Below are positions 1-64,000 of a stretch of 64,000 nucleotides of DNA, one piece after another (within the stretch, counting starts at the first letter, position 1; the number at the start of each line of letters is the position of its first letter). The stretch comes from Tomocerus qinae (Eukaryota; Arthropoda; Collembola; Entomobryomorpha; Tomoceridae), in NCBI GenBank assembly GCA_020055645.1, contig CM034547.1, forward strand, positions 15,594,513 through 15,658,512, in the 5' to 3' direction. Below the pieces are notes generated by a model. That model made no database searches, had not been told where the DNA came from, and saw only the letters and a list, made by a program, of their open reading frames with translations. Both the position numbers and the translations under genes were made by a program.

Positions 1-3000
1 TCACCAGCAACTCAGGTCTCAAAGTCTCAACCTCTTCTCTAATCACAATTTTAAACAGGAAACGTCTAGGCATGTGGTCTCACGGTTCGGCATCGTAAGT
101 TGATGTTGCCTATTCATGATGCATTGCAATTATTGTAATGAGGATTAAGTAGAGTTGGGCACTCAAATGCCAGCACAATTAAATGGTCGTCTACCAACAC
201 ACATATAGATAGGTATCTGCTATCAGCATCGCACACTAGACTAAGTGACTTGGCGCAAACTAAATATTTTATTGATATCTTTGTATATGATTGTAAGATT
301 TTGTGAAATAATTACCTGTGCTGAAGTTGTGCTTATTTGGATTCAGATTTCGTTGTAGAATCTTTACTTGCGATTTGTTTAGATAACATTGATAGAATAT
401 TCATGTTTGGGGAACATTGAATAGCGCGAAAGTGTATTCAGTAAGAAAATGTATTTAGGAAGCAATGGCTCATTTCTTGAGAAATACATGGCTTATTAGC
501 TAAAGTACAACGTGTTGGTAGCTACCTTTACTTTTATTAGCTGAGGTATTGCAATATAAAAGAGCCTCAGCTGTCTATTCCAAGTTTATGTGGCAAAGAC
601 TTTATTCTCAACTATTTTCATACATGTGTTAGCAACAGACACAAACCGTAACAGAACCATTCAGCAGTGCATTAGAGCAGCAACTCCCTTTCATCTTTTT
701 GCAAAGCATTCTCATTCTAGTCGATTGCTTTATGTTTTGCGTAGCCTCAGAGTGTCAGTACTGACTAGTGCAATGTGTTCCACGCATTGTTATGTACTAA
801 CGTAAGTGTATACCTATACTATATAATGCACTTGTATGCGAGTTCTATACCTATGCCATTGAATTGCAGTTCATATGAATGAAAAATGAAAATTAAAACT
901 CACTTCAGGCCAGTCATGTCTAAAGGTTCACTGGCAGCGGATATCGCATTCAACTCGAGACGAGAGTTCTGTCAGATGGATTTACATGTACCCATTACTA
1001 TTCCTACCTGATACAGTTATTTATTCTCAATCAATATTTCATTTGTCTGCCGTACTATCAGTAGAGGGGTACTTATTGTCTGTCCTGGTGCCTTTGTTAC
1101 TCTCAATAGTTGCGCAGCAGTGGGTTTCCAATTGTTTGCTCCATTTTTCATTGCAGGATATTGATAGTTATTTCCTTTTCTTTCAGCTGTGCAAAAATAC
1201 GTCGCAAAATCAGTTTCTTCAATCGATACGAGTTTCGCATACATAAGATTAAATGTGAATCAGTGCATAGTGAATTGTGTATATTGTGTAATCATATACA
1301 CAATAGACCTTATTAGAACATCCAACCTTACACTTAGGGTTTGCCAAAGGTCAAAGATACAATAGTAACAATCAAATCAATGAGAAAATAATGCATTATC
1401 AATAAATAATATAAAATGAATGTATCTATGTATGGATAAACATTAATTGAAAGAAAATAAGAGTGTTTACCTATGAAGAATCGATAAACTTCTGTTTCAA
1501 GATTGCTTTTCTCAAAATTTGGAAACACGAATTGATTGAGGTACTTTTATTTTATATTATTATACTCTTTTCAATTTATGGTGCATTTTTTGTTATATTA
1601 CATTAAGTGCATTGTAAATCATAGTTTTTTTGTCTTTTACGTTGTTGATAGCTCTTTACGTTGGTAATCATCTCGTAAATACCTTGGTAGGTCCTGATCT
1701 TGACAGTTTAGTTTACTATGTGTACATAGACACTGTTGTGAATTGTATTCCTGTAAATTTCGTTCAAATTTTTGTTCGGAGCTGGTCCTGGCAGGAACTG
1801 AGTTGGGTTTACTTACCGTAACTGGCAGAGGATGCATCGGAAGGAAAGAAGAGTATCAGTTTCAAACTAACGTTTTATTAGTCAACCTTAAGCTGTAATG
1901 TCTTTTTCGTGTCGTGCCAAAGTTACAATGTCAACATTCCGTACTTTTTTGGTGTGAGAATAGCCGAGAAGACTGATTTCATAAATTTTGTGAAGATAGT
2001 ATTGATGTTACAGAATGTTGCTCAGATTGGTTTTTTTGGTGATAAAAGTGTTTTTATGCCCGTATGCACTAGTGTTTTTGTCCCAAAGGTGCTGTGCTAA
2101 TAATAAAGTTAGTCTATGGTTATTATGCAGTCTTCAACACTTGTATAGTCATAAAATGGTATAAAAGGATTCTGCCAAAACGTTATCTACTGTTTATTAT
2201 AAATATAACTATCACCTTAGGTATGTATACTTTGTATACTATTTAGTAGTAGGTAGCTACACATGACAAACCATTCAGTAACTTTTCGATTACGTCCTGT
2301 AGTCTTTATATCTCTTTTGATGACATGGTCATTGCTCCACAACGGCTATTGAGACACATTAAAAGTGTAGGGAGTGTAATTTCCTTATATTGTTCAGTAC
2401 TTACAGCTATTTCTGTCTATGTACGCAATTCCATACAAAGTATTATACATCTAAATATACTATGTGTTGACTCTGCCCACGAATTTGTATCGTGCCTGAA
2501 AAAAGTGCTGCAAATTTTATTACACTCACAAAACATTATTATGAATGTCAATGTCATTTGGCTCACGAAGCTCCTTTGAATTCATTTTAGATTATATGAT
2601 GGTAGCCGACGATGCTTATGCAACTTCTAAGTGCATACCCATCATTTAGAGTTAATATTCGCTCTACCATTATAAATAAGGTTGGTTTATGCGAAGCTAC
2701 ATTGAAAAGTTGGAGAATAATGTACATGGAGAACAATAATTTCTTTATTACAGTAAATTACATTTTAGTATAATGCATTCTTCAGAATTCCTTGACTGCA
2801 AATAGTTTTAATATTGCCAGACTGCCACAAATAAGTTAGTGCGAAAAGGTATTAGGAAAGACTAACCAGGTGTTTACTAGTCCCCAGCTTTATTACCTAG
2901 CTATTAAACATAAGCACCTTTTATCCATAATGTTACGTAAAGTCGATGCAATGGTCCATTTATGCAAGGCCTAAATGAAACGAGCTTTAGAGCTAAGAAA

Positions 3001-6000
3001 ACTTAAGAAAAGTCAATGCTTTTCATTTTTTGGCGAAACTCCAGTGCATTTTCTTGAGGCAAATGTTATTTCCATTCATTTATGCCTTCATTACATGAGT
3101 TCTTGAATTTGGCTAGGTTGTACATTAGATTTACATTATATTTCCATTGCATAGAGATAAGTACGAGTTTTTAGCACTATAGAGATCTGCATAGAGCGTC
3201 CCAACAGTTTTACCTCATCTCTTACGTTTGTTACGTGGAAATCTATAAAAACTCAACGTAGCAAACGCATGCTAATCTTTCTTAACTTTCCTGTGCATCT
3301 GTATGTTCGAGTACCTAGTATACTACTTACATGCCAACACTTTTGTGCCTGTTCTTTGAATATTATTGTAGGTACTCTATTAGTAGTGAAGTGAGTTAGT
3401 GATCGTAAGATGCATCAGTATGATACGTGATTTGGTGTGTCTGATGTTTGTAGTACGTAGTATACAAATATACTTACACATCGCCTACAGCTAGATGCTG
3501 TAGAAATAAAATAACGAGCTGCGCAACACAACTCCTGAAATCTACTTGTAAAAAGATAATGCATGCTCCATAGGTACACCTACTACTATCTGCTCACTAC
3601 TGTGCTTGATATTTTGCTGACTTCTGTCTGCGATTTGCATTCGTACCCTTCTCTAGTATTCTACTTCTAAATTATGTATGCGAAACGTGAGGTAATGTAA
3701 AAACCTCAACTTAGCTTAGGTAGATAGCAGAATGTTGAATGCAAACCATTCCACTAGTGGAAACAACAACTAAAAGTTGGTAAAAGTTAATTCCATCCTC
3801 GTATTTACTCAAGACGACTCAGAAACCAGGACCAGACTTAAGACCACCTTGCAATTACACAGAATAGAGGAAGGTTAAACAAAAAGAACCAACTGTACGA
3901 TATAGTTTTACTCTGCATTTCGCTTTTTGTCCTAGACACATACTCAATGGATCTTCATCTCAACTTTCTGTTACGTGTTTAAAGTTAGTCAACTGAAAAG
4001 CTTAGAACTTGACAGAAAACTAAGCACTGCTGCGGTTTGGTTCACTTTACTTCACTTGTCCCAATTGTGTACATTTTGTCTCTCAAACTCCGTAACTTAA
4101 GCGTACCTTTCCTAGAAAACTTGCAAAGAAATTACGCATTCGATTTTGTTCCTTGTCCAATTGACTTAGTTTTGCACTCTGTCACCTTATTCCGCGAAAC
4201 CTAACTCTAACGTGAATTGGAAACACAAGTGATTCCATTTATTTTTAACTTTTCCTCCACAAAAGTGAGATTTAATGAAACCTGACGTGCCTAGTACACA
4301 CTCACTCACCAATGCTGATGTAGCTAATACTTTCCCAATTGTTAAACAATCTGAGATAACGTAACCAAATAACTCTGTCATAATTCACTGGCGACCTTAG
4401 ACTGACGGCGACCAATAATCTAATTTATTTTCCAAGTTAAAATCTGTATCAGTTGCTAAAATTCGAGTGATTTTCCATCCTTTGGTGATTCTAATTTTGG
4501 AGCAGGGAAGGAAAATCAGTTTCACTGTGCCACTGCCAACTAACCCGAGAGTCACGGTATGAAAAGTGCAAGTTCACAAAACTTACACAGTTTTCATCTT
4601 AAGTTTGACAACCACAATTCATCGTTCTCTCCTCAGCATGTATCGTTTTCTTGACTGTCATTTCCTTTGTGCGTATATCCCATCTTCCTAAGTCAGAGTA
4701 CAGAGCAAACGTCTGTTTCGTTGGCTGTGATTTTCTTTTCAGCAGAGATAATACTCGCTCATGTGTATTTAAGATGTTCGACAGTCGAGTGTAAGCCATG
4801 GACGGAAAAGATTGTGAGAGATAGGGTATTGTACATTTCATTAGCAGTGGTATGAAAATGTGGTCTTGTGGAGTTATACGTATTATGTCTGTGGGTGTGA
4901 ATTAGACAGTGAATAAGTGTTTCCAGTGTTGAAGAGTGATAGTCGACCGGAATTTAACAGATTTCCAAGTGGCAATTGTACATTTGGTGCAATTTAACGC
5001 TTCCGTAGATCTATAAGGTAGTCAGTCACTCATTCTCTTCCACTTATGCTGGGTTCGTTTTTTTGCTGTTTTACTCAACTACAATTACAAACCTATATCA
5101 TTTTGATGTTGCAAATGTCACATAATACACACATGGAAAGTATTATAGGTTGTTGTCCTTTAGTACTACAGTGAACAATTACTGCGTACGTAAAGTAAAT
5201 TTGCTTTAATATTTACTATCTCTGTTTTCAGTTAGTTGTTATTTTCAGTTTTTCTACCAGGAAATATCATAGGCATGGGCAATTTAAAATGTAGTTTCCA
5301 TTTCACAATACTGTTCGTCTGTCTACCCATATAATGCTTACATTTGGCTATACAACATTGTTATTACATGTATTAGGAGCCCGGCTCATTTCTTCTCTCA
5401 TTTAGAGCACATAACCATTTATTAGTAGTCATTGCTTTACATTATCTTTAGTTACTTGTCAGTTTTTGCCTGTCAGGATAAGGGAAACGAAGCGGTGGAG
5501 AGAACTTTATGAAAAACTCGAGTTTTCTGTCATGATGACCAATGGGGTAGTTAGAGGGAAAGAAATTACAGTAACGGTAGCCCGGAAAGGCTATGCGAGC
5601 TATCTTTAAAATGTTTATAGAGTTTCAAGGTAATTTATTTGGTATTCAGGAGCTAAATGCCTTCGCTAAGTCCAACAGACATGGACACTACGGATGTAAT
5701 AAGTCGGTAGTCCTGAACTTACTCATGGTAGTTAGTTCGTCTAATTTAATGAGTCTTGTCTTGTTTACTGTAGTGATTTTAGACCTTGTTATAAAGGGTA
5801 TAAGCAAACAGACTCAAATGTACTGTAGACAGGCAGGAGGGGATCTTTTCCTGATAAAACTCAAGTGTACTATCGAGAATATGTGGGATATATAACAAAG
5901 TAATCATGTTTGTTGAAATCTTATGTGGAGAGAAAAGGAGCCGTGATTGGTAATAAATTACAGTGTTAATGGCTTCTTTCTTCAGAGAGACTATGTGCGT

Positions 6001-6328
6001 CCTGTAATGAATATAACGATGAAAACATTGCGGATTCTATTATTGTATGTATACGTGGTTGAAAGTTATAAAGGTGGAGCCAAAGGGTATGGAGTGTAGT
6101 TTATTGATATTGGTTTCCCTCGCTCCCTGTTACTATTATTGGGCTATTCAGGGAGATGACAGGGGCAATAGTTCTACTACTGCAATATACCATAACAGAT
6201 TGGTTTTAACTTTCGGCAAGTATAATAGAATTACGCACATATATAGATACTAAGTATGTAGATTCAGGTCAGAACTGATAACTGAAACATCTTTCAGGAT
6301 AGAATTCTGCCACGGCACGCTAAAGTAC

Positions 6329-6398
6329 AAAAGTGGGTTGGGTTGCACTGCATCGCATTTTCGATGAAATGTGCTAGAAATGTTTCAACCCAACTTTT
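6329..6398. repeat. imperfect inverted repeat
   Basis: The left arm AAAAGTGGGTTGGGTTG and the right arm CAACCCAACTTTT are near-complementary. Between them lies a second imperfect pairing of GCATCGCATTT with AAATGTGC-like sequence. It could fold as a branched hairpin. It may be a short non-autonomous transposon remnant or chance; no flanking duplication was identified. Confidence 0.35.
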
Positions 6399-7082
6399 CA
6401 TCGGTTAAAATAACATGAACTCAAATCTGAGTAATGCTTACTATCTATAGTTATACCTAGTGGTTTCACCTTTGCCATTCCAATTATATATCGCCCACGT
6501 AGTTTTCTTCTTCAGTTCTCCTTGGCCTAATAGTTCCATCTCATCCGATTATGAAGCCACTTTATTCTACAGCTACTGCTCCACCCTATTCCGAAATCAT
6601 GCTTTTATACAAAAGTTGCAAACTTCTCTCCCTTCACTAACTTTACTTTGATCTACACTCTACTTTAATTTTTACTGTGAGATTTTCACTTGCATTTGGG
6701 CAACTTTATACTTTACGTATGTTTGTTCTATTACAGGTAAATGGGTAGGTATATACATAGCACAATAATGTAGGTATACAGTACACATAATGTAATTTGT
6801 AGTAGTATTAAGTTACTTCCCACCGTTTCATTACAAATAGCGCTGTATAATTCATTATATCTATCAACGAGTGTTACAGCATAGGACATCTTAAGATGAG
6901 ATGAAAACTGCCCCGTGTGCAATTATGAAAGAATATGCGTAGCAGACGACGAAAGTTAGGAGAGTCATTTTCTTCCTCACAAAAAATGTTAACAATAACA
7001 AGATTAGCAAACTTTTTCAATTAATGCTCAGAAGAAAGCAATAGAAGTTACAGCAGAGGCAGTTTGGTTTAACCTTGCTTGA

Positions 7083-7115
7083 GATGACTATGACTTGGGA
7101 ATGGTTATAGTCATC
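7083..7115. repeat. short perfect inverted repeat
   Basis: GATGACTAT at 7083-7091 is the exact reverse complement of ATAGTCATC at 7107-7115, with a 15-base loop. It is too short to assign a function. Confidence 0.4.
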
Positions 7116-10100
7116 GTCATCATATCAAAAATTAAGTTACAGCCAAGTAGCTGAGGTTGAGCGAAATAATTCATTTATACGTAGACAGACGTCAAATCCA
7201 CTGTGAATGTAATATATAATAGAGCGCTGCTGTTGCTGCTGTTTTCTTTGCTCTTATTAAACTCAACTCTAAGATTGAGTTGGACGAAAGATCATTATAA
7301 TAAATCGCCTTGCTGGCAAAAGGACGAAAAAATGAAACACAAATTACCTAATTTCCTGTGGGAGAAGTAGACCGTAGTGGATTATGCATTGAATTAAATT
7401 CATGCAACGTAACGTTACCAGTGCATTCATTGTTCGTACTTTAAAAAGCTTGAGCTTTAAACAGCTAGCTTGCAGCTTGTCTGTCTTGAGCTATGAGTTA
7501 ATAGTAGGCAACGTGTCATTAAAATTAAAATTTTATAATTATTATTTGTAGAACAAATATGAACAATATGTTTATACATTAAAAATCTGAACTTATCTGG
7601 TTCGTGATTATTCTTTTTCAAGAACTTTGCATCATACGTTGTAAATAGAAAGATATGAGCCCTGAATGGTTAGTAATTTACATTCACCCCTAAGAAAATA
7701 TAATCGTAGGGGTTATGGAATTATTAAAGACTAAAAGTCAAACCTCATAATTGGACGACCTACCTTTTATGTACAAGGTACAACTACATTGTTTAGCACC
7801 TGCCTACATGATATACAATGTATATCCATGTACATATGGCTAGTCATAAAATTGGCGATGTTAGTTTACGTTTACAGATCGGTATTTCAGTCAGTGATTG
7901 CCAACTGATTATAAAGAGCATGCTACACAAATGTTATCAGTTAGATCAGTATCAAGATTTACGCAATTATAAGATTAAACCTGAAGTGAAATTGATACCC
8001 TTTTAGACTTATAGAAAAATTGTAACATCTTTGGCAATCTAACATCATCTTTGGAATTTATAGGTATAAAGAATTATATCAAAGGTTTTAATACGTTCTT
8101 ATAACTCAAGCTATCTATCTAGTGTGACCACATATAATACTTTGAGGAGGCAGTTTATTTATTTTTCTTATGTAGTAGTTTTGTTTTGCGGTGAAAATAG
8201 CGAAATGATGTGGTGTGATTTTCTTTCTTCACATTTCACGCGTGTGTATAATGTACATTGTGTCTCACGAAGAGTTAGCAATATTTACTTTGCTCACCTT
8301 TAAACAAGCAAGATCCCACGAGGTTCATAAAATCTCAATAGTTATCGCCAGAGGAAAAGAGATACTATAAACTTTGTGTGAACTTACTTGTTGAAACGTA
8401 GAATGGACTACATCGTTTTTTGTTGCTAAAAAATTTACCATAATTACCTTACTAGTGTTGCACCTGTACTTAATAATTTATTAGAGTATCTCGCTCTGTG
8501 CCTATAGTAGTGGGAAGTGTCTAGATTGTAAATCGTTCCAGATAAGAAACAGATAAAAGCAAAGTGGTGTTATCTTATGTGTGTTTGTTTATAGTATAAG
8601 TAACTTAAAATAATATACATTAGTACGTGGCTATCAAAATAGCCAAAGCTATTTATATTTCAGGCAGGTAAATGAAAATCTTTGTAGTTGGAGTCTAAAA
8701 TGTGATTTGTTTATTTGCTCGCTGTGTAAAGGTAAAGTCTAACTACTGTTTACATTGAATTATAAGCTACACGGTCGAATATTTTTGGCTTCATTCATTC
8801 CTAACAAACGCAACTTGTCAGGATGTGTGAACTTTTTTGCCTTGTAATAGCAATATATACATAACACAGAACTTATACGGTTTGACAACTGTCTTTTGTT
8901 TTCTCCCCTTACTTGTTGGTTAGTTAGTGTGTTTTCTTAAAAAACATGTAGATAGACATGAGAAATACACTTTGCTTTCTCGGAGCAGTGGATTATTATT
9001 GTTGGAGTAGCTTTAGATTTTCTAGTAAGTTATTCTGCGGTGAACCCTACAGAATTAGTCGTTTGCAAGACTTGACATTCATTTCTTTATACTCTGTCGC
9101 TTTTAACTCGCGGAATAAAAACAGACTTCCGAGTAACATGCGTAGCGAAAACGTTCACTGTACCTTATTAGTAAGGCATAGCTCATGTATTCAGATAACT
9201 CATGCCAATTGGCATCCACACTGCAATTTCTGAACTTCCTATAGACCTGTCTACCTGGTTTACCATTGCTACCTTTTACAGATCCTAAATACATACACAA
9301 GATAAGATAATGTTTAGACTTTTCCACTTAATTAGAAATACCTATCAACTTCGTTGCTGACATTGAGGATGTTTGCTTTCAAGTCAAATTGTCGTCTCGT
9401 CTCTGAAACTTTATACTTCTCTAGGATTTACTACCTATATGTACCTTGTGGGTCTAATTTACTTTTAGTGCATTGACAGAGATGTACCCACGCTAGAAAA
9501 AATTTCGATGGTAATAAGGGAATCATTTATGTCTCTACTAGAATGTAAAACATCATTAAACCAATGTAAACCAAAATATCCAAGCGTTAAAAACTCTTAA
9601 ACTTTGAAATAGCTTCATTATTTACTTGTTTGGCATCTTTGTTTTACTTTAGTCTGCATTTATAGAGCATGATACATGAACTGGATAGATACTAGTTATT
9701 CTCAACTCTCAAAAGTCTCTTTGTTCATTAGAGTTGTTTATTTACCTTTTGTAGTAGATACATACACAATGTTTCTTTTATTAAAGTACCTTTGTACTAC
9801 TGTTCTGCATACAGATTCCTTTAGTAATCAATTTTCGACCTTTTTATTGTATATTTGCAATGGTTGACAATAGAAATCAATTTTAATCGGCCAAACATTA
9901 AGCATCTAATTATTATCTTGAAAATGTATTGTTAATATGGTACAATAATTTTCCAATGGCAAAGTAAAAATTAAAAATATGGAAATATATTCTTGAACTT
10001 ATTTCGAAATTCACTCCACTAGTTGGAAATGGCAGCAAAAATAAAAATGATTTTGATGGTATAAATAAGCAATGGCTAATGCGACAGCACGAACTTTCAC

Positions 10101-11846
10101 AGTTTAAAATAGTTGTGCTTATTGTTGGTTCTTAAGATTTGATTGCATTGTAATCGGTGGAAAGTACAGTAATAGCATATAATTTATAGTAAGTAAAGGA
10201 GTGATGTTAACGTGAAGGATTCCCGTCTCACTGACAGGTTAAATTGTATGTGAAAGCCTTGAAATACAATGCTCTCATTTCTTGTCTATTTATTTATTCT
10301 TATTGTTCATTCAGATCTTCCATAAAGCTAGTGTTGACGTGTTGGTGAGTCAGGCTGAGATGTAGAATGTATGTATTTATTTGCGAAATAAAAATCAGAG
10401 CTGGAAACTGTGTAGAATACAAATGAGAGAGAATGAATTAGAAGAACTGCTCCGGTTATTATACATACGTACTAGTTCAATTTAGTGTTTTTCCTTTTGC
10501 CATTAAAATTAAAGGGGAATAGCAAAGTTAAAAGGATTTCATCATTCCATACGAAGACCAAGATCACGATTTTGCACAATGGTATCTGTGTAGTGACTGA
10601 GAGTAGATTCAACTGAGACTAGTGCTGAGTTTAATTTTAATTCCCTCTTAGAGAAGTGTACATAAAATGAACTACAATAAATTTCTGTTCTGTGAGTCGT
10701 GCCATGCTCTTGGCATAGATTCTTAAATCTTGTTTTAGATGACGGAAGCAGATGCATTAGTAGTACAATGCTACATCACAAAATGAGGATGCATTACTTT
10801 CTTGGATTACAATCAATTCCATTTTAACTGCTTTTCCATTTATTATACTATAGCAAACAACCAGATAGATATGCTGTAATAACCTGTAGTTAACTAAAGA
10901 CTTGCTTTCAGTCCTATATACTTATTCAGAGCATACTTATTTTGTTTAGAGCCTTCCACCAAGGTAAACAACTTTATTTCTGAGACAAACAGGAGTAATC
11001 CCCATCTTACTAGAATAAAATAGTAGTTCCAGTATCTCTCTGTCTGAAGATCATTAATCCTACTCTATTTGGTATCGACCACACTCCTTAAAGCTATGCA
11101 AAAACTTTCTACGCAGATAAGTCTACAGGGATGTCTAATAAATTTTTAAGAATAATTGATTTACGATTGTAATTCTCTACATTTTTGCAGTTTCCCTAAA
11201 TATTAGAGCTTGCAATTTGCAATGACAATTTCCAGGAAGAAGTAAGTCATAAAAGAGACAGGACTGAACATACTAGAAGTAACTACTAATTAGCAAAAAC
11301 TTGATAGTATTTTTAAAAGTAATAAACCCATAAAAGTTTGACCTTATGTAGGCTACCATTAAAATGAAGCAAAGAGATAGATATCATAGATATTTGGAGA
11401 AGAATTTACAGTGTGCCCCGAAACAGAGCAGCACGACCACAAAAACGACCATAAATTAAGCGCTGCGTTCTTCCTGTAGAGCTTTAACTGTTGTTTTATG
11501 TCTCCGTCTCGACTTAGATCGTTGGCCATTAGGTTAAAGTAAAAATTATGCGGATATCATGTACAGGCTTCACTCAATATGACAGAAGTAATTTACTATT
11601 TTTAATATCATATAATTTCCCTTGCCCCACTATTTTTTACAAGAAAATGTAAAATGCACACTCAAAGATTAGATACCCATGATTCATGAAGCTTTTTGCC
11701 TTTGCAATTGTCTTATCTATGTACACAACACAGTTTATCGTCAACTTTGATTAATTACCATTAATATAGTTATCTCCATTTGTGTATGGACTAATGGATG
11801 ATAATATTTTGGGTTATCAATAGTGCACTCGATATGTTTATTGCAA

Positions 11847-11850
11847 CATC
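11847..11850. repeat. target-site duplication, left copy (CATC)
   Basis: CATC directly precedes the 3' LTR on the plus strand and is repeated directly after the 5' LTR at 21544-21547. The repeat can be read as 5 bases (ACATC) depending on where the LTR end is placed. A 4-5 base duplication is normal for Ty3/gypsy integrases and shows that the element inserted as one unit. Confidence 0.75.
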
Positions 11851-12319
11851 TGTAACGATCTCTGCCACCGTTGAATGCAGTAGAGACCTTACTATTAAAT
11901 TGCTCAGGGATTACGGTCCATAATATGAGCTCCCCAGATAGTTCTCTTAATGATTCTTTACCAAATACTAATAATAAATAATATGTAATGAGTACCAAAC
12001 CAGAATGCAGCCGATGTCCAGATGAATCCAATAAAACGGGAATGACAACAGGAAATTATGAACACAAATATTACTTTACTACATGAGAATTCAACTCAAT
12101 CTTTGTATCACATAATCAGACTTATTAGTGAATGTAATTGTTCCTGTTAAACACAACAAGATCCCAAAAGGAAGGTTCAGCCCAAACGCAGGCTAAAGAG
12201 CAACTGGAGATTCCCTCGTAGATTCCCGTGAAGTCCTTCTTGTCCAGTTAGTGGGAGTTGGGTGGCACTTCTCCATGGTGTCGTAGTAGTAGTAGTATGT
12301 CGTTATAGCTATCGCTATA
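11851..12319 (-). repeat. 3' LTR
   Basis: This 469-base copy matches 21075-21543 base for base as far as I can read. On the plus strand it starts TGTAACGATC and ends GCTATA, so in element sense it runs TATAGC...TTACA. It contains a short (TAG)n run near its outer U3 end. The stop codon of the third coding module falls in its first bases. No clear AATAAA was found in element sense, so the polyadenylation signal is unassigned. A roughly 60-codon open frame inside the LTR is present in both copies and has no recognised domain. Confidence 0.95.
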
Positions 12320-14311
12320 CTCTTCCCCCCTTTGAACTCCCCCCTCTGAAGTACGATGTAGGGTGATGATGATGTCCTTTGTTCCGGTCTCCTCTGTAGT
12401 GTGATCTCGATTGACGATGATCTCCTTGTTTTGTGGTTTCTTCTCGTTTTGGATGTTGACAATAATGTCTTTGTTTCAGTGCTGTTATCTCCTTGTTTAA
12501 TTGATACAATTTATGCTTCATCTGTCTCATCCTATAAGCTTGTGGATGATTATTCTTGACATATTGCCGTTGTAGTGAAGTTTGTCTCTCATTAGTACAG
12601 AATTTCCTTAAATGACCCGGTGTTTGACATTTTGTGCATGTTCTTGTCTCCAACGGATCTGGTCCCTCCGGTAGTGTATTTTCCGGTGGTCCTTGTAGAA
12701 TTTCCACTTCCATTGGTTCATGTGGTAATTGAATCTGTAACGGTTCATTCTCTCGAACATGGACGATTCGTCTTTGCTGTAGTGGTAACTCCATTGAACG
12801 TGATTGTGATTTTTGTACTTGAGGCATGGTAGTTGTCAATGGTTTCTGCACTATGTTAGTAGTGGAAGTAACTTTATGTGGTGGTTGAAACATTGGACGT
12901 TGTGGTGAACTAAATTCATTGTTGGATATGTTCAACGTAATTGTATCCGTCTCCCACGATTCCTCTTCTTCCATCCGTTTCCATTCGGCGATTTTCGCGG
13001 CGATGATGTCTCGATATCCTGTCTTCGGTTGTTGAGTAGTCGAACTAGACACTGTTTTCGCAGACTTTATCACTTCCGTTAAATCTTTTAGATACTGAAT
13101 GAGATTGAGATCCGAGAACGTTCTGAGTGTTTGTTTGACCTCTTCTTCAGTTGTTGGCTTCCTCTTGGCAAGTTGTAATAACGCATCGAAGGATGCAATG
13201 GTTTTAATGGACTCGTCTTGAGTTTTTGCCAAGTTGTATCTCCAGGCGTATAAAGCATTATAAACCATTCGGTTTTCGACTGGAACGTACTTATAATGAT
13301 TTTCTTTGGCTGGTTCTGGTGTCACATTGAACTTGTAAACTACGGAGGCTGTTCTCTTGGATTCTTCAAATGGGCGAAAAGGTGATTTCCCAGTTTCACA
13401 TCTTGCACAAGCTGCGGTGACCTTGCCGTAAACTTTAATCCAAGCCTTCATAAGAAGTTTTGTGTCGTCCATAGCATATATTTCTTGTCGTTTTGCCAGC
13501 GGTCGATTCCTCCAGTCGGAGTACGTGCAGATTTCATCCGGTTTCCAGTTATTTTTGCCCAGTACTTCCTTGATCATTTTGGTGAATGACATTTGTTGGG
13601 GATGTCCCAAATAGGTGCAAATGTGCTGGAAGTCAATCAGTCCAGTGATGAAGATGTTGTAGTCTCGTTGTAAGTGGCGTACATCGTTGTCGGTTCCATG
13701 TCCCAGTTTAATTATCTTGGGATCCTCGAAGATGTCCTTCAGTTCGGTGGTGATGAATTCCAAGATTTCATCCGGAAAGGGTCTATCATGTAGGTCTTCC
13801 CTACAGTAGATATCTGAATGAGTGAGTTCATTCCGTGAAAACTGTGGTCTTGGTGATCTTCCATGTCAAATGCAAAGATTGACACTTTCTTAAGATGACT
13901 TGCCATTTTCTTTGCGGTGATGATGTCGTCGACCCAGGTATCTCTGTATTTGTTTTCGTGTGTCGGTTTTAGCATGTCGATACTAGGTTTCCAATCCTGT
14001 ATGATTCGTTTTCTCGGGTTCCTTGTGTACGGAAAAGCCTCGTAGTTGTTGAGGTTTCTCCTCAATTCCTTGAGTTTGTCGTTGACATCTTGCGGCTTTA
14101 CTGTAGTTACCCCGATCTGAGCAGTAGCTTTTGCCTTTTTGGTGTGAAAGGAGTCGCAAGGTTGAATCGGTAGCATGTAATTTATTGACCGATTCAGTGA
14201 CGATGTTGGTACATTACGATTCTTCCGCGTGAATTCGGATGTCTGTGGTTTCCGGTGACGATCGATTGTCTTATTAACCCGGTACATCTGTAGAAGATAG
14301 TGTTCACACAT
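12315..14311 (-). CDS. third module: Rrp6/EXOSC10-like DEDDy 3'-5' exoribonuclease + HRDC + CCHC
   Basis: This module lies between pol and the 3' LTR, the slot used for env in errantiviruses. In order it shows a basic N-terminal part; exonuclease motif I (FAFDMEDH, near 13867, D-x-E); a following GMNSLIQIST, as in EXOSC10 GLTCLMQIST; motif II (HGTDNDVRHLQRD, near 13700); and motif III (WRNRPL...YAMDD, near 13478, Tyr-x3-Asp). All five DEDDy metal/catalytic positions are visible. An HRDC-like domain follows (about 13280-13059, with LYAWRYNLAKTQDES like EXOSC10 LFAWRDKTARREDES). Then come a Gln/Pro/Thr-rich linker, a zinc knuckle CTKCQTPGHLRKFC (12638-12597), a possible coiled coil and an Arg/His/Gly tail. 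In cells, Rrp6 trims nuclear RNAs with the exosome; a role here in RNA processing or in evading small-RNA silencing is inference. There is no signal peptide or membrane segment, so it is not an envelope. The region is a fossil-type element part and may not be fully intact. Confidence 0.92.
12320..12349 (-). promoter_or_regulatory. polypurine tract, doubled
   Basis: In element sense, AAAGGGGGGAAGAG lies directly before the 3' LTR. A second purine run, AGAGGGGGGAG, lies a few bases upstream, separated by TTC. The tract next to the LTR is the expected primer for plus-strand DNA synthesis. It is also coding: it supplies the last Lys-Gly-Gly-Arg codons of the third module. Whether the upstream run is also used as a primer is unknown. 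Confidence 0.85.
14286..14302 (-). promoter_or_regulatory. splice-acceptor-like site before the third module
   Basis: In element sense the sequence CTATCTTCTACAG is followed directly by ATGTACCGGG. That is a pyrimidine-rich stretch, an AG, and an ATG in the frame that opens the exonuclease module. Ty3/gypsy errantiviruses and retroviruses express env from a spliced RNA that joins a leader donor to an acceptor just before env. The same layout fits here. Several GT-containing donor candidates exist in the leader but none is decisive. Confidence 0.45.
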
Positions 14312-14737
14312 TAGGATGCTTATACATGGGAATGTTCATTACCCCTCCATCGGTGTGAGGCATGGGATAATGTTTTCTGAATGGAGTGAATTGCATGCGT
14401 AGTCCATTACCCCTCCATCCATATAAAGTACTATTAAAATGGTTTGCATGAGTATTTTTCATTACCCCTCCATCCGTATAGCGTTTAAAAGTGGATATTT
14501 TCCACTATAAGTGGGATTTTAGCTGATGCTGATTGTATGTATTATGACTGATGGTGATATGTATTTATCTATAATCATGTAGAGTATTCTTCAAGTGTAT
14601 CTAAGTGGTACTTGTTATTGTGTTGAAGTGTTCACACTTTTTTATTATTGCCAATTGGTTCTTATGTCTAAGTTATATTCATATCTTAATCTATAGGACG
14701 GTAACTATATATATACATGGGACTGATGGTGCGGGAA
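14312..14737 (-). repeat. pol-to-third-module spacer with three 15-base motif copies
   Basis: On the plus strand, CATTACCCCTCCATC occurs at 14337-14351, 14405-14419 and 14460-14474, spaced 68 and 55 bases apart. In element sense each reads GATGGAGGGGTAATG. The rest of the spacer is AT-rich and non-coding. The leader at 20674-20685 carries the motif core in the opposite orientation, so the two RNA regions are complementary. The function is unknown. Confidence 0.8.
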
Positions 14738-17700
14738 TTAGAAAAATTTCGAATATTCCCCTGGCACGTAAGTGTGACGTTTAGGTTTAAGGGTGGGTAG
14801 TTGCGCTAATGTTTTCTTCGATTTCTTGGGAATGGTGACTGATTGTAGTGGAATTTTTGAAATATCTTGTGGTTTTGGAATTTTGAGGTATAATTTTGGA
14901 GGTATTTTAAGGCGCTGAAAATAGGGTTTCAAATCAGAGACATGGCGTTTCCCAATTGATTTCTTCGTCTCTTTGTCGTAAATTTCGTATGTTACTGGCG
15001 TAATCTGTTTCTTGACTATAAATGGTCCTTTCCAAGCTGGTGCTAACTTCTGTGAAAAGTTAAGCGATGCATCTGAGAGTACATGATTTCTGACGAGAAC
15101 AAGTTGATCAACTTCGTAAGAGACTTGTCGATGATGTTTATTGTAGTCATCTTGGTATGAAATCTGTGCTTCAACGATGTTATCTCGTACCCAGTTAATA
15201 ATATCAACTAACTGCGTTGGTAATTCTGACAGTTTCTCTCTTGCTGCTTCAAAATCAATTTCTCTGGAGTCGGTGATAGCTCGATCAAAGGGTAAAGCAA
15301 TTTCTCTTCCTAAGTTGAGTAGGGCTGGACTAACTTGTGTAGTCTCGTGTACGGCTGATCGTAAGCCAAGACCAAAAAGTTGTAGGTATTCGTCCCATTT
15401 TGAATGCTGTCCCTCGATGAAACATTTGATCATAGTCTTCAGAGTTTGATTGACTCGTTCCACTTGATTGGGTTGTGGATGATAGATGCTTGTGAATTTG
15501 TGTGTTATGTTCCATTCTTTACAGAGTCGCGTCAATTTCTTCGAAATGAATTGAGCCCCGTTATCCGAAACAAGAATCTTCGGTGCTCCGAAATGGCAAA
15601 AAATCCATTCCAACCAATACTTAAGTTGCGTAGACGTAGCCGCTCGCATAGGGATCAACTCAACCCATTTAGACAATTGATCCTGGACCACCAATAAATA
15701 CTTGTTCAATCGACCTCCTGCACTCGTTGGCAAGGGCCCCATAAAATCAACAAATATCGTATGAAATACTGCAGGTGCTGATTCGGCAATTCCCATCAAC
15801 CCCGCTTTCCGTTGCCGTGAAGTCTTCACTTTTTGACAAACCGAACATGTTTTGATATAATCTTTCACATCCTTTACAATAGTAGGCCAATATGCTCTTG
15901 ACCTAATCCAATTCAACGTTTTTCTGATGCCCAAATGACCCGCTTGAGGTACATCATGAAATTGAAACAAAATATCTTGTCGCAATTTCTCTGGAATATA
16001 TGGAAGTAAATGTTTAAATGGCCGATCTAAATCACAGTCAGCCTTCTTCAATCGCGAAGTATTACTCCCAACTTTAAATATTTCCATATCTTCCTTCAAA
16101 TCTTCAACATTTCTATTTTCCAACTCTTCATCAGTGTTACCGCGTGCACTCGGCTTTCCAACACTCTTCTTTTTCATCATCTCTTCTCTAGGCTTTGGTG
16201 CATTTCCAATAACCCTACTGACATCTGTAGAATTTCCTACTTTTCTTGATGCAGCGTTTTTCTTTAACTGTTCTAAACATTCCGGTTGAAGTCTTTCTCT
16301 TCGAACCTTACTGCCAACTATGGAATTTCCCACCTTTCTTGTTGCAGTCTTACTCTTCAATTCAACGTTACAATTTCCACTTCGTTTCTGGTTATGAACG
16401 CTGTGTACATCAGCTTCACTCCCCTTCACTTCCAAATCTTCACCTTCCGAACTCTTTCTTCTCCAATTTACATCCATAACTTTATATATGACTTGATTTT
16501 TGTAGACGTACTCAGAGTTATTCGTGGCCATCGAACTTCCCTTTAACGACTTCAAAATTTTATTACATTCCTCATCATTTTTCTGCTCTTGTCGAATCTT
16601 TTTCAAATCTGGTCCTTTGAACATTAATCCAAAACATGGTACAAACATGACATCAGGGTCTTCTTCTACAAAGTTAGATTCCGTTCCACTTGGCTGAACT
16701 GGAGCTCGCGACAACGCGTCCGCTATCACATTATCCTTTCCCGCTATGTGTCGAATCTTATCCAAATAGGGTTGTAATCTCAATGCCCATCTTCCAAGTT
16801 TGGAGTTGTTTTCCTTGTTCTTCTGCAAATACTGTAGAGGTTTGTTATCTGTTAGAATGAAGAATTCTTCTCCCCATATATAATCGTAAAATTTTTCAAT
16901 TGCCCATAAAATGGCTAATAGTTCCTTTTCACAAGCGTGAAGTTTTGTTTCCACTGGTTTTAGAAGTTTGCTTGCAAATTGAATGATCTTCTCTTTACCG
17001 TCTATGTTCTGAGTTAATACTGCTCCTAATCCATTTCCTGAAGCGTCGCATTTAATTAAAATGGGATGGTCGTAATCAATTCCATTCAATACAGTATGTT
17101 CACATGTAAGAGATTTCAATTTGTCGAATGCGTCTTGTTGTCTCTTTCCCCAATACCATGAAGTATTCTTCCGGAGTAGTTCGTTCAATGGTTCTGCAAT
17201 GGTTGCAAAATATGGAAGAAATGCTTGTAAAAACAATATCTTCCCGAGAAATCTCCTAATATCGTTGGTATTCTTCGGAGTCGGATATTCATTTATTGCT
17301 TTGACTTTCTCTGGATCCATGCTGATTCCTTCTGAACTTATGACATGTCCCAAGAATGATATTGACGTTAATCCAAATTGACATTTTTCTCTGTTAACCG
17401 AAATGTTCGCTTCCTTAAGTCGTTCTAAGATGATTTCCACATGTTTATAGTGATCTTCAAGAGTTTGTGAAAAAACGATAATGTCGTCGACGAAAACAAA
17501 TGCAAAGTTTCCAATTAATCCTTCTAAAACTTTGTTCATCAGTTCGCAAAAAGTTTTTGGAGCATTCTTCAATCCAAAAGGCATAACTAAAAATTCGTAG
17601 AGCTGTCCATCTTCTGTAAAAGCTGTCTTCTCTATACTTTCTTCGTCCATTAGTACTTGCCAATATCCCGAATCTGTGTCAAACTTCCCAAATCGAGCTG

Positions 17701-18571
17701 CTCTTGGTAGTACTCGTAGTATGTGGTGACTGTTGTGCATTGGAGTTCGATTAGGTCTTGTTATACTATTTAATTTCTTGTAGGCAATACACATCCGATG
17801 TTTTCCATTCGGTTTCGGTGCAAGAACTGCGTTAGAGTTATATGGAGATTGCGATGGTCGAATTAATCCTCGCTGTAATAAATCATCTGTTTGTCTTTTA
17901 ATTTCTTCTGCCATTTTTCTTCCTGGTCTTCTATACGGAGTATATACTGGTGGACCCGGTGCATCTATGTGATGTTTTACTACATTGGTTCTTCCAAGTG
18001 TTTTGTTCTTTCCTGATACCGTAGGATATTTGTCCAACAGGTCGTCGAACATTTTCTTTATATCTTGATCTGTTACTGTCTTCACATGATTAAAGTTGAT
18101 TGCAAATAGGTATTTCCTTGGACTTTTGTTTATTATGGCGTATGGTCTTTGTTCTTTGTCGTCTTTAAACCAAAAACTGTTTCCATTAAAGTGTAATATC
18201 ATATCTGAAGTTTTAATTAAATCTAATCCAATAATTACAGGTACTGCTAATTTTTCCATGACATAAAATGAATGTGTGATTCTCTTGTGTCCCAATTGAA
18301 TTTCCAAAGTTAATTTTCCAATAGGTGTGACTTTTTGTCCATCTGCTATAGTAAGTGATTTCGAATTGCATGGTTCTATCCGCTTCGCTAATTTTTGAGC
18401 AAAAGATTTTCTGATAATCGAAAAGTCGGATCCCGAATCAATAAAAGAAGGAGTTACTGTAGCCGTGTCGTTAAAGAATACTGAAATTGCCGATAATTTT
18501 TGATTTAGTTCGTCGTTCTTAATGGGAAGACAGAGATCTGGGTAGAATTCCCCCGCCTCCCCGTTTAGTCG
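14738..18571 (-). CDS. pol: Pol: protease, reverse transcriptase, RNase H, integrase
   Basis: Pol makes DNA from the element RNA and inserts it into the host genome. The frame is open without an ATG from the gag end and is reached by a -1 frame change. In order it shows: aspartic protease FIDSGSDFS (near 18439) with VIIGLDL further on; reverse transcriptase with MPFGLKNAP and the catalytic FVDDIIVFS (near 17490); RNase H with KCDASGNGLGAVL, TDNKPLQYL and ADALSR; a Lys-rich insert (about 16024-16460); integrase zinc finger HDVPQAGHLG...CSVC (near 15958-15836); integrase DDE core with VDFMG, VSDNGAQF and NQVERVNQ (15748, 15565, 15460); and a C-terminal GPY/F-like KGPFIVKK segment. The order integrase-last marks Ty3/gypsy rather than Ty1/copia. 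About 1190 residues lie after the first part of the protease, slightly long because of the insert. No chromodomain follows the GPY/F region. Confidence 0.95.
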   Translation of the reverse strand, partial: RLNGEAGEFYPDLCLPIKNDELNQKLSAISVFFNDTATVTPSFIDSGSDFSIIRKSFAQKLAKRIEPCNSKSLTIADGQKVTPIGKLTLEIQLGHKRITHSFYVMEKLAVPVIIGLDLIKTSDMILHFNGNSFWFKDDKEQRPYAIINKSPRKYLFAINFNHVKTVTDQDIKKMFDDLLDKYPTVSGKNKTLGRTNVVKHHIDAPGPPVYTPYRRPGRKMAEEIKRQTDDLLQRGLIRPSQSPYNSNAVLAPKPNGKHRMCIAYKKLNSITRPNRTPMHNSHHILRVLPRAARFGKFDTDSGYWQVLMDEESIEKTAFTEDGQLYEFLVMPFGLKNAPKTFCELMNKVLEGLIGNFAFVFVDDIIVFSQTLEDHYKHVEIILERLKEANISVNREKCQFGLTSISFLGHVISSEGISMDPEKVKAINEYPTPKNTNDIRRFLGKILFLQAFLPYFATIAEPLNELLRKNTSWYWGKRQQDAFDKLKSLTCEHTVLNGIDYDHPILIKCDASGNGLGAVLTQNIDGKEKIIQFASKLLKPVETKLHACEKELLAILWAIEKFYDYIWGEEFFILTDNKPLQYLQKNKENNSKLGRWALRLQPYLDKIRHIAGKDNVIADALSRAPVQPSGTESNFVEEDPDVMFVPCFGLMFKGPDLKKIRQEQKNDEECNKILKSLKGSSMATNNSEYVYKNQVIYKVMDVNWRRKSSEGEDLEVKGSEADVHSVHNQKRSGNCNVELKSKTATRKVGNSIVGSKVRRERLQPECLEQLKKNAASRKVGNSTDVSRVIGNAPKPREEMMKKKSVGKPSARGNTDEELENRNVEDLKEDMEIFKVGSNTSRLKKADCDLDRPFKHLLPYIPEKLRQDILFQFHDVPQAGHLGIRKTLNWIRSRAYWPTIVKDVKDYIKTCSVCQKVKTSRQRKAGLMGIAESAPAVFHTIFVDFMGPLPTSAGGRLNKYLLVVQDQLSKWVELIPMRAATSTQLKYWLEWIFCHFGAPKILVSDNGAQFISKKLTRLCKEWNITHKFTSIYHPQPNQVERVNQTLKTMIKCFIEGQHSKWDEYLQLFGLGLRSAVHETTQVSPALLNLGREIALPFDRAITDSREIDFEAAREKLSELPTQLVDIINWVRDNIVEAQISYQDDYNKHHRQVSYEVDQLVLVRNHVLSDASLNFSQKLAPAWKGPFIVKKQITPVTYEIYDKETKKSIGKRHVSDLKPYFQRLKIPPKLYLKIPKPQDISKIPLQSVTIPKKSKKTLAQLPTLKPKRHTYVPGEYSKFF

Positions 18572-18577
18572 TTTAAA
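18524..18577 (-). promoter_or_regulatory. -1 ribosomal frameshift site, gag to pol
   Basis: In element sense TTTAAAC (18577-18571) sits in the gag frame as T TTA AAC, the classic X XXY YYZ slippery heptamer and the same one that coronaviruses use. Gag ends two codons later, and the -1 frame is the open pol frame. After an 8-base spacer comes GGGGAGG, which can pair, with one G-U, with CTTCCC at 18529-18524, a plausible stimulatory stem. Programmed -1 frameshifting is a known gag-pol route in this family. Confidence 0.85.
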
Positions 18578-19993
18578 GACTCGTAGTATTCTTCTTCATA
18601 TTGATATTGTGGATCATTGATCCATTCTTCTTCGTTGTCTTGAATGGCCATAACTCTGCCATTACCAGTGTCCTGACAGTAGCGCTGTATGTGGCCTTGC
18701 TTTCCACAACCGTAACATGTTGGTCCAGACCGTTGTCTCTGGTATTGTCCATTTCCATTCCAATTGTTCTGATAATTATTATTTTCAGTACTCATGCTTG
18801 GTCTCGCATTGTTGTTTTGTTGTACTGGAGGCTGATTTTGTTGCGGTTGCTGATTCCCCGCATTCGCTTGTTGCTGGTTGTTCTGATTCCCTTGTTGTTG
18901 CTGTTGATTTTGAGGCTGGTAACCGCCTTGGGGTTGCCCCTGTCTATCATTTCCTCTAAAATTCGGTCTTCCGTTTCCTCTGAAATTTCCTCTACCTCGG
19001 AAGTAATTATTTCGTCCGCGGAATGTTCCTCGGCCACGAAATGTTCTTCCATTTCCTCTATTCTGTCCATTAGTCTTGACCTGCACTCCCGCATCCTGTG
19101 GTAAAGAATTTGCTATACCATCCTTTGCGTCTTGTGCCCGTAGATCTTCTACTGCAGCTTTAGCTCGTTCAATAAGATTTACTATGGTGTAGTTCCCAAT
19201 TTCTCCCATTGCTACTTTAATCCTAGGTAACAATGCTTGTCTACATCTTCTTACTGACTCTGCTTCTGCTTCATTGGGGAAAACTTGACGTGTTAATCGC
19301 AACATGTCCCATACAAATTTTTCCACATTTTCCTTCTCCCCCTGAACTCTTGACATCAAGTGCTGAGTCCTTTTGTTTCTCTCAATCCAGGTATCATATT
19401 TCGCAATGAATGCATCTTTAAAATCGTCCCATGTCCAGTCTTCTTGTCTCACATGATTGAACCAAGCTTTGTTTTCTTTTATAAGAATAGTTGATAACAT
19501 GTATAGCCATTGTTCCCTTGCATATCCTTGACTTGTATAGTATGCTTCAATATCCTGTAGATAGCTTGCCGGTGTTGTTTCAAATGCGTTGTACTTGGGA
19601 ATAGGAACATTGATATTCCCAGGTATAAATTGTCTCTTGAATATGCATGACGTTATCATTCCGATTTGCCTGTTGTCGAAAATGAGCTATGATTTGAGCT
19701 TGTTGTTCTGGAGGTAAGTTAAATCTTATCGCTTCTGGGAGTTGATTACCCTGCATTCGTCCCGCACCGTTTGGTGGAGCTTCCTCTGCATTTTGTCCGT
19801 CCATTGCTATATAATACTGAAATAGTTGCCCGTTCCTTGAGTTGCTTGCTGCTCTGCTTCGACTTCCCCTTCTTCTGGCTAATGCGCGTCGCGCTATTCT
19901 TTCTTGTTGATGAGCTTGATGCTCTGGGTCGTGTCTTCTTTGGAATCTTGCTCTTCTCTCTATATTTTCTCTACTCTCTGAAGTACTGCTCAT
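18565..19993 (-). CDS. gag: Gag: capsid-like region and CCHC nucleocapsid
   Basis: Gag packages the element RNA into virus-like particles. The N-terminal part is short, very basic and Arg-rich. The middle part has the helix-rich look of Retrotrans_gag capsids (WTWDDFKDAFIAKYDTW, with GEKENVEKFVWDMLRLTRQVFP after it). The C-terminal part has an RG-box stretch (FRGRGTFRGR, FRGRGNFRGN), a Gln/Asn-rich run, and one zinc knuckle CYGCGKQGHIQRYC of the CX2CX4HX4C type. The end is acidic (EEEYYESLND) and overlaps the pol frame at the slippery site. Identification rests on the capsid-like segment, the knuckle and the position before protease. The 5' part is covered less cleanly than the rest. Confidence 0.9.
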
Positions 19994-20190
19994 CTATCTA
20001 AAATGCTATTGACTAAACTATTCAAATTCTTAACGTCTCTAGACTTCCTCTGCCCAGACTTAAAATTCAAATGTTAAAATGGGAAATGAAAATGTTAATT
20101 TCGTTACTAGCCAATCGCAGCAAGTCGTTGATTAGTCAAACACTCTTGTAGGTCAACGAATTCTTTATCGCAAGAAGTTAAAATAATAAA

Positions 20191-20385
20191 ATGCCAACTG
20201 CACACAGCTAGCTTTTTCTTGGTAAATATGTAAAAGCCAATTGTACACAACTAGCAGCTAAACTCAGCGTCTTACTTATGTAAATGCCAGTTAAACTCTA
20301 CTAGCAGCTATATCTTTAGCTTGATACTGTGAATGTCAGTTGAACGCACTACTGACTGCTAAACGTAGCGATTTACGTATTACAC
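20191..20385. repeat. diverged tandem repeats in the leader
   Basis: Four copies of a roughly 43-50 base unit start near 20191, 20234, 20284 and 20333. Each begins with a form of ATGCCAACTG (AAGCCAATTG, ATGCCAGTTA, ATGTCAGTTG), is followed by a form of CTAGCAGCTA, and then by TTACGTA/TTATGTAA-like sequence. The copies are well diverged, so the array is older than this insertion. Tandem leader repeats in Ty3/gypsy elements can bind host proteins (the gypsy insulator is one case), but nothing here shows that. Confidence 0.6.
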
Positions 20386-20653
20386 GCAGATAAACAAATT
20401 AGGTGGTGATATTCAGAAATATTCGTCTCTATGCCGATAAAACGATACCAGCTAACACACTAATTATGCTGCCAACCATACACGGCTAGCTATCACTGCA
20501 CAATTTTATATTCCAACTAATCTTAGCTAGATGTCTACAATTACCCGATAAGGAAATTATTTGTGTGTATATGTATATGTAAGTTGTGTTATGTACCTTG
20601 ATGTTTGATGGTGATATGTCTTTGTCTTGTATCCGGCCAAGTTGTCTGTGAAG

Positions 20654-20697
20654 GTGTAATGGCAATCCAATGTGGAGGGGTAATGGGAATCCAATGT
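20654..20697. repeat. short direct repeat in the leader
   Basis: GTGTAATGGCAATCCAATGT (20654-20673) is followed by GGGTAATGGGAATCCAATGT (20678-20697), an imperfect duplication. The join creates the GGAGGGGTAATG word that is complementary, in element RNA, to the three spacer motifs. Confidence 0.75.
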
Positions 20698-21051
20698 ACA
20701 CGAATACAATTAAGTCCACGGCGCCAATGCAATTTACATATACTACTGAGACAAAGATATAGGTATTAGTTCCAACTTATATATCGATTTCCTTCGAAAT
20801 ATTTCTCCGAATTTCTTCAAAATTTCAGACACAGTATCAAAATTTTAACAATACATTTATATATTCTTGCTTGAAAAATTCTGCTCTTTACGTTAAAATT
20901 AATTTCATATCAATCAGATAATAATTAGCAAGTAAAATCATATACTCGCATAGTGTAAAATAATATTATTACACGTAATCTTTTCAATAAAATTCCCAAA
21001 ATCAATGGTTTAGTGATTATTTATTACGTTTTCCGGTGAAAGAATCAATTA

Positions 21052-21069
21052 AGACCGGGATCGGCACCA
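21052..21069 (-). promoter_or_regulatory. tRNA primer-binding site
   Basis: In element sense, TGGTGCCGATCCCGG lies five bases inside the 5' LTR. The plus strand therefore reads CCGGGATCGGCACCA, the form of a tRNA 3' end with CCA. This is where minus-strand DNA synthesis would start. I could not match the tRNA species with confidence. Confidence 0.8.
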
Positions 21070-21074
21070 AAATG

Positions 21075-21543
21075 TGTAACGATCTCTGCCACCGTTGAAT
21101 GCAGTAGAGACCTTACTATTAAATTGCTCAGGGATTACGGTCCATAATATGAGCTCCCCAGATAGTTCTCTTAATGATTCTTTACCAAATACTAATAATA
21201 AATAATATGTAATGAGTACCAAACCAGAATGCAGCCGATGTCCAGATGAATCCAATAAAACGGGAATGACAACAGGAAATTATGAACACAAATATTACTT
21301 TACTACATGAGAATTCAACTCAATCTTTGTATCACATAATCAGACTTATTAGTGAATGTAATTGTTCCTGTTAAACACAACAAGATCCCAAAAGGAAGGT
21401 TCAGCCCAAACGCAGGCTAAAGAGCAACTGGAGATTCCCTCGTAGATTCCCGTGAAGTCCTTCTTGTCCAGTTAGTGGGAGTTGGGTGGCACTTCTCCAT
21501 GGTGTCGTAGTAGTAGTAGTATGTCGTTATAGCTATCGCTATA
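21075..21543 (-). repeat. 5' LTR
   Basis: This is the promoter-proximal LTR of the element, 469 bases, identical by eye to 11851-12319. It starts TGTAACGATC and ends GCTATA on the plus strand. Identity between the two LTRs implies a recent insertion or recent gene conversion. Confidence 0.95.
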
Positions 21544-21547
21544 CATC
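21544..21547. repeat. target-site duplication, right copy (CATC)
   Basis: CATC follows the 5' LTR directly and matches 11847-11850. Read as ACATC with the LTR one base shorter, the duplication is 5 bases. Confidence 0.75.
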
Positions 21548-24500
21548 CCACATAAGTTGTGTAGGGACAGAGTAAGAGATTCTCAATTTATATCTACCTG
21601 TTCTGTTAATAAGTATTAATTTTGCGAAATTGGGTTACTACACTGTGCATACCTATCGGTAAGTATTTTCGCAAGTATTTTGTTATTAATACATAAATTT
21701 GTAGGATTCCATTTGCTCTACAATAACATTGGACAGGTGCTTAGAAAATGAGATTCCTGACAAGTTATTGCATCTGGAAGTAAACAGATCTGTGAGGAAG
21801 AATGAGGTTTTAATTAAAGCAGTAGATTATATTCACTGCGTAGAAATATTCTGTTTTGACATCTAAAGGGCAGCTGAAGGGCGTTACTTGGTAATTCGAA
21901 ATAGATTAGGAATTGAAAAAGCTGGGCAAATACGGTAGATTCAGTACATAGAAAAGTATCGCGAAATTAGTAGCTGTGGATAGAAATAAATGGAGATGGG
22001 AGGTATGCTCCAATCTCTCGTAGTATTTTTCGGCTTACTACTGTGATTCTCACCACAGAAGTAACTGCATTGGGAACACGACATGTATATCCTCAGTTGT
22101 AATAAATTGGTTGTTTTACAAACAGTATGAGCATGTGGAAAGGTATAATTAAGGTAGTAAATCGTAGTAAAATCTAAGTAAGCCAACATTTGTGAGAAAG
22201 GCAAACAAAAACATGCATATTTCTCTGTGCAAAGTGCAATATCAATATCCATTTCCATCCTGTGTCCATGTAAGGACTAGGCAGGAAAGAAATATGCATG
22301 ACTTGGTAGGATATAAACATAGAAAGTAGCTTTACCCAGAGTTAGCGTTCAGCTCCATTTGAGCTCAAAGGATTAGTTAAGTGTCAGCTATTGTCGTACT
22401 CTGTTCTAACAAAGTAAGAGCGATATACCAAAAGTGTCTACGTAAAGTAGTTATATATACAGATCTCACGTTCCTTATTTACCTATTCACATACTAACTA
22501 GAGATGATTGTGACTCTTTTCAAGTAAAGATTTTCTGTAACACAGTAGAAAGGATATATGGACGGAGAATGTGCACATTGCTGGCTTCGACTGAATAGTT
22601 AGAAAAGCTTAAGCTGATTGTGAGTGTTGTTTTGTGTAACGATGAGTGAATTTGTGCAACGGTGCAAGAGTCATTTTCGCAGAATTGGGCCATTAGACTG
22701 ACAATTTACTATATGGAATGCATTTTAGAAGGGATTGTGTATACTTAAACAGAGAGGCTCATCTCATCACATCCCATTTGTTTTACCTTTCAGTCTTTCA
22801 GCCTTTTCATTGCCTTTTACTAACGCACCTAATAAAACAATATGTACAGAGACACTATATAGGTATGTACTGACAACTTTTTCTTCAACGCATATGTCTA
22901 TCTCTAGAGACAATCTTCATTATTTCACACAAAAGTGTTTGTCGATATAAAAAGATTGTGTATAGAAGAGCTAAGCAATGGAAAAAAATGTTCCAACTTT
23001 TTGTGTCCGTTTATATCGATTCTTTTCTCTACAAAGTTTCCAAGTTCTTCAGAACTAAATGAAGCAATATTCTTCTTATGGGATGCTATTTGATTTTGAT
23101 TAGATAGTCACTCGCCAAGCTAGAATATAATTTCATGGCACTGATGGCACATTTAAATATCCACAATGTAGGCTGAATTGAATGGCATTTCTACATTTCC
23201 ATACGACACAGTTCTACAAATATATTCTACCTCACTCCCTCCCTATCTGAACTTCCAAACTCAATGTTATAATCTACTACAATTACATGGATAGCAATTC
23301 ACATAAAAACAATTTGATGTCATTGTAACTCCAAAGCTTAATTTTGCAGTGCCAAATTGCTCTAAAAGTTGGACTGTTATTAAGTATGATCAAGTAATAA
23401 TGTTCCTATACAAGTCTATCTGTACCAATTCAAAAACATGTTAAACTGTATCAACTTGGTTTGGTATGACATAAGGAAATTGCTTCTTTATCTGTAACAG
23501 TGCGACGGAATACCATTCTGCCAAAACAATAGCCTTTGTTATGTACTTTCTTATTTGCTTTAGCCAACCAGAAGCATATGCCAGCTATGGCTATACTTTT
23601 ACTTTCACTACTCAAAAATCTTTCTTATAGTATTAAGACTACTATATAAATCCCTTATTATAGTACTCTCTCAATTTAGTTTCTTTGTCACTCAAATTTT
23701 GAATACAGCTGATGAAAGTATGTATTCTGCATTATGATTTTTTACAATGGCCCACGCATATATATCTCTAGAGTCATGAGGATAAAAAAATATATTCACG
23801 GAATTACACGTAGCCTATATCTGTACACAATTTAACTAGTCTATTTCAAGTTTTGGAATTAAGCTACTATACATTTATAAGTATCATCCCGAGACGAAGT
23901 GCATACCAGTTTTTCTTTGGTTCTTGATATGTTCAAATTTACTCAAAGGGCTGTGTGATGTGACGACTGTGAATAGAAAATAGTACTTGAAATTCATGAA
24001 GGTTGCTTCACAAACCCGAATTCTGTTTCTTTATCAGTGCTTGAAAACTCGAGATTTTGTTTTCTCTCGTTTATATGCATTATACATTTCCTTTGCACGA
24101 ATAATGATCAAATTATGTAAAAGTATATGGACACTGTTGCCATTTCCCCTGGCACACCTCTACAAGCACTATAGCTTAGTAAATTGCTAATTTTTGCATA
24201 GGAGGATGTGACATTAATAAAATATTAGTTTCTTCTCTCCGCCTCCGCCCTGTACATACTACATATACAATTTAGATAGCTTGTTCTGTATTATAATCAC
24301 ACTATATTACCATAAGCACTTAGCATAACATTACTGCAGAGATACAATTATTGTGATTGTTGTATGTAGTAGGACAACTCAGAGGAAAGGTAGTGAAAGT
24401 ATTTACATTTAAAGTATATAGAATTGTTGAATGTAGTTTGCATAAAAAGGCCCTGCGCTAAAGTCATTTCTTGCGAAATTGAAAAATGTACTTCTTAACA

Positions 24501-27500
24501 GTAATTTTTTATCCTTTGTGCAACTTTAGTATTCCTAGAGTAATACTCCCTGTTTAGTTCATGCAGAATTAACAATGTTTTACTTCTTGCAACTAAGTTT
24601 ATTTATGCGATCTTGAGATCACAGTGGGTCGTCTTATGAGCTCCCTTGGAATTCCTAATCGGAAAACTCTTAAATTAAATTTTACTATTTCAGGTCCCAA
24701 TCTAAGTCTCAGGGAAAATAATTTTTCGTTGTAAACTTTCTGTAATTCCTTTCTCATGATGCCACGAAGTTCGCTCTACGTTTAACATTTTTCCATTAAT
24801 ATATTTCATGCGAAGCTATACAAGTATAATTTATAATTTATACCATGTTATTTACCAGCATTACGCTTACTTGTTTTGTGCTTACTGTTCACAAAGAACT
24901 ACCAAGTACATTTTGTTGTAGCTTACACAGCTGCATGGTGAGTAGTTGTAACGGGAAAGCCGATTTCCGAATGCACTTTATTTTCAAATAGATTTATGAA
25001 TGTATCAGTTATCTCTCAGAGTATATTAATCTGAATATCGTGATTTACGAGTGAATTTATTTGCCAACAAAACTTTAGGAAACTACTGCACTGCAGTACA
25101 CCACTGTGACATTGAAAACACTCAAAAGTTAGGTTAGCGCTTGGGGACTATAATTTGTAAGCGTAGATACAATAAGACAGCGTTATCTATGTACAGTGAC
25201 TATTACGAGGAGTAAAAAATGTTAGAAATTGCATCTCACATTTTTTCTTTACCTAGAAGTGTACCACATTTTTATCGTTCATAAGTATACATGCATAAAT
25301 TATATTATACAGTATATCTGCTCTACTCTGTCTGACAGTCAAAAATTACCCCAATTTCTTTTAAGTTAAGTACTGTCTTCTGAGTAAAAATATACATTCG
25401 TGATGCATACGTTTTTGACATCAATGCATACCTAAAGTATGCATAAAGATATCGTACAAGTAGACATGTCATTTGAAACCTTTGCTTGCATGAAATTGAT
25501 ATCATTTCAAAAAGGAAACGGAACTTACAGTATTAGTTACAGTATTATTATTACATTGAGGTATATAGAGTACATTACCTATATTTATTGAAATGATATT
25601 GATATCAGAGTATACGTATACAGATATACGTAGACACGTCGACAAGGCATAATAAATAGGATGGAGTGATTCAACTTTATGATATTTGGTGTATAAAGCT
25701 ATCTTTCCTCGTTCTTTCATTCTTATTTCCCAAAATCTAAAATGTACCGATACAATTTACCAGAACATGTGCGATTGTGGGCTAGTGTAGGTGACATAAT
25801 ACTAACGCCATTGGCATAAATAGTATATTTGTCTTTGCTCATTGAATCATAGAGGTTCATAAAAAGTTTGCTGAATATCTGTCAGCAGCCACAAGCATAC
25901 TGTCTCATTAGATATGCTAATTTTTGAATGGAGACCCTATAGCATTTATTTAAAACCCCGACTAGCATTTATGGGCATGCACAATACAAATAGACAGCAG
26001 CTTTTTAAGGATAATATGGAATCATGTTTTGTTGGTATTCTCATTTGCAATGAAAAGGCTATAGAAGTCAAATTGGAAGCGAATGAGTTCCGCTACATTT
26101 GCTTTTGACAACTTATAAATATAAAGTGAGTACATTATGCATGTAAACTGATAGTAGTGAGTTGATGTCATTGTGCAAAGGTATATTATTATAAGTTATG
26201 ATACATATACCTATTGAAAAGAGACCACAAAGTCTCTGGTCACGTCATTTTGGGCCGATACTCCACTTAAGCTTAAATACATTTAGTTTACAGTGCTTTT
26301 TTGATTCATCATCATAATCTTATCTTATCAGTGTACAATTAACTAGGTGCTAGGTAAAGTACTTGTACAATGTGCAATGCACAGTGTCCTAAGTCTCAAA
26401 CTACAGTTTTTATACAATTGATATAAAATGTAATAGATTCCATAATAATATAAAAACGTTGGGTTGGTTAGTGTCTAAGCAGACTTATGGTAGAAATGCA
26501 TAGTAAATCCCTGGTATAAAAAATAACTTGAACTTTTGTATGAAATATGATATAGGTAGGTTTATTGCAAAGCAATGCACTAAAGTTGAATTGAACGACA
26601 AGATTGAGTAGTACGTAATAATTTTTTATTTGTGATTTTTTTGCAGGGTGAGAACTGAGATTCGATATCAAGATTTGAGAAATATGGATTACCAACTATC
26701 AGATTAGATGAGACGTTCTTTAACACGTACTATTGTGTTACGTGCAACCTCACGATATTAGTCAGGTAGTAGACGAAAACATACATACTTACAGCATCAA
26801 CAGATACCTACTGCTAGTAAGTAATCCATTTGCACATTGAAAACTTGTTCTTCTCGTCCAAAGACCCAACCTAACTCAACTGAATGTATTATTAAAAAGA
26901 AGAGATACTCCTTCACTCCTTTGACTCTTTAGGCATTACTGTTATTGCAGAAGGGTCTGAACGAAGATACTTACTGAATTCAATTGAATGAACTGAAGAT
27001 TGGTTTACTCGCTCCTCACTGTCTAAAGGAAAATCATTCGAGACAGAGAAAAAGCGCAGTTAGAGATTTCACTGATTCAGTGGGCAAAGTGAAGTTGAAG
27101 TGAGAGAGAAAAACTAAATTATTACCACACACAGCTACGATTGACTATTGGGAACTTTTGTGTGCAAAAAATACCGACTTAGTACTTTGCTGAACTTTTC
27201 GCTGAGACAGAACACTTGGAAGGACATACGCTAACAAGAAATACAATAGGAAATAACAAACCTAAAGTCGTAGCATCACTCGAGAATTATTTTACTGTGA
27301 CGATAGGATTGTGCGTTGTCTTTGTGCGAAGTTATTCTGAAAGCCACTTCCAGTACATCAAGCTAAAGTTTCGTCTTACGTAATTGTGTATCATCGTTAG
27401 TATCAGCTATCCAAGTTTTAAAAGACATACCAAGAAACTTAATAATCAACTTGTCCATCGAGTTCTATCTTCTTTTCCTTGACTGTCCTTCAATTGGCAA

Positions 27501-27857
27501 TTTATCGTCGCGTAAAATCTTTATTATCTTTGACAGCTCTACTCTTCCACTGAATAAACACTGAACAAGTTCTTCTACTTCGAGCAGATTATTGTCTTTT
27601 GATCCAAAGTAAACTTGAGTGAAAAAGTTTGAAAGTTACATAGAAGAGTTCCAGTCTCCAAGAAATAAAATTGGAGGGATAAAATAGCTTACCTGTTTAC
27701 TTTGACTGCTCCAATTTTGAATTCAGAGAGGAAAAGGTTGCTTTACGGGTTAGTTTTCTCGTAAATATTGACAACCTGGAGGTGGTTCAGGACCAATTGG
27801 AAAGACTAGTAAATCTGCAGCTACTACTACAAAGTAGTGTGTTTTTGTATCTTTTAG
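21548..27857. other. gene-poor DNA between the retrotransposon and the host gene
   Basis: No coding region, RNA gene or repeat family could be supported. Open runs are all under about 75 codons. The last kilobase before 27858 could hold an untranslated first exon or promoter of the host gene, but no site stands out; an in-frame TAG at 27835-27837 blocks extension of the coding exon leftwards without splicing. Confidence 0.55.
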
Positions 27858-28823
27858 AATCGGAATGGTCCACGTCTCGGATGCGGGAGGCCGGCACAAG
27901 ATGCTAGCCTTCTCAACAGAGCCAAATATTAATACAATTGACACAATTGTCAATATTAAGGACAGCTTGAACAGCTCCTCGTCGTCCTCCAGCAGTGGCA
28001 GCACAACTCCCACGGTGGTGGAAAATATTGCGGCCAATATTCACTCCCAGTTTCAACCTAAGGATCAGCAGTACAATTTAGGAATTATTACTGAAGAACC
28101 CACCCTCTTTTCAAATATGATCAAAAACTCGTCGGCTGAAGTGATGATTACTGACGAAGATGGAAGTAACGGAAATGTCAACTTCAGTGACAATCTAAAT
28201 TCCAATTCCAATACAAATATTATGCACATTGATGATGGATTCGACTTGATTTCCGCTTCTGGAAGTGAAACGATGCAGTTACTGGATAACGAGAGTAATG
28301 CAAGTGGCACAAGCAGCAACAGAGTGTTCACGGAGGAAATCGTTATTTCAACTAATAAAATGTCACCGAATTCAATCAAATCCCAAAGCACAACCACCAC
28401 CATGCAGGTCCTTTCCAAAGTGTCAAATAAGAGTTTGAGTCTCTTCAATAACTCCCATGATAACAATACAGCTGAGGAGTGTTGGGAAGAAAACTCGGAA
28501 GAACCTGAAAATAATCACAATGATATGGAGAAAGCTCCTTTGCTGACACCTGAGAAAACGTCGCCGAACACTAACGCCTCGACGATGACGAGTAATCTTA
28601 AAAACAGGATTTCTGCCAATTCTACTCCAATTAAAACCACGAATTCAGCCACCAGCACAACTACTGATAACATTTCCAATGCCTCCAGCAACATTTCACC
28701 GATTACAACTAACGCTATCGGTGTGGGCACCGACTCAACTATCGGAACTCCAACTAATTCCGCTCATCCTCTTCCCAAACACGGAAAACTGACAAATGGC
28801 ACTAAACATGCGGGTCTCAAGAG
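27858..28823 (+). CDS. host gene exon A: Ser/Asn/Thr-rich disordered protein, first or internal coding exon
   Basis: I do not recognise the protein. The open frame from ATG at 27865 gives 319 codons plus two bases, then a donor AGAG|GTAATA. An acceptor-like TTTTTGTATCTTTTAG ends at 27857 with no stop between it and the ATG, so this may be an internal exon, or the ATG (GGAATGG context) may be the start. The product is low-complexity: a run of eight Ser at residues 37-44, an acidic patch at about 203-215 (EECWEENSEEPE), EKAPLLTPEKTSP after it, and a long Thr/Asn/Ser tract. No signal peptide, membrane segment or folded domain is visible. Unlike the chance frames elsewhere, it is long, poor in Cys and Tyr, and splices in phase to exon B. 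It looks like the disordered N-terminal region of a larger protein. The frame stops at TAA four bases after the exon end if unspliced. Confidence 0.85.
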
Positions 28824-30590
28824 GTAATACTCACTTTCTATTCTATATCTCAGTTTACATTGTAATATATACCCTTCTATTTATGTGACAAAGATATCTG
28901 TGGTTATACTTACAAACTGCGACTCAAGGTTTCCCGAAAACTCGGAGAATTTACTACCTAGAAACTGTCAGTGAGAAAGACGCGGGTTTCAGCCCATCTT
29001 TCGGAGAATAACGGAGTATGTTCTCAGAATTTCCAGTTCGAGTTCCTCCCGTTTGATTCCGATACAGTACTGTTCGCATCTCCGAGTACCAAGTAGTGAT
29101 TCCTTCGTCCTCTTTCTGTCAACATAGAACGCGTGTATTACATTACAATCAATAATCTAACATTCTAAAATGATTCTACCCGTGAAAGTTTCCATTCGTC
29201 CCAAATATTCTTCCGTTATGATATCGTTCTCTGCTAGAAACAAATCCTTCGTCTTATAAGTAATTGAACTTAGTAATTTAGAAAATCCTATGCACAGCTT
29301 TCGTTTACGGTTTTGTTATTAAAGGTTTTCTCTTTCTCTGTGCGTAACTACATACATTTAGGTATGAGTTTCATCCAGATTATGATGATGTGTACTATTA
29401 TCGTTTACCAAATTGGAAAACTGGATTTGAAAAAGTAGTTTCTGAATCATAACACTATTGTTGTACTACTAGCAGTACTAGCACAATCGAGAGCTGCCTA
29501 CTAAACGTATGTACAACAGATGTAGTATTTTATAGCATTCTTTATCTAGAAAAAGACAATTTCTACGCAATTTGTGATGTAAGCCGCGTTCCATCTCCTC
29601 CTTAAAGAAGCATTGATAGAATCTCCATGATTTCTACGAGCGCTATCCTGTTTAGTAAAGAATGCTATTTATTATTCTCGTCCAGGCTTCTTCACATGTC
29701 TGCACATTACATGTCTCATATATAAAGTAGAGAATAGGGAGGAAGGGCGAAGATGAAGCAAAGCAATCCCTAAGAAAGTCAATAATGGGGAAAAGCGTAG
29801 TTGAGATGAGACACGAGACGCTTTAAAAGGCAGAAATAGTATGTTTTCGATTTGGAACGACAGGGGAGTTTAGGAGCTATCAGAAAATAGACATAAGCTA
29901 GTAAGTTAGCTTAGACTTTAAACTAGCGATAAACGACAAACGAGAAAAAAGTTGAGCCGACTTTTGCAAAATCGGGCACGTGCGTTAAAGTGCTTTTGCG
30001 AGCAGCTCGAAATTCTCTCCTTGTCTTTCGCATCTACATGAATTTTGCATTTATGACTCCTACTCCTAAACTAAGATTTCGTGAGCAAGTTGTACAGGCG
30101 CTCAACAATTTAACCTCGTTTGTATTTCGTACTTATCAGGGAAATCGTTGTACTGATGCTGAAAGAAGGATTTACTAATACACTTGTGAAGCTAATAGGT
30201 ATCCTTAAGTGGTACTCTAATAGACCTTTCTCTTAAAATGAACAGCATGTGTATGCTTAATGGAGTGGGTTGATGAAAGTAAGCTATTTTCGAAACAGAA
30301 TAAATTGCAGCATGAACTCAATTTCCTTTTTCCATGCCTTAACTAAATAACATTTGAAAGGTAACAAATAAGATTAAATTCCCTTTTTACTCATTTTACG
30401 ATAAATGGAAAGGTATAGTTTGAAGACTAATTTTGGAGTGGAGTGATCTTAGGATGCTATTGATGTAATGTCAAAATTGTACCGTACGGGAAAATAACTT
30501 TAATGCAAAGGAATAATACAAGTTGAAAGCGTTGCGTTGTCGGAAATGTTGAGTTTATTAAATTTGATCATCCAATTTCCTTTTCACCAG
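28824..30590 (+). other. host gene intron
   Basis: The intron is 1767 bases, GTAATA at the donor and TTTCCTTTTCACCAG at the acceptor, phase 2 on both sides. It has no recognised nested gene. A 62-codon open run at 29990-30178 has no features and is best read as chance. A small inverted repeat TAAGCTA...TTAGCTTA lies near 29900. Confidence 0.75.
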
Positions 30591-30764
30591 GGTTTCCTTC
30601 GGAAGTTCCAAAGGTTCGATGGTGGAAACACTCATTTATGAAAGCCCTGTTTCAGAAGAACGTGAGATAGTGAAGAAGACTGGAAGCGGAGCCATTCTGA
30701 CCAATGGAACTGCCAGAGCAGTTGGCATCGACGCTAATGATTCCCAAGACTCCACTATTTCCGG
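30591..30764 (+). CDS. host gene exon B, with PP1-docking-like KRVSF at the junction
   Basis: The exon is 174 bases (58 codons), bounded by TTTTCACCAG and CCGG|GTAAGA. Joined to exon A it completes a split AG|G codon and stays open, giving KRVSFGSSKGSMVETLIYE at the start, then a charged part (SEEREIVKKTGSG) and NGTARAVGIDANDSQDSTISG. RVSF fits the RVxF consensus by which proteins bind protein phosphatase 1. SMVETLIYE looks like a conserved block rather than low-complexity filler. The exon length is a multiple of three and both ends are phase 2, so it could be skipped without changing frame. The next exon was not identified; it should start by completing a GG codon. The protein family is unknown to me. 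Confidence 0.85.
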
Positions 30765-33700
30765 GTAAGAGCCTATTCCCTCATCTTTTGCACCGACCTA
30801 ACTAACCTACAAAACTAGAAACACTATTTCTCGAGGACTTGCATGTACAGATTACTATCTCTCTTCGAACTGTGCAGAGAGAGAAGGTACTTGGACTTTT
30901 TAATTTTAAGTGTAGCATTTTTCTACAGGATTCTACAAACAAGCATTTCTTTCAACAATAATTTTTTGCTCTATTTTGAATTAAATTGAAGAACTGTTAC
31001 ATTTTTTGCGTTCTTGCCACAACAAGGATGGTGAACTATCAGATGTAGGCTCTGAATTTTGCACGGAATCATAAAATTGACACGTAATTAATTGCAATAT
31101 AAGAAATAAACTAGTTTAGAGTAATAATGGGATCCTTGTAAATCCCATCAAATGTCAATTGAGTAAATATCACAACAATTGAATTGAAACTGACATGGAG
31201 GAGAAACACCCATTCGAACATAAAAGATACCTGTAGAAAATTATCCCGTCACATCCCACTAGTTCACCCGAATGACATTTAATCACTATGTAGTTTTTAA
31301 TGGTACAGTATAATTAAATGCACCAATGTATGTAGCATCATCAATCCGGTTTTGCAGGAATCGAATTGTACATACTAGTAGAAAAACACAGCAAGGTAGC
31401 TGAAACATTAGCTATCCTTAGCCCAATTACTACAATCACAGCAGACAGATTAGATATATGGCTTATCCGAGTCCCAATCCCAATAGTACCTCTAGTAAAG
31501 TTTTAGGTTACGTATGCATAGAAGAGGATGAGAGAACGGTAGTCCACATGTTCTGTTAAATACCTACATACATACACACTTAATTACAAACATAAAATAC
31601 ACATTATTTGCTACTACCTTGACTTGAATAAATTATATCCCTAATTGTGTTCGGACAAGTAATCTAACTTTGAAGAACCGCTGAGGCAGTATTTTCTCAC
31701 CTTTTTTTATACATTGCTGCAGATAATTAATACATACGAGTGATGACTCTCAATAGACTTGCATATATTTCGTGTCTAATTTACAATGAAAGCCAACCCA
31801 CATTCACAGTGGATAATGCAAAAAAAAAAGGAATTGCATGCGTTGTACAGTTGTACGTATTTGTATGCATTTAGTCCCGACATGCAAGGATTTAATGAAA
31901 AGTCAAGTGGAAACTACTTACTGTAGCAGTTTATCAAACACATAATAACCGATAGGATGCATAAGCTAATTGATAAGTAGGTCCCTTAGCTAAGAATAAT
32001 AATAAAACTGTGCAAATACCAACATGCGAATACTAAAATGTTCCATATATTACAAAGTTAAGTACACAGTCTAATGCTAGTGATTTTAGATGCAGCACAG
32101 ATAAATTATGTGTAAACGTATTGATAGTATAGCATTTACTACTTATTACTATGGACTGGTTTCCTCTCAATGGTAGCAATCATGCAAACATGCACTGTAT
32201 TCATTGTTGTATGAACTAATAGATATTCGATAATTTAGCTCATACACTATGATGTTCATGTGCAGGATTAGTTAGCGCAGCGGGGAATTGGCAAAATCAA
32301 ATTGATTTTGACCTTACCTTGCCTTTCAATCAGACCATCATTAAAACACCTTTTTGCTGCGCTGTCGGGCTTATGACTCATTTATGCAATAAGTTTTGCA
32401 GAGAAATCAACAGCCACAGCATGCAGTCCACATACGTTAGTTTAACGCTTTGCCCATTGACAATCTAATCGTAAATCATTTTTGTTTCTATGTGTTTATT
32501 ATTACGGTACTAATTTATTTACATGTACTTTGCACTTGTCCCGGTCTGGTACAGATGCAAAAGTATGTAATTATAAATTAGGTATATAAACATTTATTAT
32601 AATAAACTGCGAATTTTATACATACTATGGCCATCCTATATAAATATATATAGTAGGTTCGTAGTTTTGGTGAATTTACAAATTGACGTGCAGCAACTTA
32701 GTAGTCAGTATAAGGTTTTCCCGTAACATTAAAGGTACAAATAGATTCTACTTAGTTTCTTTGATTCTGTTTCTCATTTCAGGAAGGCAATGATTGTCGT
32801 TCTGAGAAAGTGTAATTTCGTTTACAGTTATAGGCACATAATTATTAGCTTTGCCTATAGATAAAAGTAGAGAAGGTAGACATAGAATAATTCCCTATTC
32901 ACTCAAAGATGAATTGAGTTATATGTACAGGTGCCCTACGGAAGCCTTTTGTAATTAGGTAGCTTAAACATAGTGAAACGGATGGATAGGTAAAGCTGAA
33001 ACAATTTACTGGCCTTTGCGGTGAAAAGCCACAGTGACTTTGCAAACACAAATGTATACTACCGGTAGAGAGCAATTTCAAGGTATGTTTCAGGTAGTAT
33101 TACAATCTATATGTAAGGAAATTGTAATTTTGCTCTTAATGGAATTCAGTTGGCATTGACATTTAGGCTTCTATGTGGTTGCCAAACCATATGGCTCATA
33201 TCTTTATCTTTAAGTACGACGAACGTTTTTATCGGGAAAACATTTAGCTTGGATCTAGCCAAATAATAGAAAAACTCACAAAGTTCAATGGGTTCTGTCA
33301 TCGTCTATTTCTCATCGACAGGTGGCCTATCAAATCAACACAGAAGCATCATTTATTTTTTGAAATATCAATAGATGCACTGTAGAATACTATCTATAAT
33401 ATAATAAAGTATACCTATATTGACTTACGTCGTCTGAGTACACTTATGCATTTAATATATAGGAGTAGTGTATTTATGTATAGCAAATACTGTTCTCCCA
33501 TTTGTTTGCACTTTACATAAGCCCATTTAATTTTGGTATCGTTTGTTTACCTATTAATTACTTGGGCAGTCCATTACTCAGGATATCTAATCGGCTTACG
33601 GATTACCGACACCTTTCAACTCATTCAATGTCAACTAAGCACTTACATCATTCTTAAAAATAAACCATTGGACAACCTGGGTTTATTTGGTCATTATGGT

Positions 33701-36700
33701 GGTTTCTCTGACGCAAGCTTTAGATAAGTAGGGCAAACAAACTACTAATTGCCTTAATTATTGTAAGACACGCTAATTGTGTATGCGTAGGTACATAATA
33801 ATATGCATAAATTATGTTGGTTTTATATTAGCTAATGATTCATTAGTAAACCAATCTAAAGCATATAGGACAAAGCAATTTACTTCAAGTATTTAGTTAG
33901 TATTTAGCATTTTTAAAAAGATCCATTATGCACCTAAGTACTGCTTACTGGGAGATGAGTTGCTGTTGGAAAACTACCTACAACTTTCTATAGCTCACTT
34001 TATCTATAGTTGATGAAACTTTACTAATTGCTGATACAAGTTTATAATAAGGTCAACGTAATTATATAAAATATATAATAGCCTTAGTTTAACAATCTTT
34101 CATGTCTCGACAAATTGGTGAATGAATTATGTGAAATTTGTGCACAGCGAAAGCAGTAGTAAATATCTGAATGGAACATTGCATTAGAGTTAGAGCAGAA
34201 TAGAAGTGAGTAGAGAAAAAGAAACAGCGGCAGCAGTGCCATCCATCCATGAATGAAAACATGGCAAGTTTAGAGTTTGCTCAAACCACATTAGGTGATG
34301 GTGATCCTATAAATTCCCTGTGCCAAAATACAGTCTTTCTTGTAGCTTTTTGAAACTAATATTGTTTGCAATCAGAATTCCTATTCTTTCGTTTGACTCC
34401 ACAAGTTTCTACCTCTTAACAGTCTTAACACAGTCTTAACAAATGTCTTTTCTGAACTTTTACTATGTACTGCTAAAGATTTATAAATAAGCATATAATA
34501 TGTCACTTTCTTTTCTTTCTCCATACCGAATTAATATTGCAGGTTACCTTAATCGCGGAAATACTATTTACTAGTGAATTATGAAAGAAGCTTGATGATA
34601 ATTAAACTGTAAATAGAGATAATTTTTTTATAAGTATATCGTGTCATTATCAACTTGAATTGCATTTACCAACATGTAATTATTTTCGAGTACATATTTT
34701 CTGTCATCAAAAGACTTCCACGCTCACTCGTTGTAAATTGAGTCAAAGGTAACGTTTTGTGAGAAACGGTGGAAAAGTATTTGGACGAAAAACGAAGCTT
34801 ATATATTGGCGATCTTGCTGTCAAAATTTGAAGTTTAAACCTTGCTAACAATGTTGAGATTCATTATGGTTTAAGAAAATTGACTTAAACTCCGTTTCAA
34901 TCGCATTAGAGGTTGAACGTATATTTTTATATATGTGACTGTTATTCAGTAGTTAATATCAAGTCTTATGAATTCCGAAAAAGTATTAATTTTAGTAAGG
35001 CACAAAGGCACTGTTTCAGACACTAAATTTAATGAGAAATCGTTTGTATAGCATATAGAACGCGTTGATTGTAGTGGGTGTGTGTGCTTGTTGCTCTTGT
35101 TGAGTCATATAGCAGTTGCCGTAACGGGACGTGGTACATGGTAGTGAGGCGAGTTGCCTAAAAATAATGGGATTGGATTGAATTGAGTTGGGATTGGAGA
35201 ACGATGTAGTGTTTGATATAAAGGGTACAAAGTGACAGAGACACATCCCGTATAAAATGTGGCAGGAGCAGGACCACATTGTAGGCAACTGAAAACATTA
35301 AGAGTTAAGAGGTATTCGGACTAAGTCTTTCTTTTGTAATGTACAGTGAGACTGATTTTGACATGCCTTCATGGTTCGGCTTGGCTACACACATATAGAA
35401 ATCAAACAAAACCGTAGAATCACAGAATTGTAGAGAATACACATGACTGTAGTTAGTATCAAGTCTCAGTAGTGACTCAGTGACTGAAATGGCCCTTATA
35501 ATATAGAAGCCTAAGAGATGTGTCGGTAGTTCTGTGTGGGTACACATAGTAAAAGATACACATAGTATCATCATCGTTTTTTAGCAAAGCAATGCAGTGT
35601 GGCTTGATGTCGTAGAGAGAGTTAGTCGTGACATAACATAGGAGAGCGTAGTATAGGATTGCCATTGCTGTGCTGTTTTTTACCACACTTCGCCATCCTT
35701 CGGTGCCATGATGATGATGCCATGGCTTGGCTATGGTTGCCTTACTTTACTACAGACAGGCTAAGCCAACGAGGCTTTTGCTTACCAACCCCTTTCATTC
35801 TGAATGAGATGGACTCTTCCACAGAGCTGAAAAGAACAGAGAATTGTAGTGAAATAGGCATTTCCCATGGAAATAGGGAGTTGAGTTGAGTTTCCAAGTT
35901 ATGCTAGACTTTTAGTTCTCTGTCTGTACTTCTGTTTAGATCCTCTTATTTTGCTTTGCTCTCCTACACTACATTCGAAGGAAACTAGGTATATAATGCT
36001 ACATGCTCACACTGTAATACTCTCTTGTTTCTCTCTCTGATAGTGCGAAAAGGTATGAAGGTATGAAATAGTTTCCGTAGAATAATACCCAATAGTACCC
36101 TATAGGTTAGCTTCTAAAACTTTTCGTTCTTTTACTCAGGGTTTATGACAGTGTAAATATATGTACCTACTTACCTTTTGTCTTCACAGATATGCTCACT
36201 ATATAACTGAATGAAGAGCATGAAACCAATGAAGGTCCATTTCAGAACGTGTAGTTTAGTTCACTTTTGTATTACTTTAGTACATTACTTGATCCTCAGT
36301 TTTCGCCTGGAAGTTAATATACAGTGCATTCGAATTCAAGCAACTAAACTAACAATATAATAAACCTACACTATAAAGGTTTATGCACCAAACTTCACAC
36401 TTCCCTACGTACAAGGAACAATATAAAGTTCTGCTTGGCCATCTACTTATTTCTCACATACTTTTCCAGCTCCCATTCAATTACTACACTGAAACTCTAG
36501 ATTGTCTATAATGGAAGGTGCCCTTAAGCACTTTATATGTTTTATATACCTATCTCACGCAATGTAGCACTGGCTTTATTTAATGTAACTATAAGGTATT
36601 TGCTCGTGAGTAAAAGGTACACATTACGAGACATAGCTTCATTGTACTTACTTACATGCTACACATTTGTTCAAATCTAAAGTAAACCTCCGTTTATATT

Positions 36701-39700
36701 GGACTCGGTACAAAATTGATACATAAACATGGTTTACGTTATTGCGTTTGTGATGTAATATTATTTACTTAAGTAGGTGTATTTGTGCATGAGAGCTTTG
36801 GCTTCAGTTCGCGCTTGGTTTAGGTACAAATGTGCATTGTACTAATATTGCGTATTATATTGCATTTCAGATTATACTTGTATCTTGGCATGCAACGGCA
36901 ATAGATAGGGAATCATATGACTGAGTCGAATTAAATATTACATAGATAGGTACTTGAGGCATGGTCGGCTTGTAATATTATAACCCCCATGCCAAATTGG
37001 GTACCTATACATAATAATGACTGCTTTTGGCCATAGGAACTCTAGAAACCTTCTACATAGGTTATTATTACCATGTGTTATAGTGTACAATATTTTGTGT
37101 ACTTTAATATGTTGCACTGACTTGTTTTAGGCATGATATTGTAATGTATGGAGGAAAGAGCTGGGAAGGGAAATGCCAACCGACCTACCGAACGCGGTTC
37201 AGTTGGTAAAAGTCACTGTCGTTCACCATTCTCGTTATTGCTCTCTTCTAGAAAAGGAACACGCGTTCTCGGAGTCGCCCTTGCTTATTATTGTTACATA
37301 ATATTTTCCCCAAGTCTTGTCTTGATTTTTCTTGGCGAGATACAGTTATTATTGCCATTTGACAACGCTCTGCTTATTGTAGCCGGCGTGCGTTGCGTTC
37401 TCTGTTTATGTTCGTGCATTCCATGTGCACTTGAAAAAGTGAGACTTTTGGAACATACCAGTGTGCCCTCCCTAACATTGTGTTGGATTATACAGACGAA
37501 CGCCAAGAAATCTAGTAAGCAAAAGCAAAGTTTAGCTTTCGGCTTCTGCTCAGACAAAGTGACTTCCAGTTTGTTCGTGTTTAAATTTGGAAAGCCTTAG
37601 CCTTAGCAAGGCTGGACTAAAGTTCAATTGGTATTCAGTGTTCACCTTTAAAACTTAAGTCAGCACAGAGTTGGGGAACAAGAGACTAAATTGTATAGTG
37701 CCCAGACATACCAATCAAATATCTATAAAGGGTTGAATACCTAGTTTAGTGAACCAGTTCGCCTTATTGATTCAATTCATCACGCTCGTAAATAAAACAA
37801 ACTGAGTAAAGACTCAACTCAACACGTTATTTTATTTACATCATCAATCCTAGAAGAAAAGACCCATACCATATTTGTATAGGTACGTACAACTGGTCTG
37901 GTTCTGGTATTACTGCTTTACTACTCTACATAATATTTTCCTTCCTCGCTCGGCTTACATACAAGTAAACAAGCAATAAAAACAAATACATAAATTACAG
38001 ATTATAAAAATAAACCAGAACATTCGTTACTCATTTATACTGCTAATAAATATTTACAAATTGATGTGCGTCTTGTTCTGTCTTGGCCACAGTAAGTAGA
38101 TACAAATAGGCGGCTCATTTACATCAACAATCAGCATCATTCTTAGAATTTGTCAAGAATTTAAAGAATTGGATCACCACCATGAATAACTATACATCTT
38201 AATTTGAATACTTACAAGTCAGTTATTTACTGCATCTCTACTATTAATTTATACTGTAATTTATGTTATATAGATGGTCTGCTGTTTTGACGGGTAAATA
38301 CATACATACTAATTGTGAATTTTTTGATATAGAAGTGCCATATGATATATAACATGACATAGATCATATTGGATAGACGGACACTTGAGTTTTAGCAGAG
38401 TTAACACAGTTGGCTGTGGTTGGTATAGTGGATCATGATTGAGTTGTGAGTTGATTTGACTTTTGCTCAAGCCATCCATTGAGGCGTAACATAGATAGAT
38501 AAGCCGGTGCACATTGCCTTTGAAAGAGTGGTCTCACTTGTTTCCATTTAATCGTTTCTGTAATAAATTAAAGAGAAAGTGTTATCAATCAGAATATTCG
38601 CTATTATCACATAACAAAAAGCTATAATAAGTATACAAAGTTAATATAAGAAGGCTATGATTAGAAAGGATGCAAATATGCAGCTCGAAAAGTGTCACAG
38701 ATAGTGAAGAAACATATCTAAGTAGAGGAGTCTGAAGTTCGCATAAATCATTATTAATTGCAAAGTTTACTTAGTAAGTTACAAGGATGAAAGGATCTCT
38801 AAAATCCCAATTACAAAGTTGTCATTGCTAAATGTAGCGAATCTTAATGGCAGTAAGAATCCTCTTTAGCGATTAGCTGTCTCTGTCAATTTACAATCAT
38901 TTTTGCTGTTCCTTATTTATGTGTCTCTACTAGTTCAGTGTGACAGTCAATCAATTCAATCTCACGAAAACAATTTTATAGATTCTATTCACGTATGTGT
39001 ATTTATACAAATGACATCAATGAAGGAGCGTATATGCTAATGGATAACTGTTTCTGTTGTCATAATAGTAGCATATATGTGACATATATATATATATTTA
39101 AGAAAAGTCCTAAAAAGAATCACTTATCTAAGTAGTATGTTATTCTGTGGTGTGATTGCTGAATGTTGATTGCCACTTTTCTATGCACATGCTGCTGCTG
39201 GTGAGAGAGACAGAGAAGATAAGTAGGGACGGCAGAAGAACATAAGCCAGCACATCACATCAGCTCTGCACGTAAAGTATTCTGTCTATGTACTACTACA
39301 GGCTATGTGTTGTTGTGTCTAGCACAGGAGAGAAGTGAATGAGCAAAGAGAAACGTCGTATCTCTGCTGTGTACTGACTATATGTATTGTGTGCCTCAGT
39401 GGATTCCAGTTCAGTCAACCAACAGTTGGGTTCAAGTGAAGTTGAAGTTGATGAAATTGTTGTAGCTGTCCTCTCATTCATTCTTTTCCATAAAAATCCT
39501 ATTTTATTTCAGAAATCTCCGTAGTGTAGTCTCTGTTTGTGTTTCTATTTCTGTTGGTATAGGATTAAAGTTATTGAGGAAAGAAGACTTTTCATTTGAT
39601 TACTTCCGTGGGCAGAAACTTGCCGTATATTGTCTTTGGTTTAATCAGAAACTTGTAATTTATTGTTTACCTGAATTGGATTGCTTTCAAGTGAACTGAA

Positions 39701-42700
39701 CTGGGCAGGGCTGGCCGAGTGTCTAATCTCTGTGTACTGTGAGTGCATATCCAATAGGTACTTACGTAACTTGCGTATACATTGTCATAGCCTTAGCCGG
39801 CTGTTAACGTGTTGCTTGTGTACATAATACAGTATAACAAGTTTCTATATGTAATTGGAACGAAAGTGCAAGTGGTAAACAACTTGTTCTCTTCAAAACA
39901 CAAAGAGAAGACAGCATTTCATTGCCTTTTATTACCATTGTGATTACAAGTTACTTACAGATTGTCCACGAGCGAGAGGAACGTCCGTCTTTCTATATTA
40001 AACAAAAGTTCACGTACTTTACATTTTCTTGACTCTCTAATTCCCTAAGCCTACAAAACTACACAGGTAAATTCTCTTCCTCCTTCTTTTCATTAGCCGC
40101 AGTTTCTATTCTGCGTGTGAATTCTTCTCTTATTAAAAAACTATTTTTTTCACTTACAAAATGTAGTCTGCGAGTTGGCCAGGTTTTTTAGTGCATCGTA
40201 ATTATTTATGACATAACAATGGTGCTAATAAATACAATATGGTACTACTTTTACCCACCGAGTGCATGGTAGAAAGCTTTTTAGCAAATACTGCATTCAA
40301 TTGTGTTAATAAGCAAATACGACGTGGTTCCTATTTATGGTAAATAGTCTCATTATTATCCATAACCCTCTCTCTTTCACGTATGCAGATAATAGGATGT
40401 TTGCATATTTTAACAGCTAGTGAGTAATGGCCAAAACAATGTATACAATATGGTCAGATGGAATAATATTACCCATATCTACCAGTTGTTACATACATGC
40501 TACGTAGTATTGGAATGAGGAGTCTACAGTAAACAGACATAAGTACCTGAACCTCATTCTATATGTACCATGTAATACTAGTACACACCTAGTAATAATG
40601 CAATAATGACAAAGTGATACTATCATCAGGCCATCATCAGCTGTGGTTCACATGATTATCCTGCTTAAGATAAGATATTACATTACCTTGTTATCTCAGC
40701 TATTACGTATCAAATTAAGCAGTACTCAAGGAAATAAGAAATTACTATATACCTAAGATTGAGATAATAAAGTTAAATACCTACTTTTGGATTTTTAAGA
40801 TTTTTCATGACATTAGTAAATGTATTTTGCCATATTTTCTTCACTGACAACAATTTATTCTGTATTTAAACAATTTGCATCTCTATATGTTACATAGATC
40901 TAGGTTGTAACATTATTGCCAGTTTGCGATGAAAGTCTTCGATGAAGATTAATTAAGGAAGAATTTGACGTACGGATATATCCATGGATGTGTTGTTAAT
41001 TAAGGTGTTATCGGTGTTAACTCTCGCAAAATTTGTGCAAATGTATATATCAAATTTTAATCACCAGGTGTCAACAGTAGATACCGCGAGATCTCGGCAG
41101 AATGTTTACTACTCTTTTAAGCTATCTCATTGTATACGATGTATAGTATGTACATGTTTAGGTATATATTTGTATGTATGTTATACAACTGCAAGCTGTA
41201 ATAGCCGGTTGTGTAGTAATAATATATAGTAATATCAAGTAATACTGACTGTTTACACAAGAGACATTATCCAGCGATTAACATTCCTCCCTTTTGGTTA
41301 CTTAAGAAAATAGTCTACTTATCCAAGTAAGGCTTCTCTGTTTCTTTTAAGGAATAATGAGGTAGAAAAGCAGAATAAATCTGAACACTTGACAGTTTGA
41401 AAATACGAAGTGGGATATAAGGAAAGGTAGCTCTTGATAATAGGTTCTAGATTAATGCAGAAGTTGTTTATTGTATTTATTTAGCCTTTGTTTTAGAAAA
41501 TAGGAGTGCCGCTCCTGGATTCGTTGCGTACTTGCGAGTATACCTAAATATTCGGGAGGTTGTAATAATGGAGTTGTAACTAACTCACAGTGGGAATAGA
41601 GCTGCCTAAGAGGTCTGTAAAGAGTAAAAACGTTTTTACTCCAGCTGCCTCAGCGCTGTAATGCCAGCTAAATAAAATTAAAGTTCCTTGGAGAGAAAAA
41701 GTGTCGTAAAGGTAGAGGGACTGTGTAAAGTATTTATACTTTGTGAATGTGACATATAAGGTAGGGTATTGTTAGGGAGAGATAAAGTAAAGCTCTGTAC
41801 ACATTTCCACGCACACAATCTAACTCACCTTTCTTAGGCTTTCTGCTACGTTTACTTTATTGGAGATTGTGAACAGTGCTTTCCTTGTTTGCACAGAGGC
41901 ATTCTTTCCTTACTTATGTCGTTCTATTATGTGAAAAACTGTTTATGCTATGCTCTGTTGTGAAGTAAGATGATAAGGGTGATGATAACCTCGGCTTATT
42001 CCACTGTTTAAAACAGAACAAAGTGCCTAAGTACAATTACACAACACATTCATGGACGGAATAGTTGACATTTGGAATTGGATGCACACTCATCAATGTA
42101 CACATGTGCTCACGAAGATGCAGTTATCATTTCTTACAAAAGGGACTAAAGATGAAAAGCTACGAATGTAGCGTGCAACACACTATTTATCTCAAGAGTG
42201 CTAGGTACATATAGTGAAGGGATGGTAGACGCAGATAAACTTTAAAGATTAAACGAGACAAGAAGACATGAAAAGTAGAAAATTAAACCACCAAAAATTA
42301 AATACTGCTCGTGCTCGTAGTTACTACTACACATGGCTATGCCGAATACGATAAAAGATTCAGTTGTTCGACTTAAGGGCTAAACGGATTTAAACAGCAG
42401 ATATATATGAGATAATGTCAAGGAAGTAAAATTAAATAGAACACAGCACATGCCAATTAGACGAAACGAGACTGGGATCTTTAAAACTCTAACACAACTT
42501 TACCATTACCGTACTTTGGGTCTTATGGCTTTCCTCAAGATGCCCTCACTAATAATAAGCAGTCATATTATGCTGAATTAGTAGATACATCTAAGTATTG
42601 TTCCGTGCTGCTGGATTCTATCGTACACTTTATGTTAATAAGCTACGTAAATGAGTAAATTGGCCGTTTGAAATACAAGGGCTGCTGTGTGCCTCTATCT

Positions 42701-45700
42701 TACATCCAACTGTATCCATAAAGTGTAGGCAATATATTATATTGTAAGTACACATTGCACGTATTGTTGATTCTCGCTTGGTTCAAATGTTTTGTATGCA
42801 CACACACACATAAGTATGTTTTCGTATCAACTGCCTAATAATAAAGTAAGCACACATTCTTTAGCATAGCGGTGATAAGTACTTTTATGTAGGTATATTG
42901 GAAGTGTGTAGAAATATACGAGCGTTATATAGCATTATAAAACTGTGTTTATGAGACGTTATAGGAATATGCGTCGCAAACACAATTTTATATTAAATAT
43001 TTGTCAGCACGTGGAGTGTTAAGTAAAGTTTGGCTCGTAAGTCTTTTCATGAAGCTGCGTTTAGTATTTTAGAAATCCCTTTCTGATAGGGAGCATATAG
43101 GAGTAGTAAAATAGTAACCCTTTGAATGTATCGGCATCTTATGAAGTAAGATAGTTAAGCCTGTATGTCAATTGGAATTGGTTCTGGGATGGTATGGCAA
43201 GGCATGGTATTTACCATACTGCAGACGTAAGTAGACAAGAGTAGCACACATTTTCCTGGCATCTTCCCCATGAATTCCTGTTGCTCTTCAGATGTAGTAC
43301 ACACAGTGCAGAGTGTAAGGACAACACATGTATGCAATCTATATAAATATATAAATAGTTAATCGGTATGGATTACTATTGGGAAAGCTCAATAAAGTTC
43401 TCTATTTAGTTCAAGTATACGGGTTACTGTTATATAAGTACTATAATGACCAAAGTAGACATGAATAGATTACTTACATTACTGGTCTAGTTTAGAGGAA
43501 TAAAAAATGTGTTTGTGTATGCACGTTGTGAAGCCTTGGACTGAGAGTGCACTATTTTGAAGCAAAGCAGAACTGCCAATCTGGGTTATCAAATTCATAT
43601 CACCTGAAATGAGCTCGTAATGGAAGTGAACTTCTTCGTGTATCTCTATAACTTACATAGAAGATAGGTAAGACTACATCCATTAGCATGAATAGATAAC
43701 AATAGACAACCCGGTGTACGTAGTCTAGAGAAGATAACTCTAATTGCATGATTAGATTATTATTTATTATGATAGGTTGAGGGATAATGTATCCCCCCAA
43801 TATAACTTATATCACTAATTTCAAGATTACTCCCTATTGAACTTCATGCGAATTCTATGCCTTTACAACCATGAAAGATTAGGGTATTAGTTATGTGCAT
43901 TGAAAACAGCCATAGTTTTAAAATGATTTCCGCATCTACATAATTTGTACTGTTGTGCAGCTATTCAATGATTAAACATAAGCAAATATTTTGTTTTTAC
44001 CATAGTTTTTCAGATTTCATGCTCTCTAGAAGCAGTTTGCTACAGCATTTATAAAATAGTGCTATAGGCCAAGTACTGCCAAATTAAGTTACCTTCAGAT
44101 GCAATTGAAATAATAGTCATAAATTATGAAAGTATGTCTTTAACTGTTTGAAAATGTTTTTGTAGATGTCTGAAAATACATTAAACTGAATGTACCTCGT
44201 AGGTATGCACAAAATTTTATGTGGATTCTCATTCTAGACTTCCAGAATTGAAATTGTGTAGTTGTACTTAGAGTAGTAGAAATACTGAGAATGGATTTAG
44301 CATTAGCATAGCTGAAAGACTTAAGAATAACTGAAAGACAAAAGATTGACAAACGGTTCTGTTCTGTGCCGTAGAAAAAGAACAATGGGAGAGTTGCATA
44401 GGAATTTTCTTGTGTCGTCTTTTCCTTCGTTTCTTATGGACTTCACTTTTATTTCTGTCGGTTATACTTATGCATACGTGTTTATTGTATTGAGCGAGAG
44501 AAGCTTAAGTGAACTCGTAGACTCTTTCGGAGTCTGAGAGTTCACTCCTACGTGCCTAGAAGTACCTATACTCTTTTCAAGTAGTTTTGGCAAGGAAGGG
44601 CTCTTTTCTCAAATTTACTCTACTGACTAACTATTAAACCAACTGTACTTTGAGCCCATCACGTTCCTCTTCAATAACTCAAACACTTTTGAGACAGTCC
44701 AACAACAAAAACTAGACGTTTTGTAGGCACAAATAAAAACATTACACTTTTCTGTCAGTTTTGTTTAAGCCTTTTCTGGGGAATAATACTGCCTGGCGAT
44801 TTCTGAATAAGTGCATGGTACAAGTTAGTGAAAATAAAAACACCATCGGTGACACCATTCTTTGCAAACCTCTAGTAAACTGCTCATTTTCTATCATAAT
44901 CATATCTAAAGTTATTGACACTTTTATCATTTTATGTGGCATGATCAATATTACTAAACATGGAATTGTTTATCCACGTTGTTAAAATTCGCAATTACTA
45001 GTAATAGCATGCAGATAGTTGAAGTTAAAACATCCAGTTAACAAAAGTGGAATTTCTAAATTAGAAACTGAATGAAAAAATGTAATTCTTTAATGTATCT
45101 AGTCATGGATCTAGAAAATCTAAAAGGGGCCTTTGAGAGGAGATTGAAATAAACCATTTGTTTCTGCATTTCAAACTTTTTCTGTCTTGTCACTCGCAGA
45201 GTCGCAGTTCCAGTCCAAGTCGATCATAAACTTGGACACTTTATTGTTTCTTTCTAGTAAAGCATGCAAATCTTTTTATTCTTATCTTAGAGCATCTAAT
45301 TGTATGCATGAATTTGCTTCACTACACAGTTGTAAACTATTGTGGACATGAACATAAGAATAGACATGTATGTATAGAATACAAACTAGGTAAGATAAGG
45401 TCTTACAATAACATACCTGCAATTAAATATAGGACTATCCTATAAAATAGCAAAGGAAAGTTGTTGGAGCCATTTATCTCAAATCTACAAGGTAGACAGA
45501 ACTCCCGTGTCAAATCTTGAAGACTTTTCTATTAACTACAATGCATACTTCACTGCATCATTTCATTATATTTACTGGAGTGTGTACAATATGTAATAAT
45601 CTTCCATAATGATAATACTACATCTCTTCTATAAGTTATACTGTAAGATGGTCGTGTAAGATGATTTTGTGGATGGATGTTGTTAGATACTACGCTGCAG

Positions 45701-47576
45701 ACACAAGTAATTTTTTGTTGTATGTGTGTTATTGTAATTTGACTGAGTTATCAAATAGTACATAGGAAGAACGTGAGATTCTGAATGCAAGTACTATGTG
45801 CACATTTGTATTACGTAATACACTGGAAAATCTCATTTGAAATTATAAAATCCTGAAGGGATTGTTTTTCACGAAGCACAGTTGTTTTTGCTCGTTTGGG
45901 TTAAGGAATAAATTATGTTTATCCTCACCTACAGATGTTTTGCTATTAAGTTCCTGCGTATAATACTGATTTCATTCCAAGAAGGAATAATAAGCCGGCA
46001 GGCTGAGGCTGACGAATTTCTTAGCGTATAGAATCCGTAACTCTGTTGTTGTAGTTAAATTAAAGGCTTGGCAAATACTAAACGAATTTGATTATTGTAA
46101 TTCCTGGGTTGCAAATCTGGTTATAAATTATTAAGACATGTCTTACACACAAATGAAAAAGTGAGCACTTTACCCTGGCAGATGTATGGAGTGTGCAAAA
46201 TAACACTCTTTTATTCCTCTGTGGCATACACCGTAAGTATTTTAAGAATTTCTGGTGCATACCTTAGCATATTGTGCTTACTGGTTGCAGAATAAAAACA
46301 GCCACACACTAGTACCCTACACTTTTGTGCTTACTGAATAGAGAGGAGTCTCGCCATTTTATGGTGCCCATAAATAGTACGAAAGTGCTCTTTTGTAGGC
46401 TTGACCATGATCGAACATAAGTTTGTAAAATTTCGCCTGTCCTTTTTTGGCTCTAACTTAATAAAATGCAGCTGCATCTTGAATGATATTATCTTCTGCC
46501 TATGTCGATCACTGAGGAGTACCTTAAGCAGATTTAAAATGGAATTTACATGTCAGACGCTTGATGGGTTTTCGTTCTGGTGTGATGTTGACATTTTGAT
46601 GGCCAATCTTTGTAGCTAAAATAATTTATGCATTGAAATTCCTTAAAAATGTATACTTAAGCGTCTTTAGATTACTATTAGTACCATTCATTTATTACGT
46701 AACTACTATTCATAGGTTAAATATACTAAACTATGGTTTAAATGCGACAATTTAGATAGTTAATCTTTCTATAAGATTTGAATAGTATAAATATGTGAAT
46801 GGTTGTAGTTGTAGCTACTTAATAATCATTGTGCACATAAAAATCATTGTCGTAGATTAGGGACGCCCAGACATAGGTATAACTTTAATGTGGACTGGAA
46901 ATCTAAAGATTTGCATTTTCACAGGCTAGTTTGCTACAAGAGTAACCCTTATATAGTGTCTCTGCTACATATAAACTAGTAAGATATTGCGTCTTTGCAC
47001 AAATAATTGAATTATAAGGGCAATTTAGTTAAACGAGTGTAACGAAAAGAATGGATGATTTAGTAGAACCCTGGAGCCCTAGAGGCAGACCTTTAAAAGT
47101 TTATTGACAGTGAAAGAGGTAAAAAGAAAAAAATGGGCTTTGTTTTTCTTATGAAAGGATTTCTACTTCTCTGACTTCACTAATTCACTGTCAAATTTTG
47201 GAAAAATGTAGTAGGAATAAGAATATAAGTGCAGCGGTGCATAGAAGTCAGTAACTTCTCATCACATGAGAAACAAAGCTGAAGCGAGTAGCTAATCTAA
47301 AGTTGATCAGCAAAAGACCAAATAGTATAAATGAATAGCGAAAAAGACTATTGTTGAGATTTGTGAGTTGAAACGAAGTGGCAGAGTCTAGTGGTATGAC
47401 TACTAAAGGAAGGAGGCAAGGGAGTTGTAAATTCGGGAGACTATTGGGAATTAATTCTTGTTTGTATTCAGAGCTCGTCGTTGGTTCTAGGGGTTTGTTG
47501 GCGAAGAATGAGAGGATTGCACAGTGCAGAAAAGAATGGAAAAGTTTAGTCTTGATTCAACTCTTCTCCCTGACTT

Positions 47577-47675
47577 AACATGACATGACAGTAAACTTTA
47601 GTTCGGTTGAGGAAACCCCAAGACTACCATCAACCTAAAGCCAAGCCACGACATGTCATGTCAAGTTATGTCAAG
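47577..47675. repeat. inverted ACATGACATGACA arms and TCAAG-rich simple sequence
   Basis: AACATGACATGACA near 47577 is near-complementary to TGTCATGTCAAGTT near 47656. The right arm runs into repeated GTCAAG words. It may fold as a stem, but the arms are made of simple repeated words, so chance is likely. Confidence 0.35.
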
Positions 47676-50600
47676 TCAAGCCAGAAGTCAAGGTATATAG
47701 TATTGCACCTTCCCTTATCTACCAATCTTATGGTGGTCACATAATTTTTTTTTCACGCTGGGATGGACATTATACATACACTTGCCAAAGACAGATCGCT
47801 CTCCTGAAGAGAAATTGCTGTCTCCTGTACGGCAAAGGTAAAAAACAATTGGAGTGCTCATCCACGTAGAAGAGATAGTTCTGTTGGTGGTTTGGTGTTG
47901 TCTTTTGGTGTAGGTTTAAAAAATGACAAATTCGGGCAGATACTAAGGATAGGGAGGAAGTCAGGCCTATTAAGTTACATGTTAGTTGATGATCTGAAGC
48001 GAGGGTGGGATGGCATGAGCCATGGGCATTCATTGATGTAGTAGCTTGTCAGAGCAGGAAGAGAGGAATATGCAGAAAATAACGTGGAGATGTAATTCAA
48101 TGCAGCATCCCTCCTCCCTCTCTTGCTTCCGTGCTCACCAGATCTTGTAATGAAATGTATTTCAAATGTAAATGATGTCCATATTTCAGAACTGTACTCC
48201 AACTACTACTTATAAACTAACTACTTACCCCTTGTCATATCTTCCTTCCCTCGTCAGAATTTCTATTATATAGAGCAGTCTACATGAATATTAACAATAA
48301 AGTACATAACTTTAAAACATGTATGAACTATCTGTACTCTGGGCTACAACAAGAGATAACAGACATGCAAAGTTTTCCTTGCAGCGCACTAAAGATACAA
48401 GAAACTTGAATTTTTGACGGCTTCTATCTCAGAGACAATTTTTCTCTCATTTTACCGAAATGGGCCTTTTCTTCTTCAATTACATTAATCTTCATAGGTT
48501 CTCCCACGGTAAAAATTTTATGCTCGTTCTTGCCCAGTAGTGCATTGGTTTCCTTTAGGAACTGGATCCAAAGTACGTGAGCAATTTTTTGTTTAGCAGA
48601 AGCGGTGCTAAAAACTAAAGCCATAGCTCTTTCGCTACTATAGCTATTGCATAACGCGGAAAAAAGCTATGAAATACTACTTCACGTACTCAATTGATAT
48701 AAAAAAATATTATTAATTTCTCTTTCCTAGTTTTATTTAGGCAATAGTACTACTCACCTTCTTGTCCTTATTTAAGTGTTATTTGTAATTCATGTATTTG
48801 TAAATGTGGTTAGGTAAGTAGATTTTTAATTCTTCATCTTTCAAATCAGCAGGTCATTTTATTCATAAGTAATGGGTTTAGTTATATTCTCCACACCTTA
48901 TTTGCAGGGCGTCTATTCCTGCCGCGAGACGCTGTGCATTTTGAAGTTACAATAATAATGCACTTGTAGTTGTTTGTAATTGTAAATTGTGGACAGAAGA
49001 TTGAACTGCTGCCAGTAATAAACATATAATTGTTTATTTGCACTCGGCATAGGTAAATAAGCATTTTGAATTGCAGACAGAGAAAATACAGACCACAAGC
49101 CTATCTTGTACAATCAATTTTCTTATTTGGTATCTATACGCCTTTGTCATGCACGTTGAGATCCTACATTTTGTGTGGAAGGTAGTAGTAGAACATTGTT
49201 GGAGAATAGCATCCTAGAAGAACAAGACATGACATGATGCAATAAGTCAAGTCAATTCATCTCTGTAGAGAATTGGTTGGCAGACGTAGATAGTCTGCTT
49301 TCTGTACATGTTGCGTGGCTATTTCTCAAGTAAAAGGAAATTATCAGGTAATATCATGGCTTTCAGAGAGGGAGAGTCGAACCACAGTTCCTAAAGTGCT
49401 CTCCACACAATTCAGTTGAGTTTCTATGTGCAGTCTTCGCATTTAGCACTCAGGACATGCTTAGAGGTGATTGCATTGAGTCCAGCCAGTGTACATTCTA
49501 CACAGTACAGATGAGGAGAATCATGACAATAAATCTGTAATGAAATGAAATTGATAGGGTGTTTTTACCTTTCCTTCTTCTCTTTTATCTCAGACGGCAT
49601 ACCATATCAATTTCAAGCCAAAAGCTGACATTACATTTATGTATATTATCTCCATACTCTACTACATTAGTTCTAAATAAACTGCAACAGAACAACAATA
49701 GTGCTCCATAAGAAATGTTATGTGTAGTTGGTGTGTGTAGAAAATTATCTTGTCTTGTCTTCAATAGGAGACTGACATCTCCAACAGTGAAATCAAGTAG
49801 AATGCATAGAGCAATATTGTACAGATCCTATAGAATTTCTGAGCGAACTTCCAAACTCAAGTGCATTGACTCTGAGCGGATTTAATGGATCTTCTACTTA
49901 TATTGTACTGAGAGCAACAGCAAGGGAAGGTATAATAATAAAATAATAGCAACTAACTACGTCCTCGTTGAATTGCAGCTTGTATCTCGTAACAATATTA
50001 ATATTACATGCAAAATACGCAAACTACCTACATAACTCATATTGGACTCCGCTGCCTTTGACTTGATGTATATGAAAGATTCAAGAGAACTAAGCTACGT
50101 ATATGCAAGATTCAAGAGAATAATGTACAATGTATTACATAAAGGAGCAATGACGCACTGTGCCGCAAAAATGTAATATGATAATCATAAGCTAAACTTC
50201 TTTATCTCTGTAACCATTATATTTGTATTGTGTTGGCTATATTAGAAGGGATATTTGAGAAAGTTGTTTGGCTATTCCACTCCTACCTTTCTTTGGTCAT
50301 TACTTTCTGATAGTGGCTGCTTAGTTTCTTATGAAATTATTACATGAGATAGAACAGACGTGCAGACGACAAATGACATCTCAGACCATCATTTCAACAA
50401 ACCTAATGAACTGCAACAACATAAAGATGGCTACAAAAATAAGTAAACATGTTTTTCCTTCGTCCTAAATCTACCACATAACTTTTGCCCAATGACTCTA
50501 AAAGTCTAATCAAATCAGCATTTTACTTACCTTCCCTTCTCTTACAAAGAGTAGACCGGATAGGATGTAGACTTTTATTTATGAGCAACAAATACAATGA

Positions 50601-53478
50601 TGCTTTTCTTCCTAAGCCTAACGCTACATCCTTATTGTCAACTATTTAACATTTTATTGTGCTATACTTGTTAGATAGGTTTATATTTTTTTGGTAATTG
50701 TATTTACAGTTTTAGTATTATATTTACCTTTACTTATAGTATGGTAATGGCAATGATCACTTATAGACGTACTTATATACAATTAAAGTCAAAGCATCTT
50801 CGATTGTGATCTATTGTAAGAGGTGTACATTAATAATGCATTTGAAAATAAAGTCATAGGTATTCACTTGGGTATAAAGGTTTTTCATAATATAATTCGT
50901 ATTGATATAAAAATAGGTCCATATCATTATTGTGAAGATGTAGTATGTGGGCAGGTAGTTCCAACGATTTTAGACTGTAATTTCATATACCCAATGCTTT
51001 CTTTTGCCCTGCGTGGTCAACTCTGTATATTTTATCTAAGTTTTTACATGTAGTTACAAAGTGTGAATACAGAAGTGTATGGTCGTTTTCGTTGTGATAG
51101 AGGGTGTCAGATAACCATCGTTGTCATTGTTGTCCTATAATACAATGTAATGTACTGATAATAGGAATAAGACTTTCTACACATACATTCTGACTGCATT
51201 GTCATCGGAGACGGAAAAGTGTACAAAGGATGGCTTAAATAAATGTGTCGTGAATAATGAGAGACACAAAATAAATGTCGGTATGGTGCGGTGAGACTAT
51301 TTAGTTTGTTGTCACCATGATATTGCAGTGGCAGGGGTTTGTTTGTTTTGGGGTCGTTCAGTTGTTCGTGTCCGGCAGTTTATTTGAAGGTACTGACTCA
51401 CTGAAGGTTCACCAGTGACATATTTAATATATAAAGGATACACTAACTTGTATGTGCAGATAGGTATATGACTACTGTCAATTCATAGGGCTTCTTTGGT
51501 TTTTTTGATTGCTTTTCCTTGTGTCTGGGTCACATAAAAGTCTCGCGTCAGCTCAGTTCAAGTCACACATCAAAGTTAAGACTTTAAGCTTAACTGTAAA
51601 TACAAGAAGGATTTACTAAACTCTTTTGTCACTAATAATGCATTTTCAACCTACCCATATGTCGTATATGTGTTAGGAGTTCACACATGCATAAATACTA
51701 TAGTACTACTATAAAGGTAGATAAAGGATGTAACATTTAGATCAAGATATCGATTTACCTACATCTACATCGTAAATCCGGTCAATATCAAAGCAGCTCG
51801 AATTACGGAGACGCCGACGAACCCGAATTGAGATAATGAAAGTAGACGAATTTGTGGTTGACTGCCAAATGCCTGTCTGCCGAGGGGTAGGATGAAGCGG
51901 AAATTAAGGCTTTGGTTTAATTTCATTAATCATTGGGCCATGAAATTTAATATATTGCCCCTGCCTACCACACCATCACACATTAATGTCGAATGCTGGT
52001 TGGTATCCTACTGCACTGCATCCACCCTAATTAGTAACACAGCTTTTATTTTATACACACAGCTATTATACATGATGCGTACTGCTTGATAAATGGTATC
52101 TGTACACTAAGACAGTAAATGTATGATACATAGTGCGTCTTTTCTGATGCACAATAAACCACAGAGATTGTACTATTAGGAGACTCAGGCATGCATTAAA
52201 ATCATGTAGCAGAATAACTTCGACTGCATACAGATAAAATCTAATTACCAAATTGGCACACTATTGGCCAAATAACCTAAATTCATTCAACGCAATAGAT
52301 TCACTGTAACTTGTTCTTGGTACAAATACCTAATTCGAAAAGTGACATCTATAGTTAAGGCTTTTTTGCAAAGTAGGGGACGGTTATTATAAAATGTTTA
52401 CTCGATTTATAAATAATATATATTTAGGATAGATTGACTAGGTCATTCGCCATTTCGTCCGTCTGTAATCATAAGATTGTGTTAAATTGCTTGACACAAG
52501 TATCCAAAAATGATTAAAATATTTGCCGCAGGAGGAGGTATAGAGTTGGAAAATTTGTTTGTCCAACTGAGCAACGTAGTGTAGTAAATCTCAAACCGCT
52601 TTAATCTGATTTAGAATTCCTACTCTTTTACGTGACTTGCTTAGGTAGTATTCACAATTAAGATTGTCATGAAATCATTTTTGAACTAAAATACGTATGT
52701 TAGAGTAATATATCATTTGGTCCACAGTTGTACATTCAACAAGAATGGGAGAAGTGGAATTATTACGCAATGTGTTTGAATTGGATATCGTAGTGAGTGA
52801 AATACAGGTAGGTGGGTGATACAAGTGATAATTAATGAGATGATGTAGTTTACAGGAGCCTAGAAGCAAATTGCCTTCTCTCCAATCCCTCTGAAAACAA
52901 ACAAGAAAAATTTTATGTGAAAAATATGTTAATGAGAGGGAAAATGGAGACATTTTATCAACTGAAAGGAGCACAATACAAGTACAAGAATAGTTGGTAG
53001 CTTTAGTACAATGGGAATTTGGAAGAGCTAGAATCAATGTAGAGTATGCACTATTATTTTATCACAAAAGTAAGAGCTATTGCAAATCAGAATGTATTCT
53101 GGGCTGAAGTAACGCTTTGTGTATTATTGGAATGGCATAGAGTACATAGTAGTAGTGAAATAGCTAGTGCAAGATGCAACTGCATTATATAGCCTATTAT
53201 TACGTACCTATGCAAATAGACATACTTTATAGACACAACTGTGTGAGTGTGACAGTGGAAATTTATATTTTTCTATGTTGGTTTCGGTGGCACGCTGAGT
53301 TGTGCTGTGCTATCCATTCTGTACTCAGTTGTTCCTTTTCTTCCCGTCCTTTATGTGATTTCATTGATCATGTAATTCCAAGGAGGAAAAAAAGAGCCCA
53401 TTCAAGTCACACCGAATGCTAATGCATTATGTACGTAAATAGTCTTGGACCATATGTTAAATTAAACTTTGCTTTTGT

Positions 53479-53507
53479 ATTGTATGGAAATGTGTTTCCC
53501 ATACAAT
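53479..53507. repeat. short hairpin
   Basis: ATTGTATGG (53479-53487) and CCATACAAT (53499-53507) are exact reverse complements. AAA next to the first and TTT next to the second, offset by one base, extend the stem around a TGTG loop. No function can be assigned. Confidence 0.45.
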
Positions 53508-56500
53508 AATTCAAGTTATACACTTACGCATATGATTCTAGATTGCAAGTGGATATATATCGTGTAGTAAAGCAAACCAGTAGTGGGTAATTTCGTTTTA
53601 GATTGTTTCTCGTGAGGAGACAAGCTCAGCGGATTGTAAGGATTCACTTTTTATGTAAATGTTCAGGGTAGAACGAGAAGCAATTGAGATGGCAAATGAA
53701 ATAGTCTCTTAATCTTGAATAGGAGGGCAGTGATGTCAGTTAAGCTCTATCCAGTATTTCTCCATACCACACGAACATACCCAAATGCAAATGTAAACGT
53801 CCTTTGCTCTCTGCGTGTATGTTCAGAAAAGTTATCCAATCCAATCCATTATGCAATAAATGCTAGCTTTCCTCCGACTCAAGTGGGGAGAGCTACAGAA
53901 TTGAAGTAAAGTAATGAAAGGGTTAAAGTGTCGTTCAGTGTTCACAGAGCTACGATCTTTACTATTCTCTCCATTTGTATCTGAACACATTCACTGAGCC
54001 CTGTAGGCAAATGCTCATGGGTGGTATCCATGCTCTTGCTATGGTATCCTAATGCTAATGGAAGTGCCATGGCTTCGTGTTTTAAGCAAAGGGCAAGGCA
54101 AGGGCAATTTACCCGAGAAAGAAATGTATGTGTAGTTCAGCTCTTAAACACTTTATGCTCCAAATGGTAGGTATAATATCTTACTAATAGAGTGTAGTAG
54201 TTATCCGCAAGATTGAAAATGATTATCTTGACTAAACTCACTTCACTTGCATTATACAAAATAAGTATATAGGTACTCATTCCATTTGTAGCAGAGTTAC
54301 AAAATCATTTTTACTTGCAAACTTCTAAACGAGTATACGCAGATTTGCTTCATTCTTCTAAGAAATGATGTCGTTTGGTAACTCTAAACGGTGGACATTA
54401 TTGTCTTCCCACTATTCCGCTCTAACTACATTTAATGGCTACCATTGTCATTCCTAATAGAGTCTGGTTTTCGACATTTACATAATATGCGATACTCACC
54501 TCTACACTTGGGCATGTAATATAAATTACAAGACAGATATTGCCATCCACTAAAAGATTATATTGTATGAGAATAAAACTATACACTGATTCTCCCATAG
54601 ATTTACATGCATTCTTTAACTTAAAGTTTCCAATTTGCAATTAACCTTTACTGTCAAACATGTAAATGAAGTATGCATAACAAGACACGCTGAAAAAATA
54701 TCATTATCAAATCTAACTACTTAATAGTGATGGTTCCCACAGCCTTAGGTCTATGATCTATCAAAGCATACTTGTTAGAAATCTGATAAAATTAAAAAAT
54801 GCCTGATTATTTTACATTTTTGATAAGATTTGTGAAGGATTTCATGGTTCATTAGCTAGTAAAATGGATAACTATTACAGGTACTTACTCTAAGCGGAAA
54901 ATTATACTTTTCTCCTCTACCAGTGTAAACTACGCATTAAACAAATCTTTCAGAGTTAATATAGTAAATACTGTGTTAGACCAGTTCTTTTATATTTACT
55001 ATCAATGGGTAATCATCGTGAGTAAAGGAAAACTGTGCACAACATATAAAAACTTGAAATGTTCTTAAGCTATTAAAATTATCTACTACACGCACATTTG
55101 TATGTGTTATGTAAGACTAGGTATTATCGGTAGTAAAGGAAACTAAAATTGTAGGAACTTACAATTCAAAGCTACTTAGCACACATTTCATTTTATTAAT
55201 TACTTTTTGCAAGTTACAAGATAATAGTGCACGGCCCAGCAAAAACTTTTCTTGTTTCTTGTGAAATACAGTACTAAAGCGTATGTATAAGCTGAAGTAC
55301 TACTACTACAAACTACAGAGCAACGATAGTGAGTGTAGTATGGTAAATAAATACCTCTAGATATTGGTACTCCGTAGATAATACATGAATAGCTCTTAGA
55401 GATAGAGTGTGAGTATGAGTCATTCTTTTTTTAAGTGCTATCAAGGCGTATAAAGTGGAGGTAGTATAAAATAAATGTAGCGTAGTATTATACACTTATC
55501 CCAGCATTTCTTCAGGCGAATTAGACAAAAGTAAGTAATAAAAAGAGAAGAGTGAGTGAGAATGTAAAGCTAAACTAGCAAAGTCTATTAGGGTATGTGA
55601 CTGGGGTGCATTTTCAGACATCAATATCCATGCCTTAGCATAGCACATTTACAATATTTGTCTTGGATTCTTTGAGAAGAGGTAGCATAATGTATGTCGG
55701 AGTACATGTGTACTATTTAGGTATCTTACCTTACCTTTCCGTCTCATAATAGTAACTCCCTTAACTGTTTTTTATAGCTCACCTTTCCTTCCATCCCTCG
55801 AGTCTTCTCTTCATCTATCTGCTTCCACACCTTCTGATTCGGTGTCTAATATTGCAAGACACATACTGAAAGGCAAGTCGACTTGTCTATTATGTATTCA
55901 CGGTGTACATTTAACAATTCCGATCGTCTATGTGTACGTAGTATGTAGTTCCATCATAGAAGCACATCCTGAGACTGACTACTACGAAGCTTGCAGCTGA
56001 AAGAGGAAATCTGTGGTAACGTAACTTAGCGTAGCGTAGCCAAGCGTGTCATCAAACTAAGCTAGTTTCCTTCGCAGAACTAACTACATTATTGTACATA
56101 TCTCTAGAAGTCATTTAATTCCTATCCATCCACATGATTCTATGCACTAATGCATTGTACCTGTACATTAGGTACCTTGCTTATTGGTAATTCCCTTTTC
56201 CTCCCTACTAAATAGAACTGATATTCCGTGTGATGATTTGCCTGGATACACATTTGCGAGTTCCTCTTCTGATAATTCGCATCTCTTGCTGCAGTCCATA
56301 ACTAAAGGAGCATCTCGCATCCTATGCACTCCCATCCAATAAAATCTCATTCATTTCTTCTAGTATATGTACTATGTAGTGCTTATTGATGCTACGCCAA
56401 TTGTTGTGCCCTTTCGCAATGTGGATTAGGACTACGTAGTAAATGCACTTTATTATTGTCTTCTACAATTTTCAACTTCTCTATACTCAGATGTACTTGC

Positions 56501-59500
56501 CTTTGCATTTAAAAAATCTCATCCCATATTACGTACATATTTATCTCAATCTTGTTCGTAGATTATGTGCAAAAAATGCAATTTATCTTGCATTCTTGTT
56601 AGGCTACTATTAATAGTTATTCGCTACGTGTTACTTCTACTTCCATTAATTCTGTTTATAGCACATACAAGTATGTACACTTAGGGTATGCTAGAGAATA
56701 CATTAATTTGTATCTAGCCTGTGTATAAATGTTCCTAATAAGGTTTTCGCTGGTTATACGTAACAAGGCATATCACCGCTTTAGTATCTTTCTCTAATAT
56801 AATTAAATCAGTTATTGCAGTATTTTTGTTGATTAAAAAGAGTATAATGTTGCAAAAAGTGTATGGAAGAACACGGAATATGAATATAGGTCTCATGTTA
56901 GATTTAATATGCGCCGCAATGAAACGAAGCTCCCTATTCTGATACACACACAAATAGTGTTTTTGCAAAGAAATGCAATAGGACAGTGCAACAGAGTGGA
57001 ATTTTTGTGGAGGGAAGGCGAATGAGTTGGGGACTAGAGCTACAATGCCAGAAAATGTATTCCGCACATTATGAACATGCACTGTGAAGGAAAAGTATAA
57101 ACATGCAACATCTTTTGTTCTGCTAACAACAGCAACTGTAAATTATTCCCACGAATCTACTCCTGAAGAGATACAGATAATGTAATTAAGTCAGTGTGCG
57201 CAGCAGTTTGGAGAGCATCTGGCACTCTTTACTCTGGTTAATATTTTACATTCATTTTATTACCAAAAATCTAGGTTGTCAGTGCACTTAGAATTGTCAT
57301 TGCATGCTTTTATTGGTACTAGTGAGCCTAATTTGGTGTACGAATTAAGAACAAATTAGCAATAATCTAATGTTAAACCATGGAATTATTAAATAATGCT
57401 ACGATGGTTGCAGAATGCAGATTATGATAATGAGATCATTGTTGTCCTGTAAATTGTACTCAAGTTTAGACAGTGGGAGCAAAAATGGATTTAGTGCTTA
57501 TTGCTTTGGCGGTCCTTTTGTGTGATGCATTTTGCATTGGATTATATTAACTTGCCCTCAATTAACAGCATTCCAGTGCACCCAATTTGCATTTAATTAA
57601 CGAGGACCGTAGAGAGCAGGAGATAGAGCTGACGCCAAAGTCAACAACAATGTCTGTTGAAAATCCAGCGTTAAAAAGCAGTTTAGCTGTGCACTGGTAC
57701 CTAAGCATGCACTATTTATAAGGAAGTGGTAATGTATAAATAAATTCAGTGAAGAAATGACGTAATTTTGAGTAGAGCATCCATCCATCCTAATTCAAAA
57801 GATCCAAGGCAGACCAGACCACTCAAAATGAAATAAAAATTAAACATGTATTTATTAACACAATGGGACATACTTCAGCATCAACAGAGCACAATGTGGC
57901 TGAGCTGGTTCTGGTTTTGCTTTTGACTGCTAGCAAAGATTTTACGTTTTTGCCCTGTAAACGCAGCACACACATTCTACCCTACTCTCCTCAGACTCTC
58001 ATTGTCAGTCAGTCAGTACCAGTAGAGAGTCTGTCAGAGACTACACATTCATTCCTGGTAGTGTTTTATGAGATTTTTTCTGCCTCAAATGCAATATCTT
58101 GAGCAGTTAAGAAACATTATTAGGACTAGGTAGTCAGTTCTCTTTATGATATGAGTTGAGACTTTCGGTTTTCATTTGCAATGACGTAGCTCCATTCGTC
58201 TTCGGGCTATAAAGCATTTTATTACCATTGTTTTACTATTGGGATTATATTGTTTTCTGCTCCATTGTATGACATTGTGTGTAATGATGTCAATAGTTGA
58301 AGGCAGAAAGTAAACAAGTTAGCTCATACCTATACCTACCTACATGCAATATTTCTTTCCTTTAATCTTGAGAACTTAAGTACGTAATTGATGGCAATAA
58401 GTCCTAGGACAACGTTTAGCACATTTGAAAGTATCCTATAAAAGTGGTACATTTAAATATCATTTTAACTAAACTTATTGTCAATAGCTTAAGTCTAATA
58501 TAATTTATGGACTTAGGTTACATAGTCTAGGTATAGGATTGCATAACAATGCTGATGTACCTTTGTGTGACTGATTGTAATGTTAATATTTGGTAATGAC
58601 TTCATTTTGGAGTGGTTTGTTGTCTCGAGCAAGGACTACTAAGTAAGTGTGTGTAATGGTAAGTGGTAAATAGTAGAAGGAAGAAATGGTTCATTAAATC
58701 AGTTAGTTGATTGTTATAAGTGTATAGTAGGTAGTGTGGTAAATAATGTAATTCTGTGAGTTGACTCCTACTCCAGTAGTGCAGTCCTATTGCATTTGAT
58801 GAGAAGTTAAGTTTAAGTGAAGTAATAATAAATTCCTGTATAGCCAAGGTCACCTGAGCTCAGAATAGTTGCTTTATGTTTTGTTACGGCCTGCAGTCAG
58901 TTTCCCAGCATCATCCACAGAACATGTACTACTCCACAAGTGTATAGACGGTTGGTTCATCTCCTGAATAAGTATAGATAGGAGAGAGAGCAAATGGTTG
59001 TGGCTGAACAAACGTGAAAGAAAAGTTACCAGTTAGTCATCGTCATCCAGTTTCCAGCATGAGTTCGGTTGAAGATCTCTATGAGAGGATTTCCTTTGAG
59101 ATTTAGTTCCACTGCAATAGTTATAGGTAGGGAGATTAAGCCACGTTTAAAAAAGTGTATTTGTATCAGTGTATAAATATACATGTGTCGCATTCGCATC
59201 ATCACTTCTTAGGATCACTATTGGTTTAACATTGTGATATTTTCGAACGATCAGTCTCTCGTTGATTTTCATTTTGAATGTCCTCGGGACGTGAGAGAGC
59301 GGAGAAACTGGAAAAACCCGTGAAACAGACACTTAGTCTTACATCTGTGTCTCAATTGTATGTATTTCGCAGAAGAGGATAGATTACACAAGTATATCTC
59401 TCTCATCCTTCAAATATTCTTTTGCTCATGATTGTGCAGAGTGAAGTTGTGTCTTGTATTTTTGGCTGAAAGTTCATATCCCACAGTTTCAATAAACTGA

Positions 59501-62500
59501 TGTGCTTTGTGTACGCGACACTCCGACGGGAGCCTCCAGGACATTAATATACTACATATATAAAGTACATTATTATAATATATAGTGGGAAGAGAGTATA
59601 TGATTGCATCAGAGCCTATTAACACTCGGCCTTAACTTTTTCTTGACTTGGATTCAACATTTGGATTTTATTTTGGCACAGGCACACTTTCATGTAGCCT
59701 TCTGCTCTCGTTCTGCTGTCTCGATTTTTTCCATGTTGCCAAAATACAAGGCGAAAGGCTAAGGCTAAACCGAAAATCCAAACCGACATAGATATTGGTT
59801 TCGTAAATACATACACACAAACTACAAACATACCCTCCTCCTCTGTCTCTGTATGTGACTAAACGTATTCGAACCGAAACGAAAGATCATCAAGGCAAGT
59901 CTGAACCAACTATGTATACGAACGAGCAATACTAAACAGAATCTTGTCCTGCTTGTCTCTCTCATCTCACCATTCAATTCAATTCTGATTAACTTGTGTC
60001 CTCTGTGTATGTGTGTGTGGAGTTTAGTCCAGAGCAGCAGGAATTAAATAGCTTAGCACTTCGTGCGACTTTTTTTTACAAGGCCCACATCGGATCCAAT
60101 TCTCTGTACTTGACTAAACGTTTTAGTTATAGTTGTTTAGTTCTGTCATCTGCTCTGATCTCGCTTCGTCCAGTTTCCTCAAGTATCCTTTACTTAGGTC
60201 AGAGCCTACTTGAAAATTGGCAAGTGGGAGTGCATTGGATCGCAAGAGCAACAAATGTAAGAAAAGTTGACAAGAGTTGGTATTATTCTTATTCTGTCCC
60301 CAGATTTCTTTTATTAGGTAAATATATTTAGAACTTGTAGAGCGAAGACAAAGTACTACCTTCATATTTACTCATAACAGAAAAGTTGAGCCCATTTTCG
60401 CGAACCCTCCCACGCAGACCTTTTATATCGTGCTATGTAGCTGTAGTGAAGAGTCGCACATTCTGTCCTCTGTCGTCCTAACAATCCATCTGTTTAATGC
60501 ATTGCAATAGCATGGCTTGACTTTGCACTCTGCTTTACTATAATACGTATTGTTGTGTGAACTGGTTAGCCCAACTAACTAACATCCAGTGACTTGACTT
60601 GACTTTTGAGATCTAAAAGCTCCTTTATGTGTTTTAATGTGCACCAGTCGAGTCGAGAGAGTCTGTAAATACACAACAGGAGAGATAGCCAACAAACCAC
60701 TACTACTCAGATATTTAACAGACCTACACTAAAGTACATACACTCCACAGGCAGACATAATTTCACTTCCGCTCACCCATTCGAGCACATAACTACCAAC
60801 TCTACACACACCAAACATCTTTCTCAAATTTAATCTTCATCGCACTCCGAAAAGACACACACCTACGTCCTACCTTGGTAGATTAAAATTCGTAGTAATT
60901 CTTTTTTAAATCTAAAATAATTATTTTAATTCATAAACAAGAGATTTTCTTGATTCATTCAAGAGTATCAGAGTTACGTTGATTATTGTGTATCCCTCTG
61001 TGTACTCATAGAAAGCAAATAATTGTGCATTGTGTTGGTGATAAGTTTAAATAGTGTCGCCGTCGTGTCTTTACTTTTTACTGTTACGCTATCTGTACCT
61101 ATACAAAACAGTCGTATCGTAGATAAAAAAATGACTGTAAGTTACTACATATCTATTACATGATAACCACTATACACTTTACTACTGTAGTCTTGATTAA
61201 TTGCACTGCAGTTCAATTCAAGTTGTGAATGAGTTATAGTGTATATTACAGACTTAATATAGGAACTGAAATTGAAAGTTGACCTACATTGATTACCATA
61301 CAATATAGTTGTGTGTATGTGTTGTGTATACCTACTATTGGCAGTTAACTTGGCTCCTTATGGTCCTTTTATGAAGCACCTAATGCACAACATAGAGCTA
61401 TTATAACTACCAGCAGTTGTTCTGCATATAAAACTGAATGTGAAATGACTGGATTGAAATCTCAACATTATAATATCACAATAATAAGTGTAACATATAA
61501 CCATTAGTATTATCACCATAAAACAACCGTCTGCATTTTATTGGGCGTATTACATTACTGACTTACTGTTTACCTACTGGGGCAGATATTATAGCACTGT
61601 AGTAGTCAGTAGTACCCTCTGCGTATGTAATACACTTGTACAAGCGATTACTCTTGTTTTGCGAGATATTTTCTGTTCTGCCATAAAATCACAATCGTAG
61701 CGTGGGTGAACGCTAAAGGAAGGAACTATTACATTCATAAAGTAACTCTCTGTTGTGTATGCTAATCCTACCTATTATCGTTATTCAAACCGGCAAAAAA
61801 CTGTGGGGTGTATTTGAGCGAATCTAACAAAAATACAATAAAACAGAAAAGAGATCTAACAAGGATAAGTGGAACCCTATTGTGGTTTCGTTTATTAGCA
61901 AACTAGAAGCAAACTGTATCGTTTACACAGAATTAACAGAATTTTACATCTGGTAGCTACAAAACTATACTTTATTACATCAAAGTGCACTGTGTACTGT
62001 TCTTTATGTATTTAATATCTGTGTAATCGAATGCTCACGTAATAGAACATACCTTGTTTTCCTGATTGTGAGTGATTGAACGACTTTCCTTTCAAATCTC
62101 ATTTAACATCCGAAGCTTTAAGGGAAACGATATACATTTGCATTGTGATTTCATAGCTGTCCCTCTGCCTTCCTTTGTTTACTTTATTTTATACATAGAC
62201 AGATACAGTTATTTTCTATTCTACTTATGCAACTGTGTCACTAACTACTAAACACTCAGTTCTAATGTGATTTTCACTACAGTTTTCATAGCACAATTAC
62301 ATATTTTGTTCAGTTCTCTATTAAATCAAAGTTTTTTTTTTCGTTTTCCCATTTCCTTGTTCATTTTGTAGCATAAATAAAATTTGAATTGTTATTTAAT
62401 AGCGATTCTGTGCACTCCCCCTACAGCTATATAGTACTACGTGTGGGTATCAGCTATTTTATTTATAGCAAAGTAACAGTTATGGTGGGCCATCAATGTT

Positions 62501-64000
62501 AACTCATAATTTAATTCAGTGATATTACAGTTAGATATTTTACTCGTGGAGGATTGAATAGGTTGTGATTGCAGAGAGATAAGCTGCATAATCCACATAA
62601 ACGTATATGTATTTCTATAAGCGCAAAACTGCCTTGCGTGCATAATGTGAATAACTATATTATTTGACTTACCTTTACAAAACGTATGCTTAGAAATTGT
62701 GACTAGACTCTACATGGGATTTCAACTCTAATCGTATTTAACTGCAATATTATTATTCACATACACTAAACAGTTGCTTCTAAAATTCAACAGCATTAAA
62801 GAAGGAGACACTCACAGAGCTGCATTAGTGCTTCGGGAATTTATAAAGAAATTATCGGTTCGTGTTTTCGTGCCGTGTTTCCACAATCTCTATATCTAAT
62901 CAATCATTCTGCTCGTCAAAAACGAGTGTTTTTAGTTATATTATTATTTGAAATATCGACTAAGCACAGGGGAAAAGCGAGAAAAATCAGAAACAAGCTA
63001 TTTGAAAGAAAAATCCGGAAGAATCGATAATAGCACTAATAACAGTTCTGTCTCAAGCGAAATCTAAACCTCAACGATATTGCTTTTACACCAGTTTGTG
63101 TATAATTTACACAGTTTCGAGTTGAAAATTGACACGAGTTCCGAGTGTTTGCCTTTTTTCCTGAATGACTCACTTCCACTACACACTACATAATATTTTA
63201 CTATACCACTCCCTGCAGGTACTTATATAAACGTTTTGAAGTGAGACTGTCATATAAAAAATAGCGTGATAACGACACGTTAAAAGTGTGGCTATATAAA
63301 AATCTTGTAGTGATTCCTACAGTCTTAGGTGTGCAGAATTTAAAGTGCATTAGTAATTTAAGCCCAATCTCACTATCTTTGTGGCCTATTGTCTGACTGT
63401 TTGTTTCACCTATATGTGGTGATAAATACTAAAGTAAATACGTGCATCATACAATACGTACTAGAGACGAGTAGGTTTCGAGTACGATTTGGTTACAAGT
63501 TGCAACTTTGCTCCTCTTCTTCCCTAGTGTGGCTAGACCACAGTGGAAGGGAACACTGAAGTTGTGCAAAACTAAACTCGAGACTCAATTTCCTCCGGGG
63601 AACACTATTACCTATGCAAATAACAATTTGAAGGACACTTGGCCATTGTAATATCACGATGACGTGCTAATGTGCCATTGATTTCTCTCAAGCTTCTTCG
63701 TTTCACTAAAGTCAGAAAGATAATATTTGCACCAGACGTGCCTTATTTAAAGAAAGACTATTCGGAGACACGTTTGTAGTATACGTAGCAACTTTAACAA
63801 AACCACGATCTAAAGTTTCAAGGAGTTTCATGCTTATTATTACCGTCAATTCAATTGATAGGATTTAAATTCAGTGTGGAGAAGGACAGAAGGAAAGATC
63901 CATAATAAGTTACCTAACCATATAAATCAATTTTACGTACCTGTCTAGATCTAAACAAGAATCATGCAAATTTCTCCGCCGGCACATTTGGACATCGAGT

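What the first reader, a model, noticed from the sequence alone, without database searches (positions are those of the whole stretch)
12315..14311. LTR retrotransposon carrying an Rrp6/EXOSC10-like exoribonuclease in the env slot
The third module of this Ty3/gypsy-type element encodes a DEDDy 3'-5' exonuclease with all three motifs (FAFDMEDH; HGTDNDVRHLQRD; YAMDD), an HRDC domain in the same order as Rrp6/EXOSC10, and a retroviral-type zinc knuckle. The match runs across the whole fold, for example MNSLIQIST against EXOSC10 LTCLMQIST, and the HRDC start LYAWRYNLAKTQDES against LFAWRDKTARREDES. I know of no described LTR element with this enzyme. Capture of a host exosome nuclease could serve RNA maturation, removal of antisense or small RNAs made against the element, or RNA quality control during packaging; these roles are inference.
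Basis: partly seen in the sequence, partly recalled or inferred. Interest (0 to 1): 0.93.

Follow-up and report, generated by a model that had tools for sequence, protein, structure and literature searches.

The report
Retrotransposon clade carrying Rrp6-type RNase
A jumping-gene element in this genome carries its own copy of an RNA-trimming enzyme of the Rrp6/EXOSC10 type, and a whole clade of its relatives has kept that enzyme under selection; one similar case was known from rotifers, so it is a new and richer variant of a known oddity.

Summary
The minus strand of window 11851-21544 is a young Ty3/gypsy element with identical LTRs (470 of 470 nt). Behind pol lies a third gene: DEDDy 3'-5' exonuclease, HRDC domain, CCHC knuckle, basic tail. 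Here the gene is frameshifted; three of the four other near-identical copies read through. A DEDD exonuclease lies just 3' of integrase at 29 of 31 integrase places in the host genome with 50% or more identity to this one, 14 of 15 at 44-49%, 5 of 31 at 41-43%, 0 of 27 below. Nuclease and integrase trees share 7 of 8 splits. Catalytic residues are complete in 26 of 27 element sequences; dN/dS is about as low as in pol. Pol-less gag-plus-nuclease elements keep the enzyme. The host's own EXOSC10 is a separate gene nearer to human and yeast Rrp6, so the capture is old. New here: Rrp6 identity with HRDC, clade-wide co-descent, gag-nuclease elements, a candidate splice site. The role, trimming element-bound RNA in the Gag particle, is inference.

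The parts
21075..21544 (-). 5' LTR of the element
   Evidence: 470 of 470 nt identical to the other LTR; likely 4-nt target duplication CATC on the outer sides, by eye
21055..21069 (-). primer-binding-site-like stretch starting TGG, 5 nt inside the LTR
   Evidence: read from sequence; tRNA not identified
19583..19993 (-). gag, N-terminal frame
   Evidence: open frame; no Pfam match of its own; gag is one open frame of 490-531 codons in 12 loci of related families
18565..19686 (-). gag, C-terminal frame, with CCHC knuckle
   Evidence: Retrotrans_gag E 6.2e-6; CCHC; window gag lies in two frames
14738..18595 (-). pol: protease, RT, RNase H, integrase; 1285 codons open; -1 frame relative to gag
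   Evidence: Pfam; frame from the coordinates
14285..14305 (-). candidate 3' splice site (CAG at 14288-14290) directly before the predicted ORF3 start codon (14285-14287)
   Evidence: YAG within 4 nt of the ORF3 ATG in 7 of 12 families; prediction, no RNA data
13739..14335 (-). ORF3 first part (Rrp6-like N-terminal arm and ExoI motif)
   Evidence: PF01612 E 4.8e-6; both parts lie in one open frame in L011-L013
12315..13865 (-). ORF3 second part: ExoII, ExoIII, HRDC, linker, CCHC knuckle, basic tail
   Evidence: PF01612 E 9e-16, HRDC E 2.2e-9
13446..13936 (-). DEDDy exonuclease domain, frameshifted in this copy
   Evidence: catalytic D, E, D, Y, D in the open copies of the family L011-L013
13068..13268 (-). 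HRDC domain
   Evidence: PF00570 E 2.2e-9
12591..12644 (-). CX2CX4HX4C zinc knuckle of ORF3
   Evidence: below cut-off here; CCHC pattern in 10 of 13 ORF3 sequences
12321..12330 (-). polypurine tract GGGGGGAAGA next to the 3' LTR
   Evidence: read from sequence
11851..12320 (-). 3' LTR

Best explanation
ORF3 is a working accessory gene of a Ty3/gypsy clade: an element-borne Rrp6/EXOSC10-type 3'-5' exoribonuclease with a retroviral-type RNA-binding tail. Shown by sequence: domains, position, co-descent with integrase, purifying selection, kept catalytic residues, retention by pol-less gag-plus-nuclease elements. Inferred: it is made from a spliced, env-style mRNA; its CCHC knuckle and basic tail hold it on element RNA together with Gag; there it removes or trims 3' ends of RNA in the element's own particle (readthrough or poly(A) tails, or foreign and antisense RNA paired to the genome), which helps reverse transcription in cis.
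For: Association: a PF01612 match lies within 4.5 kb 3' of integrase at 29 of 31 places with 50% or more identity, 14 of 15 at 44-49%, 5 of 31 at 41-43%, 0 of 27 at 40% or less. 17 of 20 fetched loci of 8-10 kb match all of gag, PR, RT, RH, IN and nuclease. Co-descent: 7 of 8 splits shared for 11 family representatives, Mantel r 0.84, 0 of 2000 permutations as high. Selection: 13 nuclease pairs with dS over 0.05 have dN/dS 0.08-0.29, against 0.06-0.28 for 7 pol pairs (other pairs under evidence against). D, E, D, Y, D kept in 26 of 27 element sequences. Gag-nuclease elements: L041 and L031 match gag and nuclease and give no match to PR, RT, RH or IN at E 1e-3; in L041 direct repeats 5.6 kb apart bound them; nuclease dN/dS 0.14 for L031/L032 over 493 codons; their Gag lacks the CCHC that the related autonomous Gag (L042) has, while the nuclease keeps one. 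Splice site: YAG within 4 nt of the ORF3 ATG in 7 of 12 families, background 14.6%, p 6e-4.
Against: No RNA, protein or activity data. Cis action in the particle rests on two pol-less loci (L031, L032/L041) plus two more places with like frames that were not fetched. In L031/L032 the nuclease has dS 0.26 but gag 0.05 with dN/dS 0.50, so these copies look like mosaics. Three nuclease pairs with L023, whose tail is out of frame, give dN/dS 0.28, 0.41, 0.58; five pairs with dS under 0.05 give 0.13-0.65, and three such pol pairs 0.29-0.86. The window copy is broken and yet its LTRs are identical, so a broken copy was mobilised or it broke very recently; supply in trans is possible. The knuckle is absent in 3 of 13 ORF3 sequences (L030, L036, L038). 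The 12 families in the splice-site count are not independent, and 5 of 12 lack the site. Donor-like leader sites scoring 9.5 or more were found in families A to D; the window family's best scores 7.7 and L030's 7.5. For the rotifer ORF3s the authors report no significant departure from neutrality (passage).
Confidence: 0.45

Rival explanations
1. Counter-defence: ORF3 degrades or trims host small RNAs (piRNA-like) or antisense transcripts made against the element.
For: Nuclease distances are about 2.5 times integrase distances over 11 family representatives, as expected for a protein in an arms race; known nucleases of this superfamily act in small-RNA paths (recalled: Nibbler, mut-7).
Against: A diffusible suppressor would help all elements alike, so pol-less elements need not keep it; yet they do. 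ORF3 is closest to Rrp6, not to mut-7 (206 against 74 bits). No small-RNA data.
Confidence: 0.25
2. The enzyme acts on DNA: it trims or proofreads 3' ends of element cDNA before integration.
For: Related DEDDy enzymes (WRN) act on single-stranded DNA (PMC5408684, passage); a reverse-transcribing element has DNA 3' ends.
Against: Rrp6 is an RNA enzyme (recalled) and is the nearest family by a wide margin; a CCHC and basic tail fit RNA at least as well.
Confidence: 0.1
3. ORF3 is kept only as an RNA-binding or packaging protein; the nuclease fold is a scaffold.
For: CCHC in 10 of 13 ORF3 sequences and a basic tail in most of them; inactive DEDD derivatives that bind RNA exist in the piRNA path (PMC5408684, passage).
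Against: All five catalytic residues are kept in 26 of 27 element sequences, among proteins that share as little as 21% with the reference.
Confidence: 0.1
4. Self-limitation: the enzyme lowers element RNA and so copy number.
For: Low copy number of the window family (5 near-identical places).
Against: Such a brake should be lost by faster variants; it is kept throughout the clade. The same objection is made in PMC5408684 (passage).
Confidence: 0.05
5. Host pseudogene caught once in this copy, no function.
For: The window copy is frameshifted.
Against: Clade-wide presence, purifying selection, open frames in relatives.
Confidence: 0.01

Closest known systems
DEDDy-exonuclease ORF3 of bdelloid rotifer LTR retrotransposons (Juno, Vesta) and Athena/Terminon retroelements (Rodriguez et al. 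2017, PMC5408684)
   Same: RNase D-like DEDDy 3'-5' exonuclease as third ORF behind pol of LTR elements; TE copies closer to each other than to cellular homologues; a shared pool of such ORFs suggested. The authors also note a Cys-His-Cys zinc motif in the Vesta2 and Vesta5 DEDDy ORFs.
   Different: There: pol of these families carries a dUTPase, DEDD is changed to DEED, acquired at least twice, family-specific, HRDC not mentioned (0 occurrences), no departure from neutrality reported. Here: no dUTPase match in the window's pol, DEDDy intact, HRDC, a CX2CX4HX4C knuckle in most families, clade-wide co-descent with integrase, purifying selection, gag-nuclease elements. Their sequences are not in the tools, so kinship was not tested.
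Rrp6/EXOSC10 of the RNA exosome
   Same: N-terminal arm, DEDDy exonuclease and HRDC in the same order; best structure matches
   Different: No PMC2NT match in 10 ORF3 proteins; gains a CCHC knuckle and basic tail; separate clade from human, yeast and the host's own EXOSC10
env of retroviruses and errantiviruses
   Same: Slot between pol and 3' LTR; candidate 3' splice site at the start codon
   Different: No 19-residue window reaches 1.6 on the Kyte-Doolittle scale in 13 of 13 ORF3 proteins (highest 1.58); enzyme fold instead
Gag-only non-autonomous LTR elements (recalled)
   Same: gag kept, pol lost, LTRs present
   Different: Here the nuclease is kept together with gag

Membership tests
Ty3/gypsy LTR retrotransposon | two LTRs | tested here: met
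   470 of 470 nt identical
Ty3/gypsy LTR retrotransposon | gag, then PR-RT-RH-IN in this order | tested here: met
Ty3/gypsy LTR retrotransposon | primer binding site and polypurine tract | tested here: inconclusive
   both read by eye; tRNA not identified
Ty3/gypsy LTR retrotransposon | place among named Ty3/gypsy clades | not tested
   no named reference elements in the tools
Rrp6/EXOSC10 | DEDDy exonuclease with all catalytic residues | tested here: met
   26 of 27 element sequences and L033; L016 lacks its first motif
Rrp6/EXOSC10 | HRDC domain after the exonuclease | tested here: met
   over the Pfam cut-off in 4 of 10 ORF3s (L012, L018, L015, L030), in L032 and in the window; found below the cut-off in the other six (L019, L022, L016, L028, L029, L025)
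Rrp6/EXOSC10 | N-terminal PMC2NT domain (recalled) | tested here: not met
   no match at E 0.1 in 10 ORF3 proteins
Rrp6/EXOSC10 | falls inside the cellular Rrp6 clade | tested here: not met
   elements plus L033 and L046 split off with support 98/100; only human, yeast and host Rrp6 stood for the cellular side
Rrp6/EXOSC10 | binds the RNA exosome | not testable with these tools
   none
Bdelloid DEDDy-ORF3 elements | DEDDy ORF behind pol | tested here: met
Bdelloid DEDDy-ORF3 elements | dUTPase in pol, DEED motif | tested here: not met
   no dUTPase match in the window's pol; residues; compared with the text
Bdelloid DEDDy-ORF3 elements | sequence kinship of the ORF3s | not testable with these tools
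   rotifer sequences not held
env-bearing retrovirus-like element | transmembrane glycoprotein in the third ORF | tested here: not met
   no 19-residue window at or above 1.6 in 13 ORF3 proteins, highest 1.58 (threshold recalled)

The most novel reading that the evidence does not exclude
A whole Ty3/gypsy clade lives with its own private exosome-type nuclease as a standing part of its particle: a chimera of Rrp6 and a retroviral knuckle, made from an env-style spliced mRNA, acting in cis on packaged RNA, indispensable enough that elements which gave up pol kept gag and this enzyme; stand-alone Rrp6-like genes of the same lineage (L033, L046) would then be copies taken back by the host or carried by other mobile DNA.
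Probability: 0.35. Interest if true: 0.8.

Novelty: new variant of a known kind. Interest (0 to 1): 0.62.

Why it matters
It suggests that the rotifer case is not a curiosity of one group: a retrotransposon lineage can fix a cellular RNA-decay enzyme as a core gene over deep divergence. The selection on it, and its retention with gag where pol is lost, make the question of what a mobile element gains from its own 3'-5' exonuclease open to direct test (activity, RNA targets, particle content). It also warns annotators: single-frame 'EXOSC10-like' genes in such genomes may be mobile-element genes.

Tried and rejected
Rejected: one-copy pseudogene. Rejected: env. Rejected: recent capture of the host EXOSC10. 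Dropped: long-range pairing between the leader and the pol-ORF3 gap. The window family has three 13-14-nt complementary stretches to one leader site; the 14 other loci show only single matches of 11-13 nt to various places, one of them (L030, 11 nt) upstream of gag; several of these loci do not hold the whole leader. Led nowhere: the protein collection gave 5 and 8 proteins, two named ribonuclease D and the rest unnamed; IMG/VR, no relative; phages, no match. Not resolved: whether the L035-L038 nucleases form one clade with the other elements when L033, or L033 and L046, are left aside (AU p 0.13 and 0.28). Not answered: whether the hAT transposase beside L033 goes with other nuclease copies, and which places the L033 protein matches. 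The host species is not known to me.

Rows dropped before counts: one search used 74 of 89 rows (15 second pieces of the same gene) and 104 of 107 rows (3 second pieces or fragments); one search used all 106 rows and the same 104; one search used 57 of 135 rows. One search used 28 of 30 loci with a nuclease match (L014 and L027 dropped as too short); one search used 22 of 26 loci with an integrase match there (L015, L018, L024, L034 too short; the other four loci, L016 and L031-L033, had none).
Full report
What is there. The finding lies in a Ty3/gypsy element on the minus strand. Two identical LTRs (470 of 470 nt) at 11851-12320 and 21075-21544 bound it. [quoted passage not shown] Behind pol, after a gap of about 0.4 kb, comes the third gene. 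Its pieces score as DNA_pol_A_exo1 (E 9e-16 and 4.8e-6) and HRDC (E 2.2e-9), followed by a CCHC knuckle and a basic tail. In the window the gene is split over two frames. Of the four other near-identical copies in the genome, three (L011, L012, L013) have it as one open frame and one (L014) is also broken.

It is Rrp6-like, not just any DEDD nuclease. Searches of solved structures with single ORF3 proteins put Rrp6 or EXOSC10 first in 4 of 4 cases: L012 (93 bits against 37 for RNase D and 29 for WRN), L028, L030 and L032. The stand-alone protein L033 does the same. A profile of 13 ORF3 proteins scores 194-206 bits against Rrp6/EXOSC10 catalytic chains, 82 against RNase D, 74 against mut-7 and about 60 against WRN and Egalitarian. 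The match includes the arm before the exonuclease and the HRDC domain. The PMC2NT domain of cellular Rrp6 (name recalled) was not found in 10 ORF3 proteins.

It belongs to a clade, not to a copy. I searched the host genome (334 Mb, unnamed) with the window's integrase and with PF01612 (all 118 candidates scored), and asked at which integrase places a nuclease lies within 4.5 kb downstream on the same strand. The answer is 29 of 31 for integrases with 50% or more identity, 14 of 15 at 44-49%, 5 of 31 at 41-43% and 0 of 27 at 40% or less. Of the three misses at 44% or more, C1:51230405 has a nuclease about 6 kb on, C1:25088806 has a weak EXOSC10-like match (E 9e-6) 0.7 kb on, and C3:100580 has none. 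An earlier count with the ORF3 protein itself gave 28 of 31, 14 of 15, 4 of 31 and 0 of 27. The integrase search scored 106 of 845 candidates, so distant elements are under-counted. One place from the neighbouring clade (L047) has no nuclease behind integrase but a 170-codon frame with a CCHC knuckle.

Of 20 loci of 8-10 kb taken around nuclease hits, 17 match all of gag, PR, RT, RH, IN and nuclease in order; L020 lacks RT and PR, L022 shows only integrase and nuclease, and L016 only gag and nuclease. Of 10 more divergent loci, 7 have integrase 5' of the nuclease, two (L031, L032) have gag and nuclease, and one (L033) has a hAT transposase fragment beside it.

It has travelled with pol and is under selection. 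Trees of nuclease and integrase for 11 family representatives share 7 of 8 splits; path lengths correlate (r 0.84, 0 of 2000 permutations as high), with nuclease paths about 2.5 times longer. Codon comparisons give dN/dS 0.08-0.29 for 13 nuclease pairs with dS above 0.05, against 0.06-0.28 for 7 pol pairs. The three nuclease pairs with L023, whose tail is out of frame, gave 0.28, 0.41 and 0.58. Five nuclease pairs with dS under 0.05 gave 0.13-0.65 and three such pol pairs 0.29-0.86; they rest on few changes. Two more sets agree: 0.14 for L031/L032, and 0.12-0.17 for L035/L036/L037. The five catalytic residues are kept in 26 of 27 element sequences and in L033; L016 has lost its first motif by a deletion. 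In 13 proteins that share 21-35% with the first, D197, E199, D258, Y327 and D331 are among the 13 invariant columns.

Gag-plus-nuclease elements. L041 (C4:7965900-7973100) has two direct repeats of at least 300 nt, 99% alike, 5609 nt apart. Between them lie a 531-codon gag and a 580-codon nuclease with DEDDy, HRDC and CCHC (read in L032, part of the same stretch), and no match to protease, RT, RNase H or integrase at E 1e-3. L031 is a second copy, and two places with 579-codon frames on C3 and C5 look alike (not fetched). Their Gag has no CCHC, though the Gag of a related autonomous element (L042, of L040) has one. Between L031 and L032 the nuclease has dS 0.26 but gag only 0.05 with dN/dS 0.50, so the copies may be mosaics. 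L016 is a separate and shorter gag-nuclease derivative, with repeats 100% alike 3.3 kb apart and a cut nuclease. Elements that must borrow pol from others but keep gag and the nuclease suggest that the nuclease works in cis with Gag; this is inference.

How it may be expressed. In 7 of 12 families a YAG lies within 4 nt of the ORF3 start codon (4 of 12 directly before it), with 8-13 pyrimidines in the 15 nt before it, against 14.6% and 3.9% of other ATGs in the same loci (p 6e-4 and 9e-4; the families are related, so these p values flatter). Donor-like sites scoring 9.5 or more occur in the upstream parts of families A, B, C and D; the window family's best scores 7.7. This points to a spliced ORF3 mRNA like that of env. 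ORF3 itself has no 19-residue stretch at or above 1.6 in 13 of 13 proteins; the highest is 1.58.

Origin. The host has its own EXOSC10 gene on C4 near 9.055 Mb: four matched pieces, 41-62% identical to the human protein, with a GT-AG intron between the first two. Those two pieces are 57% identical to yeast and 56% to human Rrp6, 28-46% to the element nucleases and 39-42% to RNase D. In the tree they sit with yeast and human, while all 27 element nucleases plus two stand-alone Rrp6-like genes (L033, L046) form another clade with support 98/100 (the host row fills 48% of the columns). So this was not a recent capture from the present host gene. One acquisition at the root of the clade is the simplest reading; whether the L035-L038 group belongs to the same event is not settled.

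Comparison with print. Rodriguez, Kenefick and Arkhipova 2017 (PMC5408684; I saw the abstract, passages and sections 3.1-3.4) describe DEDDy exonuclease ORF3s in the bdelloid families Juno and Vesta and in Athena elements, acquired at least twice, with DEDD changed to DEED and a dUTPase in pol. They suggest a shared pool of such ORFs, note a Cys-His-Cys zinc motif in Vesta2 and Vesta5, and report no significant departure from neutrality. HRDC is not mentioned in that text. A review repeats the case (PMC5718144, passages), another names DEDDy exonucleases in Terminons (PMC6431247, passages), and PMC6338049 mentions a DnaQ-like exonuclease domain in LTR elements (one passage). I found no report of an Rrp6/EXOSC10-HRDC ORF3 or of gag-nuclease elements in the listings of seven searches of the paper library; that library lacks most subscription journals.

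Verdict. The function is not shown. My best reading is trimming of element-bound RNA in the Gag particle (0.45), ahead of counter-defence against small RNAs (0.25).

Noticed in passing
window 14338-14480 and 20674-20688: The gap before ORF3 has three copies of GGAGGGGTAATG and the leader one reverse complement (13-14 nt); no like set of matches in 14 other loci.
   Followed up: partly
L033 607-1764 and 3299-4246: Stand-alone Rrp6-like gene of 386 codons, DEDDy and HRDC (just under the Pfam cut-off), 1.5 kb from a hAT transposase fragment; by eye a short intron may lead to an exon with a knuckle-like stretch.
   Followed up: partly
L046 31-1326; PF01612 places with frames of 381-431 codons: Eight stand-alone Rrp6-like open frames of 381-431 codons without a listed integrase 5' of them: a possible second mobile or domesticated family. 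Two of the eight, L033 and L046, were read.
   Followed up: partly
L045 503-1545 and three places on C1 and C4 with the same score: Another repeated, broken exonuclease copy (181-codon piece) with no listed integrase or RT nearby.
   Followed up: no
L047 926-1438: A neighbouring Ty3/gypsy clade without the nuclease has a 170-codon frame with a CCHC knuckle behind integrase.
   Followed up: no
L017 3745-4237, L018 3748-4058, L023 6387-6641: Tandem repeats of 32 or 73 bp fill much of the gap between pol and ORF3 in families A and B.
   Followed up: no
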